Assembly (NCBI RefSeq): GCF_000020665.1 | Contig: NC_011071.1 | Coordinates: forward strand, 1,168,501 to 1,232,500 | Direction of reading: 5' to 3' | DNA length: 64,000 nucleotides | DNA from: Stenotrophomonas maltophilia R551-3 | GTDB taxonomy: Bacteria > Pseudomonadota > Gammaproteobacteria > Xanthomonadales > Xanthomonadaceae | Shown: one piece after another, positions 1 through 64,000 of the stretch | Layout: every line of letters starts with the position of its first letter | Numbering within the stretch: position 1 is the stretch's first letter | Position numbers and translations under genes: made by a program | The notes under the pieces: generated by a model | Seen by the model: the letters and a program-made list of their open reading frames with translations, nothing else | Database searches by the model: none | What the model was told of the DNA's origin: nothing

Positions 1-635
1 TGACCGGCGGCCCGTACGCCAATCCGTACGAGCTGATGAGCTTCTACGACAACCACGACATGCCGCGCCTGCAGGCCAGCGACAACGGCTTCATCGATGC
101 GCACAACTGGTTGTTCACCGCACGCGGCATTCCGGTGGTCTACTACGGCTCGGAAACCGGCTTCATGCGTGGTCGAGCCGAGCACGCAGGAAACCGTGCC
201 TACTTCGGCCAGCCGCGCGTGGATGCTGCCCCGCAGAGCCCGATCTTCACGCCGCTGCAGCGCATCGCCAGGCTGCGCGCAGCCACCCCGGCCCTGCAGC
301 GCGGCCTGCAGGTGAACGAACGCCTGCAGGGCGACGAGGCGGTGTTCTTCCGCGTGCTGCAGCAGGGCGACGTGGCGCAGACCGCGCTGGTGCTGCTGAA
401 CAAGGGCGACCGGGCCAGAACCTTCACCGTAGCGCGTTACGTGCAGGCAGGCCGCTGGCGCGATGCACTGGACGGCGGTTCGTTGCAGGTGGATGCCTCC
501 CTGAAGGCCGACGTGCCCGCGCACGGCGTGAAGGTGTACGTGCTGGACGCCGCCGTGCAGGAGCCGGCCCTGCAGGCTGAGCTGGACAAGGCGATGGCCG
601 ACCAGCGGGCGCGGGACCAGCGGCTGGGGCGGTAG
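1..635 (+). CDS. Alpha-amylase family (GH13) protein, C-terminal part, 5' truncated by window edge
   Basis: The reading frame is open from base 3 to the TAG at 633-635; the start lies upstream of the window. The piece contains the GH13 conserved region IV (FYDNHD, near base 40), in which the histidine and aspartate help form the active site, and then GIPVVYYGSE, typical of the end of the catalytic barrel. The following roughly 100 residues look like a beta-sandwich C domain (ALVLLNKGDRARTF). It probably hydrolyses or transfers alpha-glucans; the NRAYF stretch recalls maltogenic amylases and cyclodextrin glucanotransferases, but the exact activity cannot be set from this fragment. The stop codon is part of the GTAG end of a SMAG repeat. 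Confidence 0.85.
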   Translation, partial: TGGPYANPYELMSFYDNHDMPRLQASDNGFIDAHNWLFTARGIPVVYYGSETGFMRGRAEHAGNRAYFGQPRVDAAPQSPIFTPLQRIARLRAATPALQRGLQVNERLQGDEAVFFRVLQQGDVAQTALVLLNKGDRARTFTVARYVQAGRWRDALDGGSLQVDASLKADVPAHGVKVYVLDAAVQEPALQAELDKAMADQRARDQRLGR

Positions 636-703
636 TGCCGGCCGCTGGCCGGCAACCCATGAATCCATGGCACCTTCAGGTGCCGGCCAGCGGCCGGCAC
701 TAC
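632..703. repeat. SMAG (GTAG) palindromic repeat, inverted dimer
   Basis: Two hairpins face each other: GTAG plus TGCCGGCCGCTGGCCGGCA at 632-654, and GTGCCGGCCAGCGGCCGGCAC followed by TAC at 680-703. This layout is that of the SMAG REP-like elements known from Stenotrophomonas maltophilia. It begins inside the stop codon of the amylase gene and probably acts as its transcript end. Confidence 0.85.
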
Positions 704-757
704 CTGGTTTGGCTGCATCCGGCACAATAGGCACCCCTCACGCCCCGCCGTACCGCC

Positions 758-1144
758 ATGACCGACCTCGCCCCGCAGACCCCGATCGAAACCCTGCTGA
801 AGGCGGCGATGGATGGGGCGGTGCCGATCCGCGCCTTCATGGAAGCCTTCGTCGCCTCCGAGGTGGTGCTCCTGACCGGCAGCCTGGTCACCCCCGACGG
901 CAGCGGCTTCGACCCGCTGCTGTTCGACAAGCAGGGCACCCTGCATGTGGCCGTGTTCACCGACCCGTCGCGGGTGGGCACCTACAGCCAGCAGGCCGAA
1001 CACCAGATCCGCTGGCTGATGCTGGACGTGCTGCGCCGCGTGCCGGGTGGCTATGGCGTGGTGATCAATCCGGGCACCCCGCTGGGCTTCGAGATCTCAC
1101 CGAGCGGCGTGGGCGAGATCCTGAAGGACTTTGCGCAGGGCTGA
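758..1144 (+). CDS. SseB-like family protein
   Basis: A 128-residue protein of the SseB N-terminal-domain type. The pattern PIRAFMEAFVASEVVLLTG followed by GSGFDPLLFDKQG and FTDPSRVGTY matches the compact alpha/beta fold of that family (a region that reads a stored value and a threshold), and PGGYGVVINPGTPLGFEI is its usual end. There is no signal peptide, so it should be cytosolic. SseB itself is a secretion-associated protein in Salmonella, but stand-alone relatives such as this are of unknown role. It is a single gene between two SMAG dimers. Confidence 0.75.
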   Translation: MTDLAPQTPIETLLKAAMDGAVPIRAFMEAFVASEVVLLTGSLVTPDGSGFDPLLFDKQGTLHVAVFTDPSRVGTYSQQAEHQIRWLMLDVLRRVPGGYGVVINPGTPLGFEISPSGVGEILKDFAQG

Positions 1145-1162
1145 ACCGCCGCCGTGTAATTT

Positions 1163-1230
1163 GTAGAGTCGAGCCATGCTCGACTGCCGTTCGCACAATG
1201 CCAGATCAGTCGAGCATGGCTCGACTCTAC
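1163..1230. repeat. SMAG (GTAG) palindromic repeat, inverted dimer
   Basis: GTAGAGTCGAGCCATGCTCGACT at 1163-1185 is mirrored by AGTCGAGCATGGCTCGACTCTAC ending at 1230. This is the AGTCGAGC subtype of the GTAG repeat family, lying 18 bases after the SseB-like gene and before the acetyltransferase. Confidence 0.85.
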
Positions 1231-1257
1231 AGAACGCTTCCCCATTGAGGCACCGCC

Positions 1258-1716
1258 ATGGAGTTCAGGGAATTACCCGCCGACGCACCGGAACGGCAGC
1301 AACTGGCGCAGTGGTATTACGCGGAATGGGGCCGGGACGCTGGCCTGTCGCTTGAACAGGAACTGCAACGGCTCAACCGGCCGCAGGATGCCGAGGGTCT
1401 CCCGCATCTGATTGCCGCCTTCGATGGCGACCAGGTGGTCGGCGCGGTGCAGTTGAAGCGCAGGGAGATGCCGGCATTCCCGCAGTACGAGCATTGGCTG
1501 GGCAGCGTGTTCGTGGCCGATAGTCATCGCGGGCGTGGGCTGGCTGGCGCGCTGGTCGAACAGGCCGCGGCGCAGGCGGTGCGGATGGGCGTTTCCGAAC
1601 TGCACCTGCAGACCGAATCCCTGGATGGCGGTCTGTATACGCGGCTGGGCTGGAAGCCGCTGCAGGAAGCCGACAACCATGGTTGTCGCGTGCTGGTGAT
1701 GGTGCGTTCCCTATAA
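1258..1716 (+). CDS. GNAT family N-acetyltransferase
   Basis: A 152-residue single-domain GNAT protein that should transfer an acetyl group from acetyl-CoA to an unidentified amine. The acetyl-CoA binding motif A is visible as VFVADSHRGRGLAGALVEQA (about residues 84-103), preceded by the beta-4 strand and followed by LYTRLGWKPL, the usual motif B region. The start ATG has GAGGC upstream. It is monocistronic; the substrate is unknown. Confidence 0.88.
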   Translation: MEFRELPADAPERQQLAQWYYAEWGRDAGLSLEQELQRLNRPQDAEGLPHLIAAFDGDQVVGAVQLKRREMPAFPQYEHWLGSVFVADSHRGRGLAGALVEQAAAQAVRMGVSELHLQTESLDGGLYTRLGWKPLQEADNHGCRVLVMVRSL

Positions 1717-1766
1717 GAAAAGTGTCATGGCGTGCCCGAGTTTTGGAGACTCCGGGCAACGGATGC

Positions 1767-2141
1767 TCAATCGCCCGCCAGGCCACCGGCCGTGAGGGCA
1801 GCATTGCGTCGTACTTCGTCACGCTCGATGTATCTCAGGAGATCCTGTTGGAGAATGCGCCTGCTGATTTCTGCAAGACGGTTATTCTCTGCATCTGACT
1901 TCCCGGGTGAGCTGGCTGAAAGCAGGAGCATGTTGGCGATGTGGGACGAGATTCTGGACTGAAGTTCAGCCTGCGACCTTGCCTCGCCATCCTCGTCGAA
2001 CAACAGATGGATGGACATGGCGAGGTCGTCGCTGTACTGGTGTCTGAGGCTGGGCAGTCCGTGGGTGATGTGCCATGCCCCCAGAAGCGAGAACACAATG
2101 GCGACCAGGGAATGCGTTCCCAGCTGCAACCATATCTTCAT
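1767..2141 (-). CDS. Hypothetical small membrane-anchored protein
   Basis: About 124 residues. The start at 2141 is chosen over an upstream ATG because AGGAG lies seven bases before it. It opens with one hydrophobic segment (about residues 8-27, VAIVFSLLGAW) and continues as a mostly helical, charged domain (SRISSHIANMLLL, then EISRRILQQDLLRYIERDEV), which would face the periplasm or cytosol. It begins 10 bases after the stop of the larger exported protein and is thus its operon partner. Base composition is lower in G+C than neighbouring genes. I recognise no family; a partner or inhibitor of the upstream protein is possible but unproven. Confidence 0.6.
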   Translation of the reverse strand: MKIWLQLGTHSLVAIVFSLLGAWHITHGLPSLRHQYSDDLAMSIHLLFDEDGEARSQAELQSRISSHIANMLLLSASSPGKSDAENNRLAEISRRILQQDLLRYIERDEVRRNAALTAGGLAGD

Positions 2142-2151
2142 GACTAATCTC

Positions 2152-3051
2152 CTAGCGCGGGCGGATCCATTCGCAGCGGTCCAGCTTTCCATTTACCGAC
2201 CCGCATCGGAAGTAGCCGCCACTGAAGTTGTAGCGCACCTCGCGAGGCCAATCGCCCCTATCGACATCAATATCAATCTTTCCCCCGTTCTTGATGGTGT
2301 CTGATTCAGGCAAGGCTTGGCCAAGAACATCCTTTGCCGTGCCTTTGATCAGTCGCGCCGCCCCTCTGGCCATTGGATTGATCTGCCAGCAGGCGGTGTC
2401 GCCGTTGTCCATCAGCAGGCAGCCGCCAACACCTCTGCCGAAGAAATGCTCAAGCGACCTGAAAAGGGAGCCAACGAGGTTTCCATTTATCTGTCCATGC
2501 TGCCAGGCTGGATTGTTCGTCGTATGCGCGATTCGGATCGCATCGTCGACTGCCGGAATGAACTGGTTTGCGACATACACACTTGAAAAGTATCCACTGT
2601 CGTTCCTGGGTTTGATGAACACCCATTCCTTCGACATTCGGACAATTGCTTCGAGCTGAAGCCGTTCGCTGTCCGCCAAGCCCTGTGAGCTGCTGTCGAA
2701 GTCACCTTGTCCATGCCGTGACAGCACCGGCTGGCTCGGTAGGCGCCAGCCTGGAACGTTGATGTCAGCCGCGACTCCCGGATCACCTTGGGGAGCGGCC
2801 TGGTGGAAGCGTCTGGGAACCTCGCCAGGAGGAATGTAGTTGACGGTGACGTAGAGTGCTTGGGCGGTGTTGGGGTTGACCACGAGATAGACCTCCCAGC
2901 CACGTCGGAACCCATGAGCCATCTCGCCAGCGGATTCGTATTGCCAGGATTGAGTGCAATTGCCACAGGTGACTACCTGGACCGCGTGCGCCTCGAACGG
3001 GGAAAGCGCGGTGCCTGCCAGAATCAAGGTGGCTGCAGAGACCATTTTCAC
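2152..3051 (-). CDS. Hypothetical exported protein
   Basis: About 299 residues. I prefer the GTG start at 3051, which has AAGGAG seven bases upstream, over an ATG at 3120. A Sec signal peptide follows (MVSAATLILAG...SPFEAHA, cut after AHA), giving a mature protein that opens with a CGNC motif. Further paired cysteines occur (GGCLLMDNGDTACW; FRCGSVNGKLDRCEW), so disulfides in the periplasm or outside the cell are likely. The gene is lower in G+C than its surroundings and is co-transcribed with a small membrane protein. I do not recognise the family; a secreted effector, or an exported protein acquired by transfer, would fit. Confidence 0.6.
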   Translation of the reverse strand: MKMVSAATLILAGTALSPFEAHAVQVVTCGNCTQSWQYESAGEMAHGFRRGWEVYLVVNPNTAQALYVTVNYIPPGEVPRRFHQAAPQGDPGVAADINVPGWRLPSQPVLSRHGQGDFDSSSQGLADSERLQLEAIVRMSKEWVFIKPRNDSGYFSSVYVANQFIPAVDDAIRIAHTTNNPAWQHGQINGNLVGSLFRSLEHFFGRGVGGCLLMDNGDTACWQINPMARGAARLIKGTAKDVLGQALPESDTIKNGGKIDIDVDRGDWPREVRYNFSGGYFRCGSVNGKLDRCEWIRPR

Positions 3052-3299
3052 AAAGTGACTCCTTGGACGAGTGGGTGTACCCGTGGGCACACCTTCCTGA
3101 TCCACGGTGTTCCCACTCATTCACCTTGCGCTTCGTGGCGACCGCCGCGTATCGGTATCCGCCGTGCGGTGCGTCAGAGATCCGAGGATCCTGGTGTAAG
3201 GCATCCAATCTGGCGGCGATGGGGCCATCTGCTGCACCCAAGGTCAGTGAGCGTTATTCTGGAAGCGGACTCCATCTTCTGGTGGCTGATAACGTGACC

Positions 3300-3587
3300 A
3301 TGGCTGCACCCCATCATTCCCGCGCCGCGCTGATCTTCCTGATCGCGGCCATCGCCGCCGCGCTGGTGTCCATGCCCTTGCTGCGCGCGGTGGGCATTGT
3401 GCAGTGGCCGGTGTTTGTCATCGCCTGGCTGATCAACCTGGGCGCGGCCTGGCATCTGGCGCAGTGGGCGCGCCAGCAGGGCCGGTCGGCCTGGGCCTTC
3501 GGGTTGTCGGCGGCACTCGGCACCGTCGCCTCGATCGTGGTCTATGTACTGCTGGCGTTGCTGGGGCCGAAGGCGGCGGCGCGCTGA
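3300..3587 (+). CDS. Small hydrophobic membrane protein
   Basis: A 95-residue protein with three hydrophobic stretches (ALIFLIAAIAAALVSM, VFVIAWLINLGAAWHL, LSAALGTVASIVVYVLLALL), so an inner-membrane protein of three short helices. An in-frame GTG six bases upstream is an alternative start. No known domain is recognisable. It is followed by a GTGCCGAGC hairpin and then converges on the permease-peptidase gene. Confidence 0.6.
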   Translation: MAAPHHSRAALIFLIAAIAAALVSMPLLRAVGIVQWPVFVIAWLINLGAAWHLAQWARQQGRSAWAFGLSAALGTVASIVVYVLLALLGPKAAAR

Positions 3588-3594
3588 AGGCGCT

Positions 3595-3617
3595 GTGCCG
3601 AGCATGGCTCGGCACTA
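3595..3617. repeat. SMAG (GTAG) palindrome, single unit
   Basis: GTGCCGAGCATGGCTCGGCAC followed by TAC, i.e. one hairpin with the GTAG end on the minus strand. It sits between two convergent genes and may serve as a bidirectional terminator. Confidence 0.75.
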
Positions 3618-3663
3618 CATGCGGCATGCGGAGCGCCGACGCAACCGCCGGCGCTCCATCACT

Positions 3664-6600
3664 TCACATCGTCACCTTGCGCCGGTTGTCATCGCTCACC
3701 CGGTCGATCAGCTTGTTGTACGGGTCGAAGCCTGCTTCGTCCGGCTTTTCGTCCACCGTCACCGTGATCTTCGGCGCGGCGCTGGTGATGTGGTGGCGCT
3801 GCAGGTACAGCACCTTCTGGTCGCGTTCCTTACCCGAAGGCCCATTGGCGAACACGCCGATCTCAACCCAGTCATCCATCGTGCCGTCGCTCTCCTTGCC
3901 CTTGCCATCGGCGTACTGCTTGGCCGCGTGCAGGTCCAGGGTTACGTCGTAGCGACCGTCATCGCGCTTGCGGGCGCTGGCGGTCATCACGCGGTTGTCG
4001 TAGAAACTGATCTTCTCGAACAGGTCGGTGACCAGCTGCTGGCGATCAGCTGGCGTTTCGGCACGGATATAGTCCAGCAGTTCGCGTGAGGTGGTATACG
4101 GCGGCTGCTGGTAGCCCTTGTCCTGCAGGAAGCGCTTCAGGGCGCGGTTCAGGGCTTGCTCGCCGATCTCCTCGCGCAGCCGGTAGAACACCAGCGAACC
4201 CTTCTGGTAGTGGATGTACTGCTGGTTTTCCACGCGCTCCAGCGGCTGCTCCTCGATGGCCTCGCCACCGCGTCCGGACAGGTAGCCGTCCAGCTCGCGC
4301 TTGAGGAACTGGCGCATGTGCTGGCGGCCGTACTCCTGCTCCATCACCATCAGCGCAGAGTACTGCGACAGCGACTCGGACAGGACCGTGGCGCCCTGCA
4401 CATTGGCACCGATCACCTGGTGCGCCCACCACTGGTGTGCGATCTCGTGCGCGGTCACGTAGAACACGTAGTCCACCTTGTCCGGATCACGCAGGTCGGC
4501 GATGAAACCGATGGCCTCGGAGTAGGGGATGGTATTGGCGAACGACTGTGCGAAGCGCGCATAGCCCGGGAACTCGATGATGCGCACCTGGCGATGCTGG
4601 TACGGCGTGAAGTTCGCTTCGTAGTAGGCCAGCGACTTCTGCACCGCTTCGATCATCCGGTCCACGTTGTAGCCGTGCGCCGGATCGAAGTAGACCTCGA
4701 TCGGGAGGTCCTTGTACTTCGCCCTGCGCACCTCCCAGCGTGCCGACAGGTAGGCGTAGAAGTTCAGCATCGGGCGGTCCATCGCGTAGCTGAAGCAACG
4801 CCGGCCGTTCACCGTGGTCTCGTGCTGCAGGTAGCCCGGGGCCAGCGCCACCTGGTCCGGCGCGGTGCAGACCGTGGTGCGGAAGTCGAGCCAATCGGCA
4901 TCGTTGGAGATGTAGGTGTTGGCACGCGCGGCTTCGTCTTCCAGCTTGGGCATGCGCCGCGGTTCGCCGAGGTCACGCTTGCGACGCTCGTTGCGGTCGC
5001 TGATCTCCGCACCTTCGTTGTAGCCGAAGGACGGCAGCACGCGGCTGTTGAAGAAGGTGCCGTTGTCGACGATGTTGCTTGGTGCCTGGCCGGCGGTGAT
5101 GCCGTTGGGCCTCTGCACCACCCGGAAGTGGACGCTGCGGCTTTCACCCGGCTGCAGTGGCGTAGCCAGGCGGTAGATGCGGTAGCCAAGGTCGGCGTCG
5201 TGCATCGACAGGGTCTGTCCGCCCAGATCGGCGGCGACCAGCTGCTTGTCATCGCCCATCGACACATGCACCTCCTGGATCGGCACGGCATGCGTGTTGC
5301 GTACCGTCCAGTTCGCGTCGATCACCATCGACTGTGTTTCCGGGAACACGTCCACGCGGTTGTCCACCGCTACGATGCGTGGTTGCGGCAGGTTGCGGTA
5401 CTTCGACAGTTCACGCTCGTAGCGGGCCTGCAGGTCCAGCTGCTGGTCGGGCGAGAGGAACTCGTTGCGGATGTTGGTGCTCCAGTACAGCCAGCCGCCC
5501 ACACCGATGAAGGCCAGTGCCGCCAGCGCTGCAAAGGCGCCGGTCGGACCGCGCAGGCGACGACCGGCCAGGGCCAGGCGCTGGCGCAAGCCCTGGCTGA
5601 CACCGCGTACCCAGAACGCCGAGGCCAGGCACATCAGGGTCAGCAGGAACAGCGCCCAGTAACCCTGGAAGGCCAGTTGCCCCGGCAGGAAGTGACCGTA
5701 GCCGTTCATGTCCGAATAGGGCGCGATGGGCCAGCTGCCGAAGTTGTACAGGTTCTGCGTGTAGTCCAGCAGGCCCAGAACACCCTGGCCGATCATCACC
5801 ACGATCAGCAGCGCGTAGCCGACGAACTTGTTGTTGGTCAGCACCTGCAGCACCAGCGCCAGGCCGCCCATCAGGATGTAGACCACCGAATCCAGCGCCA
5901 GGCTGCGCAGGTACAGCAGCGGCTCCAGGTGGGTGTAGCCCTTGGTCAGCTGCACGCCCATCGCCGCCAGCGCGCCGGCCGCCTGGAAGCAGACGATCAC
6001 CGCCAGCAGCGCGGTGAACTTGGCCAGCAGCGGCACCCAGTTCGGCACCGGCATGGCATCGGTCACCTCGTTGATGCGCGCGCTGCGTTCCTTCCAGACC
6101 AGTTCACCGGCGAAGAACAGCACGATGATCACCAGCAGCCAGCTGAAGGCACCCTGCAGGCCCATGATCATCTGCGAAGTGACCGGCCAGATCGAGGTGC
6201 CATACAGCGTCTGCCGGAACAGCGCGCTGGGCAGGAAGTTGGCCAGGCCCAGCACCAGCAGCACGATGAACGGCACGCTGCGCAGAACGCCGCGTGTATC
6301 GAAGCGGACCTGGCGCAGGAACTGCTGCCACGCCGTGGTGGTAGTGAACGCCGGCACCACGCGCGGCAGCGTTGCGCGGGTGGGGCGGACGGCGCCGGCA
6401 TCGGCAACCGGTTGCGCCTGCCTGCGGCCCCAGCGCCGACGGCCACTGCCGCTGCGTTCGGTGCGGAACAACGCGAAGGTGGCGGCGAACAGCGCGGCGG
6501 CCACGCCCAGCCACAGGGTGCGGTTGGCCAGCAGGTAGCCGGCCAGCTCGGGAATTCCGCTGTTGCGCTCGGCGGTGGACCAGTAGCGGATGGTGCGGCC

Positions 6601-7248
6601 CAGTGCGCGCATGCCCAGCGGTTCGCTCAGCACCGCGATCCAGGTGTTGTCGATGTCGCGCAGCAGGGCCGCGCTGGCGCCGTACAGCACCAGGTAGGCC
6701 ACCAGGCCGATGTAGACCCACAGGATCGAACGGGTCAGGGCTGCCAGCAGCGACAGCAGTGCGGTGGTGAACAACAGGTTCGGGATGACGATGACTGCGA
6801 ACGTCCACGCATAGCCCTGCCAGCTGATCGGGCCCATGCGTTCGGGATCGACCCACGGCATGAACGGCGCCAGCCACAGGCCAAATGCAATCACGATGTA
6901 GACCAGCAAGCCGGCGGCCAGGGCGGCAGCGATGCGCCCTGCCAGGTAGTCGCGGCGCTTCACCGGGCTGGCGAAGATCAGCTCGGCGGTGCCCAGTTCG
7001 AAGTCACGCAGCAGCGCGTTGCTGACGAAAAGGGCGCTGACCAGCATGCCGAGCAGGGTGAAGATGCCCAGCATCTGCGCGATCACGGTGGGCGCGTTGC
7101 TGTGCACGTTGCCGCTGCCACCACCGATCTGTACCGCATCGCTGGAGGCGGCCGCGAAGGCAAGCAGGGCGAACAGCGCGGCCAGCAGCCACAGCAGTGG
7201 AGAACGCAGCTGCTCGCGCAGCTCGAAGCGGAAGAAGTTGAGAATCAT
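3664..7248 (-). CDS. ABC-2 type permease fused to an M1 family aminopeptidase
   Basis: A 1194-residue fusion. The first half (about 1-600) is an ABC-2 type permease with a dozen or so hydrophobic segments in two sets, separated by a Gly/Arg-rich linker near residue 270. The second half (about 630-1194) is a gluzincin domain with HEIAH at residues 934-938 and a third zinc ligand in LSESLSQY, 19 residues after the second histidine (canonical M1 enzymes have 18). The peptidase would be carried on the membrane and could process peptides moved by the transporter. The ATPase gene lies 12 bases upstream in the same operon. This fusion is a known architecture; its substrate is not known. Confidence 0.88.
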   Translation of the reverse strand: MILNFFRFELREQLRSPLLWLLAALFALLAFAAASSDAVQIGGGSGNVHSNAPTVIAQMLGIFTLLGMLVSALFVSNALLRDFELGTAELIFASPVKRRDYLAGRIAAALAAGLLVYIVIAFGLWLAPFMPWVDPERMGPISWQGYAWTFAVIVIPNLLFTTALLSLLAALTRSILWVYIGLVAYLVLYGASAALLRDIDNTWIAVLSEPLGMRALGRTIRYWSTAERNSGIPELAGYLLANRTLWLGVAAALFAATFALFRTERSGSGRRRWGRRQAQPVADAGAVRPTRATLPRVVPAFTTTTAWQQFLRQVRFDTRGVLRSVPFIVLLVLGLANFLPSALFRQTLYGTSIWPVTSQMIMGLQGAFSWLLVIIVLFFAGELVWKERSARINEVTDAMPVPNWVPLLAKFTALLAVIVCFQAAGALAAMGVQLTKGYTHLEPLLYLRSLALDSVVYILMGGLALVLQVLTNNKFVGYALLIVVMIGQGVLGLLDYTQNLYNFGSWPIAPYSDMNGYGHFLPGQLAFQGYWALFLLTLMCLASAFWVRGVSQGLRQRLALAGRRLRGPTGAFAALAALAFIGVGGWLYWSTNIRNEFLSPDQQLDLQARYERELSKYRNLPQPRIVAVDNRVDVFPETQSMVIDANWTVRNTHAVPIQEVHVSMGDDKQLVAADLGGQTLSMHDADLGYRIYRLATPLQPGESRSVHFRVVQRPNGITAGQAPSNIVDNGTFFNSRVLPSFGYNEGAEISDRNERRKRDLGEPRRMPKLEDEAARANTYISNDADWLDFRTTVCTAPDQVALAPGYLQHETTVNGRRCFSYAMDRPMLNFYAYLSARWEVRRAKYKDLPIEVYFDPAHGYNVDRMIEAVQKSLAYYEANFTPYQHRQVRIIEFPGYARFAQSFANTIPYSEAIGFIADLRDPDKVDYVFYVTAHEIAHQWWAHQVIGANVQGATVLSESLSQYSALMVMEQEYGRQHMRQFLKRELDGYLSGRGGEAIEEQPLERVENQQYIHYQKGSLVFYRLREEIGEQALNRALKRFLQDKGYQQPPYTTSRELLDYIRAETPADRQQLVTDLFEKISFYDNRVMTASARKRDDGRYDVTLDLHAAKQYADGKGKESDGTMDDWVEIGVFANGPSGKERDQKVLYLQRHHITSAAPKITVTVDEKPDEAGFDPYNKLIDRVSDDNRRKVTM

Positions 7249-7260
7249 GGCGTGCTCCGC

Positions 7261-8163
7261 TCAGGCTGCCGCGCGGGCACGGGCCTGCAGGCGCAGGCGC
7301 TGGAAGTAGACGTCCTCGAGGTCGGGAGCCACCGCCGCGAAGCCGTCGCCGGGATCGTTGGCACTGTGCACGTGGATCACCGGGCGGCCTCCGACCAGAC
7401 GGGTCGACAGCACCACGTAGCGCGCCTCGTGGTCGGCCAGTTCCGAAGGGTCGACCTGCTTGCGCCAGACCTGCTGCTGCAGGGCATCGATGGCTTCGGC
7501 GGGGCGGCCGGTCAGCAGTACCTGGCCCTTGTTCATGATCGCCATGGTGGGGCACAGGTCGGTCACGTCTTCGACGATGTGGGTGGACAGGATCACCGCC
7601 ACGTTCTCGCCGATGGCCGCCAGCAGGTTGAGGAAGCGGTTGCGTTCCTCGGGGTCGAGGCCGGCGGTGGGCTCGTCGACGATCACCAGCCGCGGGTCAC
7701 CGAGCAGTGCCTGGGCAATGCCGAAGCGCTGGCGCATGCCGCCCGAGTACGTGCCGAGCTTGCGCTTGCGTGCGTCCCACAGGTTCACCTGCTGCAGCAG
7801 GCCATCGACCACCTCGCGGCGCTGCGCGCGCTGGGTCAGGCCCTTGAGCACCGCGAAATGCTCCAGCAGGTCCAGTGCGCTGACCTTCGGGTACACGCCG
7901 AAATCCTGCGGCAGGTAGCCCAGCCGGCGGCGCACCGCGTCCTTGTCGCGCAGCACGTCGATCGGTGCTTCGCCGGGAATGGTGAGGATCGCCGAACCGC
8001 TGTCGGCCTCCTGCAGGGTGGACAGCGTGCGCATCAGCGACGACTTGCCAGCGCCGTTCGGGCCGAGCAGGCCGAACATGCCGCGCGGGATGTCCAGGCT
8101 GACATTGTTGAGCGCGTGCACGCCGTTGGCGTACGTCTTGGACAGTGAATCGATCTTCAGCAT
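7261..8163 (-). CDS. ABC transporter ATP-binding protein
   Basis: A 300-residue ATPase subunit. Walker A is GPNGAGKS (residues 34-41), the signature is YSGGMRQR and Walker B reads VIVDEPTAGLD, with the H-loop STHIVED after it. It drives the permease-peptidase fusion encoded 12 bases downstream. The C-terminal 80 residues lack a known domain and probably contact the permease. GGAAAGGTG upstream of the ATG serves as ribosome binding site. Confidence 0.93.
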   Translation of the reverse strand: MLKIDSLSKTYANGVHALNNVSLDIPRGMFGLLGPNGAGKSSLMRTLSTLQEADSGSAILTIPGEAPIDVLRDKDAVRRRLGYLPQDFGVYPKVSALDLLEHFAVLKGLTQRAQRREVVDGLLQQVNLWDARKRKLGTYSGGMRQRFGIAQALLGDPRLVIVDEPTAGLDPEERNRFLNLLAAIGENVAVILSTHIVEDVTDLCPTMAIMNKGQVLLTGRPAEAIDALQQQVWRKQVDPSELADHEARYVVLSTRLVGGRPVIHVHSANDPGDGFAAVAPDLEDVYFQRLRLQARARAAA

Positions 8164-8436
8164 GCGACGTACACCTTTCCGTGTGTGATCGCGCTGTTTA
8201 TCACCCGCAACTGGGCTGGCGTCATGCGCCGTTGGTCATGGTGCCGTGCGGGTAGCAGGTGAGGGCGCCCCACCGTTGAAGGCGCGACAGGGGCGGCTTC
8301 CAGTGCGTGGGGCTTCGCCAAGGCGGCAGGGGGCCAGCTTGTGAAGTCTTCCTGAATGCGTTGGGAAAGGTCGGCCGGATCACACAGGACGTCGACAGGG
8401 GCACCGATAGTCTTTGCGCCTCTCAGGGCCATTGCC

Positions 8437-9933
8437 ATGCAGGCGTACATGCGGACTGTTACCGGAGTAGAGGGACTGGACAGCATTCTTGGTGGCGGAC
8501 TTCCGCAGGCGCGGCTGTATCTGCTGGAAGGACCACCGGGTTCCGGCAAGACCACGTTGTCGCTTCAGTTCCTGCTGGAAGGCCTGCGGCGGGGCGAACG
8601 CTGCCTGTACATCACCTTGTCCGAGACCGCCGAGGAACTGCGCGAAGTCGCCGCTGCCCATGGCTGGTCGCTGGATGGCCTACACCTGTTCGAACTGGGA
8701 TCGGCTGAAGGCGCAATGGGCAACGGTCGCCTGCAGTCGGTGCTGCATTCGTGGGAAATGGAGCTGGACGAGACGGTCAATCTGATCATGTCCAAGGTGG
8801 ACAGCATTGGGCCCACCCGCGTGGTGTTCGATTCGTTGTCCGAACTGCGCCTGCTGGCCCAGGACTCTCTGCGCTACCGGCGCCAGATCCTTGCGTTGAA
8901 GCAGTTCTTCGCACCCAAGAGCGCTACGGTGATCCTGGTCGATGACCTGACCTCTACCGGCGAAGAGCGCGATGGGCAGTTGCACAGCCTGTGCCACGGC
9001 GTGCTGTCGCTGGAACGCCTGACCCTGGATTTTGGTCCGGCCCGGCGCCGCATGCAGGTGCAGAAGCTGCGCGGTGTGGATTTCATTGCGGGCTACCACG
9101 ATATGGTGATCCGTCGTGGTGGGCTCGAGATTTTTCCCCGCTTGATCGCCTCCGAGCACCACGACCGGTTCGTGGGTTCGCCGGTGAGCAGTGGCGTCGA
9201 CGAGATCGATCGCCTGCTGGGCGGGGGTCCCCTGCGCGGGACCTCGACCCTGTTGACCGGTCCCGCTGGCAGCGGCAAGACCAACGTCGCCCTGCAATAC
9301 GTGTGGGCGGCCTGCGAACGTGGCGAACGCTGCTGCATCTTCGAGTTCGACGAGCGCATCGGCACCTTGCTGGCGCGTGCATCTGCGCTGGACATCGACC
9401 TTGACAAGCATCTGCACTCGGGCCTGCTGGAGATCCTGCAGATGGATCCGGCCGAGGTGTCGCCGGGTGAGTTCTCCTGGAACCTGCGCAAGGTGGTAGA
9501 GCAGCGCAACTGCAGTGTGCTGGTGATCGACAGCCTGAACGGCTATGTCACGGCAATGCCACAGGAAAAGCAGCTGATGCTGCAGCTGCACGAGATGTTG
9601 TCCTACCTCAACCAGAAGGGTGTAGCGACGTTCCTGATCAATCCGCAGCATGGCCTGGTGGGCACCATGTCCACTGGCAGTCTCAATGTGTCCTATATCG
9701 CCGATGCGGTGGTGCTGTTCCGGTTCTTCGAGGCCAAGGGGCGCATCCGCAAAGCCATTTCGGTGATCAAGAACCGCGGCGGTGCGCACGAGGACACCAT
9801 CCGTGAGTTGAAGATCGACGGGCGTGGCATCACCGTCAGTGCGCCGTTGGCAGACTTCCAGGGCATCCTGACCGGAACACCCGAATTCGTGGGTGACAGC
9901 GCGGCGCTGCTGGGCCAGTCCGATGTCCGATAG
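8437..9933 (+). CDS. KaiC-like two-domain ATPase
   Basis: A 498-residue protein with two RecA-type KaiC domains. Walker A motifs are GPPGSGKT (residues 32-39) and GPAGSGKT (275-282); Walker B-like strands are VVFDSLSELR and VLVIDSLNGY. The start at 8437 gives the usual N-terminus TVTGVEGLDSILGGGLP; an upstream in-frame ATG at 8356 has no family support. By hand alignment to cyanobacterial KaiC, the phospho-site region reads SLNVSYIAD: the Ser431 position is kept, but Thr432 is Tyr and Thr426 is Gly, so clock-type phosphocycling is doubtful. No kaiA or kaiB is nearby. It overlaps the next gene, a hybrid histidine kinase, by 11 bases, so both probably form one signalling unit. Confidence 0.88.
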   Translation: MQAYMRTVTGVEGLDSILGGGLPQARLYLLEGPPGSGKTTLSLQFLLEGLRRGERCLYITLSETAEELREVAAAHGWSLDGLHLFELGSAEGAMGNGRLQSVLHSWEMELDETVNLIMSKVDSIGPTRVVFDSLSELRLLAQDSLRYRRQILALKQFFAPKSATVILVDDLTSTGEERDGQLHSLCHGVLSLERLTLDFGPARRRMQVQKLRGVDFIAGYHDMVIRRGGLEIFPRLIASEHHDRFVGSPVSSGVDEIDRLLGGGPLRGTSTLLTGPAGSGKTNVALQYVWAACERGERCCIFEFDERIGTLLARASALDIDLDKHLHSGLLEILQMDPAEVSPGEFSWNLRKVVEQRNCSVLVIDSLNGYVTAMPQEKQLMLQLHEMLSYLNQKGVATFLINPQHGLVGTMSTGSLNVSYIADAVVLFRFFEAKGRIRKAISVIKNRGGAHEDTIRELKIDGRGITVSAPLADFQGILTGTPEFVGDSAALLGQSDVR

Positions 9934-11992
9934 CGGTGAGAGCCGCAAGGTTGTCCGCATCGTGGCGCCGTTTGGACGCGATGCCGACAGCATTGCGGCG
10001 GTACTGGAGGGGGCAGGGCTGGCAACGCGCATCGCGGGGAACCTGGAGGAACTGGCCGAGCATCTGGATGATCGCACCGGCCTGGTGGTGGTGACCCAGG
10101 AAGCGTTGGTGCGCGGCACCGATGGCATGCTGCCTGCCTTGCAGCAGCAACCGGCCTGGTCGGATATCCCGTTCATCCTGCTGCGCTCGGCGCGGTCGTA
10201 CCGCCGTTCCACCCGTGAGGAACTGTTGCCAGTTGCGATCAACGTGGTGGAGATGGACCGGCCGCTTGGCAGCATGTCCCTGATCAGTGCTGTCCAGGGC
10301 GCACTGCGGGCCCGTGACAAGCAGTTCCTCGTGCGCGATCAGATGGCGGCATTGGCGGACGGGCGGGCCGCACTGGCCCGCAGTGAAACCGAGTTGCGCC
10401 TGATCGCCGATGCGATGCCGGTGCTGATCGCCTTCGTTGATCGTTCGATGTGCTTCCGTTTCGCCAACCGGGCCTATGAGTCCTGGTTCGATCTCGCCAC
10501 CGGTGAGGTGATCGGCAGGCACGTTCGCGAAGTGATCGGCGAATCCGTATGGCAGCAGCGCAGGGCGGCGATGGAGCGCGCGCTGGACGGCCAAGCGGCG
10601 CTCTTCGAGATCACCTGGCCGCATCCACTACGCGGCCGGCGCGACTGCGAAGTGCGTTACTCGCCGCGCACCGACACCGACGGCCGGGTCGACGGATTCC
10701 ACGTCTTCGTTACCGATATCACCGCCGCCAAGCTGGCCCTGAGCAACAGCCAGCAGCACGCACATGCACTGGAGGCCATGGTGGCCGAGCGCACGCGTGA
10801 GCTGGAAGCGCAGATGGCTGCACGCGAGGCCAGCGAGGCCGCCCTGCGGCAGTCGCAGAAGATGGAAGCGATCGGCCAGTTGACCGGTGGCATCGCGCAC
10901 GATTTCAACAACATGCTGACTGGCATCCTGTCCGCGCTGGACATCGTGCGCCTGCGCCTGGAGATGGGCCGGGTGGATGATCTGGAGCGTTTCCTGGATA
11001 CGGCCACCACCTCGGCGCAGCGTGCCGCCGCATTGACCCAGCGCCTGCTCGCGTTCTCGCGCAGGCAGTCGCTGGACGCGCGGCCGGTGGAGATCAACAC
11101 GTTGCTGGTATCGGTGCAGCACCTGTTGCACAGCACGATCGGGGAGACGGTGCGGCTGCGTACCGAGACCTGTCCGGTGCCGCTGCACGCCACGCTGGAT
11201 GCCAACCAGTTCGAAAGTGCGGTGCTGAACCTGGCCATCAATGCTCGCGACGCGATGCCTGATGGCGGCGAGCTGATCCTGCGCACTGCGGAAGCAGATG
11301 TGCATGCAGGCCAGTATCCGGCAGTGCCGGCAGGGCACTATGCGGTGGTGGCAGTCGCCGACACGGGCGCCGGCATGGCGCCGGAAGTCGTCGAGCGCGC
11401 ATTCGAGCCTTTCTTCACCACCAAGCCCATCGGCAAGGGAACCGGGCTGGGCATGTCGATGGTGTATGGCTTCATGCAGCAGTCCGGTGGTCACATCGCG
11501 ATCGAATCGCGCCTGGGTGAGGGCACCACCATTTCCCTGTTCATTCCACTGGTGGAGGCCGCGGCCAGCGAAACGGCGGCCGCTCCGGCCAAAGCCATCC
11601 GGCTCGGCGCTGGCCAGTCGATCCTGGTGGTCGAGGATGATGAGCAGGTACGCATGCTGGTCACGGTGGTGCTCGAGGACCTGGGGTACCAGGCCCAGGT
11701 GGTGGGCGATGCGGACGCCGCGCTTCCGATCCTGACTTCGGACCAGTGCATCGATCTGTTGATTACCGACGTCGGCCTGCCTGGGCTCAATGGCCGCCAG
11801 CTCGCCGAGATAGCCCGTCACTCGCGGCCGACTTTGCCAGTACTGTTCATGACCGGCTACGCGGAGAAGGCGCAGGAGCGCTCGTCCTTCCTCGATGCGG
11901 GCATGGCGATGATCGCCAAGCCGTTCCTGCTTGACGAGTTCAGTGCAGCGGTTCGCACCGCGATGCCTGAAACGGCAGGTGGCAATCCGTAG
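9923..11992 (+). CDS. Hybrid sensor histidine kinase with C-terminal receiver
   Basis: A 689-residue cytosolic kinase with no transmembrane segment. Order: a receiver-like N-terminal region without a clear phospho-aspartate (1-125), a PAS domain (about 155-280, ADAMPVLIAFVDRS), a coiled linker, HisKA with phospho-accepting His326 in GGIAHDFNN, an ATPase domain (NLAINARDAM N-box; DTGAGM; GKGTGLGMSMVYG) and a true receiver with Asp616 in LLITDVGLPG and a lysine in AKPF. The start at 9923 overlaps the KaiC-like gene. The final TAG lies inside the GTAG end of a SMAG dimer. Input signal and downstream partner are unknown. Confidence 0.9.
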   Translation: MSDSGESRKVVRIVAPFGRDADSIAAVLEGAGLATRIAGNLEELAEHLDDRTGLVVVTQEALVRGTDGMLPALQQQPAWSDIPFILLRSARSYRRSTREELLPVAINVVEMDRPLGSMSLISAVQGALRARDKQFLVRDQMAALADGRAALARSETELRLIADAMPVLIAFVDRSMCFRFANRAYESWFDLATGEVIGRHVREVIGESVWQQRRAAMERALDGQAALFEITWPHPLRGRRDCEVRYSPRTDTDGRVDGFHVFVTDITAAKLALSNSQQHAHALEAMVAERTRELEAQMAAREASEAALRQSQKMEAIGQLTGGIAHDFNNMLTGILSALDIVRLRLEMGRVDDLERFLDTATTSAQRAAALTQRLLAFSRRQSLDARPVEINTLLVSVQHLLHSTIGETVRLRTETCPVPLHATLDANQFESAVLNLAINARDAMPDGGELILRTAEADVHAGQYPAVPAGHYAVVAVADTGAGMAPEVVERAFEPFFTTKPIGKGTGLGMSMVYGFMQQSGGHIAIESRLGEGTTISLFIPLVEAAASETAAAPAKAIRLGAGQSILVVEDDEQVRMLVTVVLEDLGYQAQVVGDADAALPILTSDQCIDLLITDVGLPGLNGRQLAEIARHSRPTLPVLFMTGYAEKAQERSSFLDAGMAMIAKPFLLDEFSAAVRTAMPETAGGNP

Positions 11993-12092
11993 AGTCGGGC
12001 CTGCTCGACTGTTTTTGTGCAGAGCCGATCCATACTCGGCTGATCTTTCCCGATTGGAGTTGCATCCGCTGGTCGAGCAAGCTCGACACTAC
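11989..12092. repeat. SMAG (GTAG) repeat region spanning two convergent genes
   Basis: Starts GTAGAGTCGGGCCTGCTCGACT at 11989 and ends GTCGAGCAAGCTCGACACTAC at 12092, with a weaker GCCGATCCATACTCGGC hairpin between. The GTAG at the left supplies the stop codon of the histidine kinase (11990-11992), and the mirrored GTAG at the right supplies the stop of the LacI gene on the other strand (12089-12091). Confidence 0.8.
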
Positions 12093-13120
12093 CCGCGCTG
12101 CGACGATTCCCGCACCACCAGCTTTACCGGGATGCTCTGGCTGTCCACAGCCTGCCGGCCGATCAGTGCCAGCAGGCGCTCCACCAGCAGCTGCCCGGCC
12201 TGCTTGGTGTCCTGCTGTACGGTGGTCAGCGCCGGGGATACCGATGCTGCCAAGGGGATGTCATCGAAGCCGGTCACCGCCACGTCCTGCGGCACCCGCA
12301 GGCCGGCTTCGCGCAGGGCCCGCATCGCGCCGATGGCGATCAGGTCGCTGGCCGCGCAGATCGCATCGACCGGCGCGTTGCGAGCCAGCAGCGCCTGGCA
12401 GGCTTCCTGGCCGGAGGCTTCGGTGGTGATCGCATCGTGCTGCAGCGCCGCCTCGGCAGCCAGGCCGTGTTCCTGCAGAGCCGCGACATGGCCGCGGTAG
12501 CGTTCCTGGAATTCCGGGTAATGGCTGGAGGCATGGCCAAGGAAGGCGATGCGGCGGCAGCCCTGCTGCAGCAGGTGGGTGGTGATGTCGTGCCCGCCCT
12601 GGAAATTGTCGCTGCCGATCGATACACCGGGCTGGCCGGGCAGGGCGGCGCCCCAGCGCACGAAGTGCGTGCCCTGTTCGACCAGCCGCTGCAGGCGGTC
12701 GCGCGATTCGTGGTAGTCGCCGTAGCCGAGCAGGATGATGCCGTCGGCCTTGTTGCTGTCCTCGTAATCGGCCTGCCAGTCGGTGGACAGCTGCTGGAAC
12801 GAGACCAGCAGGTCCTGCCCATGCAGGGCGCAGGCGCGGGTGATCGAGCCCAGCATCGAATGGAAGAACGGGTTGATCAGCGAGTCGTCGTTGGTCGGGT
12901 CTTCGAAGAACAGCAGGGCCAGGGTTCCGGCGTTGCGCAGGCGCAGGCTGGAGGCGTTCTTGTCGACCTTGTAGTTCAGCTCGCGGGCGATGCGCAGGAT
13001 GCGCTCGCGGGTCTCGGCGTTGACCATCGGGCTGCCACGGAGCGCCCGCGACACGGTCGGCTGGGAGACCCCGGCCAGGTGGGCGATGTCCAGGGAGGTG
13101 GCTTTGCCTTTGATCGTCAT
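12089..13120 (-). CDS. LacI family transcriptional regulator
   Basis: A 343-residue repressor-type regulator. The N-terminal helix-turn-helix is clear (ATSLDIAHLAGVSQPTVSRAL, about residues 6-26), followed by the hinge region NYKVDKNASSLR and a periplasmic-binding-protein-like sensor domain (ADGIILLGYGDY, GFDDIPLAA). The start at 13120 places the helix-turn-helix at the family-typical position; the in-frame ATG at 13219 would add an unusual leader. No sugar gene adjoins it, so its target and inducer are unknown. It is divergent from ssb. Confidence 0.88.
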   Translation of the reverse strand: MTIKGKATSLDIAHLAGVSQPTVSRALRGSPMVNAETRERILRIARELNYKVDKNASSLRLRNAGTLALLFFEDPTNDDSLINPFFHSMLGSITRACALHGQDLLVSFQQLSTDWQADYEDSNKADGIILLGYGDYHESRDRLQRLVEQGTHFVRWGAALPGQPGVSIGSDNFQGGHDITTHLLQQGCRRIAFLGHASSHYPEFQERYRGHVAALQEHGLAAEAALQHDAITTEASGQEACQALLARNAPVDAICAASDLIAIGAMRALREAGLRVPQDVAVTGFDDIPLAASVSPALTTVQQDTKQAGQLLVERLLALIGRQAVDSQSIPVKLVVRESSQRG

Positions 13121-13413
13121 GGGAACGCAGAAGGGGGCTGGGGGGAAGGTGCCCGGGAATGATGCCATGGGCAGACGCGAATGCCCCTCCGGGCGACCGT
13201 CGGGGCTAAGGTAAGTCATTGCCGGACAAGGAAATCAGCTCAATCCTCCAGCGCGGCCGGGGTCTTCTGACCGGGCGGATGGCGGCGGCAATGCTAAGAT
13301 GCACCGTTCTCGCATTCCCCCAAATTTCAACAGGGGCGGCCCAGCCTACTGCACCCCGCCCGGGGCTGTGCTATCACTGGCGGTCTGCCCTTGGACAACG
13401 AACGAAGGTACCT

Positions 13414-13989
13414 ATGGCGCGCGGCATCAACAAAGTCATCCTGGTCGGCAATCTCGGCAACGACCCGGACGTGAAGTACACCCAGGGTGGCATGGCGATC
13501 ACCCGCATCAGCCTGGCCACCACCAGCGTCCGCAAGGACAAGGATGGCAACCAGCAGGAACGTACCGAATGGCACCGCGTGGTGTTCTTCGGCAAGCTCG
13601 GCGAAATCGCCGGCGAGTACCTGCGCAAGGGCAGCTCGGTGTATGTCGAAGGCAGCCTGCGCTACGACAAGTACACCGGCCAGGATGGCGTGGAGAAGTA
13701 CTCCACCGACATCATCGCCGACGAGATGCAGATGCTGGGCGGCCGCGGTGAAGGCGGCGGTGGTGGTGGTGGTGGCAACTACGGCGGCGGCGAGCGCCCG
13801 CAGCGCCAGCAGGCGCCGCGCCAGGAGTACGGCGGTGGCGGTGGCCAGCGCGGCGGCCAGGGTGGTGGCTATGGCAACCAGGGCGGCAACCAGGGCGGTG
13901 GCTACGGCAACCAGGGTGGCAACCAGCGCCCGCAGCCGCAGCAGGCGCCGCCGATGGACGACTTCGCTGATGACGATATTCCGTTCTAA
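13414..13989 (+). CDS. ssb: Single-stranded DNA-binding protein
   Basis: A 191-residue SSB that coats single-stranded DNA in replication, recombination and repair. The OB fold covers residues 1-112 ([39 protein letters not shown]), followed by a glycine/glutamine-rich linker with repeated [10 protein letters not shown] units, and the acidic tip [10 protein letters not shown] that docks partner proteins. AAGG lies before the ATG at 13414. A strong intrinsic terminator follows. Confidence 0.97.
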
Positions 13990-14028
13990 GAAACACTTGG
14001 TTGAGAGTGTTGATTAAAAAAGTATTAC

Positions 14029-14056
14029 AAAGCCCCGCTTTTGCGGGGCTTTCTTG
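14029..14056 (+). terminator. Intrinsic terminator of ssb
   Basis: AAAGCCCCGC, loop TTTT, GCGGGGCTTT, then TTCTTGT: a perfect 10-bp stem (14029-14038 with 14043-14052), 39 bases after the ssb stop. Confidence 0.93.
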
Positions 14057-14394
14057 TCTACAACCCGATCGTATGTGGTTGAAAAGATATTGCTATACGA
14101 AGATGGCGAATACGAAGCGGGTCTAGGATCTGGAAGCGGAGGAAGCCCCGCTGAAAAATTGCTGGCTGAGCATTTTAAGGCTGATGCCCTTGGGCACTGT
14201 AATAGCAGGGGTGACCAGCGATACAGACTGGTTCTGGCCTGGCACCCTTCAGTGATTTCCGCTACAAAGGAAGCCCTCCCCATTCATCGAACTCGGCATG
14301 CCGGCTGCGGTTGAACTGATGAGTGGGCTGCAGTTCGCCACATGGAACGCCGCACGGCCTTGATTTCAAGGTCGCCAAGGACAGAGTCGCCTGA
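14057..14394. other. Gene-poor spacer before the restriction-modification operon
   Basis: This 338-base stretch between the ssb terminator and hsdR is less GC-rich than the chromosome around it. It contains an open frame (about 14054-14314, VEKILLYEDGEYEAGL at its start) without a convincing start codon or ribosome binding site and with no recognised family, which may be the eroded end of a former gene. No promoter with good boxes and no direct repeat with the far side of the island was found by eye. Confidence 0.45.
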
Positions 14395-17300
14395 ATGAAA
14401 TCCGTCAATTTTGAATTTCTTCGCCCTGTAAACGAACTGCTGGCCAATCTGGCCGGTCTTGCAGAGGGGGTTCTGCATGTCGATCCCGGCAGCGCACTTA
14501 CACGGTTGCGCAGTTTCGCTGAGGAGTTGACCAAGACCATCTACAGCGAGGAGCGTCTGCCACGCTTGCCGCAGTCCACTTTCTATGACTTGGTGAAGAG
14601 TCCGGTATTCACCGCGTGCACAAGCAGCTCGCTGGTCCATCAGATCAATTTCCTGCGTATCCAGGGCAATGAAACAGCCCATGGCGGCGAAGGAGATGTC
14701 CGCACGGCCAGATCGGCATTGAAGACGGCTCACGAGCTGGCCAAGTACATGGCCGTGAAGTACTACAGGCTGGCCCATTCGGACTTGCCGGCTTTTGTCG
14801 AGGTCAAGGATCCCACCACTGCGCTCAACGCGTTGCAGAAGTCAGTTGTCAGCTATGAGAAGGAGCTGGCCAAACAGCAGGAAGAGCTGCAGCGTGTTTT
14901 GGAACAGTTGGAGCAGAAGCGGGTACGTGATCTTGGAAAAGTCGAAACGCCTGCTCCAGCAGATCAGAGGCAGCGCCAGGAAAGGAGCGAGCAGGTTGCC
15001 GGCAGCCTGCAATGGAGTGAGGCTAAGACCCGCAAGCTCCTGATCGACGCCATGCTGCTTCAGGCCGGCTGGGATGTGGGCAGCCCCGCACAGGTCGGGT
15101 TGGAGGTGGAAGTCGATTTTCCAGGCAACGCCAGCGGCAAGGGCTATGCAGACTATGTGCTGTGGGGAGACAACGGCCAGCCTCTGGCGGTGGTCGAAGC
15201 CAAGAAATCAGGCAACGTCAGCCTTCAGGCGGGGCGCGAACAGGCCCGCATGTATGCCGATGGCTTTGAACTCATGGGCATGCAACGCCCGGTGATCTTC
15301 TACAGCAACGGCTATGAGACCTTCATCTGGGATGATAAGCAGTACAACGGCTATCGGCAGGTCTATGGCTTCTATGGCAAGGACAGCTTGGAATATCTGA
15401 TCTACCAGCGTCAGTACCGCGTTGCCGAGCTGGAGAAACACAACCCCGAGTTGAGCATTGCCGACAGGCCGTATCAGATCGAGGCGATCAAGACCGTTGC
15501 CGCGCACTTCCAGAAGCAGCGGCGCAAGGCGCTGATCATTCAGGCCACTGGCACCGGCAAGACCCGCGTTGCAATTGCTTTGGCCGAACTTCTGCTGCGC
15601 ACCGGCTGGGCCAAGCGAGTGCTGTTCCTCTGCGACCGCAAGGAGCTGCGCGTCCAGGCCGATGATGCCTTCAAGCAGAACCTGCCCAGCGAACCGCGCT
15701 GCGTAATCGGCGAAGCCAATAAGGTTGACCAGACCGCGCGCATCTACATCGCTACTTACCCGGGGATGATGAACCGTTTCGCGCAGTTGGATGTCGGCTT
15801 CTTCGACCTGATCATTGCTGACGAAAGCCATCGCAGCATCTATAACAAGTACCGCGACCTGTTCGATTACTTCGACGCTCTGCAGGTCGGGCTGACCGCC
15901 ACGCCGGTAAGGTTCATCAGCCGCAATACCTTCGACATGTTCGACTGCGAAACCACCGACCCGACCTTCGAGTTCGGCCTGGATGCAGCCATCAACAACG
16001 ATCCGCCGTATCTGGTGCCGTTCCGCGTACGCGACCTGACAACTGACTTCCTGCGCGATGGCATCCACTACAACGACCTGAATGACGAGCAGAAGCGTCA
16101 GCTGGAAGAGGATCTGGGTGAGGAAGAGGCCAAGCGCACGACCATCGCCGGCAAAGACATCGGTCGCAGGATCTTCAGCGAATCCACCGACCGCATCATC
16201 CTTGAAAACCTGATCGACAACGGCATCAAGGATGACACCGGCTCCCTGGTGGGCAAGACGATTATCTTTGCCCAGCGTCAGGATCACGCCGAGCATCTGG
16301 AGAAAATCTTCACCAAGCTTTACCCGCAGTACGGCACGCGTGTGTGCAAGGTCATCCACAACGACATTCCGCATGTGGAAACCCTGATCAAGGAGTTCAA
16401 GAAGCCGGACAACGAATTCCGCATCGCCATTTCGGTAGACATGCTCGATACAGGCATTGACGTGCCGGAGGTAGTGAACCTGGTCTTTGCCAAGCCGGTG
16501 AAATCCTGGGTAAAGTTCTGGCAGATGATTGGCCGTGGCACGCGTCTTCGCCCGCATCTGTTCGGTCCGGGCAAGCATAAGGCCGAATTTCTGATCTTTG
16601 ATCACTACGGCAATTTCGAATTCTTCGAGCAGGAATACCAGGAGCCGGAAGACACCGGCGGGAACTCGCTGCTGCAGACTACGTTTGCAGCACGTGTCGA
16701 ACTTGCCCAAGTGGCGCTGAAGAAGAGCCATGCCGAGGCCTTTGACCTGGCCGTGCGCCTGATGCGCGAAGACATCAATGACCTGCCGGACAGCAGTGTG
16801 GCCGTGCGGCGGCAGCTGCGGTTGGTGCACCAGTTGCAGCAGACCGACCAGCTACGGAATTTCGATAGCCGCACCCAGCACCTGGTCAGTGAGGCCATAT
16901 CGCCACTGATGTCTGCCCGAGTGCTGCGCGACAAGCATGCCACCGCGCTGGACAAACTCATGGCAAACATCCAGCGTTGTCTGGTGGAGCAGGCTAGCTG
17001 TTTTGAAGATGGCAAGACCGAACTATTGGTTGCCTTGGACAAGCTGGCAGTGAACATTCAGGCGGTCCGGCAGAAGGATGCAGTGATTGCCGAGGTACGC
17101 AGTGCCGCATTCTGGCAGCAGGCCAGCATTGCGAGCCTAGAACATGTCCGCAAGGAATTGCGCGGCATCATGAAGTACCGGCGCGTGGATGTTGGGCCGG
17201 GCTATGACATGCCCACGACCCGCACCGGCGATGGCGGGGTGATCGAAGAGGAGCGCACGACATACATGGTAGGAGCCAGCGAGGCGCTGATCTACCGGCG

Positions 17301-17775
17301 TCGGCTCAAGCGCATTCTCGATGACATGCTGGCCGCGAATCCTACCCTGCAGAAGATCCACCAAGGCCAGTCCATTGCCGAGCATGAGCTAAAAACACTC
17401 ACTTCTACCATCCTCACCAGCCATCCGGGCGTCAGCTTGGAGGTGCTCAACGAGTTCTACGGCCGTACCGCCAATGAATTGCACCTCACCGTGCGTGAGA
17501 TAATCGGCCTGGATGCACACGGCATCGAAGAGCACTTCAAGGGCTTTCTGCACGCACATCCTGGGCTTACCGCACAACAGGTGCGCTTCATGAACCTGTT
17601 GAAGAACTACATTGCCACCCACGGCAGCATCGTCATTGAGACGCTCTACGAGCCGCCGTTTGACAGCATTTCCCACGAAGGCATCGATGGTGTCTTTACG
17701 GCAGCGGATGTGGATGCGCTCGTGGCTGTACTCAAACCCTTCATGCGCGGAGAAGCCGTGTCAGCCAGCCGCTAG
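14395..17775 (+). CDS. hsdR: Type I restriction endonuclease R subunit
   Basis: The 1126-residue motor and nuclease subunit. Order: a DUF4145-like helical domain (about 5-125, NFLRIQGNETAHGG), a coiled coil (about 145-190), a PD-(D/E)XK nuclease region (ADYVLWGDNGQPLAVVEAKK, with E268 and K270), and an SF2 helicase with Walker A GTGKT (386-390), DESH (476-479), GLTATP and the motif VI stretch QMIGRGTRLRP. The last 250 residues match the C-terminal region of EcoEI-type R subunits. With M and S it cuts unmodified foreign DNA after ATP-driven translocation. First gene of the operon; rmuC starts eight bases after its stop. Confidence 0.95.
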   Translation: MKSVNFEFLRPVNELLANLAGLAEGVLHVDPGSALTRLRSFAEELTKTIYSEERLPRLPQSTFYDLVKSPVFTACTSSSLVHQINFLRIQGNETAHGGEGDVRTARSALKTAHELAKYMAVKYYRLAHSDLPAFVEVKDPTTALNALQKSVVSYEKELAKQQEELQRVLEQLEQKRVRDLGKVETPAPADQRQRQERSEQVAGSLQWSEAKTRKLLIDAMLLQAGWDVGSPAQVGLEVEVDFPGNASGKGYADYVLWGDNGQPLAVVEAKKSGNVSLQAGREQARMYADGFELMGMQRPVIFYSNGYETFIWDDKQYNGYRQVYGFYGKDSLEYLIYQRQYRVAELEKHNPELSIADRPYQIEAIKTVAAHFQKQRRKALIIQATGTGKTRVAIALAELLLRTGWAKRVLFLCDRKELRVQADDAFKQNLPSEPRCVIGEANKVDQTARIYIATYPGMMNRFAQLDVGFFDLIIADESHRSIYNKYRDLFDYFDALQVGLTATPVRFISRNTFDMFDCETTDPTFEFGLDAAINNDPPYLVPFRVRDLTTDFLRDGIHYNDLNDEQKRQLEEDLGEEEAKRTTIAGKDIGRRIFSESTDRIILENLIDNGIKDDTGSLVGKTIIFAQRQDHAEHLEKIFTKLYPQYGTRVCKVIHNDIPHVETLIKEFKKPDNEFRIAISVDMLDTGIDVPEVVNLVFAKPVKSWVKFWQMIGRGTRLRPHLFGPGKHKAEFLIFDHYGNFEFFEQEYQEPEDTGGNSLLQTTFAARVELAQVALKKSHAEAFDLAVRLMREDINDLPDSSVAVRRQLRLVHQLQQTDQLRNFDSRTQHLVSEAISPLMSARVLRDKHATALDKLMANIQRCLVEQASCFEDGKTELLVALDKLAVNIQAVRQKDAVIAEVRSAAFWQQASIASLEHVRKELRGIMKYRRVDVGPGYDMPTTRTGDGGVIEEERTTYMVGASEALIYRRRLKRILDDMLAANPTLQKIHQGQSIAEHELKTLTSTILTSHPGVSLEVLNEFYGRTANELHLTVREIIGLDAHGIEEHFKGFLHAHPGLTAQQVRFMNLLKNYIATHGSIVIETLYEPPFDSISHEGIDGVFTAADVDALVAVLKPFMRGEAVSASR

Positions 17776-17783
17776 GAGAGCAC

Positions 17784-19622
17784 ATGGAAGCCACTCAATG
17801 GACTACTGACGTCATCGTCATCACTGCCGTGCTTGCATTGATTTGTGCGTTGCTGGGCTATTTGGTGGCGACATTGCGTCAGGGCCGGCAGCTCGGTCTG
17901 CTGCAAGCCCAGCTCGAGCAGGCTCAGCAGGCGCTAGCAACGGCAGTGGCCAGCAGTGCCGCGCTGGGTGAGCAGCTCAAAGCCGCAGACGCTCGAGTCA
18001 ATGAGTTGCAGGTTGCAGATTCCGCGTTGAAGGCGCAGATGCAGGCAGCCATCGACAATGTGAGTCGGTTGACGCAAGAGCAGCTGGACGGCAAAGACGT
18101 GCAGGCTGAATTGCGTCAGGATCTGGAGGATGCCCACGGGAAGTATCTTGAAGCAGTCAAAGGCTTAGAGACCGCCCAAGCCGAAGGTCGAGCGGCGCAG
18201 GAAAAAGTCAACGACTTGTTTGATCGTCTCGCTACCGCCCAAGCATCCAATAACTCCTTGCAACGTGAGCGCGACACGCTCAAGGACCAGCTCGCAAATC
18301 AGGATGCCCTTGCCAAGGTGGCAGCAATAGGCGAACGGGAAGCCCGCGAGCAACTTCAGGGCCTCAAGGCGCAGCAAGTGGTTGCTGCCGAGCGCTATGA
18401 AACGCTCCAGGCTCGCTTTGCTGCGCAGAGCAGCGAATACACCAAACTCAAGACGGAGCTGGACGAGCGTGAGGCCAGTCATGCACGCGAGTTGGCCAAT
18501 TTCGAACAACAGAAAGCCAGCTTGAGCGAACAGTTCAAATTGCTCTCCAACGAAATACTGGAAGCTAAGGCCCAAGCCTTGCAGGAAAGTAGCAAGCTCA
18601 GTCTGAGTGCCGTGATGACGCCGTTCCAGCAGTCCATCGAAACCTTCAAGCTAGAGGTCCGGCAGATCCATCACCGGGAAACCACCCAGCAGGGTGAGCT
18701 GCGCAAAGAGCTGGAGCAGCTGAAGGCGCTTAACCAACAGATCACTGCCGAGGCCCATGAGCTATCCACTGCGCTGCGCGGTCAAAAGAAGCTGCAGGGC
18801 AACTGGGGCGAGCTGGTGCTTGAAAACGTACTCGACCGCTCTGGCCTGCAGCTGGACAAGGACTACCAGCGCGAGGTCAGCATTACTACCGAGGAGGGGC
18901 GCCGGCGCCCGGATGCCGTGGTTTACTTGCCCCAAGGCAGGCACCTGATCATCGACGCCAAGGTCTCGCTCAACGCCTATGCCCGCTACGTGAACGCGGA
19001 AGACGATCTGGAGCGCAAGCAGGCCCTGAAAGAGCATGTCCAGGCCGTCGCCAGCCGCATCAAGGAGCTGGCTGACCGTGACTATTACAAGCTGCCGGGG
19101 CTCAACTCGCCGGACATGGTGTTCATGTTCATCCCCATTGAGTCTGCGTTCGTTGAAGCGCTCAAGGCGGATGAAACCCTGTTTCAGCAGGCCATTGAGA
19201 ACAATGTGTTGGTGGCTACGCCGACTACCCTGCTGACCAGCCTCAACATCGTTCGCCAGCTCTGGCGCTATGAGGATCAGAACAAGCACACCGCCGCGCT
19301 GGCCAACCGAGCAGAGGGCGTTTTCAGAAAGCTCAACTCCTTCCTGGCCAGTTTCGAGAGAATCAAGAAGGGGCTGGAAAGCGCCACCGAAGCCTATACC
19401 AAGGCGGAAGGCCAACTGGTCAGCGGCAAAGGCAACCTCGTCAAGCAGGTGGGCGAATTCAAGAACCTTGCACCCGCCATCAAGGCGCAGCTGCCTGCCT
19501 ATTTCGCCGACAAAGCCGCGCTGGAAATCGATTTTATCCCATCTGAGCAAAGCATCGAAGCGCTTAACCGCGCCGCTGACGATGAAGGCTTGCTCGACGA
19601 AAATGACACTGAAACTGAGTAA
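17784..19622 (+). CDS. rmuC: DNA recombination protein RmuC, embedded in the hsd operon
   Basis: A 612-residue protein. An N-terminal membrane helix (about 7-29, VIVITAVLALICALLGYLV) is followed by a long coiled coil (about 32-320) and the conserved RmuC domain (about 330-560: LQGNWGE near 340, then a nuclease-like D377, D391-A-K393 set in RPDAVV and IIDAKVS). RmuC limits inversions at short inverted repeats and is presumed to be a nuclease anchored at the membrane. AGGAG overlapping the hsdR stop codon serves as ribosome binding site. Its place between hsdR and hsdM suggests it works with the restriction system; a housekeeping rmuC may exist elsewhere. Confidence 0.92.
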   Translation: MEATQWTTDVIVITAVLALICALLGYLVATLRQGRQLGLLQAQLEQAQQALATAVASSAALGEQLKAADARVNELQVADSALKAQMQAAIDNVSRLTQEQLDGKDVQAELRQDLEDAHGKYLEAVKGLETAQAEGRAAQEKVNDLFDRLATAQASNNSLQRERDTLKDQLANQDALAKVAAIGEREAREQLQGLKAQQVVAAERYETLQARFAAQSSEYTKLKTELDEREASHARELANFEQQKASLSEQFKLLSNEILEAKAQALQESSKLSLSAVMTPFQQSIETFKLEVRQIHHRETTQQGELRKELEQLKALNQQITAEAHELSTALRGQKKLQGNWGELVLENVLDRSGLQLDKDYQREVSITTEEGRRRPDAVVYLPQGRHLIIDAKVSLNAYARYVNAEDDLERKQALKEHVQAVASRIKELADRDYYKLPGLNSPDMVFMFIPIESAFVEALKADETLFQQAIENNVLVATPTTLLTSLNIVRQLWRYEDQNKHTAALANRAEGVFRKLNSFLASFERIKKGLESATEAYTKAEGQLVSGKGNLVKQVGEFKNLAPAIKAQLPAYFADKAALEIDFIPSEQSIEALNRAADDEGLLDENDTETE

Positions 19623-19633
19623 GAGACCAACTG

Positions 19634-21217
19634 ATGTTGACCGGCAAGATCCGCAACGATATCGATAAGCTCTGGGAGAAATTCTGGACCGGGGGTATCA
19701 CCAACCCGCTGACTGTGATCGAGCAGATCAGCTACCTGATGTTTGCCCGCATGCTGGACATGCAGGAAGACGTGGTCGAACGCAAGGCCAAGCGCACCGG
19801 CAAGCCGGTCGAGCGCCTGTTCCCCGCCTCCCGCGAAGGCCAGTTGCTGCGCTGGAAGAACTTCCGCAACCTCAGTGGCAAAGAGCTGCACAAGCACCTG
19901 AAGAAGAACGTCTACCCGTTCTTTACCTCGCTGAGCACCGCCGGGGACAAGGGCGGGTCCGGGGCGGCGCTGGGGCATATTGGCGAGTACATGCAGGATG
20001 CCGACCTGGAGATCAAGAACGAGTCGGTGCTGGTGGCTGCCGTGGAAATGGTCAACGAACTGCCGCTGACACAGACCGACGTCAAGGGCGATATCTACGA
20101 ATACCTGCTCAGCAAGCTGACGACGGCCGGCATCAATGGGCAGTTCCGTACCCCGCGCCACATCATCGATGCGATGGTGGAAGTGGTGGCGCCGCAGCCT
20201 TACGAGGTGGTCTGCGATCCGTCCTGCGGCACGGCCGGCTTCCTGGCCCGCACCATGGAATACCTCAACCGCACCCATTCCAGCGAAGCGGGCACCCTCA
20301 CCGACGAGGACGGCAACAGCAGCTACACCGGTGACTTGCTGGACGCCTACCGCAAGCACATCAACAGCCAGATGTTCTGGGGTTTCGATTTCGATACCAC
20401 CATGCTGCGCGTGTCCAGCATGAACATGCTGCTGCACGGGGTGAGCGGGGCGAACATCAACTATCAGGACACGTTGAACAAATCCATCAAGGAACACTTC
20501 CCTCGTCAGGAAGAGAACTTCTTTGACGTGGTTTTAGCCAACCCGCCGTTCAAGGGCAGCCTGGATGAGGCCAACGTCAACCCGGACGTACTGGCCTTGG
20601 TCGCGACCAAGAAGACCGAGCTGCTGTTTGTGGCCCACATCCTGCGCTCGCTCAAGCTGGGCGGCCGTGCGGCGGTGATCGTGCCCGATGGCGTGCTGTT
20701 CGGCTCCAGCAAGGCCCACCAGCAGCTGCGCCGGGAACTGTTGGAAAACAACCAGCTGGAAGGCGTTATCAGCCTGCCCAGCGGCGTGTTCAGGCCCTAT
20801 GCCGGCGTGAGCACGGCCATCCTGTTGTTCACCAAGGGCGGTCAAACCGAGCGTGTGTGGTTCTACGACCTGCGGGCCGATGGCTATTCGCTGGATGACA
20901 AGCGCACGCCGCTGAAGGGCGAGGGCAGCAATGACCTACCCGATGCGATTGCCCAGTGGGCGGCCTACCGCAAGCTGGTCGAGCGCAATGCCCGTAAGCA
21001 GACCATCAACAAGCAGTTCGGTGACCGCAAGCAGAAGGCCTTTGTAGTGCCGGCCGAAGCCATCGCCGCCAACAAGTACGACCTGTCCATCAACCGCTAC
21101 AAAGAAGTGGAGCACCAGCAGGTGCAGTACGAAGACCCGAGGCAGATCCTGCAGCGGCTGCGTGCGCTGGAGCAGGAGATCCTGGCGGATCTGGATGCGC
21201 TGGAGGGGATGCTGTGA
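19634..21217 (+). CDS. hsdM: Type I restriction-modification methyltransferase M subunit
   Basis: A 527-residue N6-adenine methyltransferase subunit. The N-terminal helical HsdM domain (FWTGGITNPLTVIEQISYLM) precedes the SAM-binding motif I DPSCGTAGFL (D195) and catalytic motif IV NPPF (303-306). It methylates the target set by HsdS, protecting self DNA, and also forms part of the restriction complex. It starts 11 bases after rmuC; its stop overlaps the GTG start of hsdS. Confidence 0.96.
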   Translation: MLTGKIRNDIDKLWEKFWTGGITNPLTVIEQISYLMFARMLDMQEDVVERKAKRTGKPVERLFPASREGQLLRWKNFRNLSGKELHKHLKKNVYPFFTSLSTAGDKGGSGAALGHIGEYMQDADLEIKNESVLVAAVEMVNELPLTQTDVKGDIYEYLLSKLTTAGINGQFRTPRHIIDAMVEVVAPQPYEVVCDPSCGTAGFLARTMEYLNRTHSSEAGTLTDEDGNSSYTGDLLDAYRKHINSQMFWGFDFDTTMLRVSSMNMLLHGVSGANINYQDTLNKSIKEHFPRQEENFFDVVLANPPFKGSLDEANVNPDVLALVATKKTELLFVAHILRSLKLGGRAAVIVPDGVLFGSSKAHQQLRRELLENNQLEGVISLPSGVFRPYAGVSTAILLFTKGGQTERVWFYDLRADGYSLDDKRTPLKGEGSNDLPDAIAQWAAYRKLVERNARKQTINKQFGDRKQKAFVVPAEAIAANKYDLSINRYKEVEHQQVQYEDPRQILQRLRALEQEILADLDALEGML

Positions 21218-22308
21218 GCTTTTTTCAAAACCACTCAGGGTGGCCTTTGGTCCCGCTCAAGAATATTGCGACTCTTAAGCGCGGATACGATCTGCCAGTT
21301 GGGATGAGAAATAAAGGTGAAGTTCCCATTTATGCGGCTAATGGACAGAATGGCTCTCACGATGAAGTGAAAATCAATGGCCCTGGCGTAATAACGGGAA
21401 GGTCAGGAACGATAGGGAGAGTTCACTATTGTGAAGGTGGCTTTTGGCCGCTGAATACCGCGTTGTATGTGATGGATTTTCATGGCAACCATCCGCGATG
21501 GGTCTATTACATGCTTTCTGCTTTCAAGCTGGAGCGGTTTTCTGAGGGTGCCGGCGTGCCAACTCTCAATAGAAACTTAGTCCATGATGAGCTGATCCCG
21601 CTGCCGCCCCTGCCCGAACAGAAACGCATTGCCGCCATCCTCGACAAGGCCGACGCCATTCGCCGCAAGCGCCAGCAAGCAATCCAGCTTGCTGATGACC
21701 TCCTGCGCGCGGTCTTTCTGGACATGTTCGGTGACCCGGTGACCAATCCGAAAGGTTGGCCCAGGAAAGCTCTCAGAACGCTCGGTAGTTCAATCACGGG
21801 GAAAACGCCGCCGAGCGAAAAGGCTGGCATGTGGGGCAAAGGAACTCCTTTTGTAACGCCAGGTGATTTAAATGGGTGCATCAGGTCATCGGCCCGAGAG
21901 GTGACTGAAGAGGGATTGGCGAATTCTAGGTTGTGTCGCGCAGGTGGTCTGTTGGTTTGCTGTATTGGTGCGACAATCGGAAAAGTTGGAATTTCTGAAT
22001 CTCCTGTGACTTTCAATCAGCAGATAAACGCACAAGAGTGGAATTGTGAGGTCCATGATATTTATGGGTACTTTGTTTTTAAGATTTGCCCACAGTTGGT
22101 TAGAGATGGGGCGATTCAAACCACTCTTCCTATTCTGAAGAAATCACTTTTTGATGGGATCGAAATTCCTGTTCCTCCTCGGGCCATGCAGGCTAAATTT
22201 GCTGGTATTGTGGAGAGCACTTTAGCCTTGAATGAGAGGAATGAAGTTGCTCTTGAAATGCCTGTCTTCGAGTCGCTATCTCAGTTGGTGTTCGCGGGGG
22301 GGCTTTAA
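21214..22308 (+). CDS. hsdS: Type I restriction-modification specificity S subunit
   Basis: A 364-residue DNA-recognition subunit with two target-recognition domains (about 8-130 and 180-330) separated by the conserved helical spacer LPEQKRIAAILDKADAIRRK. The start is GTG, overlapping the hsdM stop by four bases (GTGA), with GGAGG just upstream. Both recognition domains, the second in particular, are markedly richer in A+T than the spacer, which fits frequent swapping of these domains. The recognised sequence cannot be read from the protein. Confidence 0.94.
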   Translation: MSFFQNHSGWPLVPLKNIATLKRGYDLPVGMRNKGEVPIYAANGQNGSHDEVKINGPGVITGRSGTIGRVHYCEGGFWPLNTALYVMDFHGNHPRWVYYMLSAFKLERFSEGAGVPTLNRNLVHDELIPLPPLPEQKRIAAILDKADAIRRKRQQAIQLADDLLRAVFLDMFGDPVTNPKGWPRKALRTLGSSITGKTPPSEKAGMWGKGTPFVTPGDLNGCIRSSAREVTEEGLANSRLCRAGGLLVCCIGATIGKVGISESPVTFNQQINAQEWNCEVHDIYGYFVFKICPQLVRDGAIQTTLPILKKSLFDGIEIPVPPRAMQAKFAGIVESTLALNERNEVALEMPVFESLSQLVFAGGL

Positions 22309-23054
22309 GTTGATTTCCAGGAAAGTCCCATGGTTGCTGTTAGGCGGATATTTTTAGATCGATTTTCGCGACAGTCAGCGCTTTCTCACGCCTTTGTGCT
22401 GCAATCTCCTCCGTGTCATTTTTCTGTCCCCCCGCCCGATTAGTTAGTTGTGCTTCCAGTCAACGGGGCGCGGACATGCCGGGTTACTTCAGTGTGCCGA
22501 TGGGCGCGGCTAAGGCGGCGGCCCATCCAGTGGCGGACCGGACCTGCTGGCGCCGGCATGTTGCTGGCACGCCTTGCCTATTCACAAGCTTGATTTGGTA
22601 GCCCGCCAGCATCCTCCGCTGCTCAGTCCTCTACTCCAGACAATTTTGTATCCCTCTTCCCACCTCGGATCCCTTGATCGGCTCGCGAGGTTGTTGAGAA
22701 AAGGCCAGAGTTTCGCGTAGTTCTTTGCTAAATTAATAATTTAAAATTAGTTAATTGTAGAAGTAAAGTTAGTGGGCTTGGCTGATTTTTATTGTAAATA
22801 AATTCCTGATGCTGGTTCTTCGGTCATTAAGGGCGAAGAATGTGGGTGCAACCATTCTGATGCACGCCTGGCAACAGATGCAGCTGCAAACCAAAAAGGA
22901 GCACCTTGCGTGGGGCTCCCTTTTTACCTTCCTGCCGCGTTGCCCGGCGTCCACAGTGACATGGGATTGCATCGCCACCCTGGCTGATCCAAGCTGGCAA
23001 TCCACCGGTGCCGGCCTCTGTGCTGGCCTGCGCGCGCATGGATGGGAAGACTCG
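22309..23054. other. Long gene-poor, partly AT-rich spacer after hsdS
   Basis: 746 bases without a convincing gene. The first 300 are mixed in composition with short open frames only. Bases 22720-22810 are strongly AT-rich (AATTAATAATTTAAAATTAG) against a GC-rich chromosome. A terminator-like hairpin follows at 22893-22925. This looks like the right border of the restriction island; no integrase or flanking direct repeat was seen. Confidence 0.5.
22893..22925 (+). terminator. Terminator-like hairpin
   Basis: AAAAAGGAGC (22893-22902), a 12-base loop, GCTCCCTTTTT (22915-22925): a 10-bp stem with one bulged C and a T tract in its 3' arm. No protein gene ends just upstream, so it may end a short non-coding transcript from the AT-rich region. 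Confidence 0.5.
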
Positions 23055-23219
23055 ATGATGAAGAATGATCTCTGGCTGCTGGTCGCAGCGCTGCTCTGCA
23101 TCGCAGGGGCCGTGGCGGGTTCCAGTGGCCCCAGTGCTGCGGTGGGCTTCTGTTTCCTGGTCATTTTCTTCGTCAGGCGGCGTGCCCCCACCGGCCGTCC
23201 GCCAGGTGCCGGTAGCTGA
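23055..23219 (+). CDS. Small membrane protein
   Basis: A 54-residue ORF (start 23055 or 23058, with GGAAGA six bases before the first ATG). Two hydrophobic stretches (DLWLLVAALLCIAGAVAGSS and AAVGFCFLVIFFVRRR) suggest a two-helix inner-membrane protein with a basic, proline-rich tail. No family recognised. The longer frame from 22809 crosses the hairpin region and is not supported. Confidence 0.5.
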   Translation: MMKNDLWLLVAALLCIAGAVAGSSGPSAAVGFCFLVIFFVRRRAPTGRPPGAGS

Positions 23220-23282
23220 TCGGCAGCGCATCGGCGCCGCTCGACCAGGCTCGGCAGGACGTCAACCCGCGGCGTTCATCCA

Positions 23283-24011
23283 CTACACCGCGTCATCGCC
23301 CCCGGGATTGCGCATCGGCGGGTTCTCGTCGGTCACCGCGCGCCATACGGCTTCGGCCACGGCCTGCGGCGTGGTCACCGGGCCGCTGCTGTCGCGAAAG
23401 CTGGCCAGCACGCCCTGCACCAGCGGCGCATAGGCAGGGTGCTCCATGCCGCCCAGATGCGGGAACGCGTTTTCGCCGAAGCGCGTGGTCGGCGCGCGGC
23501 CGGGCAGCACCAGGCGCACGCGCACGCCCAGCGGCGCGACTTCGATGGCCAATGATTCGGTGAAGGCGTTCACCGCCGCCTTGCTGGCGCTGTACACGCC
23601 CACCAGCGGCAGCGCCTTCACCGTCACCGTGGTGGTCATGTTGACGATCACGCCGTCGCCGCGCTCGCGCATCTGCGGCAGCACGGCTTGGGTCATGGCC
23701 AGCGTGCCCAGGGTGTTGGTGTCGAACAGGGCACGCGCTGTTTCCAGTGGCGTAAGTTCCACCGGCACCGGTGCGCCGAAACCGGCGTTGTTGACCAGCA
23801 TGTCGATCGGGCCGGCCTCGGCGATGGCGTGCGCGATGCTGGCCGGATCGGTGATGTCCAGGGCGAGCACGCGCAGATGCGCGGACGCCGGCAGCAGGTC
23901 GGTGCGCGGGGTGCGCATGGTGGCGATGACCTTCCAGCCACGGTCGAGGAACAGGCGGGCGGTCTCCAGCCCGAAGCCGGAGGAACAGCCGGTGATCAGT
24001 ACGGTTTGCAT
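23283..24011 (-). CDS. SDR family oxidoreductase
   Basis: A 242-residue classical short-chain dehydrogenase/reductase using NAD(P)H. The cofactor loop TGCSSGFG is at residues 7-14, NNAG at 74-77 and the catalytic pair Y140 and K144 in VYSASK. The usual catalytic serine position (13 before the tyrosine) is T127 within NMTTTVTV, a substitution that could alter activity. Substrate unknown. It is divergent from an AraC regulator with 93 bases between, which suggests that this regulator controls it. Confidence 0.9.
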   Translation of the reverse strand: MQTVLITGCSSGFGLETARLFLDRGWKVIATMRTPRTDLLPASAHLRVLALDITDPASIAHAIAEAGPIDMLVNNAGFGAPVPVELTPLETARALFDTNTLGTLAMTQAVLPQMRERGDGVIVNMTTTVTVKALPLVGVYSASKAAVNAFTESLAIEVAPLGVRVRLVLPGRAPTTRFGENAFPHLGGMEHPAYAPLVQGVLASFRDSSGPVTTPQAVAEAVWRAVTDENPPMRNPGGDDAV

Positions 24012-24036
24012 CGGGTCTACGTCAGCGGGAATGAGA

Positions 24037-24046
24037 GACCATGGTC
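24037..24046. promoter_or_regulatory. Short palindrome between divergent SDR and AraC genes
   Basis: GACCATGGTC, a perfect 10-bp palindrome in the 93-base gap. It could be part of a regulator site, but such short palindromes also arise by chance in GC-rich DNA. Confidence 0.25.
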
Positions 24047-24104
24047 AGCTTGGCTTGGTGGACGCGCTACAGTGAAACGTCTGTATTTTCTTGCTGAGCG
24101 TCCA

Positions 24105-25004
24105 ATGTCGTCCGATCCGCTGTCCGAGGTCGTTTCCTTGCTGCAGCCCACGGCACGCCACTCCAAGCGGGTCGAGGCGGCGGGCGAGTGGTGCGTGCGC
24201 CGCGAAGGAGAGGGCGAGCCGTTCTATATGGCGGTGCTGCACGGCCAATGCCGCCTGTCGGTGGACGGTGGTGCGCCGCTCACCCTGCAGGCCGGCGATT
24301 TCGTGCTTGTGCCGGCCCTGCGCGAGCTGGTCAACACCAGCATGCAGGCGCCGCCGGACATCACCCCCAGCCTGCCGGTACGCCTCGCGGAGGGCCACTT
24401 CCGGGTCGGGCGCGCGGACGGACCGGCAGCGTTGTGCGCGCAGATCGGCCACTGCGGATTCGCCTCGCCCGATGCCGCCCTGCTGGTGTCGTTGCTGCCG
24501 CGGCTGTTGCACATACGCGGTGAGCCGCGCCTGGCCACGCTGGTCCAGATGGTGGGCGAGGAGGCGCGCGCGCAGCGGCCGGCCCGCGATGTGGTGCTGG
24601 AGCGCTTGCTGGAAGTACTGCTGATCGAGGCGCTGCGCAGCGGTATGGACAGCGTCGGCGGCAGCGGCCTGGTACGCGGGCTCGGCGATGAGCGGCTGGC
24701 CGCGGCACTGCGCGCGCTGCATGCGCGGCCCCAACATGCATGGACGGTAGAGGAACTGGCCGGGAAGGCGACGATGTCACGCTCGGGCTTCGCCGCGCGT
24801 TTCATGCAGGTGGTGGGTGTGGCACCCATGGAATGCCTGCTGCAGTGGCGCATGGCGCTGGCCAAGCGCCTGCTGAAGGATCGTGCACTGAGCCTGGAAC
24901 AGGTGGCCGAACGGGTGGGCTATGCCAGCGCGGTCACCTTCGGCGTGGCATTCGCGCGGTTGGTGGGCATGCCGCCGGCAAGGTTCGCGCGCATGCGCGA
25001 TTGA
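24105..25004 (+). CDS. AraC family transcriptional regulator with cupin sensor
   Basis: A 299-residue regulator. The N-terminal half is an AraC-type cupin (HGQCRLSVDGGAPLTLQAGDFVLVP) of the subgroup with the domain later called Cupin_6; the C-terminal 100 residues hold two helix-turn-helix units (WTVEELAGKATMSRSGFAARF and LSLEQVAERVGYASAVTFGVAF). The start at 24105 replaces an upstream frame that runs through the SDR gene. It is divergent from the SDR oxidoreductase, its likely target. Confidence 0.9.
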   Translation: MSSDPLSEVVSLLQPTARHSKRVEAAGEWCVRREGEGEPFYMAVLHGQCRLSVDGGAPLTLQAGDFVLVPALRELVNTSMQAPPDITPSLPVRLAEGHFRVGRADGPAALCAQIGHCGFASPDAALLVSLLPRLLHIRGEPRLATLVQMVGEEARAQRPARDVVLERLLEVLLIEALRSGMDSVGGSGLVRGLGDERLAAALRALHARPQHAWTVEELAGKATMSRSGFAARFMQVVGVAPMECLLQWRMALAKRLLKDRALSLEQVAERVGYASAVTFGVAFARLVGMPPARFARMRD

Positions 25005-25061
25005 TCACCTGCAGTCTCACTGTCGTTGTGCCGCGCAGCATCGATTTTCGTGCACCGCGAC

Positions 25062-25091
25062 TTGCAAACAGACAATTTCCTCCCCTATGGT
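25062..25091 (+). promoter_or_regulatory. Probable promoter of the + strand sugar-oxidation operon
   Basis: TTGCAA (25062-25067), an 18-base spacer, and TATGGT (25086-25091) resemble a sigma-70 promoter. The -10 box abuts the LacI-type palindrome at 25091-25104, an arrangement suited to repression. Confidence 0.45.
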
Positions 25092-25104
25092 GCAATCGAT
25101 TGCA
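25091..25104. promoter_or_regulatory. LacI-family operator (copy 1)
   Basis: TGCAATCGATTGCA, a perfect 14-bp palindrome with the central CG typical of LacI-family sites, 48 bases before the TIM-barrel gene. The same 14 bases recur at 33781-33794 beside a LacI regulator gene, the likely binder of both. Confidence 0.8.
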
Positions 25105-25152
25105 TTGCTGTGAATTGTTGCGTTTGATACCGGTTGGGAGGCCGGCAGGTGG

Positions 25153-26049
25153 ATGTCCATCCATTCGATCAGACCGGCCCCGGCGAGGGGGCTCACGCGG
25201 CGTGATGCGTTGCGCATGGCGGTTGCTGGAGGCGTAGCCCTGGGTACTGCGGGAGCATTGCCCGCATTCGCCGGCACTGCACCGCTGAAGGGCCACCTGA
25301 AGCACGCCGTGGCCCGCTGGACCTTCCCGCAGCTGTCGGTCGCCCAGCTTTGCAGCACAGTGAAGGACATTGGCTTTGCCGCGATCGACCTGGTCGGTCC
25401 GGAAGACTGGCCCACGTTGAAAGCCAATGGCGTATACAGCTCGATGTGCAACGGCGCGGAGCTCGGCCTCACCAAGGGCTTTGCCGGCCGCCAGTTCCAT
25501 GACCAGCTGGTGGAACGCTACACGCGGCACATTGATCTGGTCGCCGAGGCCGGTTATCGCAACCTGATCTGCTTCTCGGGCAACCGCAACGGGATGGACC
25601 CGAAGGAAGGCCTGGCCAATGCCGAGGCCGGCCTCAAGCGCATCCTCGGGCACGCCGAGAAGCGCGGTGTGGTGCTGGTGATGGAGCTGTTGAACTCCAA
25701 GGTCGATCATCGTGACTACCTGTGCGACCACTCCGCATGGGGCGTGGAGCTGTGCCAGCGGCTCGGCTCGGACAACTTCGGCCTGCTCTACGACATCTAC
25801 CACATGCAGATCATGGAGGGCGACATCATCGCCACCATCGGCAAGCATCACGCCTGCTTCAAGCATTACCACACCGCAGGCGTGCCCGGCCGGAACGAGA
25901 TCGGAGACCAGCAGGAGCTCCACTATCCGGCCATCTGCCGTGCGATCCGCGACACCGGTTTCAAGGGGTATCTGGCGCAGGAATTCATGCCTGCAGCGCC
26001 CGATCCCGTTGGCTCATTGCGCGAGGCAATCCGCCTCTGCGACGTCTGA
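25153..26049 (+). CDS. Exported TIM-barrel sugar isomerase-like protein
   Basis: A 298-residue protein of the AP-endonuclease-2-like TIM-barrel fold, related to hydroxypyruvate isomerases. It carries a twin-arginine signal (TRRDALRMAVAGG, about 15-27) ending near AFAG. Metal ligands expected in the family are present: E in VMELLNS, D in LLYDIYHMQ, H in YHTAGVPGRNE and E in AQEFMP. As a periplasmic enzyme in a 3-keto-glycoside cluster it may act on the keto-sugar or on a glucal intermediate rather than hydroxypyruvate. First gene of the operon after operator copy 1. Confidence 0.82.
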   Translation: MSIHSIRPAPARGLTRRDALRMAVAGGVALGTAGALPAFAGTAPLKGHLKHAVARWTFPQLSVAQLCSTVKDIGFAAIDLVGPEDWPTLKANGVYSSMCNGAELGLTKGFAGRQFHDQLVERYTRHIDLVAEAGYRNLICFSGNRNGMDPKEGLANAEAGLKRILGHAEKRGVVLVMELLNSKVDHRDYLCDHSAWGVELCQRLGSDNFGLLYDIYHMQIMEGDIIATIGKHHACFKHYHTAGVPGRNEIGDQQELHYPAICRAIRDTGFKGYLAQEFMPAAPDPVGSLREAIRLCDV

Positions 26050-26076
26050 ATCGATATCCACCCAGGTGAGAAACCC

Positions 26077-27762
26077 ATGGCAGATAATCACTACGACGCC
26101 ATTGTTGTTGGCTCGGGAATCAGTGGCGGTTGGGCAGCGAAGGAGCTGACCGAAAAGGGCCTGAAGGTCCTGATGCTGGAACGCGGACGCAACATCGAGC
26201 ACGTCAAGGACTACGTCAACGCGATGAAGGAGGCGTGGGACTTCCCGCACCGAAACCGGCCAACGCAGGCGATGAAGGCCGACTTCCCGGTGCTGATGCG
26301 CGACTATGGCCTGGCCGAGAACCTGGAAGGGATGTGGGCCAACGAACAGGACTCGCCCTACGTCGAGACCAAGCGCTTCGATTGGTTCCGCGGCTATCAC
26401 GTCGGCGGCCGCTCATTGTTGTGGGGCCGGCAGAGCTATCGCTTCTCCGACCTGGACTTCGAGGCGAATCTCAAGGACGGCATCGCAGCCGATTGGCCCA
26501 TCCGCTACGCTGATATCGCGCCGTGGTACGACCATGTGGAGAAATTCGCAGGTATCGCTGGTACGCGCGAAGGGCTGGACGTGTTGCCGGATGGTGAGTT
26601 CCTGCCGCCTATCCCATTGAACATCGTCGAGAAGGACGTGGCCGCACGGATCAAAAAGGCGTTCGGCGGCACCCGGCACATGATCCACTCGCGCACCGCC
26701 AACATCACAAAGCCCATGCCCGAACAGGGCCGCGTCAACTGCCAGTACCGCAACAAGTGCATCCTGGGTTGCCCCTTCGGCGCTTATTTTTCCACCCAGG
26801 CAGCGACACTGCCGGCGGCGATGAAGACAGGCAACCTGACCTTGCGGCCGTTCTCGATCGTCAAGGAAGTGCTCTACGACAAGGACCGCAAGCGTGCCCG
26901 CGGCGTGGAGGTGATCGACGCCGAGACCGGGCAGACCTACCAGTACACGGCCAAGGTCATCTTCCTCAACGCATCGTCGTTCAACTCGACGTGGCTGTTG
27001 ATGAACTCGGCCACCGATGTCTGGGACGGCGGGCTGGGCTCCTCGTCGGGCGAGTTGGGGCACAACGTGATGGACCATCATTTCGGTGCGGGTGCCTCCG
27101 GCCGCGTCGAGGGCTACGAAGACAAGTATTACTTCGGGCGTCGCCCCTGCGGCTTCTACATTCCGCGGTTCCGCAACGTCGCGGCTGACAAACGCGGTTA
27201 CCTGCGCGGGTTCGGCTACCAGGGCGGCGCAAGCCGCACCGGCTGGTCGCGCGAGATCGCCGAGCTCAACATCGGTGCCGACCTGAAGGAGGCGCTGACC
27301 GTGCCGGGCGACTGGCGTATCGGCATGACCGGCTTCGGTGAAATGCTGCCGCACCACGACAATGCGATCCGCCTGGACCACGACCGCAAGGACAAGTGGG
27401 GGTTGCCGGTGCTGGCGATGGACGTTGCCATGCGCGCCAACGAACTGGCGATGCGCAAGGACATGGCCGCCGATGCCGCAGAGATGCTGGAGGCGGCCGG
27501 CGTCAAGGACGTGAAGATGCACGACAACGACTATGCCCCGGGCAAGGGCATCCACGAGATGGGGACCGCGCGCATGGGACGTGATCGGAAAAGTTCGGTG
27601 CTGAACCAGCACAACCAGGTATGGGATGCGCCCAACGTGTATGTCACCGACGGTGCCTGCATGACCTCCAGCGCCTGCGTGAATCCTTCGCTGACCTACA
27701 TGGCGCTGACGGCCCGGGCCGCCGACCATGCGGTGCGCGAACTGAAAGCGGGGAACCTCTGA
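26077..27762 (+). CDS. GMC family FAD oxidoreductase, probable glucoside 3-dehydrogenase large subunit
   Basis: A 561-residue flavoprotein. The FAD-binding motif GSGISGG is at residues 12-18; the C-terminal GMC domain contains H493 in HEMGTARMG and N536 in CVNPSL, the His/Asn pair of the active site. It lacks its own signal peptide; the next gene encodes a small subunit with a twin-arginine signal, so the pair is probably exported together. With that subunit and a c-type cytochrome in the regulon, it fits the membrane-linked sugar dehydrogenases; neighbouring DUF1080 points to oxidation of the C3 hydroxyl of glycosides. Substrate inferred, not shown. Its stop overlaps the next start by one base. 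Confidence 0.88.
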   Translation: MADNHYDAIVVGSGISGGWAAKELTEKGLKVLMLERGRNIEHVKDYVNAMKEAWDFPHRNRPTQAMKADFPVLMRDYGLAENLEGMWANEQDSPYVETKRFDWFRGYHVGGRSLLWGRQSYRFSDLDFEANLKDGIAADWPIRYADIAPWYDHVEKFAGIAGTREGLDVLPDGEFLPPIPLNIVEKDVAARIKKAFGGTRHMIHSRTANITKPMPEQGRVNCQYRNKCILGCPFGAYFSTQAATLPAAMKTGNLTLRPFSIVKEVLYDKDRKRARGVEVIDAETGQTYQYTAKVIFLNASSFNSTWLLMNSATDVWDGGLGSSSGELGHNVMDHHFGAGASGRVEGYEDKYYFGRRPCGFYIPRFRNVAADKRGYLRGFGYQGGASRTGWSREIAELNIGADLKEALTVPGDWRIGMTGFGEMLPHHDNAIRLDHDRKDKWGLPVLAMDVAMRANELAMRKDMAADAAEMLEAAGVKDVKMHDNDYAPGKGIHEMGTARMGRDRKSSVLNQHNQVWDAPNVYVTDGACMTSSACVNPSLTYMALTARAADHAVRELKAGNL

Positions 27763-28343
27763 TGGATCGCCGCGAACTGCTGAAAATGATCGTCGCCGCC
27801 ACGGGGGCGGCCATGGTCGGCCTGCCTGCGCTCGTGCAAGGGCAGGCGCCGGCGCTGGCCGCCGCTGCGAAGCTCCATTTCTCCGACGCCGATGTCGGCA
27901 CGCTGGACGAGATCGCCGAGACCATCCTGCCGCGGACCCGGACACCAGGCGCAAAGGATGCCGGCGCCGGCCTGTTCATGGCGACGTTCGTCAGCGACTG
28001 CTACAGCGCCCGGCAGCAGGCGACGTTCCGCGCCGGGCTGACGGATATCGACAAACGCGCTGGTGGCCGGTTCGTATCGCTCACACCGGAAGCCCGCACC
28101 GAATTGCTGCGCACGCTTGATGCAGAAGCCAAGGCGCGTCATGCCGATGTGACCGAAACCGGGACGCCTGAAGAGGGCGAGGCAATGCCACACTACTTCA
28201 CGATGCTCAAGCAGCTGGCCATCTTCGGCTTCTTCACCTCCAAGGTCGGCGCGACCGGGGTGCTGCAGTACGTTGCCGTGCCGGGGCGCTACGACGGCGA
28301 CCTCGCCTATGTTCCCGGTACACCCGCCTGGGGGACCAGTTGA
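27762..28343 (+). CDS. Gluconate 2-dehydrogenase subunit 3 family protein (small subunit, Tat-exported)
   Basis: A 193-residue protein with an N-terminal RR-containing signal (MDRRELLKMIVAATGAAMVG). The body (LDEIAETILPRTRTPGAKDA, FTMLKQLAIFGFFTSKVG) matches the small-subunit family of periplasmic GMC dehydrogenases. It probably escorts the large subunit through the Tat system and stabilises it. The ATG overlaps the GMC stop (TGATG), so translation is coupled and subunit ratios are fixed. Confidence 0.87.
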   Translation: MDRRELLKMIVAATGAAMVGLPALVQGQAPALAAAAKLHFSDADVGTLDEIAETILPRTRTPGAKDAGAGLFMATFVSDCYSARQQATFRAGLTDIDKRAGGRFVSLTPEARTELLRTLDAEAKARHADVTETGTPEEGEAMPHYFTMLKQLAIFGFFTSKVGATGVLQYVAVPGRYDGDLAYVPGTPAWGTS

Positions 28344-29101
28344 TGGAGCGCAACAGGATGATCAAGCCTTTGTTGATCGCGGCCACGGTGCTGGCCGCCG
28401 CACCTGCGTTCGCGCAGGCCGCTGCCGACCCTGCACGCGATCCGAAGAAGACCGAGGTGTGGACGCCGGTGCCCGCGACCGTGGCCACGCCGCCAGGCAA
28501 GGCACCGTCCGATGCAATCGTGCTGTTCGATGGCAAGGATGTCTCCGCGTGGGAGTCGGAGCAGGGCGGACGCGTGCCCTGGAAGATTGCCGATGGCGCC
28601 ATGACCGTCGTGCCGGGCAGCAAAGGCATCCGCACCAGGCAACGCTTCTGCGACGTCCAGCTGCATGTCGAGTGGCGCACACCCACCGACACCAAGGGCT
28701 TCGAGGGCCAGAACCGGGGCAACAGCGGCATCTTCCTGCAGGAACTGTATGAGCTGCAGGTGCTCGACAGTTACAACAACCCGACCTATGCCAATGGCCA
28801 GGCGGGTTCCATCTACAAACAGGCGATGCCGTTGGTGAACGCCGCGCGCGCACCGGGCGAGTGGCAGGCCTACGACATCCTCTGGAAGGCACCGCGCTTC
28901 TCGCAGGGCGGTGGGCTTGTGTCGCCCGCGCGCATCACGGTGCTGCACAACGGCGTGCTGGTGCAGGACGACACTGTGCTGGCCGGCAAGACCGAATACA
29001 TCGGTGCGCCTTCCTACGCGCCCCATGGGTGTGCGCCGCTCTACCTGCAGGAGCACGACTCCAAGGTCAGCTACCGCAACATCTGGGTGCGCGAGCTGTA
29101 G
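28343..29101 (+). CDS. Exported DUF1080 protein, probable 3-keto-glycoside hydrolase/lyase
   Basis: About 252 residues. The start ATG at 28343 overlaps the previous stop; a second ATG at 28358 begins the signal peptide proper (MIKPLLIAATVLAAAPAFAQ). The mature part shows the 3-keto-disaccharide hydrolase (DUF1080) pattern: IVLFDGKDVSAWES, NRGNSGIFLQELYELQVLDS and VHNG-like HNGVLV. The family cleaves glycosides whose C3 has been oxidised, which matches the GMC dehydrogenase in front of it. It acts in the periplasm. Last gene of the + strand operon. Confidence 0.85.
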   Translation: MERNRMIKPLLIAATVLAAAPAFAQAAADPARDPKKTEVWTPVPATVATPPGKAPSDAIVLFDGKDVSAWESEQGGRVPWKIADGAMTVVPGSKGIRTRQRFCDVQLHVEWRTPTDTKGFEGQNRGNSGIFLQELYELQVLDSYNNPTYANGQAGSIYKQAMPLVNAARAPGEWQAYDILWKAPRFSQGGGLVSPARITVLHNGVLVQDDTVLAGKTEYIGAPSYAPHGCAPLYLQEHDSKVSYRNIWVREL

Positions 29102-29108
29102 TGGCACA

Positions 29109-29130
29109 CGGCCGGCGTGGTCGCCGGCCG
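29109..29130. terminator. Hairpin between convergent operons
   Basis: CGGCCGGCG, loop TGGT, CGCCGGCCG: a perfect 9-bp GC stem lying 7 bases after the DUF1080 stop and directly before the cytochrome c stop on the other strand. No T tract, so termination is inferred from position. Confidence 0.55.
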
Positions 29131-29131
29131 C

Positions 29132-29428
29132 TTACTTCGCCAGATAACTGGCGATGTCATCGATTTCCTGCTGCGACAGCTGGGAGAAGGGTGGCATCAA
29201 GCCTCCGCCCTTCCTGATCTTGTCCTTGATCTGCGCAGGTTGCAGTCGCTTGCTGAGATCGGTGAGCGCCGGAAACGCGCCCGGCATGCCCGCACGATCC
29301 GCACCATGGCAGGCCACGCAGTTCGCGGTGTAGAGCTTTGCACCGGCGGCCGGGTCGTCCTTGCACCATGCTGCTGTCGCAACGCTCATGCCGCCCAGGG
29401 CCACGGCCATTGCCAGGATCATTTTCAT
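29132..29428 (-). CDS. c-type cytochrome
   Basis: A 98-residue single-heme cytochrome c. After a signal peptide (MKMILAMAVALGG...) comes the heme site CVACH (residues 37-41), and a methionine in GGGLMPPF as the likely sixth ligand. It would take electrons from the periplasmic GMC dehydrogenase and pass them to the respiratory chain. It is the last gene of the minus-strand operon, 18 bases after the TIM-barrel gene. Confidence 0.9.
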   Translation of the reverse strand: MKMILAMAVALGGMSVATAAWCKDDPAAGAKLYTANCVACHGADRAGMPGAFPALTDLSKRLQPAQIKDKIRKGGGLMPPFSQLSQQEIDDIASYLAK

Positions 29429-29446
29429 GTGGGGCTCCTTGATGCG

Positions 29447-30310
29447 TCAGCGCTGCGCACGGGCGGGCACGTTGGCGGGCAGGTGTTCACGCAGGTAATC
29501 CGCGCCGGTCTGGATGATCTTGGCCGGATCGCGTGGCTGGTCGTGCTCGATGATGTACCAGTGCACGCCGGCGGCTGCCGCAGCAGGCAGGATCGCGTTC
29601 CAGTCCAGCACGCCCTGGCCCACCGCAGCGAATCCACCTTCGTCTTCGGCCTGGCCCTTTGGCGCATTGTCCTTGGCATGCACGGCGAACATGTGGCCGC
29701 GGAATTTTTCCAGCATCAGCGCCGGATCCAGGCCCGCACGCGCGACCCAGGCCAGGTCCAGCTCGGTCTGCAGGTCGGGGCCGGCCGCGGCGAACAGCAG
29801 TTCCAGGCCCGTCCTGCCGTTGAAGTCGACCAGCTCGAAGTCGTGGTTGTGGTAGGCCAGGCGCATGCCCTTGGCCTGCACCTGCCTGGCGATGCTGCCC
29901 AGTTCCTGGCCCAGCGCGGTCCAGCCTGCGGCGTCGGTCGGGCGATCCTTCTTGTCCAGGTACGGCACCACCAGCGTCGTGTTGCCGATTGATCGGTTGA
30001 AGGCGACCACACCGTCCAGGTTGCTGCGCAACTCGGCCAATGGCACGTGCGATGAGATCGCCTTGATCGAATACCGGTCCAGCAGCTGCTTGAGTTCGGC
30101 CGCGCTGGTGTTCTGGGTGCCGACCGTTTCCACCGCGTGCACGCCCGCGTCGTGGACGATCTTCAACTGCTGGTCGAGTGAGCCGGCGTTGCGCAGGGTG
30201 TACATCTGCACCGCGATCGGTTTCTGCGTGCTGGCGGCTTCGCCTGCGAAGGCGGGCAGGGCAGTGAGCAGCAGGACGAGACTTGCAGTTCTACGGACAA
30301 GGGTTTTCAT
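29447..30310 (-). CDS. Exported sugar phosphate isomerase/epimerase-like TIM-barrel protein
   Basis: A 287-residue TIM-barrel protein with a Sec signal peptide (MKTLVRRTASLVLLLTALPAFAG). Family motifs are present: AVQMYTLRNAG at the first strand, YHNHDFE, TELDLAWV and HAKDN, containing metal-binding histidine, glutamate and aspartate residues. A periplasmic location is unusual for sugar-phosphate enzymes and argues for a free (keto-)sugar substrate. GGGAGG precedes the ATG. Second last gene of the minus operon. Confidence 0.85.
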   Translation of the reverse strand: MKTLVRRTASLVLLLTALPAFAGEAASTQKPIAVQMYTLRNAGSLDQQLKIVHDAGVHAVETVGTQNTSAAELKQLLDRYSIKAISSHVPLAELRSNLDGVVAFNRSIGNTTLVVPYLDKKDRPTDAAGWTALGQELGSIARQVQAKGMRLAYHNHDFELVDFNGRTGLELLFAAAGPDLQTELDLAWVARAGLDPALMLEKFRGHMFAVHAKDNAPKGQAEDEGGFAAVGQGVLDWNAILPAAAAAGVHWYIIEHDQPRDPAKIIQTGADYLREHLPANVPARAQR

Positions 30311-30330
30311 CTACAGATCCTCCCGGGTTT

Positions 30331-31455
30331 TCAACCGATGGCAGTCCAGGCGCGCGACCTGGCCGATGCAATGACACGATCGACGATCTGCGCCGAGCGC
30401 AGCCCATCTTCGAAGGTCGGCAGTCCCTGCGGGCGCTCGCCGTTGATGGCGCGATAGGTGTCGGCAACAAATGCTTCGAAACACTGCGCGTAGCCCTGCG
30501 CGTGACCGGCGGGCAACACCGACAGCCGGCGTTGCTCGGCACTGCCGGCCCCGGGGCCACGCACGAAGATTTCCTCGCGCTGGTCGGGCAGGCCGATCCA
30601 CAGCCGCTCGGCGTCTTCCTGGTTGAAGGCAACGCTGGTGTTGGCGCCATCGATCTCGAACCAGAGGCGATTGCGGCGTCCCGCCGAGACCTGGCTGACC
30701 GTCAGCGACGCCAGGGTACCGGCGCCGGTTCTGAACATTGCCAGCGCCACGTCCTCGCTCGTCACCGCCTGCATCGCGCTGCCTGCCGTCGGCGTGCTGA
30801 AGCTTTGACCGGTGTCGGTGCCGCGTTCGGCGATCACGGTATCGAACGCCGCGCTGACTTCGGTGAAGCGCTCGCCGCTGACCCATTCCACCAGGTCGCA
30901 CCAGTGCGAGCCGATGTCGGCGAACACGCGCGAAGCGCCTCCCAGCGCGGGGTCCACGCGCCAGTTGTTGCTGGCCGGATCCAGCAGCCAGTCCTGCAGA
31001 TAGCTGCCGTGAATCAGGTGCAGCGGTCCCAGTTCGCCCTGCGCGATGCGTGCGCGCGCCTCGCGCACCACCGGGTGGTAGCGGTAGACGAAGGGCACCG
31101 TAGCAACCAGTCCGGTCGACGCGGCCAAACCTGCCAGCGCCTGCGCATCTTCCAACGTGGTGGCCAGCGGCTTCTCGCAGATCACGTGCTTGCCGGCATC
31201 CAGCGCAGCCTGCGCCATCGAGCGGTGCAGATGGTTGGGTGTGCAGACATGCACGACCTGTACCTGCGGATCGGCGATGAGCTCCTCGATGTCCCGGTAG
31301 GCGCGCGGGACATTCCACGACTGCGCTGCCTCACGCGCGCGCTGCGGTGACGAGGCCGCCACGCCGCGTACCTCGGCACCCGCCAGCAATGCCGCACGGC
31401 GATGCACGGTACCGATCATGCCGGCGCCGATGATGGCGATTCCAAGCTTTGGCAT
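30331..31455 (-). CDS. Gfo/Idh/MocA family oxidoreductase
   Basis: A 374-residue cytosolic NAD(P)-dependent sugar oxidoreductase. The Rossmann motif GIAIIGAGMIGTVH starts at residue 5; CEKPLA carries the conserved lysine, and DIGSHWCDL holds the catalytic histidine region of the C-terminal domain. In this cluster it could reduce imported 3-keto-glucose back to glucose, or oxidise a glycoside; the direction is an inference. It lies 20 bases from the TIM-barrel gene and 12 bases after the transporter gene. Confidence 0.9.
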   Translation of the reverse strand: MPKLGIAIIGAGMIGTVHRRAALLAGAEVRGVAASSPQRAREAAQSWNVPRAYRDIEELIADPQVQVVHVCTPNHLHRSMAQAALDAGKHVICEKPLATTLEDAQALAGLAASTGLVATVPFVYRYHPVVREARARIAQGELGPLHLIHGSYLQDWLLDPASNNWRVDPALGGASRVFADIGSHWCDLVEWVSGERFTEVSAAFDTVIAERGTDTGQSFSTPTAGSAMQAVTSEDVALAMFRTGAGTLASLTVSQVSAGRRNRLWFEIDGANTSVAFNQEDAERLWIGLPDQREEIFVRGPGAGSAEQRRLSVLPAGHAQGYAQCFEAFVADTYRAINGERPQGLPTFEDGLRSAQIVDRVIASARSRAWTAIG

Positions 31456-31467
31456 CGGCTGTGGTCC

Positions 31468-32685
31468 TCAGAGCGCGGAAGGCGCGGCCGCGGCCACCGG
31501 CCGCTCGCGGAACAGCAACAGGAAGGCGATCAGCACGAGCAGTGCGACGCCGGCCGGGAACAACCAGATCTTCTGCCAGTCCGGGCCCGCTGCCGTGGTG
31601 TAGTGCTCCACCACCGCGCCGGACAGGAAGGTGCCGATCAGCATGCCCACGCCGTAGGTGGCCAGGGTGATGAACCCCTGCGCGCTGCTGCGCGCGGCGG
31701 GGCCGGCATGCGCATCGGTGTAGATCTGCCCGGTGACGAAGAAGAAGTCGTAGCAGATGCCGTGCAGCACGATACCGATCACCAGCAGCGAGAAGCCGCC
31801 GCCCGCATCGCCGAAGGCGAACATGGCATAGCGCACCACCCAGGCCGCCATGCCCACCGCCAGCATCGTCTTGACGCCAAGGCGCACGAACAGGAACGGC
31901 ATGGCCAGCATCAGCAGGACTTCGGAAACCTGGCCCAGCGATTGCAGGCCGGCCGCGCCGCGCACGCCGAGATCGTTGAGATATGGGTTGGTGAAGTTGT
32001 AGTAGAACGACAGCGGGATGCAGATGGCGATGGAGGCCAGGAAGAACACCAGGTAGGAGCGCGACTTCAGCAGCCGCAGCGAGTCCAGCCCCAGGATCTG
32101 CCCCAGCCCAGCGTCGCGCTGCTGTGCCAGTGGCGGCGTGTGCGGCAGGGTGAAGGCATACAGGCCCAGCGCCAGCGAGGCCACCGCCGCCATCTGGAAG
32201 GTCAGCTCCAGACGATGCGCCTGTTCCCAGCCCAGCCAGCCGATCAGCACGCCCGCTACGATCCAGCCGATGCTGCCCGCCACGCGCACCAGCGGGAACT
32301 GCTTCTCGGGCGATTGCATGTGCCGCATCGCCACACTGTTGGCCAACGCCAGCGTGGGCATGAACAGCAGCATGTAGCCCATCACGTAGGCCGAGAACAT
32401 GCTGAAGCTGGTCGCCGTGGACGCCAGCCACATCAGCACCGCGCCGGCCAGGTGCAGCACCGCGAGGATGCGCTGCGCGGCGAAGTAGCGATCGGCGATC
32501 AGGCCGACCAGGAAGGGCGCGACGATGGCGCCGATGGACTGGCTGAGGAAGGCCGTTGCCACCTGGCTGGCGCTGGCCTGCAGCGGGCCCTGCACCAGGT
32601 AGGTTCCGAGGGTGACGAACCATGCCCCCCAGATGAAGAACTGCAGAAACATCATCGCGCCCAAGCGCGACATGGCGTGCGTCAT
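31468..32685 (-). CDS. MFS transporter, nucleoside:H+ symporter-like
   Basis: A 405-residue inner-membrane carrier with about 12 hydrophobic segments. The N-terminal FLQFFIWGAWFVTLGTYL and GLIADRYFAAQRIL (the A-like loop) match the NupG/XapB-type family, members of which are also often found with sugar-catabolic genes. It is the only transporter in the regulon and would import the products of periplasmic oxidation. Confidence 0.87.
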   Translation of the reverse strand: MTHAMSRLGAMMFLQFFIWGAWFVTLGTYLVQGPLQASASQVATAFLSQSIGAIVAPFLVGLIADRYFAAQRILAVLHLAGAVLMWLASTATSFSMFSAYVMGYMLLFMPTLALANSVAMRHMQSPEKQFPLVRVAGSIGWIVAGVLIGWLGWEQAHRLELTFQMAAVASLALGLYAFTLPHTPPLAQQRDAGLGQILGLDSLRLLKSRSYLVFFLASIAICIPLSFYYNFTNPYLNDLGVRGAAGLQSLGQVSEVLLMLAMPFLFVRLGVKTMLAVGMAAWVVRYAMFAFGDAGGGFSLLVIGIVLHGICYDFFFVTGQIYTDAHAGPAARSSAQGFITLATYGVGMLIGTFLSGAVVEHYTTAAGPDWQKIWLFPAGVALLVLIAFLLLFRERPVAAAAPSAL

Positions 32686-32712
32686 GGCTTGCCCTCCCGG
32701 GGCGGTAATGGC

Positions 32713-33765
32713 TCAGATTCCCAGCATGCGGCGCAGTGATTGCGGGTCCGTGCCGCTGTCGGCGAAATCATCGAAGGCACGCTCGGTCACCCGGATGATG
32801 TGGTCGCGGATGAACGCGGCACCTTCGCGTGCGCCGTCCTCGGGGTGCTTCAGGCAGCACTCCCACTCCAGTACGGCCCAGCCCGGGAAGTCGTACTGCG
32901 CGAATTTCGAGAAGATCGCCTTGAAGTCGACCTGGCCGTCGCCGAGCGAACGGAACCGCCCCGGACGATCGATCCAGTCCTGGTAGCCGCCATAGACACC
33001 ACTGCGCGCGCTTGCGTGATACTCCGCGTCCTTGACGTGGAAGATGCCGATGCGATCGTGATAGCGGTCAATGAAACCCAGGTAGTCCATCTGCTGCAGC
33101 AGCAGGTGGCTGGGGTCGTACAGGATCTTCGCGCGGGGGTGGTGATCCACCACATCGAGGAAGCGTTCGAAGGTCGCGCCGTCATGCAGGTCTTCGCCCG
33201 GATGGATCTCGAAGCACAGGTCCACGCCGCAGGCGTCGAAGGCGTCCAGGATCGGTCGCCAGCGGCGGCCGAGCTCGGCGAAGGCTTCTTCCACCAGCCC
33301 CGGTGGACGCTGCGGCCAGGGATAGAAGTAGGGCCAGGCCAGTGCGCCGGAAAACGTGGCGTGCGCGGTCAACCCCAGGCGCTGGCTGGCCTTGGCGGCC
33401 AGCAGCAGCTGCTGCACTGCCCAGGCCTGGCGGGCGGCCGGGTCGCCGCGCTTGTCTGCCGGCGCGAAACCGTCGAACAGGCTGTCGTAGGCGGGGTGGA
33501 CAGCAACCAGCTGTCCTTGCAGGTGGGTGGACAGTTCGGTGATCTGCAGGCCATGTCCGCCCAGCATGCCGGCGAGGTCGTCGCAGTACGCCTGGCTGCG
33601 CGCGGCCTCGGCCAGATCGAACAGGTGGGGCGCGCTGGTCGGTACTTGTAGGCCAGAATAGCCCAGCGCCGAGGCCCATCCGGCCAGCGTGTCCAGTCGA
33701 TCAAAGGGAGGTGTGTCGCCAATGAACTGCGCCAGGAACAGCGCTGGACCCTTGAGCGTCTTCAA
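32713..33765 (-). CDS. Cytosolic sugar phosphate isomerase/epimerase (TIM barrel)
   Basis: About 350 residues. I choose a TTG start at 33765 (LKTLKGPALFLAQFIGDTPPF) because AGGGCG lies nine bases upstream; the ATG at 33795 falls inside the operator. Metal-site motifs are FEIHPGEDLHD, ILYDPSHLLLQ and FHVKDAEY. No signal peptide, so it acts in the cytosol, unlike its two exported relatives in the regulon. First gene of the minus-strand operon, immediately after operator copy 2. Confidence 0.85.
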   Translation of the reverse strand: MKTLKGPALFLAQFIGDTPPFDRLDTLAGWASALGYSGLQVPTSAPHLFDLAEAARSQAYCDDLAGMLGGHGLQITELSTHLQGQLVAVHPAYDSLFDGFAPADKRGDPAARQAWAVQQLLLAAKASQRLGLTAHATFSGALAWPYFYPWPQRPPGLVEEAFAELGRRWRPILDAFDACGVDLCFEIHPGEDLHDGATFERFLDVVDHHPRAKILYDPSHLLLQQMDYLGFIDRYHDRIGIFHVKDAEYHASARSGVYGGYQDWIDRPGRFRSLGDGQVDFKAIFSKFAQYDFPGWAVLEWECCLKHPEDGAREGAAFIRDHIIRVTERAFDDFADSGTDPQSLRRMLGI

Positions 33766-33779
33766 GATGATTCGCCCTG

Positions 33780-33795
33780 ATGCAATCGATTGCAT
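33780..33795. promoter_or_regulatory. LacI-family operator (copy 2)
   Basis: ATGCAATCGATTGCAT, a perfect 16-bp palindrome whose inner 14 bases equal copy 1 at 25091. It lies between the divergent isomerase (start 33765) and LacI regulator (start 33861), where a bound repressor could block the minus operon and also affect its own gene. Confidence 0.82.
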
Positions 33796-33860
33796 TACCC
33801 TAGCATGGGCCTCCTGCAGACCCGTTGTGCACTGCACAGCGATTGGAACAACGTAACGCC

Positions 33861-34868
33861 ATGGCAACCATCTACGACATCGCAAGGCACGTTGGCGTTT
33901 CCGCCGGTACCGTGTCGCGTGCGCTTTCGCGGCCGGACAAGGTGCTGCCGGCCACCCGCACGCGCATCGAACAGGCGGCCGCTGCCCTGGGCTATGTGCC
34001 CAACACGGTCGCCCGGACGCTGAAGACCCAGCGCAGCGGCAAGATCCTGGTCACCGTCCCGGACATCGCCAATCCATTCTTCGCGCAGATCCTGCAGGGC
34101 GCGGAGGACGCGGCGCAGGCGGTCGGCTACGCCGTGCTGCTGGGCGATACCCAGAATCTGCCCGAGCGCGAGGAGCGCTACGCGCAGATGCTCCGGCGCA
34201 ACGAGGCCGACGGGCTGATCGTGCTGGGGCACCGCCTGCCGCCGACGGCGCGCGAGATCGTCCAGCAGCGGGGCACCGCTGCACCGGTGGTCAATGGCTG
34301 CGAATTCGATCCCGCGCTGGGCATCCCCAGCGTCCACATCGACAACGCGGCCGCCGCGCGCGCGGTGATGGACCATCTGTATGGGCTGGGACACGAGCGC
34401 ATCGCCGTGGTCGGCGGGCCGCCCGACAATCCGCTGCACCAGCAACGGATGGAAGGGGTCCGGGCCGCCGCCAAGGCGCGCGGCCGCCTGCGCCAGCTGG
34501 GCATCGTGCCGGGCGACTTTTCCCTGCAGTCCGGCCATGCGGCCGCGCAGGCGCTGCTGGCCTCGGCCGCCGCGCCGACGGCGATCTTCTGCTTCAGCGA
34601 CCAGATGGCGCTGGGTGCCCTGGCGACCTGCCGGGATCTGGGCATCCGCGTGCCGGAGGACCTGTCCATCGTCGGCTTTGACGATCTGGCATCGTCGCGT
34701 TACCTGACGCCGCCGTTGACCACCATCCGGCAGCCCATGCGCGAGATCGGTGAGCGCGCGGTCAACCTGCTGCTCGCCATCATCGAGCAGGTCGATGTGC
34801 CGCTGCAGCAGACGCTGGATTTCAGCCTGATGCTGCGCGGCTCGACGGCTGCGCCCAGCAGCGGCTGA
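33861..34868 (+). CDS. LacI family repressor of the sugar-oxidation regulon
   Basis: A 335-residue regulator. Helix-turn-helix MATIYDIARHVGVSAGTVSRAL at the very N-terminus, hinge LGYVPNTVARTLKTQ, and a sugar-binding-type sensor domain (DGLIVLGHRLP; GFDDLASSRYLTPPLTTI). It is divergent from the minus operon and next to operator copy 2; the identical palindrome before the + operon lets one protein govern both. The inducer is probably a glycoside or keto-sugar. Confidence 0.92.
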   Translation: MATIYDIARHVGVSAGTVSRALSRPDKVLPATRTRIEQAAAALGYVPNTVARTLKTQRSGKILVTVPDIANPFFAQILQGAEDAAQAVGYAVLLGDTQNLPEREERYAQMLRRNEADGLIVLGHRLPPTAREIVQQRGTAAPVVNGCEFDPALGIPSVHIDNAAAARAVMDHLYGLGHERIAVVGGPPDNPLHQQRMEGVRAAAKARGRLRQLGIVPGDFSLQSGHAAAQALLASAAAPTAIFCFSDQMALGALATCRDLGIRVPEDLSIVGFDDLASSRYLTPPLTTIRQPMREIGERAVNLLLAIIEQVDVPLQQTLDFSLMLRGSTAAPSSG

Positions 34869-35021
34869 GGGCCGTGCGGAGCAGTTGGCCTGCAGCCGCC
34901 GGCCGGCACGGTTGCAGCCAGCAACCCTTGATCCGGAATTGACGCGAAGCTGTCAGACTCGGCACAGGCAGCCCGCCAGGCTGCCAGGGGGGGAACGTGC
35001 GATCGCTCAAGGGGGTCGGCC

Positions 35022-36074
35022 ATGCCGTTCTTGATTGACGCGACGGAAGTCGCAGTCGAGGGCATCGGCGCGGCGCGGCGCATCGGCTGGATGCGCTTCG
35101 TCGGCAATGGGCTGGGGGCGATCCCGATCGCTTCGATCATTCTCGAACGCCAGGATGGCGCCTGGGCGTGGGTACTGTTGCTGCTCAACGCGTTGGCGTG
35201 GCCGGCGCTTGCACTGCTGCTGACCCACCGATCCCGCCAGCCCGCGGTGGTGCAGTTCCGCTGCATGGTGGCCGACTCCTTCTTCGGCGGTGGCTGGATC
35301 GCCTTCATGGCGCTGAGCGCGGTCCCCAGTGCGTTGTTCGCCGCGCTGCTGGTCGCCGACAAGATCGCTGCCGGTGGCGTGCGGTTGGCGATGCGGGCGA
35401 CGCTGGCACTGGTGCTGGGCTTTCTGCTCAGCTGGTGGGCGCTTGGATTTCCCTACCAGCCCATCTCCTCGCAGCGCACGATCGTGCTGAGCGTGCCGTT
35501 CCTGTTCGTGTATGGCATCGGGCTGAGCATCCTGAGCTGGCAACTGGCACGCCGGGTCAAATCACAGAACCGCCAGCTGCAGCGGCTGAGCCGGATGGAT
35601 CCATTGGTGGAGCTGGCCAATCGTGGCTTCCTGATCCTCCGCGCGCAGCAGGTGCTGGACAAGGCGCAGGGACAGGGGGGCTTCGCCTGCCTGCTGATGC
35701 TCGACGTCGACGACTTCAAGCGCATCAACGATTCACATGGGCATCGGGCCGGGGACGAGGTGTTGCGGCAGATCGCCGCCACCTTGCGCGAGTTCGCACG
35801 CCCGGGCGACATACCGGCACGGTTGGGTGGCGACGAATTCGTGGTGCTGCTGCGTGACTGCACGACGCGTGATGCGATGCATGTGGCCGAGCGGATCCGG
35901 CTGCATCTGCTCGAAGCGGCAAGGCAGGTGGCACCGGGCGTGGAGTTCAGTGTCAGCATCGGTATCGCGGCGACGCCGGGCCAGGGCACCGTGGAAGACT
36001 GGCTGGCCACGGCCGACAAGGCCCTCTATCACGCCAAGCGCCAGGGCAAGAATACGGCCAGCTGGGCGGACTGA
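35022..36074 (+). CDS. MASE2-GGDEF diguanylate cyclase
   Basis: A 350-residue membrane protein. The N-terminal half has about six hydrophobic segments and resembles the MASE2 sensor domain (RRIGWMRFVGNGLGAIPIAS; ALAWPALALLL; ADSFFGGGW). The C-terminal half is a GGDEF domain with an intact active site GGDEF (269-273) and an inhibitory RxxD site (R260-D263). It should make cyclic di-GMP from two GTP and be feedback inhibited. GGGGG lies ahead of the ATG. The AdrA/DgcC cyclases have the same layout. Confidence 0.9.
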   Translation: MPFLIDATEVAVEGIGAARRIGWMRFVGNGLGAIPIASIILERQDGAWAWVLLLLNALAWPALALLLTHRSRQPAVVQFRCMVADSFFGGGWIAFMALSAVPSALFAALLVADKIAAGGVRLAMRATLALVLGFLLSWWALGFPYQPISSQRTIVLSVPFLFVYGIGLSILSWQLARRVKSQNRQLQRLSRMDPLVELANRGFLILRAQQVLDKAQGQGGFACLLMLDVDDFKRINDSHGHRAGDEVLRQIAATLREFARPGDIPARLGGDEFVVLLRDCTTRDAMHVAERIRLHLLEAARQVAPGVEFSVSIGIAATPGQGTVEDWLATADKALYHAKRQGKNTASWAD

Positions 36075-36110
36075 TTTACGGCACCGCACGCCGTGCGCAT
36101 GCGGTGGGTA

Positions 36111-37025
36111 TCAGAGCGTCCGTTCCCAGACCTGGCCGAGCAGATCGTGGCCAAAGCTGTGGTGGGGCTCTTCCTGTACCAGCTGGAAGCCCGCGCGTTC
36201 GTACAGGCGCCGGGCATCGGCCAGTACGCTGTTGGTCCAGAGCGTCATCCGCGTATAGCCGGCGGACGCCGCAAACGCGATGCACTCTTCCACCAGCCGG
36301 GCGCCGATGCCCATGCCGCGCGCGGTGGCATCCACATAGAGCAGGCGCAGCTTGGCTGTGCTGTCGTTCTGCCTGACCACGAACACCGAGCCCACCATGT
36401 CGCCGTCCTTCTCGGCGATCCAGCAGCGTTCACGCGCCGGGTCCAGCTCGCGCAGGTACTTGGCAACGATCTCCGACACCAGCGCTTCGTACTCCGCATT
36501 CCAGCCGAATTCGCGGGCATACAGCGCGGACTGCCGCGAGACCACCAGCCCCATGTCGCCCGGCCGCGGATCCCGCAGCAGGTACGAGGGAGACCTGTCG
36601 CCCAGCACGCTTTCGATCTGGCCCATGGCCGAAAGCAGCGTCAGCTGTGCCGTCTCGGGCAGCGTCGCCAGCAGCTCGGTCATTTCCCGCCGCGAGGTTT
36701 CTTCCAGTGGCGCGAACACGCTGTGCCCAAGTGCCGTCAGGGTCAGAACGACCACGCGCGCATCCTCGGCCGAGCGGTCCTTGATGAGATAGCCCTGCCG
36801 TTCGAACCTGGCGGTGACCCGGCTCACATAGCCGGCATCCAGGCCCAGCTCACGGCACAGGTCCGAGGGCGACAACGGTGCGTGGTGGGCCAGTTCGTAC
36901 AGGATGCGGACTTCGGTGAGCGACAGGCCACTGCGCAGCAGCGATTCCTGTAGTACCCCGATCTGCCGGGTATAGAAGCGGTTGAAGCGCCGCACTGCAT
37001 CGGCGCGTTCGGAAAGCGTGCCCAT
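36111..37025 (-). CDS. MarR family regulator fused to GNAT acetyltransferase
   Basis: A 304-residue fusion. Residues 1-145 are a MarR winged helix (FYTRQIGVLQESLLRSGLSLTEVRILYELAHH; GYVSRVTARFERQGYLIK); residues 155-304 are a GNAT domain with the acetyl-CoA loop VDATARGMGIGARLVEECIA. It is a known bifunctional architecture, in which acetylation and gene control may be linked, but the target is unknown. A palindrome of MarR type lies 20 bases upstream, suggesting autoregulation. Confidence 0.9.
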   Translation of the reverse strand: MGTLSERADAVRRFNRFYTRQIGVLQESLLRSGLSLTEVRILYELAHHAPLSPSDLCRELGLDAGYVSRVTARFERQGYLIKDRSAEDARVVVLTLTALGHSVFAPLEETSRREMTELLATLPETAQLTLLSAMGQIESVLGDRSPSYLLRDPRPGDMGLVVSRQSALYAREFGWNAEYEALVSEIVAKYLRELDPARERCWIAEKDGDMVGSVFVVRQNDSTAKLRLLYVDATARGMGIGARLVEECIAFAASAGYTRMTLWTNSVLADARRLYERAGFQLVQEEPHHSFGHDLLGQVWERTL

Positions 37026-37044
37026 TGCCTTGGCCGATCCATGT

Positions 37045-37080
37045 ATTTGACTTGGTCAAATAATTACTTGCCTAAGTCAA
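37045..37080. promoter_or_regulatory. Probable operator of the MarR/GNAT gene
   Basis: ATTTGACTTGGTCAAAT (37045-37061) is a 17-base inverted repeat with 7-bp arms and 3-base spacer. A second AAGTCAA half-site (37074-37080) pairs with TTGACTT at 37048-37054. AT-rich repeats of this kind just upstream of a MarR gene are typical autoregulatory sites. Confidence 0.65.
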
Positions 37081-37084
37081 ATAA

Positions 37085-38017
37085 TCAAGGGGTACGCAGC
37101 TCTGTACTGCGGGCATCGTCCGGCGCCGTCGGCGGGTGTGCGCTGCTGCATGCACAGCGCAGCAGCGCGGCGGCCAGTGCAGGATGCTGGCCGCGCATGG
37201 CCAGCTGCAGGGCGGTGATCGGCATGCCCAGTTCCAGCGCGACGAAGGCCAGGCCCGGCCGATGCAGGGTCTGCATCGAGGCCGGCACGATAGCGATGCC
37301 CAGGCCCGCTGCAGCCAGGTTGATGGCCGAGGCCACCTGTGGCGCTTCCTGCTGGATGGTGGGGGTGAAGCCCTGGCTGCGGCAGGCAGCGACGACATCG
37401 GCGCTCAGGCCATAGCCGGATTTCCGCGAGAACAGGATGAAGCGCTCATCGCGCAGCTCGGTCAGTGCGATGCCCGCCCGGCCGGCCAGCGGGTGTTCGG
37501 CCGGCAGTACCGCCACCAGTGGTTCGGCGCTGAGCTGCTGGATCACCAGCTCGCCAGGATGCGAATACGGTGGGCGCACGATCACCGCGTCCAGTTCGCC
37601 GTCGTCCAGGCGCCGGATCAGGGATTCACTGCCGTCTTCGACCAGTTGCAGCTGCACCGCCGGATGCGCCTGCCGGAACCTGCGCAGCAGTGCGGTCACC
37701 GCGTCGTTGTATGAGGCCGATTCGGTCAGCCCCAGCGTGAGCGTGCCGACCTCGCCGCGTGCAGCGCTCAGCGCCTGCTCCTTGGCGTGGTCGACGCGCG
37801 CGAGGATGTCCACGGCTGCTGCCCAGAACACGCGGCCCGCGTCACTGAGCACGATGCCGCGTCCCTGGCGATGGAACAGCGGCGTGCCGATCTCTTCCTC
37901 CAGCGCGCGGATCTGCTGCCCGAGCGGTGGCTGGGCGATATGCAGGGCCTCGGCGGCCTTGGTGAAGCTCTGCAGTTGGGCGGTCATGACGAAGTAGCGC
38001 AGGTGGCGCAGTTCCAT
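37085..38017 (-). CDS. LysR family transcriptional regulator
   Basis: A 310-residue LysR regulator. The helix-turn-helix is in FVMTAQLQSFTKAAEALHIAQPPLGQQI (helices about 10-37), with the effector-binding domain from about residue 90 (GTLTLGLTESASY; VIVRPPYSHPGEL). GAGG lies five bases before the ATG at 38017. It is divergent, with 108 bases between, from an isocitrate lyase/PEP mutase family gene, which is its likely target. Confidence 0.92.
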   Translation of the reverse strand: MELRHLRYFVMTAQLQSFTKAAEALHIAQPPLGQQIRALEEEIGTPLFHRQGRGIVLSDAGRVFWAAAVDILARVDHAKEQALSAARGEVGTLTLGLTESASYNDAVTALLRRFRQAHPAVQLQLVEDGSESLIRRLDDGELDAVIVRPPYSHPGELVIQQLSAEPLVAVLPAEHPLAGRAGIALTELRDERFILFSRKSGYGLSADVVAACRSQGFTPTIQQEAPQVASAINLAAAGLGIAIVPASMQTLHRPGLAFVALELGMPITALQLAMRGQHPALAAALLRCACSSAHPPTAPDDARSTELRTP

Positions 38018-38125
38018 TGGAACCTCAGGCGTTCTGGTGCTGTACGAACACGGTATTGGACGGTCGCCGGTGGCGGCAACATCATCGGTATCCCACGGCA
38101 GATGTCCAACTACAAGGGAGACCAC

Positions 38126-38974
38126 ATGAAGAAGACACGTCGGCTGCGCGATCTGCTTCGGCAGGGCAGCGTGATAGCACCGGGCGTATTCGATGGCTTG
38201 TCGGCACGCCTGGTGGAGCTGGCCGGCTTCGATGCGGTATATGCCAGCGGCGGGGCCATCGCACGTTCGGCCGGCGTACCGGACATCGGCCTGCTCGGTC
38301 TCAGCGAAGTGCTTGTGCAGGTTGAACGGATCGTCGATGCCTGCGATCTGCCGGTGATCGCCGACGCTGACACCGGCTTCGGCGGCACCGCGAATGTTGA
38401 ACGCACGGTGCGCGCGTTGGAAAGGGCAGGGGTTGCCGCCCTGCATATCGAGGACCAGGCCTTCCCCAAGCGCTGTGGTCACCTGGATGACAAGACGCTG
38501 GTTGACGCGGGCGAGATGTGCACGAAGATCCGCGTCGCCTGCCAGTCGCGGATCGATCCGGAGCTGATGATCATCGCGCGTACCGACGCCATCGCCTGCG
38601 AGGGCCTGGATGCGGCGATCGAACGCGCGCGTGCGTATGTGGAGGCGGGCGCGGACATGATCTTCGTCGAGGCCCCGGAAACGCTGGAGCAGATCGAGGT
38701 GATTTCGCAGCGTGTTCCCGGGCCGAAGCTGATCAACATGTTCCACAGCGGCAAGACGCCGCTGGTGCCGGTGCAGCGGCTTGCCGAACTCGATTACCGG
38801 CTGGTGATCATTCCCTCGGACCTGCAACGGGCTGCGATCCGGGCCATGCAGCGCACCCTGCAGGAGATTGCAGCGACCGGTGACAGCGGGCGTGTCGCCA
38901 ATGCGCTGGCCAGCTTCAGCGAGCGCGAGGAGATCGTGCGTACCGGTCGTTATCTGGCGCTGGATCGCGCCTGA
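38126..38974 (+). CDS. Isocitrate lyase/PEP mutase family protein
   Basis: A 282-residue TIM-barrel enzyme. The signature HIEDQAFPKRCGH, with C117, corresponds to the K-K/R-CGH catalytic loop of methylisocitrate lyase-type enzymes, and DADTGFGG and IARTDA are the metal-binding strands. It would cleave or decarboxylate a 2-oxo or 2-hydroxy acid; methylisocitrate lyase, oxaloacetate decarboxylase and carboxyvinyl-carboxyphosphonate mutase relatives cannot be told apart here. The start at 38126 has GGGAG in front; an ATG at 38102 is possible. Divergent from a LysR regulator. Confidence 0.88.
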   Translation: MKKTRRLRDLLRQGSVIAPGVFDGLSARLVELAGFDAVYASGGAIARSAGVPDIGLLGLSEVLVQVERIVDACDLPVIADADTGFGGTANVERTVRALERAGVAALHIEDQAFPKRCGHLDDKTLVDAGEMCTKIRVACQSRIDPELMIIARTDAIACEGLDAAIERARAYVEAGADMIFVEAPETLEQIEVISQRVPGPKLINMFHSGKTPLVPVQRLAELDYRLVIIPSDLQRAAIRAMQRTLQEIAATGDSGRVANALASFSEREEIVRTGRYLALDRA

Positions 38975-39099
38975 GTCGAGGAAGCCTGCCGGGAGCGGGG
39001 CGGCGGCCTGTGCAATCGTGGCGTAACGGCCATTCATCCTGCACGCGGCATCGCCACGGCAATCCTCTACCATGGGCCACCCCGCCCGGACCTGCCCTG

Positions 39100-40125
39100 A
39101 TGCAAGACGCCCTTGTTGCCCAGCCCAAGCCCCCCGTCCCGAGGATCGCGGCCTGGCTGATGATGCTGCTGGGCATGTGGCTGGCGTTGAAGCTGGGCCT
39201 GGTGGTGACCCTGCTGTCGGGTCTGCTGGTGTTCCAGCTGACCCACCTGCTGGCCTCCACCGTGGAGGGCAAGCTGCCGCCAGGTCGGGCGCGGGCCATC
39301 GCGGTGATCGTGCTGTCAGCGGTGATCATCAGCGCGCTGGTGCTGGCCGGAATCGGCGTGGCGTCATTTTTCCGCAACGAGACCGGTGGGCCGGACGCGC
39401 TGCTGGCACGGCTGATGGAGATCCTCAATTCGTCGCGGCACCAGGTGCCGGCGCTGCTGCAGCCGTACATCCCCGAGGACATGCCGGCACTGCGCACGGC
39501 GCTGAACGACTGGGCCGCCGAACATCAGCGCCAGCTGGGCGTGGCCGGTACCTCGGTGGTGCAGGTGGGTGTACGCGTACTGATCGGTATGGTGCTGGGC
39601 GCGATGATTGCGTTGTACGACGAACTGCCGCTGCCGAAGATGGGCCCGCTGGCGCAGGAGCTGATCGGCCGCACCAGCCGCCTGGCCACCGCGTTCCGCC
39701 AGGTGGTGTTCGCGCAGGTGAAGATCTCGCTGCTCAATACCGTGTTCACCGCCATCTTCCTGCTGGGCGTACTGCCGTTGTTCGGCGTGCACCTGCCACT
39801 GTCCAAGACCCTGGTGCTGATCACCTTCATCGCCGGCCTGCTGCCGGTGGTGGGCAACATCATCTCCAACACCATCATCACCATCGTCGCGCTGTCGGTT
39901 TCGTTCTACGTGGCCGTGGCCGCGCTGCTGTACCTGATCGTGATCCACAAGCTGGAGTACTTCCTCAATGCGCGCATCGTTGGCGGCGAAATCCAGGCCC
40001 GTGCCTGGGAGCTGCTGCTGGCGATGCTGGTGATGGAAGCGGCGTTCGGCCTGCCGGGCCTGGTCGCCGCGCCGGTGTTCTACGCCTATGTGAAGCGCGA
40101 ACTGGTCGACCAGCGCTGGATCTAG
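39100..40125 (+). CDS. AI-2E family transporter
   Basis: A 341-residue inner-membrane protein of the AI-2E (PF01594, formerly DUF20) family with about seven or eight hydrophobic segments, starting IAAWLMMLLGMWLALKLG, a large loop (about 100-190), and a C-terminal set including GVLPLFGVHLPLSKTLVL and AGLLPVVGNIISNT, the family's conserved PxxG-rich region. Members export small molecules or exchange ions; the substrate here is unknown. Start chosen at 39100, directly ahead of the hydrophobic part. Confidence 0.87.
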   Translation: MQDALVAQPKPPVPRIAAWLMMLLGMWLALKLGLVVTLLSGLLVFQLTHLLASTVEGKLPPGRARAIAVIVLSAVIISALVLAGIGVASFFRNETGGPDALLARLMEILNSSRHQVPALLQPYIPEDMPALRTALNDWAAEHQRQLGVAGTSVVQVGVRVLIGMVLGAMIALYDELPLPKMGPLAQELIGRTSRLATAFRQVVFAQVKISLLNTVFTAIFLLGVLPLFGVHLPLSKTLVLITFIAGLLPVVGNIISNTIITIVALSVSFYVAVAALLYLIVIHKLEYFLNARIVGGEIQARAWELLLAMLVMEAAFGLPGLVAAPVFYAYVKRELVDQRWI

Positions 40126-40287
40126 TACGGCAGGGTGTGACGCATTCGGCCCGCCCAGGCGCTTGGTAAGACCTTGCCGGCGCGTTCGCGGTAGCTGCGG
40201 TATACCCGTGGTCACGGTTCGCGCGGCACTGGCTTGGCGCTGCCGGGACCGGCGGCTACAGTGATCCGCACTTCAGGGGAAATTTGC

Positions 40288-42030
40288 ATGGCCGGCAAGG
40301 CATCGCCCATCGGGTTGCGGACCTGGGTCTGGATCCTGGCGGGGTTGTTCGTGGTCTGTACGCTGCCGTTGATGGCCATCGCGCTGGTCCAGGGCACGCT
40401 GCGCTACAGCGCCGCCGAAGACAACCTGGTCAGCCTGCGCCAGCTGCGGCAGACCTTCGACCTGGCCAACCTGGTCTCCGCCGAACGCGGCCCGGCCAAC
40501 AGCCTGCTCGGCGCCGACCCGGCCGATGCCGCCGAACACGCGCGGCTGGCTGCGCAGCTGGCGATGGCGCGCAGGCGGGTGGATATCTCGATGCAGCAGC
40601 TGGACAGCGTGTTCAGGGCCGCTCCCGGTGTGGTGGACGAGCAGGGCCTGCTGGCCGATGCGCAGCGTCGGCTGAAATCGGCGCGTGCGGCGGTCGACCG
40701 CGTCACCGCGCAGCCGCAGGAGGCGCGCCGGGTGGAGGAAGTGGAGCGGGCGATCAACAGCATGTTCGCAGTCGTCGACCGGCTGCATCTGCTGACCTCG
40801 GCGCAGATCAATCTGCTGGTCAGCGTCGACCGTGAGGCAGCCATTCCGGCGATGCAGGGCCAGGTGCTGATCGATCTGCGCGAGCATGGCGGCCGCCTGG
40901 CGTCCAACGTGATGGCGCCGGTCGCGGTGCCGGGCGCCTGGCGCGACGAGCAGGTACGCGCTGCACTGCAGACCGAGGGCCGCCTGCTGGAACTGTGGCG
41001 GCTGGCCGGCAGCCACCAGTCGGTGTTCCGCAGTGACCCGGAGCTGTCCTGGCACTGGGACATGGCCCGTCGGCAGTTCTTTGGCGAGTCGCTGCCGATG
41101 ATCGAGCAGCTGATCGAGGACGGTCGCCGCGGCGTGCCGCCACCATGGACCGCGGCCGAGTTCACCGCGCGCTACGTGCCGACGCTGCAGTCACTGGAAG
41201 CGCTGCGTGATGGCTACCTGAGCGTGTCCATCGCCCGTTTCGAGCGCACCCGCAACCGTGAGGCGACACGGCTGGCAGTGTTGGTGGCGACTGCGCTGGG
41301 CACGCTGGTGGTGCTTGGCGTGGCCCTGCGCATTGCCCATCTGCAGATCCTGCGGCCGTTGCTGCTGGCGCAGCGGCAGGTGATCCAGATCGCCTCCGAT
41401 GCACCCGGCCCGGAGCAGCACGTCACCCATCCGCTGGCGGAAATGCAGCGCCTGTTCGATGCCATCGAAGTGCTGCGCGAGAAGTCGCGGGAACGCTTGG
41501 CGTTGACCAGCGAGCTGCGCCAGCTGGCCGGTACCGACGAACTGACCGGCCTGCTGAACCGACGCGCGCTGGAGGAAGTGGTGCAGCAGCGGCATGCCGA
41601 GGGCGAGGCCAGTGCGGTGGTGATCCTGCTGGACGTCGACCGCTTCAAGGCGATCAACGATGGCCATGGCCACGATGCCGGTGACCAGGTGCTGGAGCAG
41701 GTGGCACAGCTGCTGCAGCGCCACCTGCGCCGCAGTGACAGCATTGCCCGCTACGGTGGCGAGGAATTCCTGGTGCTGTTGGCCGACGGTGATCTCGCGG
41801 GTGGCCGCCGCCTGGCGGAGTCGCTGCGCCTGGCGCTGCAGCAGTTGGACATCGTAATCGCGGGTGGCATCGAACTGCGGGTGACCGCCAGTTTCGGCGT
41901 GGCCCAGGGAGGTACCGATGCACTGGGCTGGCGCACGCTGCTGCGTGCCGCCGATGCCGCCATGTACCAGGCCAAGGCGCAGGGCCGTGATCGCGTGCGG
42001 GTGGCCGGTGGCGGGCGCGTTCCGCGCTGA
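40288..42030 (+). CDS. Membrane GGDEF diguanylate cyclase with periplasmic sensor
   Basis: A 580-residue protein with two transmembrane segments (about 10-33 and 332-352) bracketing a helical periplasmic domain whose LVSAERGPANSLLGA recalls the ERG motif of nitrate-sensing-like domains. A short HAMP-like linker leads to a GGDEF domain with GGEEF at 490-494 and an intact RxxD inhibitory site (R481-D484). It should produce cyclic di-GMP on an external signal. GGGGAAA upstream supports the ATG at 40288. Confidence 0.9.
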   Translation: MAGKASPIGLRTWVWILAGLFVVCTLPLMAIALVQGTLRYSAAEDNLVSLRQLRQTFDLANLVSAERGPANSLLGADPADAAEHARLAAQLAMARRRVDISMQQLDSVFRAAPGVVDEQGLLADAQRRLKSARAAVDRVTAQPQEARRVEEVERAINSMFAVVDRLHLLTSAQINLLVSVDREAAIPAMQGQVLIDLREHGGRLASNVMAPVAVPGAWRDEQVRAALQTEGRLLELWRLAGSHQSVFRSDPELSWHWDMARRQFFGESLPMIEQLIEDGRRGVPPPWTAAEFTARYVPTLQSLEALRDGYLSVSIARFERTRNREATRLAVLVATALGTLVVLGVALRIAHLQILRPLLLAQRQVIQIASDAPGPEQHVTHPLAEMQRLFDAIEVLREKSRERLALTSELRQLAGTDELTGLLNRRALEEVVQQRHAEGEASAVVILLDVDRFKAINDGHGHDAGDQVLEQVAQLLQRHLRRSDSIARYGGEEFLVLLADGDLAGGRRLAESLRLALQQLDIVIAGGIELRVTASFGVAQGGTDALGWRTLLRAADAAMYQAKAQGRDRVRVAGGGRVPR

Positions 42031-42101
42031 AACGCCACGTTCATCGCTGGCGCACGCAGTGCCGCCTAGACTGGCCCTCCGATCGCTTGGAAGGAGCCAT
42101 C

Positions 42102-42539
42102 ATGACCGCTCGCCCCGTTGTCGCCGCAGTGCTGCTGGCCGGGTTGTTGGCCGGCTGTACCTCCACCGCTTCGCAGACCGCTGCGGATGCGCCGCGCCAT
42201 CCCTCCATCGCCGCCGACCTGAGCCCGGTGCCGGCCTTCACCGGCGGCGGCGCGGGTTGGAGCATCGAGATCGCCTCCACCGGCAAGGGCAACCACGATG
42301 CCAGCCTCAGCGTTGACGGCCGCATCCACAAGGGCACGCTGCGCTATCTGGGGCAGCCGGCGGATGCGCCCAGCTCGCTGATCGTGCTCAACGGTGAACT
42401 TGGCAGGCAGCCGGCTGTCGTCGAGATCAAGCGCGAGTCGTGCCGCACTGCCGAAGGCGTCGACACCCTGGCCAGCGTACAGGTGACGATGGAAGGGCAG
42501 CCACAGCGCCGCGGTTGTGGCCATCTGGCGGTGTATTGA
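42102..42539 (+). CDS. Small lipoprotein of unknown function
   Basis: 145 residues. The signal peptide ends in the lipobox LLAGC (cysteine near residue 19), so it is lipid-anchored. The mature part (GAGWSIEIASTGKGNHDASLS; IVLNGELGRQPAVVEIKRESC) looks like a small beta-rich domain with two or three cysteines, similar to heat-shock/META-type or DUF lipoproteins seen in xanthomonads, but I cannot assign a family. AAGGAG stands before the ATG at 42102. Confidence 0.75.
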   Translation: MTARPVVAAVLLAGLLAGCTSTASQTAADAPRHPSIAADLSPVPAFTGGGAGWSIEIASTGKGNHDASLSVDGRIHKGTLRYLGQPADAPSSLIVLNGELGRQPAVVEIKRESCRTAEGVDTLASVQVTMEGQPQRRGCGHLAVY

Positions 42540-42553
42540 GGTCGCGCGACGGC

Positions 42554-43054
42554 ATGCTCGAGATTCCCACGCTTTACACCGAACGCTTGCGGCTGCGCCC
42601 GCAACGGCTCGATGACTTCGAGGTCTACGCCGCATTCCTGGCGTCGCCGCGTGCGTGCGGCATGGGCGGTCCGTTTGGTGAGGTCGCCGCGTGGGGGCAG
42701 TTCTGCCACGACCTGGCCAGCTGGCAGCTGTTCGGCCACGGTGCGCTGATGATCGAGCGCGGCGACAGTGGTGCCTGCATCGGCCAGGTCGGTATCAACC
42801 ACGGTCCGTTGTTCCCGGAAAAGGAACTGGGCTGGCTGCTGTACGACGGCCATGAGGGGCAGGGGTTCGCCACCGAGGCGGCCGGCGCGCTGCGCGACTG
42901 GGCCTTCGTGGTGGCGCAGCTGCCGACCCTGGTCAGCTACATGGCGCCGGACAATATGGCATCACAGGCCGTTGCGCAGCGGCTGGGCGGCGTGCTCGAT
43001 GCGCAGGCCGTGCGCAGCGATGCGGATGATCTGGTGTACCGCTACCCGCGTTGA
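42554..43054 (+). CDS. GNAT family N-acetyltransferase, RimJ/RimL-like
   Basis: A 166-residue acetyltransferase. LYTERLRLRPQRLDDFEVYAAF at the start and GWLLYDGHEGQGFATEAAGALRDWA (acetyl-CoA loop) followed by MAPDNMASQAVAQRLGG are the standard RimJ/RimL pattern. Substrate unknown. It ends three bases before the convergent LysR gene. Confidence 0.9.
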   Translation: MLEIPTLYTERLRLRPQRLDDFEVYAAFLASPRACGMGGPFGEVAAWGQFCHDLASWQLFGHGALMIERGDSGACIGQVGINHGPLFPEKELGWLLYDGHEGQGFATEAAGALRDWAFVVAQLPTLVSYMAPDNMASQAVAQRLGGVLDAQAVRSDADDLVYRYPR

Positions 43055-43057
43055 GGC

Positions 43058-44032
43058 CTAGCCGCGGGTGGCGGGGGCCTGCACCGTGCGGCCGAGCGCC
43101 TTGGCGACGCCTTCGCGCTTCTCGATCAGGAACTCCATCAGTGCACGCACGCGAGGTGGCATCTGCTCGCGCGAAGGCACATACAGGTAGAAGCCGGGGA
43201 ACGGCGTGGACCACTCCGGCATCAAGCGGACCAGGCGTCCATCGGCCAGCATCGGCTGCAAGGAGAGGTCGATGTGCTGCATCACGCCCAGTCCCTGCAG
43301 CGCCGCCCGGATCATCCCTTCGTCGTCGTTGCTGACATAGCGACCGCGTGGTTCCACCTCAAAGTCATGGCCGGGTTGGCCGGGCGTGCTGAACTCCCAG
43401 GCATAGATGTTGCCGCTGCCGGTCTGTCGGTAGCCCAGGCATTCGTGCGAGGCCAGTTCGGCCGGCGTTGTTGGCGTGCCATGCCGGGCCAGGTAGTGGG
43501 GCGAGGCGGCGACCACCATTTCCAGCATCGGCGTGACCGGAACCGCGATCATGCCCTCGGCCAGGCGTTCACCGAGGCGGATGCCGGCGTCGCAGCCGTC
43601 GGCGACGATGCTGGACAGGCCATCATCCATCACCAGTTCGATGCGCAGCTCGGGAAAGCGCGCGAAGAATTCCGGCAGGTGCGGTTCGATCAGGGTCTTG
43701 GCGGTCAGGCGCGCGGTGTTGATGCGCAGCAGGCCCGACGGTGCATCGTGGTTGGCGCGCAGGCCGCGTACCGCGGCTTCGATGGTGCCCAGCGACGGCC
43801 GTAGTGCGTCGAACAGGCGCTGCCCTTCCTCGGTCAGCGACATCTCACGGGTGGTCCGGTGCAGCAGACGCACGCCCAGCTGCTTCTCCAGCGTCTTCAG
43901 GTTCTGCGACAGCGCCGGACGCGAGATGCCCATCTCGTCGGCCGCCTTGGTGAAGCTGCGGTGGTGGGCAATGTGGGCGAAGCCGGCCAGATGCGGCAGC
44001 AGGGCGGGGCTGAACGGGGTAGATGGATTCAT
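43058..44032 (-). CDS. LysR family transcriptional regulator
   Basis: A 324-residue LysR regulator. Helix-turn-helix in HIAHHRSFTKAADEMGISRPALSQNL (about 20-45), effector domain from about 95 (GLLRINTARLTAKTLIEPHL; DAGIRLGERLAEGMIAVPV), of the CrgA/DsdC-like subgroup by its long LRINT start. It is divergent from an alpha/beta hydrolase gene with 138 bases between, its probable target. Confidence 0.92.
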   Translation of the reverse strand: MNPSTPFSPALLPHLAGFAHIAHHRSFTKAADEMGISRPALSQNLKTLEKQLGVRLLHRTTREMSLTEEGQRLFDALRPSLGTIEAAVRGLRANHDAPSGLLRINTARLTAKTLIEPHLPEFFARFPELRIELVMDDGLSSIVADGCDAGIRLGERLAEGMIAVPVTPMLEMVVAASPHYLARHGTPTTPAELASHECLGYRQTGSGNIYAWEFSTPGQPGHDFEVEPRGRYVSNDDEGMIRAALQGLGVMQHIDLSLQPMLADGRLVRLMPEWSTPFPGFYLYVPSREQMPPRVRALMEFLIEKREGVAKALGRTVQAPATRG

Positions 44033-44170
44033 CGGCGGGCCGTCGCGGACTGGTAACTCCAGCTTACTACTGTGGTCAGCATTGTCGGCTTTTTCGAGTC
44101 CAATACCAGGCCTATCGTGTTGGCAACGGCGATACCCCGGTCGCCCCTTCGCCCCACAGAGGAAACGCCC

Positions 44171-45097
44171 ATGGAAACCGTCAGCATCCAGAATCCGGAC
44201 ATGGCCTGGCAGATTGCCGCCGACCTGTATTTCCCGCCGGGTTTTGACCGCCAGCGCAGTTACCCGGCCATCATCAGCATGCACCCGATCGGCAGCTGCA
44301 AGGAGCAGACCTCGGGCAATGTCTATGGCGAGGCCCTGGCCCGCGAGGGCTTCGTGGTCATTGCCTTCGACGCCAGCTTCCAGGGCGCCAGTGGTGGCGA
44401 ACCGCGCTGGATCGAAGACCCGACACAGCGGGTGGAGGATGTTCGCCACGTGGTCGACTACCTGGTCACCTTGCCGTATGTGGATGCCGGACGCATCGGC
44501 GTGCTTGGCATCTGTGGCGGAGGCGGTTACGCGATCAACGCCAGCATGACCGAACGCCGCATCAAGGCCATCACCAGCATCACCGGGGTCAACTTCGGCC
44601 GCCTCAGCCGTGAAGCCTTCGGTGGCTTCGATCCCATTGGCACGCTGGAGGCGATTGCCACCCAGCGCACTGCGGAAATGCGTGGCGGCGAGGCACGCGT
44701 GGACATGTTCCTGCCGATGTCGGTGGAGGAGGGGCGTGCGGCCGGCATCACCGATATCGATGTGCTGGAAGCCACCGAGTACTACCGCACTGCGCGTGGC
44801 CAGAAGCCCAACGGTGCCTCGCGTGCGCTGTTCTCGCACCGCGCTGCGGCGATCGGTTGGGATGCGTTCCACCTGGCCGAGGTACTGCTGACCCAGCCGC
44901 TGCTGGTGGTGATCGGCGACAAGCCGGGCGGCTTCGGTGCCTACCGTGATGGCCTGGAGATCCATGGCCGCGCAGCGTCCAGGCACAAGCAGGTTGCGAT
45001 GATCGAAGGCTGGTCGCACTACGATCTGTACGACAAGCCGGAGCCGGTGGCGCAGGCGCTGGCGGCGGTGATCCCGTTCTTCAGGCAGCATCTGTGA
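44171..45097 (+). CDS. Alpha/beta hydrolase, dienelactone hydrolase/YcjY-like
   Basis: A 308-residue hydrolase. The nucleophile elbow is GICGGG with C115 in place of serine, as in dienelactone hydrolases and YcjY-type proteins; the catalytic histidine is probably in GWSHYDLYD near the C-terminus. No signal peptide. AGAGGAAA precedes the ATG. The divergent LysR regulator suggests substrate-induced expression; the substrate is unknown. Confidence 0.87.
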   Translation: METVSIQNPDMAWQIAADLYFPPGFDRQRSYPAIISMHPIGSCKEQTSGNVYGEALAREGFVVIAFDASFQGASGGEPRWIEDPTQRVEDVRHVVDYLVTLPYVDAGRIGVLGICGGGGYAINASMTERRIKAITSITGVNFGRLSREAFGGFDPIGTLEAIATQRTAEMRGGEARVDMFLPMSVEEGRAAGITDIDVLEATEYYRTARGQKPNGASRALFSHRAAAIGWDAFHLAEVLLTQPLLVVIGDKPGGFGAYRDGLEIHGRAASRHKQVAMIEGWSHYDLYDKPEPVAQALAAVIPFFRQHL

Positions 45098-45139
45098 GGT
45101 GATGCTGCCAAGAGGGTACCGGCTGCTGGTTGTCTGGCA

Positions 45140-46534
45140 TTACCTGGGCGCGGGGTGTCCCGCCCAGTCACCGATGCCGTCCAGTTCCGGTGCAAGTGCG
45201 TGTTCGGCCGCACGCCGCAGCAGTGCCGGTGCGACGTAGTGGCGATGCGTGCTGTCTATCAGCGCCATGTAGATGCGACCGAACGCATTGCGGGTCTGCA
45301 CGCGCGAACCGAGACTGATCTCGACGCCACCATCCGCACGCAGCTGCACCCGCACGCTGCTGCGGAAACGCAGATGGCGGTCGTCGGCACCGAGCAGGAC
45401 TTCCGCGCAGTGGTCATCTGCATCGACCCGCGAATCCAGCACTGGATAATGGCCAGCAAACAACCGGCTGCGGTCATTGGACAGCAGCGACGATACCGGG
45501 CAGCCCAGCGGTGAGGTGCGCAGCCTCAGCGGCGCAACCAGGCGGTTGCGCAGCGCCATCAACCGGTCCACGCCGCTTGGGGGATTGCGCAGGAAGCCTT
45601 CCAGTACCTCGGCCAGCAGTGCCGACGCGGAACGCTGCCGCACCTGCGTCCTGTCCAGCAGCAGCGTAGTCAGGTCCTGGTAGTGGCTGAGCGGTAGCGC
45701 AGTGGCGAGCAGGCCGTCGCTGTGTGGTGCCTGTGACTGGATGGGGTAGGCCGGCGTAGCGCGTTCGACGAACCCACGCAGCGGTTGCAATGTGATCCGC
45801 CGCAGCGGGCCGAACCATGCGCGGGTGCGCGCGCATAGCTGGGCACGCAGGCTGGGGGGCGCAGCCTGCAGTGACAGCTGCATCAGCGGCGTGGCCGCCA
45901 GAGCGGCTGCCGTCGGCCAGCAGGCTTCCGGCAGTACGTCAGTGAGGCTGGGAATGTCGGCGGCATTGCGCTGTACCTGCGCACGGGTGTGCTCGCTCAT
46001 CGCACCGGCCAGTTCATTGCTGTGGCACGACAGCGCGAACAGCGCCGGATGGTTGCGGTGGTTCGATGCGAACTGGTGCCAGGTGCCGCCACCGAAGCGC
46101 ACGGTGAACAGGCAGTCCGGCGGGATGCGGACGCGCCGCAGCGTGCGCGCGAAGACGCCGGGATCGCTCGCCAGCTCCGCGTCGGAAACGCTGGCGAAGC
46201 GCAGCTCGGCGCCGGCGCTGCCGGCGACGGCCGTGAACATGCGTGGACCGGCATGGCGATGGAACGGATGGCCACCGGCACCAACAGAGAAACTGTACAG
46301 CGAGGACGGATCACCCTGCTGCAGATGCATGCCGCCCAGCCGTGCCGAGGGCTCATCCAGCGCATCGATGAAGGCCGGATGGTGGCGCTGGCGCTGGTTG
46401 GCGTCGATGATCAGTGCATCACCGGCACCGATGCCCAATTGCGCGATCAGCGTGACTTCGGTCGGGCTGGCTCCTTCCCGGGCGGGAAGCTGGACGGCTG
46501 GAAACGAACGGCGGTCGCGGGTCGGTCCAGGCAT
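45140..46534 (-). CDS. Cupin-like/DUF2867-like protein under ArsR control
   Basis: 464 residues in two parts. The N-terminal 170 residues look like a cupin-type barrel (HPFHRHAGPRMF and FGGGTWHQFASN with possible metal-binding histidines). The C-terminal 190 residues (LSHYQDLTTLLLDRTQ; LMALRNRLVAPLRLRTSPLG; FGRIYMALIDSTHRHYVAPALL) resemble DUF2867. No signal peptide. It begins 24 bases after the ArsR gene and has AAGGAG as ribosome binding site, so both are one operon. Function unknown. Confidence 0.7.
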   Translation of the reverse strand: MPGPTRDRRSFPAVQLPAREGASPTEVTLIAQLGIGAGDALIIDANQRQRHHPAFIDALDEPSARLGGMHLQQGDPSSLYSFSVGAGGHPFHRHAGPRMFTAVAGSAGAELRFASVSDAELASDPGVFARTLRRVRIPPDCLFTVRFGGGTWHQFASNHRNHPALFALSCHSNELAGAMSEHTRAQVQRNAADIPSLTDVLPEACWPTAAALAATPLMQLSLQAAPPSLRAQLCARTRAWFGPLRRITLQPLRGFVERATPAYPIQSQAPHSDGLLATALPLSHYQDLTTLLLDRTQVRQRSASALLAEVLEGFLRNPPSGVDRLMALRNRLVAPLRLRTSPLGCPVSSLLSNDRSRLFAGHYPVLDSRVDADDHCAEVLLGADDRHLRFRSSVRVQLRADGGVEISLGSRVQTRNAFGRIYMALIDSTHRHYVAPALLRRAAEHALAPELDGIGDWAGHPAPR

Positions 46535-46558
46535 GGTCGCGCTCCTTGGCAGGGATGC

Positions 46559-46870
46559 TCAGCGGGCAGGGGACTTGCGGCGGGCGCGGGCTTCGCGCTT
46601 GAGCGGGCCACCGACCGGACAGACTTCAGCGGCCCAGGAGAACAGCGTATTGGCCAGGCGGTCCGGCACCTGCCGGAAGTACACGAACTGGCCACGCTTC
46701 TCGCGTTCGATCAGCCCGGCTTCCTCAAGGATGCGCAGATGGCTGGACAGCGCGGGCTTGCTGAAATCGAAGCGCTCGGCCAGTTCACCCGCGCTGAGCT
46801 CACCGGCGCTGAGGTAGGCCAGGATCTGCCGGCGCGCGGTGGAGGCAAGGGCTTCGAAGATGCGGTCCAT
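46559..46870 (-). CDS. ArsR family transcriptional regulator
   Basis: A 103-residue winged-helix repressor of the SdpR-like subgroup (IFEALASTARRQILAYLSAGELSAGELAERF; SKPALSSHLRILEEAGLIEREKRGQ). It has no CxC metal site of the ArsR/SmtB type, so the signal is probably not a thiol-bound metal. A 7-bp inverted repeat lies 8 bases upstream, and a cupin/DUF2867-like gene is co-transcribed. Confidence 0.92.
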   Translation of the reverse strand: MDRIFEALASTARRQILAYLSAGELSAGELAERFDFSKPALSSHLRILEEAGLIEREKRGQFVYFRQVPDRLANTLFSWAAEVCPVGGPLKREARARRKSPAR

Positions 46871-46878
46871 GGCGAGCT

Positions 46879-46898
46879 AATTAACTAATTCGTTAATT
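46879..46898. promoter_or_regulatory. Probable ArsR operator
   Basis: AATTAAC, six bases, GTTAATT: an inverted repeat in an AT-rich pocket just ahead of the ArsR start, in the likely promoter. Confidence 0.65.
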
Positions 46899-46998
46899 GA
46901 TAGTCCTCCCGCTGCAGCCGGCTGTCAAGCGTCGGCCAGTTGCACGGCCCGCATGCCCTTTGCCATCCTCCCCGCTGCTTTCCGTCTTTGGAGTTTCG

Positions 46999-47580
46999 AT
47001 GCGCGCTGCGTTCTGGCTGGTCCTGGCCCTGCTGCCCACCCTGGCTGTGGCACAGCCCGCGCGAGCGGCCAAGGACAATGCCTCCGCGCAGGACCCCTTC
47101 AGCGAACTGTTCGATACCGCCTGCATGCAGCACATCGGTGCCCCGGCGCGGCTGCAGTCGTTGATGGAATCCAATGGACTGTCGCCGTTGCAGCCTGCCG
47201 AAGCGGCCACGCTGCTGCAGGGCCAGCCAGGCGTGGCCTGGATGGTGCCGCTGGCCAGTGGCCGCTATGCGGTGAGCTGGGCCGACGATGGCACCTGCAC
47301 GGTGTATGCGGAGAAGGCCGATGTGGCGGTGGTGCAGAAGGGCTTCGCACGGTTGATGCTGGCCGCACCGAAGCCGTTGCAGGCACGTTCGCTGCCGGGG
47401 CGCGGGCCGCTTTCGGCCGATCAGGTCGCCATCCAGTACGGCTGGGCCGCGCCCGGCCAGAGCAGGCTGCAGGTCCGTTTCCGCCTGGTCACGCGGCAGG
47501 CACCGGAGGCCGGCGTGCAGGCGATGGCGTCGGCGACCCCGGGCGAGGCGATGCTGGAACAGGCTGCGCCCGGACGCTAG
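46999..47580 (+). CDS. Exported protein of unknown function
   Basis: A 193-residue protein with a Sec signal peptide (MRAAFWLVLALLPTLAVAQPARA). The mature part, FDTACMQHIGAPARLQSLMESNGL, then ASGRYAVSWADDGTCTVYAEKA, holds two cysteines that may pair in the periplasm, and resembles the NMCC_0638-type family seen in several proteobacteria; I am not certain. GGAG lies before the ATG. Divergent from the ArsR gene. Confidence 0.7.
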   Translation: MRAAFWLVLALLPTLAVAQPARAAKDNASAQDPFSELFDTACMQHIGAPARLQSLMESNGLSPLQPAEAATLLQGQPGVAWMVPLASGRYAVSWADDGTCTVYAEKADVAVVQKGFARLMLAAPKPLQARSLPGRGPLSADQVAIQYGWAAPGQSRLQVRFRLVTRQAPEAGVQAMASATPGEAMLEQAAPGR

Positions 47581-47655
47581 CGCCGGGCCTGGCGCGGCGG
47601 CCGATGCAGGGGCCACGCTCGCGATTCAGTTTTTCATCGGGGATGTGGTATATCG

Positions 47656-47667
47656 TTTATCGATAAA
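47656..47667. promoter_or_regulatory. Palindrome upstream of the DUF2975/XRE pair
   Basis: TTTATCGATAAA, a perfect 12-bp palindrome preceded by TATATCG, 42 bases before the DUF2975 start. Probable binding site of the co-encoded XRE regulator. Confidence 0.5.
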
Positions 47668-47709
47668 TCCACCCCGGGGCGGCGAAGCCACCCCAACACC
47701 GGAGGCCGC

Positions 47710-48258
47710 TTGACCGCTCGTCCCGCCCGCGCCAGACCCGCGCGAGGCTTGTTCACCCTGGCCCAGGCCGCCGTACAGGCCGTCCGGGCGATGTGCTGGC
47801 TGGGCATCCTGGCCGCACTGCTGGCCGTGCCGCTGGTCGCCCACGACCGTCGCTGGCTGCTCGACAGCGTCCACGACGCCAATGCCGCCGCCGCGCATGG
47901 CAACGACCTGTTCCTGCATTTCTGCCTGGGCCTGGGCGCGATCGTCGCGCTGCTGGTGCTGTGCCTGGTGTTCCTGCGCCACCTGCTGCGGCTGCTGGCA
48001 TCGGCGGCACGCGAGCGGCCGTTCACCCATGCCAATGCGCAGCGCCTGCAGCGCATGGCGTGGTTGATGCTGGCGATGGAACTGCTGTCGATCCTGATCG
48101 GCGCCTACGCCGCATGGATGGGCCCGGACTTCACCTGGATGGAAGTCGGTGGCGGCATGTCGATCACCGGCCTGGTCGCGGTGCTGATGCTGTTCGTGCT
48201 GGCACGCGTGTTTGCCGTGGGTGCGGCGATGCGCGATGACCTCGACGGTGTCATCTGA
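47710..48258 (+). CDS. DUF2975 membrane protein
   Basis: A 182-residue inner-membrane protein with four hydrophobic segments (MCWLGILAALLAVPLVA; FLHFCLGLGAIVALLVLCLVFL; AWLMLAMELLSILIGAYAA; SITGLVAVLMLFVLARVF) and the family-typical PFTHANAQRLQRMAWLML. The start is TTG with GGAGG just upstream. Its stop overlaps the start of the XRE gene (TGATG). DUF2975/YozG-like pairs are common; the role is unknown, possibly a membrane signal module. Confidence 0.85.
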   Translation: MTARPARARPARGLFTLAQAAVQAVRAMCWLGILAALLAVPLVAHDRRWLLDSVHDANAAAAHGNDLFLHFCLGLGAIVALLVLCLVFLRHLLRLLASAARERPFTHANAQRLQRMAWLMLAMELLSILIGAYAAWMGPDFTWMEVGGGMSITGLVAVLMLFVLARVFAVGAAMRDDLDGVI

Positions 48259-48482
48259 TGGCGATTGTCATCACCCTGGACCGCATGCTGCAGCAGCGGG
48301 GAATGACCCTGTCCGAGCTGGCCGGGCGCATCGACATCACCCTGGCCAACCTGTCGATCCTGAAGACCGGCAAGGCGCGCGCCATCCGCTTTTCCACGCT
48401 GGATGCGATCTGCCGCGAGCTGCAGTGCACGCCTGGCGATCTGCTCGGGCATGACCCGGCGCAGGCGCAGGAGGCTGACTGA
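48258..48482 (+). CDS. XRE family regulator, YozG-like
   Basis: A 74-residue single helix-turn-helix protein (LDRMLQQRGMTLSELAGRIDIT; LSILKTGKARAIRFSTLDAICRELQCTPGDLL). Translationally coupled to the DUF2975 gene by a one-base overlap. Likely autoregulator through the TTTATCGATAAA site. Confidence 0.9.
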   Translation: MAIVITLDRMLQQRGMTLSELAGRIDITLANLSILKTGKARAIRFSTLDAICRELQCTPGDLLGHDPAQAQEAD

Positions 48483-48525
48483 GTGTTTCCCCTTTTCCCT
48501 TACCTACTGACGAAACGGACCTGAA

Positions 48526-50067
48526 ATGGAATGGTTGGCTGACCCCTCGATATGGATGGGCCTTGCAACCCTGGTCGTGCTGGAGATCGTTCTCGGCATC
48601 GACAACCTGGTGTTCATCGCGATCCTTGCCGACAAACTACCGCCGCACCAGCGTGACCGCGCGCGGGTGATCGGCCTGGCGCTGGCGCTGCTGATGCGGC
48701 TGGTGCTGCTGGCCGCGCTGGCATGGATCATGAAGTTGACCGAGCCGCTGCTCACGCTGTTCGACCACAGCTTCTCCGGGCGTGACCTGATCCTGCTGGG
48801 CGGTGGCTTGTTCCTGTTGTTCAAGGGCACGATGGAACTGCACGAGCGCCTGGAGGGCCGCGAACACCACGAAGATGGCAAGAAGGTCTACGCCAGCTTC
48901 GCGATGGTGGTGGCTCAGATTGTGGTGCTCGACGCGGTGTTCTCGCTGGACTCGGTGATCACCGCAGTGGGCATGGTCGACAACCTGGGCGTGATGTATG
49001 CCGCGGTGACCATCGCGATGGTGCTGATGCTGGTGGCCAGCAAGCCGCTGACCCGCTTCGTCAACAAGCATCCCACGGTGGTGGTGCTGTGCCTGGGCTT
49101 CCTGCTGATGATCGGTTTCAGCCTGGTGGCCGAAGGCCTGGGCTACAAGATTCCGAAGGGCTATCTGTACGCGGCCATCGCCTTCTCGATCCTGGTCGAA
49201 GCCTTCAACCAGTGGGTGCGTTTCAACCGTGAGCGCAACGAGCGCCGCCAGCCGTTCCGTCAGCGCACCGCCGACGCCGTGCTGCGCATGCTCGGCGCGC
49301 GCCCGGCCAATGGTCATCACGACGAAGAAGCCAGCGAGCAGGTGGACGCCGAAGAGCGCCTGCAGCCGGCCGAGCACGAGATGATCCGCAGCGTGCTGGG
49401 CCTGGCCGATCGCCCGGTGTCGAGCGTGATGACCGTGCGTGCCGACGTGCAGTGGATCGACATGGCGCGTGGGCCGGAGGATGTGGTGGCACGCCTGGTG
49501 GCGTCGCCGCACACTCGCTTGCTGGTGGGCGATGGCGATCTGGACAGCCTGCGCGGCGTGGTACAGAGCCGCGACCTGCTGGCCGACCTGCTGCAGGGCA
49601 GGCCGCTGCAGCTGGAAGCCAACCTGCGCGAGCCGCAGTACGTGCTGTCGAGTGCCAGCGCATTGCAGGCGCTGGAACTGATCCGCCAGCACCCGGTACC
49701 GCTGGCGGTGGCGGTGGACGAGTACGGCAGCGTGGAAGGCCTGGTGACCGCCAACGACCTGCTGGCGGCCATTGCCGGTGACCTGGTCGACACCCAGGAC
49801 GAGCGCTATGGCGTGGTCGCGCAGGGCGAAGATTGCTGGGAGGCCGATGGTGCGCTGACCCTGGACGATCTGCAGCGCCTGGCCGGTGTGTCGCTGCCGC
49901 GCAGTGCCGACTACATGACCATCTCCGGGCTGGTGCTGGAACAGCTGGGCCGCCTGCCGGACGTCGGCGATGCGGTGGAGGTGACCAGTGTACGTGTCAC
50001 CGTGCTGGCGATGGAGAAGCGCCGCATCACGCGCCTGCGGGTGGAACGCATCGACGGACTGGCTTGA
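48526..50067 (+). CDS. TerC family membrane protein with CBS and CorC/HlyC domains
   Basis: A 513-residue protein of the YoaE/YegH type. The TerC part (about 1-235) has seven or so hydrophobic segments with the conserved acidic sites in [16 protein letters not shown] and [17 protein letters not shown]. Then come two CBS domains (about 285-410) and a transporter-associated CorC/HlyC domain (about 425-513). Likely an inner-membrane metal (manganese-type) exporter or tellurite-related protein regulated by a nucleotide. Confidence 0.9.
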
Positions 50068-50080
50068 CCAACGCCTTGTT

Positions 50081-50139
50081 GTAGAGCCGAGCCAATGCTC
50101 GGCTGCATTTTGAGAAGCCGAGGGCAGGCTCGGCTCTAC
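50081..50139. repeat. SMAG (GTAG) palindromic repeat, inverted dimer
   Basis: GTAGAGCCGAGCCAATGCTCGGCT at 50081 mirrored by AGCCGAGGGCAGGCTCGGCTCTAC ending at 50139, 13 bases after the TerC gene. Confidence 0.85.
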
Positions 50140-50188
50140 ACAACACTGCCCGCAACCTTCACCATGGCGGGCCCGCATTCTTTCCCGG

Positions 50189-50254
50189 ATGGTTGCAGTG
50201 CTGAGTACGATCGGTTTGTTGATGGGCCTGTACGTGGCCTGGCGCCTGTTCTAG
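50189..50254 (+). CDS. Possible 21-residue hydrophobic small protein
   Basis: An ATG at 50189 opens a 21-codon frame (MVAVLSTIGLLMGLYVAWRLF) ending in TAG at 50254, ten bases before the metallophosphoesterase ATG and in the same frame. It would be a single membrane helix. It lacks a good ribosome binding site, so this is tentative. Confidence 0.3.
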   Translation: MVAVLSTIGLLMGLYVAWRLF

Positions 50255-50263
50255 CCACTGCGC

Positions 50264-51325
50264 ATGCCCATCTGGATGAAGGTCGTGCTGTCGCTGCTGC
50301 TGGTGGGCGTGGCCGTGCAGCTGCGCATCGTCGCTACCTTCTGGGGCACGATGGCCTCGCCGGAAATTCCGAAGCTGGCCATCGCCACGTTGGCCACGGG
50401 TTCGACTGCCGTACTGCTGCTGGCGCTGGTCCTGCTGGTGCTGGACGCTGGCCTGCTGTTGTCGCGGATCCTGCGCAGGCCACGTGCTGTATCGGCCCTG
50501 CGCGCGCCGAAGCTGCGGCCGGTGGCGGGTGTGCTGGCGCTGCTGGTCAGTGGCTATGGCGTCAGCCAGGGCATGGCCGTCCCCAAGCCCCGGCAGATCG
50601 AGGTGAGCATCGCCGGACTGCCGGCTTCGTTCGACGGCTATCGCGTGCTGCAGCTGACCGACATCCATGCCAGCCGCCTGTTGACCGGTGACTGGGTACG
50701 CAAGGTCGTGGACCAGAGCAACGCACTGACGCCGGACCTGACCGTGATCACCGGCGACCTGATCGACGGCAGCGTCGAGGCCCGCCGCGATGACGCGCGG
50801 CCGTTGGCCGACCTGCATGCACCGGATGGCGTCATCGCCATCACCGGCAATCACGAGTACTACGCGCAATACCAGGAGTGGATGCAGGCGTTCCGCGCGC
50901 TGCACATGCAGGTGCTGGAGAACAGCCACCTGCAGGTACGACGCGGTGATGCAGCGCTGACCATCGCCGGCGTCACCGACCCGGTGGCGGCCCGCTATGG
51001 CCTGCCTCTGCCGGATCTGGAGGCCGCGCTTGCCGGTGCTGATCCGGGCGCGCCGGTGATCCTGCTCGACCATCGCCCGCGCAATGCGCGCGAGGCTGCC
51101 GCACGCGGGGTGAAGCTGCAGCTGTCCGGGCATACACATGGCGGCCAGATCATCGGCATGGACCAGCTTGTGAAGCGTGCCAATGGCGGTTATGTGTCCG
51201 GGCGTTACGAGGTGGACGGCATGACCCTGTACGTGAGCAACGGTGCCGGCCTCTGGGCCGGATTTCCGGCACGCATCGGTGTGCCGTCTGAGATCACCTT
51301 GATCACCCTGCGCCGCGCCCCGTGA
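50264..51325 (+). CDS. Membrane-anchored metallophosphoesterase
   Basis: A 353-residue protein with four N-terminal hydrophobic segments (about 5-110) and a calcineurin-like phosphoesterase domain: DIHAS (DxH), GDLIDGS, GNHEYY and GHTHGGQ, the complete set of metal ligands. Related to YkuE/YaeI-type enzymes; it may act on a phospholipid or UDP-lipid. An in-frame stop 12 bases upstream fixes the start at 50264 at the earliest. A strong hairpin follows. Confidence 0.9.
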   Translation: MPIWMKVVLSLLLVGVAVQLRIVATFWGTMASPEIPKLAIATLATGSTAVLLLALVLLVLDAGLLLSRILRRPRAVSALRAPKLRPVAGVLALLVSGYGVSQGMAVPKPRQIEVSIAGLPASFDGYRVLQLTDIHASRLLTGDWVRKVVDQSNALTPDLTVITGDLIDGSVEARRDDARPLADLHAPDGVIAITGNHEYYAQYQEWMQAFRALHMQVLENSHLQVRRGDAALTIAGVTDPVAARYGLPLPDLEAALAGADPGAPVILLDHRPRNAREAAARGVKLQLSGHTHGGQIIGMDQLVKRANGGYVSGRYEVDGMTLYVSNGAGLWAGFPARIGVPSEITLITLRRAP

Positions 51326-51333
51326 CCTGAAGT

Positions 51334-51374
51334 GGGGTCAGATTCCTTTCCCTGCGGGAAAGGGATCTGACCCC
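51334..51374. repeat. Large perfect-stem hairpin (GGGGTCAGAT type)
   Basis: Arms GGGGTCAGATTCCTTTCCC (51334-51352) and GGGAAAGGGATCTGACCCC (51356-51374) with a TGC loop form a 19-bp stem with a single G-T mismatch. It lies 8 bases after the metallophosphoesterase. Its size suggests a mobile repeat that also ends transcription. Confidence 0.7.
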
Positions 51375-51397
51375 TGACAGACCACATGGAAGGAACC

Positions 51398-51808
51398 ATG
51401 TCCCATCGCCGCGCACCCATGGAACGCCTGATCCGGGCCAATGCGGACGAGATCAATCGGCTGCGCCAAGCCATCCGCGAGGCCGCTGGCACGCGCTGGC
51501 GTGGCCCGGAAGAAATGCAGCGGCATGCGGCAGCCTGCGCGGAATACAACCAGCGCTATGAACAGCTTGCTTTCCCGGGTGGCTACGCCAACGCGCTGAA
51601 GCAACTTGCCGAACGCGATCCAGATACGGTGGATGTCGTGCTGACCTTCCTTGAGGTGCGCCCGTACTTCTTCCGTTCCGGATATATGTGGAAGACGCTG
51701 CTGAAGCGTGTGCCACGGGCACCGATGGGTGTGAAGCAGCAGGCCCGGATGCAGAAGATCCTCGATGCCTACGCTGCTTACCGGGCGGGAAGCAGGCACT
51801 CCCAGTAG
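51398..51808 (+). CDS. Hypothetical cytosolic protein
   Basis: 136 residues from the ATG at 51398 (AAGGAACC in front; an ATG four codons earlier is weaker). Basic, mostly helical protein with no signal or membrane segment (MERLIRANADEINRLRQAI; WKTLLKRVPRAPMGVKQQAR). No recognised domain. Its neighbours give no hint of function. Confidence 0.6.
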   Translation: MSHRRAPMERLIRANADEINRLRQAIREAAGTRWRGPEEMQRHAAACAEYNQRYEQLAFPGGYANALKQLAERDPDTVDVVLTFLEVRPYFFRSGYMWKTLLKRVPRAPMGVKQQARMQKILDAYAAYRAGSRHSQ

Positions 51809-51905
51809 CTCCACGCCATGCGTGGAGGTCGCGCCGCACCCAGCGTCCCAGTCGGCCGCGGATCGGCGATCATGTGCACTGGGTCCTGAAACCAGGAAAG
51901 ACGCA

Positions 51906-52919
51906 ATGCAGGGAACGCATCCTTCAACCGGGCGCCGACGACACGCTGTGCTGCTGATCGCCGCATTGCTGCCGGTGGCCTGCCAGCGCACGCCTGACGC
52001 ATCGGATGAGGCGCCGAGTGCAGACACGCCGGTTGTCGCGCCAGCGGCCGCCACTGATCTCTCCCCGCTGCTGGATGCCCTGCCGACCTGTGCGCTGGAC
52101 GGCTGGTACATCGATCAGCAAACCGACCGCCCGGCCCACCCCTGGCTGGCCGCGAATGCGCCACGACCCTGCAAGAAGGACGAGGAGAACGAGATCGCCA
52201 CGTTCTGCGTGCAGGGGCAGTGGAAGGGACTGCCGGTGGAGGAGGTGATCCTGCCGACGATGACCTTCGTTTCGTTCCGTGGTGCGAAGATCGGCCTGCC
52301 GTTGGAGAAGGCGCGTCCGATCGTCCGCGAACGCTTCGGACAGGCTTTCCCGGGTGGTGCGCCTTACGAAGCGGGTCGCGAGCCGAAGCTGATGGCCGAT
52401 CCCGAGGATGCGCAGCGTTCGTGGCTGCTGTGCAGCACGCCCGAGCCGGGGGGCGATGTGGGCAGCCAGGCAGGCGTCAGCTACTCGGGCATGAACCTGC
52501 CCTACGACCACGACGGCTGCAGCTACCGCTACAGCCCGGTCGACTTCTGCGATGCGCGGCACCGCGCAGCCATCGAAGATGCGCTCCAGCACCAGAAACC
52601 CAATTTCAACCAGCACTATCTGCTGGTGCAGGTCGATGATCGTCCCGAGTACTTCCAGCGCACGCTGGTGCTGGTCGATACCCGCACGGGCAGGGTGACG
52701 CCACTGCCGTTCGATGCCTTCACCGGACCAGCAGGGAGAGGCGGAGATGCCACCGGCTACGGGACACTGGAAACGGGCGTGGACCAGCCGCAGTTCTGCC
52801 TCGACGGCGCGTTGCTGGTCTACCGTGTGTTCGAGGAAGGTCGCTTCTGCTTCGGCTTTGACGGTGAGCGATTCACCGGCCATGAAACCCAGTACATGCA
52901 GGCGACGGACAGCCGATGA
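51906..52919 (+). CDS. Exported or lipid-anchored protein of unknown function
   Basis: 337 residues. An N-terminal hydrophobic segment (HAVLLIAALLPVACQR) may be a signal peptide with an atypical lipobox. The mature protein contains about eight cysteines, e.g. LPTCALDGWYID, APRPCKKDE and DHDGCSYRYSPVDFCDAR, so disulfides are likely. No known domain recognised. AGGAAAG precedes the ATG. Stands alone between a hypothetical gene and an MFS gene. Confidence 0.65.
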   Translation: MQGTHPSTGRRRHAVLLIAALLPVACQRTPDASDEAPSADTPVVAPAAATDLSPLLDALPTCALDGWYIDQQTDRPAHPWLAANAPRPCKKDEENEIATFCVQGQWKGLPVEEVILPTMTFVSFRGAKIGLPLEKARPIVRERFGQAFPGGAPYEAGREPKLMADPEDAQRSWLLCSTPEPGGDVGSQAGVSYSGMNLPYDHDGCSYRYSPVDFCDARHRAAIEDALQHQKPNFNQHYLLVQVDDRPEYFQRTLVLVDTRTGRVTPLPFDAFTGPAGRGGDATGYGTLETGVDQPQFCLDGALLVYRVFEEGRFCFGFDGERFTGHETQYMQATDSR

Positions 52920-52996
52920 CCGGTATTTCACCCCGGCCATGACATCCTCCTCGAACCTGCACAATCGGGATCGAGGCTGTTGAAGGCGAACACGCA

Positions 52997-54256
52997 ATGA
53001 CTGCCGCGCGGCAGCGCTCGATGTGGGTGGCCGGCCTGTCCACGGTGGTGGAGTGGTACGACTTCACCTTGTATCTGTACTTCGCCACGGTGCTGTCGCG
53101 GGTGTTCTTCGGCGGCGGCAAGGAGGCGATGCTGGTGACCCTGGCCGGGTTCGCGGTGTCCTATCTGATGCGTCCACTGGGTGCGCTGTGCTTCGGCCAC
53201 CTGGGTGACCGGCTGGGCCGGCGCTGGATGCTGCTGGCGTCGATGGCCTTGATGGCAGCGGCGATGCTGGCCACCGCACTGTTGCCGACCGCTGCCACGG
53301 CAGGTACCACGGCGGGCGTGCTGCTGCTGGTGCTGCGCTGCGTGATGGCGTTCTCGGTAGGCGGCGAATACACCGGCGTGGTGGCGTACCTGCTGGAAAG
53401 TGCGCCGGTGCGGCGACGCGGGCTGGTGACCTCGCTCGCTTCGGCGGCCAGTGAAGTGGGGGCGCTGCTGGCAGTGGCGATCTCCGCGCTTACGGTTGCG
53501 CTGCTGCCCACCGCGCAGCTGGACAGCTGGGGCTGGCGCATTCCCTTCTTCGTCGGCGCGGCGTTGGCGGTTGTGATCCTGGTCGCGCGCTCGGGCATGC
53601 ACGAATCGCCGGAGTTCGAGCGCCAGCGTCGCGAGGGCAGTATTCCGGCTACGCCGCTTCGCCACGTATTGCGTAACCACCCACTGGCGGTGGCACGCAC
53701 CTTTGCGATCTCGGCGCTGGGCTCGATCACCTACTACGTGGGCATCACCTATGTGCCGGCGTTCCTGCATGCACAGGGTCACGACGAGGGCGATGCATTA
53801 TGGCTGTCGACGATTGCGGCAGTCGCGGTCATCGCGATCACGCCGTTGTGTGGCGCATTGTCCGACCGCGTCGGGCGACGCCCGATGCTGCTGGGTCTGA
53901 CCCTGCTGGCGGCGCTGCTGCCACTGTCCCTGTTCGCGTGGATGGCACAGGCGACGGCGCTGGGCATCGCGCTGGCGGCGGTGCTGCTGGCCTGTGTAGC
54001 CGGTGGTGTGAGCGCGGTGGCGGCCCCGGCTACGGCCGAGCAGTTCCCGGGCGAGGGCCGGGTCAGCGGGCTGGCACTGGGGGTGACCATGGCCACCGCA
54101 TTCTTCGGCGGAGCAACACCCTGGCTGGCGCAATGGTGGGTGGAGCGCAGCGGCTGGGCGGCCGCGCCGGGCGCGATGATCGCGCTGGTGGCGGTGCTGG
54201 TGTTGCCAGTGCTGTGGACCCTGCCCGAGACGGTCCCGGGCAGGGCCAAGCGCTAG
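52997..54256 (+). CDS. MFS transporter, metabolite:H+ symporter (MHS) type
   Basis: A 419-residue 12-helix carrier. VVEWYDFTLYLYFATVLSRVFF at the start and HLGDRLGRRWML (loop 2-3 motif) and SVGGEYTGVVAYLLESAPVRRRG are hallmarks of the MHS subgroup (proline/betaine, citrate, shikimate carriers). Substrate not deducible. Ends four bases before the convergent nucleoside hydrolase stop. Confidence 0.9.
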   Translation: MTAARQRSMWVAGLSTVVEWYDFTLYLYFATVLSRVFFGGGKEAMLVTLAGFAVSYLMRPLGALCFGHLGDRLGRRWMLLASMALMAAAMLATALLPTAATAGTTAGVLLLVLRCVMAFSVGGEYTGVVAYLLESAPVRRRGLVTSLASAASEVGALLAVAISALTVALLPTAQLDSWGWRIPFFVGAALAVVILVARSGMHESPEFERQRREGSIPATPLRHVLRNHPLAVARTFAISALGSITYYVGITYVPAFLHAQGHDEGDALWLSTIAAVAVIAITPLCGALSDRVGRRPMLLGLTLLAALLPLSLFAWMAQATALGIALAAVLLACVAGGVSAVAAPATAEQFPGEGRVSGLALGVTMATAFFGGATPWLAQWWVERSGWAAAPGAMIALVAVLVLPVLWTLPETVPGRAKR

Positions 54257-54260
54257 CCGA

Positions 54261-55208
54261 TCAGACCTTCAGGGTCTGCTCGATGTCGGCCAGTACGGCG
54301 GCCGCATCCACGCCGATGGCAATCGACTGCAGTACATGGCCGTCCCACACGCTGGGACCAAAGCCCATGCCTTCCGGCTTGGGAATGGTCATGCCGCGGG
54401 CAACGCCATCGGTGGCCACGCGCACGCTGGCACGTTCGAACTGGAACAGCTCCGGGCGGGTCAGCGCGATGCAGGCGCAGCAGTCATGCACGACCATGCC
54501 CTTGTGGCCGGCCTGCAGGTAGAAGTCGACGTAGTCCTGCGACAGCGCACGGACCAGCTCGGCGTCGGCACCGCCGATGGCGGCCAGCTTGTCCAGGCCG
54601 TCGCGGTTCATTTCCACGCGGGTGGTGACATCCAGCCCGATCGCCGTGACCGGCCACTGCGCGGTGAACACAATGTCGGCTGCTTCGGCGTCGCCCCAGA
54701 TGTTGGCCTCGGCGGCCGGGGTGATGTTGCCGTTGACGTGGAAGGCGCCGCCCATCAGCACCACGCCGCGCACCAGGCCGGCGATGTCCGGAGCCTGCTG
54801 CAGGGCAAGGGCCAGGTTGGTCATGCGGCCGACCGCGACCAGGGTCACTTCGCCCGGATGGGCGCGGACCAGATCGATGATCAGCTGGGCCGCCGGGCGC
54901 GCATCGACGGCCACGTCCAGGCTGGCCGGCACCGGGTGGTTGCCCAGGCCGTTGTGGCCGTGGATGTGCACCGGCCAGGCTTCCGGGGTAGCTTCGGGCT
55001 GCAGCGGGCCACCGGCACCGCGCGCGACCGGGGCGGCAAAGCCCCAGGCCTGCTTCAGGTACAGCGCATTGTGCGTGGTCGACTCCACCGAGGCGTTGCC
55101 GAAGGTGGTGGTGACGCCGATCAGGTCGATCTGCGGGTGCTTGTGCAGGTACAGCAGGGCCAGGGCGTCGTCGACGCCCGGGTCGGTATCGAAAATGACT
55201 TTCAGCAT
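54261..55208 (-). CDS. Nucleoside hydrolase
   Basis: A 315-residue inosine-uridine-preferring type nucleoside hydrolase that releases ribose from nucleosides. The calcium-binding motif DTDPGVDDA starts at residue 7; further family residues lie in VGRMTNLALAL, LMGGAFHVNGN and AEANIWGDAEAAD, and the C-terminal active-site histidine may be in VHDCCA or VWDGH. No signal peptide. Monocistronic. Confidence 0.92.
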   Translation of the reverse strand: MLKVIFDTDPGVDDALALLYLHKHPQIDLIGVTTTFGNASVESTTHNALYLKQAWGFAAPVARGAGGPLQPEATPEAWPVHIHGHNGLGNHPVPASLDVAVDARPAAQLIIDLVRAHPGEVTLVAVGRMTNLALALQQAPDIAGLVRGVVLMGGAFHVNGNITPAAEANIWGDAEAADIVFTAQWPVTAIGLDVTTRVEMNRDGLDKLAAIGGADAELVRALSQDYVDFYLQAGHKGMVVHDCCACIALTRPELFQFERASVRVATDGVARGMTIPKPEGMGFGPSVWDGHVLQSIAIGVDAAAVLADIEQTLKV

Positions 55209-55359
55209 GTTGTTGTTCTTCTTCTTCCGTGTGGTGCAGGGGGGCCGGCGGCCTTGCGGGCAGGCCGGCGCGCCCTACATTGTCCCATCTTCATGACAGG
55301 CAGGGCCATTGCCGGGGTGGCAGGCCATAATGCCCCCAGTCCAGGCACGGAGCCGCCGA

Positions 55360-55686
55360 ATGCTGATCGTTGCCCTTCTGCTGGTCCTGCTGGTGCTGGG
55401 CCTGAACGTGGTGGCCACCGTGGTGATCGCGCAGCGTGACGGCCTGACGGCGGGCGGCCGGACGGTGCAGTTGCTGCTGGTCTGGCTGCTGCCGCTGGTC
55501 GGCGCGATCCTGTGCATGGCAGTAGCCACGGCCGATGGCTCGGGCAGCCGGGCGGATGGCGGCGCAAGCTACGACAGCTCAGGTGGCTATTCCGGTGACA
55601 ACCACAGCCATCACAGCCACAGCAGTTCCGACTGCAGCAGTGATGGTGGTGGGGGTGACGGCGGCAGCTGCGGTGGCGGCGATTGA
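55360..55686 (+). CDS. Small membrane protein with Gly/Ser/His-rich tail
   Basis: 108 residues from the ATG at 55360 (CGGAG seven bases upstream; earlier ATGs are weaker). Two hydrophobic helices (MLIVALLLVLLVLGLNVVAT and LLLVWLLPLVGAILCMAVA) precede a low-complexity tail (HSHHSHSSSDCSSDGGGGDG) that might bind metal through histidines and cysteines. No family recognised; similar tails end many small proteobacterial membrane proteins. Confidence 0.6.
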   Translation: MLIVALLLVLLVLGLNVVATVVIAQRDGLTAGGRTVQLLLVWLLPLVGAILCMAVATADGSGSRADGGASYDSSGGYSGDNHSHHSHSSSDCSSDGGGGDGGSCGGGD

Positions 55687-55723
55687 TGAGACGTCCCAGG
55701 GTGCCCGCCAAGGTCACGTCCTG

Positions 55724-55746
55724 GTAGTGCCGGCCGCTGGCCGGCA
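55724..55746. repeat. SMAG (GTAG) palindrome, single unit
   Basis: GTAGTGCCGGCCGCTGGCCGGCA, one unit without the mirrored partner, between the small membrane protein gene and the convergent GntR gene. Confidence 0.8.
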
Positions 55747-55757
55747 ACCCTGTGCGC

Positions 55758-56477
55758 TCAGCCGCCGCCTTCGGTCGGCAACGGCGCCGGCACGTTCAAC
55801 AGCCCGCCCGCCGCCACATAGGCAGCCAACGCCTGGCCCTGGCTCAGCAGATGGCGCTCCATGGTGCGTTCGGCGGCCTGCGCATCGCGGCGGCGGAAGC
55901 ATTCCATCAACTCGCGGTGTTCGGCCAGCGACTGCGCGGTGCGCCCGGGGGTCAGCAGCTGGCGGCCGCGATGCATCTTCAGGATGCGGTGCAGATCGTG
56001 GGTGATGCGGATCAGCCAGGGGTTGCCCGCGTAGTGCTGCACGGTTTCGTGGATCAGGTAGTTGTTGCGGTAGTACTCGGCGATGTTGCCTTCGGCCGCC
56101 GCCGCTTCCATTGCCGCATGCAGGTCTTCGAGCTGCTGCACGCCGGCGTCGTCGATGTGCTTCACCGCCTCATGCGCGCAGCGGCCTTCCAGCATCGCCA
56201 TCACCGGGAACAGCTGGTTGAGGTCTTCCAGCGTCAAACGGGTGACCCGGCTGCCACGACCGGCATCGATCTGCACCAGGCCTTCGGCGGCCAGCAGCTT
56301 CAGCGCCTCGCGCAGGGGTGTGCGGCTGATGCCCAGTTCTTCGCACAGCGCGGGCTCGTCGATCCACTCGCCCGGCGGCAGCCGGTAATCGTAGATGCGC
56401 TCGCGCACGTGTTCGGCCACCTCTTCATACAGAGGCGCGCGCTTCTTCGGTGAACGTGGGGCAGGGGCAATAGCCAT
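55758..56477 (-). CDS. GntR/FCD family regulator of the malonate cluster (MdcY-like)
   Basis: A 239-residue FadR-type regulator from the ATG at 56477; the longer frame begins inside a SMAG repeat and is rejected. The winged helix (LYEEVAEHVRERIYDYRLPPGEWI; LCEELGISRTPLREALKLLAAEGLV) is followed by a helical FCD sensor domain (NYLIHETVQHYAGNPWLI, HRELMECFRRRDAQAAE). Position next to the malonate genes suggests it represses them until malonate or malonyl-CoA appears, as MdcY does in Acinetobacter. Confidence 0.83.
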   Translation of the reverse strand: MAIAPAPRSPKKRAPLYEEVAEHVRERIYDYRLPPGEWIDEPALCEELGISRTPLREALKLLAAEGLVQIDAGRGSRVTRLTLEDLNQLFPVMAMLEGRCAHEAVKHIDDAGVQQLEDLHAAMEAAAAEGNIAEYYRNNYLIHETVQHYAGNPWLIRITHDLHRILKMHRGRQLLTPGRTAQSLAEHRELMECFRRRDAQAAERTMERHLLSQGQALAAYVAAGGLLNVPAPLPTEGGG

Positions 56478-56496
56478 GGAGGAAGTGTACCGCCAG

Positions 56497-56573
56497 GTAG
56501 TGCCGGCCGCTGGCCGGCAACCCATGATCGCTGGATGGCTTCATGAGATTGCCGGCCAGCGGCTGGCACCACC
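56497..56573. repeat. SMAG (GTAG) palindromic repeat, inverted dimer, one end degenerate
   Basis: GTAGTGCCGGCCGCTGGCCGGCA at 56497 and TTGCCGGCCAGCGGCTGGCACCAC ending at 56573; the right terminus has GTGG instead of GTAG. It lies between the GntR start and the transporter stop. Confidence 0.8.
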
Positions 56574-56583
56574 GTTGGGATGA

Positions 56584-57951
56584 TTACATCCAGCCCGGCA
56601 CCACGAATACCAGCCAGGCCAGCAGCGGCCCCAGCGCCACCACCAGTCCGCTGTAGACCAGGAAGCGGCGGAACAGCGTCTCGCGCTCTTCCTTGGCGGC
56701 CGAGGCCACCACCAATGCGCCATTGGTCGAGAACGGGCTGACATCGACGATGGTGGATGACACCGCCAGCGCACAGATCACGCCGGCCGCGCTGAGGTGG
56801 CCCTGCATCAGGAACGGCACCGCCAATGGAATCGTCGCGCCGAGTACCGCCGCCGATGAGGCGAATGCGGAGACGATGCCGCCGACGTAGCAGACCAGCA
56901 GCGCACCGAGCAGCGGGATGCCGATGTCGGAGACACCGTTGCCGATGAAGTCCACCGCACCGGCATGTTCCAGCACACCGATGTAGGTCACCACGCCGCA
57001 GATCAGCAGCACGGTGGACCAGCTGATGCCATCGACCGCGCCTTTCTGGCTCTGCGGCGAAAGCAGTGCCAGCACCACCGCCACAGTGATCGACACCAGA
57101 CCTACGTTGAGGTTGTAGATCAGCGCGGCCACGCCCAGGCCAAGCAGGCCGACCAGGGTGAACAACCGCTCGCGGGTCAGGCTCACCGCATCCAGTGCCA
57201 CCGGATCATTGGACAGGGTGCCACCACCGGCGGCCACCAGCGCGCCGTGGCCTTCGATCGCGAACTGGCGCGACGATGCCTGCGGGCCACCGGCCATCGC
57301 CAGTTCCGCGTTGCCGACCATTCCCGCCGCGGTGATCGAGCCACGACGCAGCAGGGCGATGCCACCGAAGGCGAAGAAGCAGATCGTCGCCATCATGAAG
57401 TTGAAGCCCAGGCTGGTCAGGAACACCGCCATCTCGGTCACTTCCAGCCCGGCCTTCTGCACCACGCCGTTGGTGATGCTGCCGTACACGCTGATCGGCG
57501 AGAAGCCGCCCGCCTGTGCGCCATGGATGACCAGCAGGCCCATCATCAACGGGTTGATGTTGTACTGCTTGGCAAAGCGCAGCGCGACCGGACCGATGAT
57601 GGCCACCGCTGCCGGGCCCAGCGCACCGAAGGCGGTCAGCACTGCGGTGATCACGAACATCACCCACGGAATGGCCACGATATGGCCGCGCACCGCTTTC
57701 ACTGCCCAGTGCACCAGCAGGTCGATGGTGCCGTTCTTCTGCGCGATGGCGAACAGATAGGTGATGCCGACCAGGGTCAGGAACAGATCGCCGGGGAAGC
57801 CGGCCAGCACCTCTTTGCCCCCCATGTCGACCCACAGCCCGCCGATGATGAAGGCCAGCGCGAAGGCGACGGCGCCCATGTTGATCGGCATCGCGGTGGC
57901 AACGATGAACATGATCACCAGACCGATGATCGTTGCGATTTGTGGACTCAT
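56584..57951 (-). CDS. Malonate transporter, MatC-like (SLC13-type permease)
   Basis: A 455-residue inner-membrane protein with about 12 hydrophobic segments. The N-terminus IGLVIMFIVATAMPINMGAVAFALAF and the WDMGG-like VDMGGKEVL are those of the MatC family; VLLICGVVTYIGVLEHAGAVD and STIVDVSPFSTNGALVVA in the second half are typical of the ion-transporter fold. Placed between the decarboxylase genes and the regulator, it should import malonate. GGGAGGGC precedes the ATG. Confidence 0.87.
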   Translation of the reverse strand: MSPQIATIIGLVIMFIVATAMPINMGAVAFALAFIIGGLWVDMGGKEVLAGFPGDLFLTLVGITYLFAIAQKNGTIDLLVHWAVKAVRGHIVAIPWVMFVITAVLTAFGALGPAAVAIIGPVALRFAKQYNINPLMMGLLVIHGAQAGGFSPISVYGSITNGVVQKAGLEVTEMAVFLTSLGFNFMMATICFFAFGGIALLRRGSITAAGMVGNAELAMAGGPQASSRQFAIEGHGALVAAGGGTLSNDPVALDAVSLTRERLFTLVGLLGLGVAALIYNLNVGLVSITVAVVLALLSPQSQKGAVDGISWSTVLLICGVVTYIGVLEHAGAVDFIGNGVSDIGIPLLGALLVCYVGGIVSAFASSAAVLGATIPLAVPFLMQGHLSAAGVICALAVSSTIVDVSPFSTNGALVVASAAKEERETLFRRFLVYSGLVVALGPLLAWLVFVVPGWM

Positions 57952-58055
57952 GCGCCCTCCCAGACACGTGACTCACGTACAGCGCGGATGGAGACCCGCC
58001 ATCCCGGGGTAAGGCGACGTACTGCGTGTTGCGTGATACGTACTGCTCGAACCCG
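57952..58055. promoter_or_regulatory. Intergenic control region ahead of the MatC-like gene
   Basis: This 104-base gap is the only sizeable one within the cluster. It holds two copies of ACGTACTGC (58017-58025 and 58038-58046), 21 bases (two helical turns) apart, and a CGTGACTCACGT imperfect repeat, possible regulator sites for a separate transporter promoter. Confidence 0.35.
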
Positions 58056-58976
58056 TTACTGCAGCCGCTCCAGCGCACTGCGAACCCATGCCGCCGCGCC
58101 TTCAAGGCTTTGGAACTCTTCCACCGCGCGTACCTCGCAGCACGGATAGGCCGGCGCGACCATGCGCGCCAATGCGTTGCCCGGGCCCAGCTGCAGGAAC
58201 ACCCGCGCGCCACGCTCGAAGGCCTGGCGCATCACCTGCGCCCATTCGATGGTCTGCGCGAGCTGCGCCGACAGCGTGTGGACCGCCGTTGCGCGATCCC
58301 GCACCGGTCGCGCATCGATGCCGGCCAGAAGGGGCAGGCGTGGCGCCTGCAGTGACACTGCTTCCAGTGCGGCGGCAAACGGTGCCACTGCGCCGGCCAG
58401 CAGCGGCGTGTGCGCGGGCACATGGACCGGCAGCGGGCGGATCTCCGCACCGCGCAACTGCGCGTCCATCGCCAATGCGTGCAGCGACCGCCATGCGCCG
58501 CCCACGATGAAGTGGTCGTGGCCATTGGCGATCGCGATGAAGGCGCCATGCACATCGCACAACTGCTGCGTGGCAACGCGGTCCAGTCCCAGTACTGCCT
58601 GGAGCCCGGCGTCATCGGGGCTGGCGGCATCCATCAGGCGCGCGCGCTGCGCGGACAGTGCCAGGCAGGTGGTGATGTCGAAGCTGCCGGCGATGGCATG
58701 TGCGGCGAGCTCGCCGATGCTGTAGCCCGCGATCACCGTCGGCGTTGGCAACACCTCGCGCAGGCCCTGCCAGTGCGCCAGGCTTGCCGCGCACAGCAGG
58801 GGCTGGGCCTGCACATTGTCGAAGCGGTCGTCGGCCGCCGCGGCGGCGAATACATCGCGGCCCAGCAGTTCGCTCGTGGCATCGAGTACCGGCCGTGCGG
58901 CAGCAAGGTCGCGCACGCGATCGAACATCGCCGGATGCTGTGCACCTTGTCCGGGGCAGAGCAGGGTAAGGCTCAT
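58056..58976 (-). CDS. mdcH: Malonate decarboxylase malonyl-CoA:ACP transacylase (epsilon subunit)
   Basis: About 306 residues from the ATG at 58976. A FabD-type acyltransferase: LLCPGQGAQHPAMF at the start and the nucleophile S86 in GYSIGE. It transfers malonyl from malonyl-CoA to the delta subunit, charging the enzyme. The start overlaps the mdcB stop (ATGA). Confidence 0.92.
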   Translation of the reverse strand: MSLTLLCPGQGAQHPAMFDRVRDLAAARPVLDATSELLGRDVFAAAAADDRFDNVQAQPLLCAASLAHWQGLREVLPTPTVIAGYSIGELAAHAIAGSFDITTCLALSAQRARLMDAASPDDAGLQAVLGLDRVATQQLCDVHGAFIAIANGHDHFIVGGAWRSLHALAMDAQLRGAEIRPLPVHVPAHTPLLAGAVAPFAAALEAVSLQAPRLPLLAGIDARPVRDRATAVHTLSAQLAQTIEWAQVMRQAFERGARVFLQLGPGNALARMVAPAYPCCEVRAVEEFQSLEGAAAWVRSALERLQ

Positions 58977-59830
58977 GCGCGCTCCTGGCGCAGCAGGAAC
59001 ACGCTGCATGCCAACAGATCGGCGCTGCCGCCAGGGCTCAGCCGACGGGCGACGAAGGCGTCAGCGACGAGCTTCAGGCGTGCGCGCCAGGCCGGTGCAA
59101 AGGCACCGCCGGTAGCAAGGAAATCCTGCGCCTGCTGCCGCGCCCAGCGCAGGCCATCGGCCCCGCCACGATGCAGCAGGTTGAGGTCGTCGGTGTGGGC
59201 GACCAGCTGCATCAACGTGTGGCACATCGCGGCCTCGCGCGTCAGCCCATTGGCCAGCGCATCGCGCAGGCTGGGCAGCGCCACCGCGCGCAGCAGCGGG
59301 TAACCGGCGGCGGCCTGTTCGCGCACGCCCGGCACCTTGTGCAGGGCGCGCGCACGCTGGCCCGGGCTGGCTGCATCCAGCGGGGCGTTTGCGAAATCCG
59401 CAGCCCAACGGCGTACCTCCAGGCAGACCTGTTCGCCGGTGGCGGCATGGCCCAGGCGGGAGCGGCAGGCAGCGGCGGCCGCCACCAGCAGGCCGAGGCT
59501 GAAGATCGCGCCGCGATGGGTGTTGATGCCCGAGGTGGCACGCAGCATCGCCGCTTCGGCCGCGATGCCACGCTGGCGCAGCGCATCGAACGGCGCTGCC
59601 GTAGCGCCGGCGCGGGCCACGGCGGTGAAATAGTGGCGCAGCGCAAACAGGCTGCGCAGGAACGTGCCGGCATCCATGTCGTGGTGGCTGCCGCGGTCAA
59701 ACGGTGTGACCAGCCCCGGTTTGGGGGCCAGGGCCAGCTCGGCATGCAGGCTGGCGACGGCCACGCGGCCCAGGCGTGCGCAGTCCACCGCCGAACCGGG
59801 TTGGGCAGCGCTGTGCGCGACAGCGTTCAT
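58973..59830 (-). CDS. mdcB: Triphosphoribosyl-dephospho-CoA synthase
   Basis: A 285-residue enzyme of the CitG/MdcB family, forming the 2'-triphosphoribosyl-dephospho-CoA precursor of the malonate decarboxylase prosthetic group from ATP and dephospho-CoA. PGLVTPFDRGSHHDMDAGTFLRSL and GINTHRGAIFSLGLL are the diagnostic stretches. Four-base overlaps with both mdcG and mdcH. Confidence 0.93.
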   Translation of the reverse strand: MNAVAHSAAQPGSAVDCARLGRVAVASLHAELALAPKPGLVTPFDRGSHHDMDAGTFLRSLFALRHYFTAVARAGATAAPFDALRQRGIAAEAAMLRATSGINTHRGAIFSLGLLVAAAAACRSRLGHAATGEQVCLEVRRWAADFANAPLDAASPGQRARALHKVPGVREQAAAGYPLLRAVALPSLRDALANGLTREAAMCHTLMQLVAHTDDLNLLHRGGADGLRWARQQAQDFLATGGAFAPAWRARLKLVADAFVARRLSPGGSADLLACSVFLLRQERA

Positions 59831-60468
59831 GCGGCTATCCCGGCGGAACTGAACAACGCCTCGCGCAGTTCCAGTGCAGCGCCGTCGGCGCGCTTGACCA
59901 GCACCTCGCGACTGCGTCCGGCATACTCGCGCCAGTTCACGGCACCGCCGTCAGCCAGGCACAGTTCGCCATCGACGCGACGGTCGTACTCGGTTTCCCA
60001 TGCCTGCAGGCTCGCGATCAACCTGTCGGCCTGCGCTGCGCTGTCAGCCTGCCACAGCAGGTCGATGTCCGAGCGCGCATGCACGTAAGGCAGATGGCTG
60101 AGCAGCTGCCAGGCAAACGCACCGAATACACGTGCCGGGGCGATGGCCTGCAGTGCCTGCAGTGGGTGTTGCCATACCACTGGCAGGTTGCCTTCAAGCA
60201 CCGCCTGCAGCGTTGGCGGCGCCTCGGTCCGCAGTACGTCCTGCAGCGGTACGCGCAGGGCGAGGCGCAGCTTGCCCTCCATCGGAGGCAGCGGCACGCC
60301 GAGACGCAGGCGTGGATCGGCATCGTCCGCGGCACGACGCGCAACGATGGCCGGCAGACCCTGCGCAAACCAGTCGGCCAAGCGCGGCTCGTGCGCGGCG
60401 ATGTCCGCCTGCCAGCCGGCGTGCACCGACAACCAGACCAGCGTATGGCGGGGCAGCCGCTCAGGCAT
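59827..60468 (-). CDS. mdcG: Malonate decarboxylase holo-ACP synthase (phosphoribosyl-dephospho-CoA transferase)
   Basis: A 213-residue nucleotidyltransferase that attaches the prosthetic group to the serine of MdcC. The RSDIDLLW stretch (in YVHARSDIDLLWQA) provides the metal-binding aspartates, and DRRVDGELCLADGGAVNWREY is typical of MdcG. It overlaps mdcE by eight bases. Confidence 0.92.
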   Translation of the reverse strand: MPERLPRHTLVWLSVHAGWQADIAAHEPRLADWFAQGLPAIVARRAADDADPRLRLGVPLPPMEGKLRLALRVPLQDVLRTEAPPTLQAVLEGNLPVVWQHPLQALQAIAPARVFGAFAWQLLSHLPYVHARSDIDLLWQADSAAQADRLIASLQAWETEYDRRVDGELCLADGGAVNWREYAGRSREVLVKRADGAALELREALFSSAGIAA

Positions 60469-61171
60469 CGCCCTGGCTCACGGCTGCAGCCACGCTTGCG
60501 GATAGTGTGCGCCCACCACGTTCGGCACCCCGCGTGGCGCGGCAGTCGCCTTCGGCGGGCGTGCGCAGGGCCTGCAGCAGGTGCGTGGCCAGATCGCCAT
60601 CCCATAGCGATTCCACCGCACCCATTGCCACGTAGTTCTCCACGCCCGGCGCGAACACTGGCGAGGTCTGGCTGAGTGCCTGCAGTTTCTCCAGCGGCTG
60701 CTTGGTCACCCTTGCCATCGCGCGCAGGTCCATTACCCGCACCTGCGCATCGGGCAGGGCGTGGATGTGGTCGGCCATCAGACCGAATGAGAGGAAGCCG
60801 CCGCTGACCGACTCGCCATAGACCAGGGCCACCAGCCGCGCACCGCGTCGGCGTGCCAGATCCAGCGTCTGCGCCAAGTGAGCGAAGTAGCCGTTGATGC
60901 CAAGCAGTTCGTCACGGCGTGCCAGGCGTTGGCCGGCGGTGTCGACCAGCATCACGATCGGTCGTTGCGGATGCGCGGCGGTGCTGGCCAGCACGGTTTC
61001 GGCCAGTGCCAATGCGTGGTCCACGCCCACTTCAAGCTTGTCGGCGGTACCGATCACGGTCACCTCGCCATCCTCGGTGGTGGCGCTGCCGGTCAGCACC
61101 GAATCGTTCACCGCAATGGCGTGGCCACGCGGAAACAGGGCATCAAGCAGCGCGTGCAGCGGCAGGCTCAT
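60461..61171 (-). CDS. mdcE: Malonate decarboxylase gamma subunit
   Basis: A 236-residue crotonase-fold carboxyltransferase subunit; with MdcD it decarboxylates malonyl-S-ACP to acetyl-S-ACP. VMLVDTAGQRLARRDELLGINGYFAHLAQ and LVYGESVSGGFLSFGLMADHI are the conserved MdcE regions. Four-base overlap with mdcD. Confidence 0.94.
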   Translation of the reverse strand: MSLPLHALLDALFPRGHAIAVNDSVLTGSATTEDGEVTVIGTADKLEVGVDHALALAETVLASTAAHPQRPIVMLVDTAGQRLARRDELLGINGYFAHLAQTLDLARRRGARLVALVYGESVSGGFLSFGLMADHIHALPDAQVRVMDLRAMARVTKQPLEKLQALSQTSPVFAPGVENYVAMGAVESLWDGDLATHLLQALRTPAEGDCRATRGAERGGRTLSASVAAAVSQGDA

Positions 61172-62076
61172 GGCAGGCTCCGGTCGGCGGTGGCGACGAG
61201 GAAGTCGTTGGTGTCCAGCAGCGGCAGCCGCTCGGGTTCGGCGATGCCCTGGAGGGACCAGATCTCAAGACCATCGCGGCATCCGCCCCAGGCCTGCACG
61301 CGTGCCTTCAACGCGGCATGGTGGGCCTGCAGCGCACTCAATGCCGCATCGGCATCGGTGCTGGCCGTGTGCGGCTGCAGTGCATCGAACGCTGCCTGCG
61401 CGAACGCCTCGATGGCATCGGGCACCAGTACCTGCGCCTGGTCGATCAGGTAGCGGTGCTTGCCACCGGTCACCCGCCAGACCAGCGCGCGGTCGCGGGA
61501 ATCGAATTCCTCCACGCCGCGAACGGTTTCAATCACTTCCGGCCCGGACAGTGACAGCCGGCCTTCCTCGGACATGATCACGGTGCTGCAGCAGCGGGCG
61601 ACGATGCCCATGCCACCGAACGCGCCATTGCCGCTGCCGATCAGTGCCACCACCGGCACGCCTGCAGCGCGCGCATCCAGCGTGGCGCGCATGATCTCGG
61701 AAATGGCAATCAATCCCGCGTTGGCCTCGTGCAGGCGTACGCCGCCGGTATCGAGCAGCAGCAACACGCCGTCGGGCCGGGTCGCCGCCGCACGGCGCAG
61801 CAGGCCGGTCAGCTTTGCACCGTGCACTTCGCCGACGCCGCCGCCCATGAATTCACCCTGCTGCGCGGCCAGCAGCACGCGCTTGCCGCGCAGCGTGGCT
61901 TCACCGACGACGATGCCGTCGTCGAACGCCGCCGGCTGGTCCAGCTGCGCCAGATGCGGGCTCATCATCCGTCGCGCAGGGCCCAGGAATTCCTGGAACG
62001 AACCGGCATCGACCAGGCCGGCGATACGCTCGCGTGCGTCGGCTTCGTAGTAGCTGTGACGCTGTACGCGGTTCAT
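61168..62076 (-). CDS. mdcD: Malonate decarboxylase beta subunit
   Basis: A 302-residue carboxyltransferase subunit partner of MdcE. SYYEADARERIAGLVDAGSFQEFLGP near the start and VALIGSGNGAFGGMGIVARCC, which forms the oxyanion region, match MdcD. Start overlaps the mdcC stop by four bases. Confidence 0.94.
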   Translation of the reverse strand: MNRVQRHSYYEADARERIAGLVDAGSFQEFLGPARRMMSPHLAQLDQPAAFDDGIVVGEATLRGKRVLLAAQQGEFMGGGVGEVHGAKLTGLLRRAAATRPDGVLLLLDTGGVRLHEANAGLIAISEIMRATLDARAAGVPVVALIGSGNGAFGGMGIVARCCSTVIMSEEGRLSLSGPEVIETVRGVEEFDSRDRALVWRVTGGKHRYLIDQAQVLVPDAIEAFAQAAFDALQPHTASTDADAALSALQAHHAALKARVQAWGGCRDGLEIWSLQGIAEPERLPLLDTNDFLVATADRSLP

Positions 62077-62393
62077 GGCGTGCCTCCGCCCAGCAGCGTT
62101 TCCACTGCCTGGTCAAGGCGCAGGCTGACCACCGCCGGGGTTGCGCCGGCATCGTTGATCGAGATGCGCACATCGCGCAGCGGATGGCGTCGTGCGAAGT
62201 CGGTGATCACCGCTTGCCACACGCTGCCGAAGCCCTGCGCGGCGGTGATGATGCGCACCGTCATCGCGCCGTCCAGCGCGGCCGGCTCCAGCAGGATTTC
62301 CAGGTTGCCCGATGCGAGCACGCCTACCAGCACCGCATTGGTGGGGAAGTGTGCATGCGTCGTGCCGTCGAATCGATAATCAAGGGTTTCCAT
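62073..62393 (-). CDS. mdcC: Malonate decarboxylase acyl carrier (delta) subunit
   Basis: A 106-residue subunit carrying the dephospho-CoA-type prosthetic group. The likely attachment serine is S28 in VGVLASGNLE. It shuttles acetyl and malonyl groups between MdcA, MdcH and MdcD/E. It starts 10 bases after the mdcA stop. Confidence 0.93.
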   Translation of the reverse strand: METLDYRFDGTTHAHFPTNAVLVGVLASGNLEILLEPAALDGAMTVRIITAAQGFGSVWQAVITDFARRHPLRDVRISINDAGATPAVVSLRLDQAVETLLGGGTP

Positions 62394-62403
62394 GCTCTGT
62401 CCC

Positions 62404-64000
62404 TTACCAGTTGCGGAAGCGCTTGGGCGGGTCGTACAGTCCGCCGGACCAGCGCACTAGGTCCTTCACCGAGCGCGCGGCCAGCAGATCGCGGCTGGCA
62501 TCGCGCACGGAGATGCCGAGGTCATCGGGACGGCGGATGACGCCACGGTCGCGAAGGTTTTCCACCATCGCGCGGTCGCGGCCCATGCCCACCGCGGTAT
62601 AGCCGGCCACGCCACGGACCGCCTGTTCGCGCTCCTCAGGGGTGCGGCACAGCAGCAGGTTGGCGATGCCTTCTTCGGTCAGTACATGGCTGACATCGTC
62701 GCCATAGATCATCACCGGTGGCAGCGGCATGTCCGCGCGCTCGGCCAGCTCCCATGCATCCAGCCGATCGACGAAGGCCGGCGCCATGTGCTCGCGGAAG
62801 GTTTCCACCATCTGCACCACCAGCTTGCGCCCGCGCGGTATTTCACCGGGGCGCGCCGCCTGCTGGCCGGCCTTGATCCAGGCATCGCTGGCATGGCGGC
62901 GGCCGCGTGCATCCGAGCCCATGTTCGGTGCGCCGCCGAAGCCGGCGATGCGGTCGCGGGTGGCGGTGGAGCTGTTGCCCTGCAGGTCGATCTGCAGGGT
63001 GGAGCCGATGAACATGTCACATGCATACAGGCCGGCGGTCTGCGAGAACGCGCGGTTGGAGCGCATCGAGCCATCGGCACCGGTGAAGAACACATCGCTG
63101 CGTGCGGCGATGTACTTCTCCATGCCCAGTTCGGAACCGAATGAATGCACCGACTTGACGAAGCCCGATTCGATCGCCGGAATCAGTGCCGGATGTGGAT
63201 TAAGTGCCCAGTGCTGGCAGATCTTTCCCTTCAGCCCGAGCGATTCGGCGTAGGTCGGCAGCAGCAGCTCGATGGCCGCCGTGTCGAAGCCGATGCCATG
63301 GTTGAGGCGGTTGACGCCGTACTCGGCGTAGATACCCTTGATCGCCATCATCGCCATCAGCACCTGGATCTCGGAGATCTGCGCCGGGTCGCGGGTGAAC
63401 AGCGGCTCGATGTGGTTCGGCTTCGGCGCCTGCACCACGAAGTTGACCCAGTCAGCGGGAATGTCGACGCGGGGGAGAGTGTCGACGATCTCGTTGACCT
63501 GGGCGATGACGATGCCGCCGCCGAACGCGGTGGCCTCGACGATGACCGGGGTGTCTTCGGTGTTCGGGCCGGTGTAGAGATTGCCGTGGCGATCGGCGGC
63601 CTGCGCGGCGACCAGCGCCACGCGTGGGGTCAGGTCGATGAAGTAGCGGCCGAACAGTTCCAGGTAGGTGTGGATGGCACCGATCTGGATGCGGCCTTCG
63701 GCCACCAGGTTGGCCAGCCGCACCGATTGCGGGCCGGAGAACGAGAAGTCCAGCTTCGAGGCGATGCCGCGTTCGAACACATCCAGGTGCGAGGGCAGCG
63801 ACAGCACCGACTGCACCATGTGCAGGTCATGCACCCGCGCGGGATCGAGGTCAGCCAGGCACTGGGCGAGGAAGTCGGCCTGCTTCTGGTTGTTGCCTTC
63901 CAGGCAGACCTTGTCGCCCGGCTCCAGCAGCGCGTGCAGCAGCTCGGCCACATCAGCGGCGGCGACCTCATGGCCGCGTGCCCAGGGCGAAGCACGCTCC
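62404..64000 (-). CDS. mdcA: Malonate decarboxylase alpha subunit, 5' end beyond window
   Basis: The frame is open from the right window edge to the TAA at 62404-62406 (at least 531 residues); a GTG at 63951 is internal, since the coding sense continues upstream (ERASPWARGHEVAAADVAEL). It is the acetyl-S-ACP:malonate ACP-SH transferase, exchanging malonate for acetate on MdcC. Typical stretches are DLTPRVALVAAQAADRHGNLYTG and GFGGAPNMGSDARGRRHASD, a CoA-transferase-like fold. It is first in the visible part of the operon. Confidence 0.94.
   Translation of the reverse strand, partial: ERASPWARGHEVAAADVAELLHALLEPGDKVCLEGNNQKQADFLAQCLADLDPARVHDLHMVQSVLSLPSHLDVFERGIASKLDFSFSGPQSVRLANLVAEGRIQIGAIHTYLELFGRYFIDLTPRVALVAAQAADRHGNLYTGPNTEDTPVIVEATAFGGGIVIAQVNEIVDTLPRVDIPADWVNFVVQAPKPNHIEPLFTRDPAQISEIQVLMAMMAIKGIYAEYGVNRLNHGIGFDTAAIELLLPTYAESLGLKGKICQHWALNPHPALIPAIESGFVKSVHSFGSELGMEKYIAARSDVFFTGADGSMRSNRAFSQTAGLYACDMFIGSTLQIDLQGNSSTATRDRIAGFGGAPNMGSDARGRRHASDAWIKAGQQAARPGEIPRGRKLVVQMVETFREHMAPAFVDRLDAWELAERADMPLPPVMIYGDDVSHVLTEEGIANLLLCRTPEEREQAVRGVAGYTAVGMGRDRAMVENLRDRGVIRRPDDLGISVRDASRDLLAARSVKDLVRWSGGLYDPPKRFRNW

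Follow-up and report, generated by a model that had tools for sequence, protein, structure and literature searches.

Do two convergent operons that carry the same 14-bp palindrome at their outer ends answer to one repressor, the LacI-family protein encoded beside one of them? This question is raised by a 64,000-nucleotide stretch of DNA (the window) in which the palindrome TGCAATCGATTGCA occurs exactly at positions 25091-25104 and 33781-33794. A sequence-only reading had placed it there and nowhere else in the window, and we found no third exact copy. Based on the comparisons below, we consider it highly probable that the divergent LacI-family protein represses both operons through these two identical sites, which we treat as predicted operators. 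The features of the locus are:

25025..25041, + strand: copy of the second paired element, with sequence GTTGTGC-N3-GCAGCAT, upstream of the + promoter
25062..25091, + strand: putative -35 TTGCAA (25062-25067) and -10 TATGGT (25086-25091) of the + operon, spacer 18, by eye
25091..25104, no strand: predicted operator 1, TGCAATCGATTGCA, covering the putative transcription start of the + operon
25153..26049, + strand: xylose-isomerase-like TIM-barrel protein (PF01261), with a Tat-like leader by eye
26077..27762, + strand: GMC-type FAD oxidoreductase (PF05199/PF00732), probable glycoside 3-dehydrogenase large subunit, its substrate surmised
27621..28343, + strand: gluconate-2-dehydrogenase subunit 3 family (PF13618), true start probably further in
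28340..29101, + strand: 3-keto-disaccharide hydrolase (DUF1080) family (PF06439)
29447..30310, - strand: TIM-barrel isomerase-like protein (PF01261)
30331..31455, - strand: Gfo/Idh/MocA oxidoreductase (PF01408)
31468..32685, - strand: MFS permease, nucleoside-H+ symporter family (PF03825)
32713..33765, - strand: TIM-barrel isomerase/epimerase (PF01261), first gene of the - operon
33781..33794, no strand: predicted operator 2, identical to operator 1, between the - operon and divergent lacI
33797..33805, - strand: putative extended -10 TGCTAGGGT of the - operon, read by eye
33824..33840, + strand: copy of the second paired element, with sequence GTTGTGC-N3-GCACAGC, between the - promoter (upstream of it) and lacI
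33861..34868, + strand: lacI, LacI/CytR-like repressor (Pfam LacI and Peripla_BP), ATG at 33861

The cluster thus consists of two convergent operons with a predicted operator at each outer end. Their products probably import a glycoside, the presumed substrate of the pathway, and carry out its 3-oxidation, cleavage and re-reduction. The PF13618 protein (27621..28343) is likely the partner of the GMC enzyme. An open reading frame at 29117-29992 (+) matches no Pfam family and overlaps the antisense isomerase gene at 29447-30310; we treated it as spurious. An AraC/cupin gene upstream (23688-25004) was considered as a co-regulator. It was matched in only 2 of 56 loci (G000 and G009, E<=1e-15) and therefore lies outside the conserved system.

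The lacI product (335 aa) has a PF00356 helix-turn-helix and a PF13377/PF00532 periplasmic-binding-protein-like core, all above cut-offs. Its TVSR recognition helix and hinge residues Ala51 and Leu54 fit the family rule, stated in the part of Camas 2010 (PMC2978694) consulted, that this combination goes with central-CG palindromes. The best NCBIfam match is CytR (323 bits), below the cut-off of 436 for that equivalog. We rejected the possibility that the protein is a SuxR orthologue: it is 31-36% identical to SuxR-like proteins in the aligned portion and has different gene content around it.

Both exact copies in the genome are at this cluster. A search of all 4.57 Mb, as the sequence-only reading had advised, found TGCAATCGATTGCA in these two places, compared with 0.02-0.04 copies expected per genome (0.0003-0.0005 per 64 kb) from Markov models of order 1-3. 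Nine places in the genome match with two mismatches. The window holds six matches with at most three mismatches, including the two exact ones; shuffled windows have a mean of 3.68, and 18 of 100 shuffles reach six, which leaves the exact pair as the only feature above background. A count of perfect 14-bp palindromes in the window gives 15, and two sequences among them are present twice: TGCAATCGATTGCA and the GC-rich CCTGCTGCAGCAGG. Because another palindrome repeats too, repetition alone is weak evidence, and the case rests on conservation.

The first base (T) of operator 1 is the last base of the plausible -10 of the + operon. The earlier claim of an overlap with a -10 box therefore stands, by eye, for this shared base; a stricter consensus promoter scan reported no promoter there, and none at 33740-33900. 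Operator 2 is directly downstream of the putative extended -10 of the - operon, which is TGCTAGGAT in most of the relatives printed, and 15 bases ahead of the TTG start codon at 33765 (assigned by eye through comparison with relatives). It lies between this codon and the lacI ATG, in agreement with its earlier placement between the - operon and a divergent LacI gene.

We found that the palindrome is conserved with the regulator; the sequence-only reading had proposed looking for it beside orthologous clusters. Among 37 genomes of the same genus, the 14-mer was present in all of those with an orthologue of the LacI protein (25/25) and in none of those without (0/12). All 55 clusters that were fetched retain the pair of sites, either exact or with one or two changes, and always at these two promoters. 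One cluster (G301) is split over two contigs and was left out of the analyses of spacing, position 13 and drift events; in the 54 unsplit clusters, variation in the operators was confined to positions 1, 2 and 13 of 14. Mean information was 1.89 and 1.94 bits in the operators versus 0.82 and 0.85 in their surroundings. The cluster is found in Stenotrophomonas, Xanthomonas, Pseudoxanthomonas, Lysobacter, Luteimonas and relatives. At named Xanthomonadaceae loci, the lacI-side site was present in 72/72 and the far site also in 59; of the other 13, the far promoter was outside the available DNA in 12 and the + operon was not found in one (L289). More distant relatives add no support: the DNA of an acidobacterial LacI (56%, L321) has no perfect 12-, 14- or 16-base palindrome starting in its first 400 bases, 218 of which precede the gene, and for a second LacI (49%, L324) there is no DNA ahead of the matched part.

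The two operators also changed together. In 11 genomes both sites have A instead of C at position 13 (TGCAATCGATTGAA/TTCAATCGATTGAA); in the other 43 neither site does. We compared 54 of the 55 LacI sequences (G035, of the consensus group, was missed by the start pattern), and only an N-terminal insertion and S14T segregated with position 13. All of the LacI positions that follow the drift are in the DNA-binding domain, and one of them opens the recognition helix. This co-variation represents one or two evolutionary events on the tree, which gives too small a number of independent pairs to test.

The presence/absence match, the 55 clusters and the concerted drift strongly support the proposal of one local regulon governed by the adjacent LacI; that this LacI controls both operons we infer. 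We suggest that dimers of the lacI product would bind the two operators, which are identical and each cover the transcription start of one operon. Without a sugar signal, the repressor would block RNA polymerase at both ends, and an inducer, which may be the glycoside or a 3-keto sugar, would free both operons together. The repressor may also act on lacI itself. The two operators would act independently, with no loop.

A repressor that bridges both operators into an 8.7-kb DNA loop important for repression had been raised as a possibility, and the arrangement invites it: two identical strong sites lie at the outer ends of one molecule, and the regulator is encoded beside one of them. Against this, the distance between the operators takes 49 values in the 54 clusters, from 8660 to 11954 bp, a test for phasing at 10.5 bp was not significant (Rayleigh p 0.109), and four clusters of genus code g48 and the named Luteimonas loci carry ~3 kb extra between the operons. 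The C-terminal helix of LacI mediates tetramerisation. The 335-aa protein, aligned to LacI residues 4-333 of 360, lacks this stretch and ends where the helix would begin. We consider such a loop very unlikely.

The palindrome is not private to the cluster LacI, as its core is also at sux loci beside a different LacI-family repressor. The sequence-only reading had held that many copies unrelated to sugar genes would count against a regulon. In 19 family genomes the exact 14-mer is present and the LacI orthologue absent; the copy lies at a sux-like locus in 15 of these and outside both kinds of locus in four (G128, G241, G172 and G188). At the sux-like loci, the different LacI is 1.6-3 kb from the 14-mer. 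Of 37 fetched sux regions, 33 had a site with at most one mismatch (most commonly TACAATCGATTGCA), seven had the exact 14-mer, and 28 had two sites 86-101 bp apart. The base after the core is A in 32 of 33 best sux sites and mostly T in the glycoside cluster; this base does not separate the two regulons cleanly, as 5 of 54 lacI-side cluster sites also have A.

Since the core is common to both, sequence alone cannot name the binding protein, and the cluster sites might be read mainly by another LacI-family protein of the same core specificity, such as SuxR, with the neighbour incidental. The sites in those 33 sux regions fit this reading. However, the 13 cluster-bearing genomes of the same genus in the family set keep both sites with no SuxR match at E<=1e-80, this genome included, and within the genus the sites track the neighbouring LacI exactly. 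We give this explanation a very small chance, slightly less than the loop. Least probable is that the palindrome is a transcript hairpin, a modification site or an inherited promoter fragment with no regulatory role: perfect palindromes are common in the window and one other repeats, but this one is almost invariant while its flanks diverge, has a fixed position at the promoter start and covaries with the LacI DNA-binding domain.

Of 13 examined genomes with both repressors, 11 have drifted cluster operators; all 11 drifted-operator genomes hold SuxR, as do two consensus genomes, G306 and G326. In G306, the identical 14-mer is at both the glycoside cluster and the sux locus. Three consensus genomes of genus code g26 (G243, G335 and G168) have no SuxR. 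Insulation of the cluster LacI from SuxR by operator drift is only a suggestion, because the drift events are so few and sux sites vary also in genomes without the glycoside cluster.

Both promoters also share the second paired element, conserved on the + side in 43 of 54 clusters and on the lacI side in 54 of 54. GTTGTGCNNYGCA has four matches in the genome, two of them at the two cluster promoters. The element appears PhaR-like: its TGC-N3-GCA core resembles the PhaR/PhbF box, given as TG[N]TGC[N]3GCAA in the part of PMC3206438 consulted, but its outer bases differ, one side having GCAC in place of GCAA. A PHB_acc_N protein (105.8 bits) is encoded in the genome. A term search of the available part of a Xanthomonas PhaR paper (PMC6304360) found no binding site or motif. 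A combined scheme, in which paralogous LacI and SuxR share one core throughout the Xanthomonadaceae, cross-regulate where both are present and are insulated by drift, with a PhaR-like tie to carbon storage at both promoters, is doubtful.

SuxR is among the nearest known systems: a LacI-family repressor of Xanthomonas at a sugar locus, with the same 14-bp core in several genomes. In the part of Blanvillain 2007 (PMC1790865) consulted, its repression is shown by a mutant and qRT-PCR and no operator is named. The sux loci have a gene set of their own: a TonB-dependent receptor, an MFS or SSF transporter and an enzyme of a sucrose-cleaving family. Together, the core common to both repressors and the small co-varying change offer a compact natural case of paralogous repressors staying separate.

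Our limited literature searches for earlier descriptions yielded nothing for the 14-mer string (in open-licence PMC), nothing for glucoside 3-dehydrogenase with Stenotrophomonas, and no description of this sugar cluster. The main text of Ravcheev 2014 (PMC4052901) contained neither "xanthomon" nor CAATCGATTG. In gene content, the cluster resembles the glycoside 3-oxidation/beta-elimination operon GlycDH-OGE of Agrobacterium, as described in the part of PMC10628242 consulted: both combine an enzyme for 3-oxidation with a Gfo-type reductase and proteins of isomerase fold, two of them in common. In our cluster, in contrast, the oxidising enzyme is of GMC type and has a subunit-3 partner, and a DUF1080 hydrolase and three TIM-barrel proteins accompany it in two convergent operons. 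For this widespread sugar cluster, whose role is probably glycoside 3-oxidation, the analysis offers with confidence a regulator, its operators and its targets, and the inducer of LacI would be a route to the substrate.

Enterobacterial CytR sites, TGCAA-N2-3-TTGCA in the part of PMC3454398 consulted, have the same TGCAA/TTGCA half-sites as the cluster operator, with a slightly shorter spacer. CytR has loosely spaced octamers, whereas the cluster has one rigid CG-centred 14-mer and no nucleoside genes except the MFS permease of the nucleoside-symporter family. Local sugar regulons of the LacI family (PMC2978694 and PMC4052901, in the parts consulted) also have CG-centred 14-bp palindromes near a regulator with a TVSR helix, and there the cluster shows no difference in kind. 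The two palindromes are very probably a pair of docking sites for one repressor, and the cluster adds a well-supported case to an ordinary class of gene switches.

We found that TGCAATCGATTGCA, a 14-bp palindrome and candidate operator, occurs exactly twice in the window, at 25091-25104 (the + site) and 33781-33794 (the lacI-side site), 8690 bp apart. The palindrome noticed in the sequence-only reading is real, and as that reading had it, there is no further exact copy in the window. A genome-wide search of the 4.57-Mb genome returned the same two exact copies, compared to the 0.02-0.04 per genome expected by Markov models. With up to two mismatches, 11 places matched (9 imperfect) versus 1 for the reversed motif used as a background control. 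The sites lie at the outer ends of two convergent operons, with lacI, the predicted regulator, at one side:

25153-29101, + strand: + operon, encoding a TIM-barrel isomerase-like protein, a GMC FAD oxidoreductase, its likely subunit-3 partner, and a 3-keto-disaccharide hydrolase family protein
33765 back to 29447, - strand: - operon, encoding a TIM-barrel protein, a nucleoside-symporter-family MFS permease, a Gfo/Idh/MocA oxidoreductase, and a third TIM-barrel protein
33861-34868, + strand: lacI (the best NCBIfam model is CytR, with a score under its cut-off)

By inference from these genes, the cluster would equip the cell for catabolism of 3-keto-glycosides: a glycoside would be oxidized at C3, then cleaved and reduced. 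Analogous steps are described for an Agrobacterium operon in an excerpt of PMC10628242. An AraC/cupin-6 regulator gene (23688-25004) adjoins the + operon and was matched in just 2 of 56 fetched loci. A type I restriction specificity-subunit gene (PF01420; 21214-22308) lies a few kb upstream.

The palindrome and the predicted repressor were found in the same genomes of the genus. Among 37 same-genus genomes, this one included, 25 contained the exact 14-mer (two copies in 24; one in G015, an 83%-complete assembly). The LacI orthologue (cut-off 1e-60; best E <=4.3e-188, 86-100% identity) was present in the same 25 and in 0 of the 12 others. In the family, 53 of 297 genomes had the exact 14-mer and 45 had the orthologue (cut-off 1e-80; E <=2.7e-174, 80-100% identity). 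At least one exact 14-mer was present in 34 of these 45; the remaining 11 had variants with one or two changed bases at both positions. Among 24 genomes from other families of the order, one (G058) had the 14-mer, at a locus like sux, the sucrose locus with its own LacI-family repressor, SuxR. Three others encoded LacI proteins of 38-43% identity and had no 14-mer. The reversed control gave 0 matches in the listed genomes of the genus, order and family scans.

The arrangement was conserved too. We fetched 55 clusters (all 45 from the family and 10 more from the genus), and all 55 had the same nine genes in the same arrangement and both sites (one, G301, split over two contigs). In 54 genomes, the + site was TGCAATCGATTGCA (39), TGCAATCGATTGAA (7), TTCAATCGATTGAA (4), CGCAATCGATTGCA (3) or TGCAATCGATTGTA (1), and the lacI-side site was TGCAATCGATTGCA (43), TGCAATCGATTGAA (10) or TTCAATCGATTGAA (1). 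Of 78 named loci, drawn from the best 80 of 180 relatives, 72 were from Xanthomonadaceae. All 72 had the lacI-side site, with a variant ending in AA seen in Xanthomonas records. Both sites were found in 59; in 12 others the far promoter lies beyond the locus sequence examined. In the remaining locus (L289, Xanthomonas arboricola pv. populi), the - operon, lacI and its neighbouring operator are retained; neither the far operator nor any of the four genes of the + operon was found in the locus sequence examined. Six distant loci (two Acidobacteria, three Paenibacillus, one Syntrophomonadaceae) had no such site beside lacI, two of them with little or no pre-gene sequence. In Xanthomonadaceae, the expected conservation beside orthologous clusters was borne out, and the proposal of a single local regulon under the adjacent LacI is very likely right.

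Operator and repressor also co-vary. Eleven genomes have A at position 13 of both sites and 43 have it in neither; none is mixed. When the 54 LacI proteins are aligned, the sole differences that follow this grouping are S14T and an N-terminal insertion of one residue. Ser14 corresponds to LacI residue 16, beside the specificity pair 17-18 (numbering from an excerpt of PMC2978694). By the tree of the adjoining GMC gene, the shift took two changes, or perhaps one; the co-variation therefore supports operator-LacI pairing, short of statistical proof.

The operator placement is classic for steric repression. Judged by eye, most of the + promoters compared have a TTGCAA-like -35 and TATGGT (TATCGT in distant genera), 17-18 bases apart. 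The operator starts at the last base of this -10 and so spans about -7 to +7. The - promoter, also read by eye, has a putative extended -10, TGCTAGGGT (TGCTAGGAT in most relatives), directly before the operator, with a gap of 2 bases here. Consensus scans found neither the + nor the - promoter; conservation is therefore the basis of both assignments. Mean information per operator column is 1.89 and 1.94 bits, versus 0.82 and 0.85 in the surroundings. In two loci (L111, L114), short tandem duplications in the + promoter add another partial half-operator immediately ahead of the operator.

DNA looping between the sites, which had been raised as a possibility, was not supported. Spacing took 49 distinct values in 54 clusters (8660 to 11954 bp), with no significant phase at 10.5 bp (Rayleigh p 0.109). 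The 335-residue protein aligns with LacI residues 4-333 of 360. Neither the spacings nor the protein length fits an obligatory loop. Some loci (L119 and L132-L134, genus code g48, and named Luteimonas loci such as L301) have ~3 kb extra between the operons.

The predicted regulon is a well-defined new example of a familiar kind. More interesting than the original claim are a second paired element and an operator core common to sux. No paper with the 14-mer string turned up in a search of the open-licence literature; subscription papers, supplements and databases such as RegPrecise are outside that scope.

The second element, GTTGTGC-N3-GCA, lies upstream of both promoters (25025-25041 and 33824-33840). 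GTTGTGCNNYGCA occurs at 4 places in this genome, 2 of them these promoters; the reversed control also gave 4. The looser TTGTGC-N3-GCA marks the lacI side of all 54 clusters scanned and the + side of 43 of them. Its distances hardly vary, and 3 other matches turned up in 1.72 Mb of strand. Nineteen further genomes had 2-10 matches each (both cluster positions in 15, the lacI-side one alone in 4). Their total of 100, versus 59 for the reversed control, indicates that the pattern is near background outside the clusters. CGTGCACCGCG (25049-25059), some two helical turns closer to the + promoter, resembles a weaker copy of the element. The TGC-N3-GCA core resembles the PhaR/PhbF boxes in an excerpt of PMC3206438, and this genome encodes a PHB_acc_N protein; the element could equally belong to another factor.

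The 14-mer recurs at sux. Nineteen family genomes had the exact 14-mer and no orthologue. In 14, it adjoins a TonB-dependent-receptor-like gene; a LacI of 31-36% identity is encoded 1.6-3 kb away, and on the opposite side lies a transporter gene, which gave an SSF-type match in 9 of these genomes and was an MFS by Pfam in L162. In a fifteenth (G210), it is beside a SuxR match. Pfam confirmed the receptor in L147 and L162 and the LacI in L162, and identified a neighbouring protein of sucrose-hydrolase-like or alpha-amylase-family type at both loci. This layout is the sux arrangement. In Xanthomonas campestris, SuxR represses suxAB, suxC and suxR when sucrose is absent (PMC1790865, in excerpt). 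In four genomes (G128, G241, G172, G188; loci L152, L153, L155, L157), each with one exact 14-mer, the 16-20 kb searched matched neither this cluster nor any of the sux receptor, transporter and LacI.

Of the 297 family genomes, 47 were found to encode SuxR-like proteins. Of 37 sux regions fetched (L214-L250), 33 had a site within one mismatch of the 14-mer, exact in 7; G344, G284, G296 and G169 had no such site. Two sites 86-101 bp apart were present in 28 of the 37. In one genome (G306), the 14-mer at sux matches that of this cluster exactly. The operator core is common to the sux sites and this cluster; the next base mostly differs: A in 32 of the 33 best sux sites, and here T at 54/54 + sites and 47/54 lacI-side sites (A in 5, C in 2).
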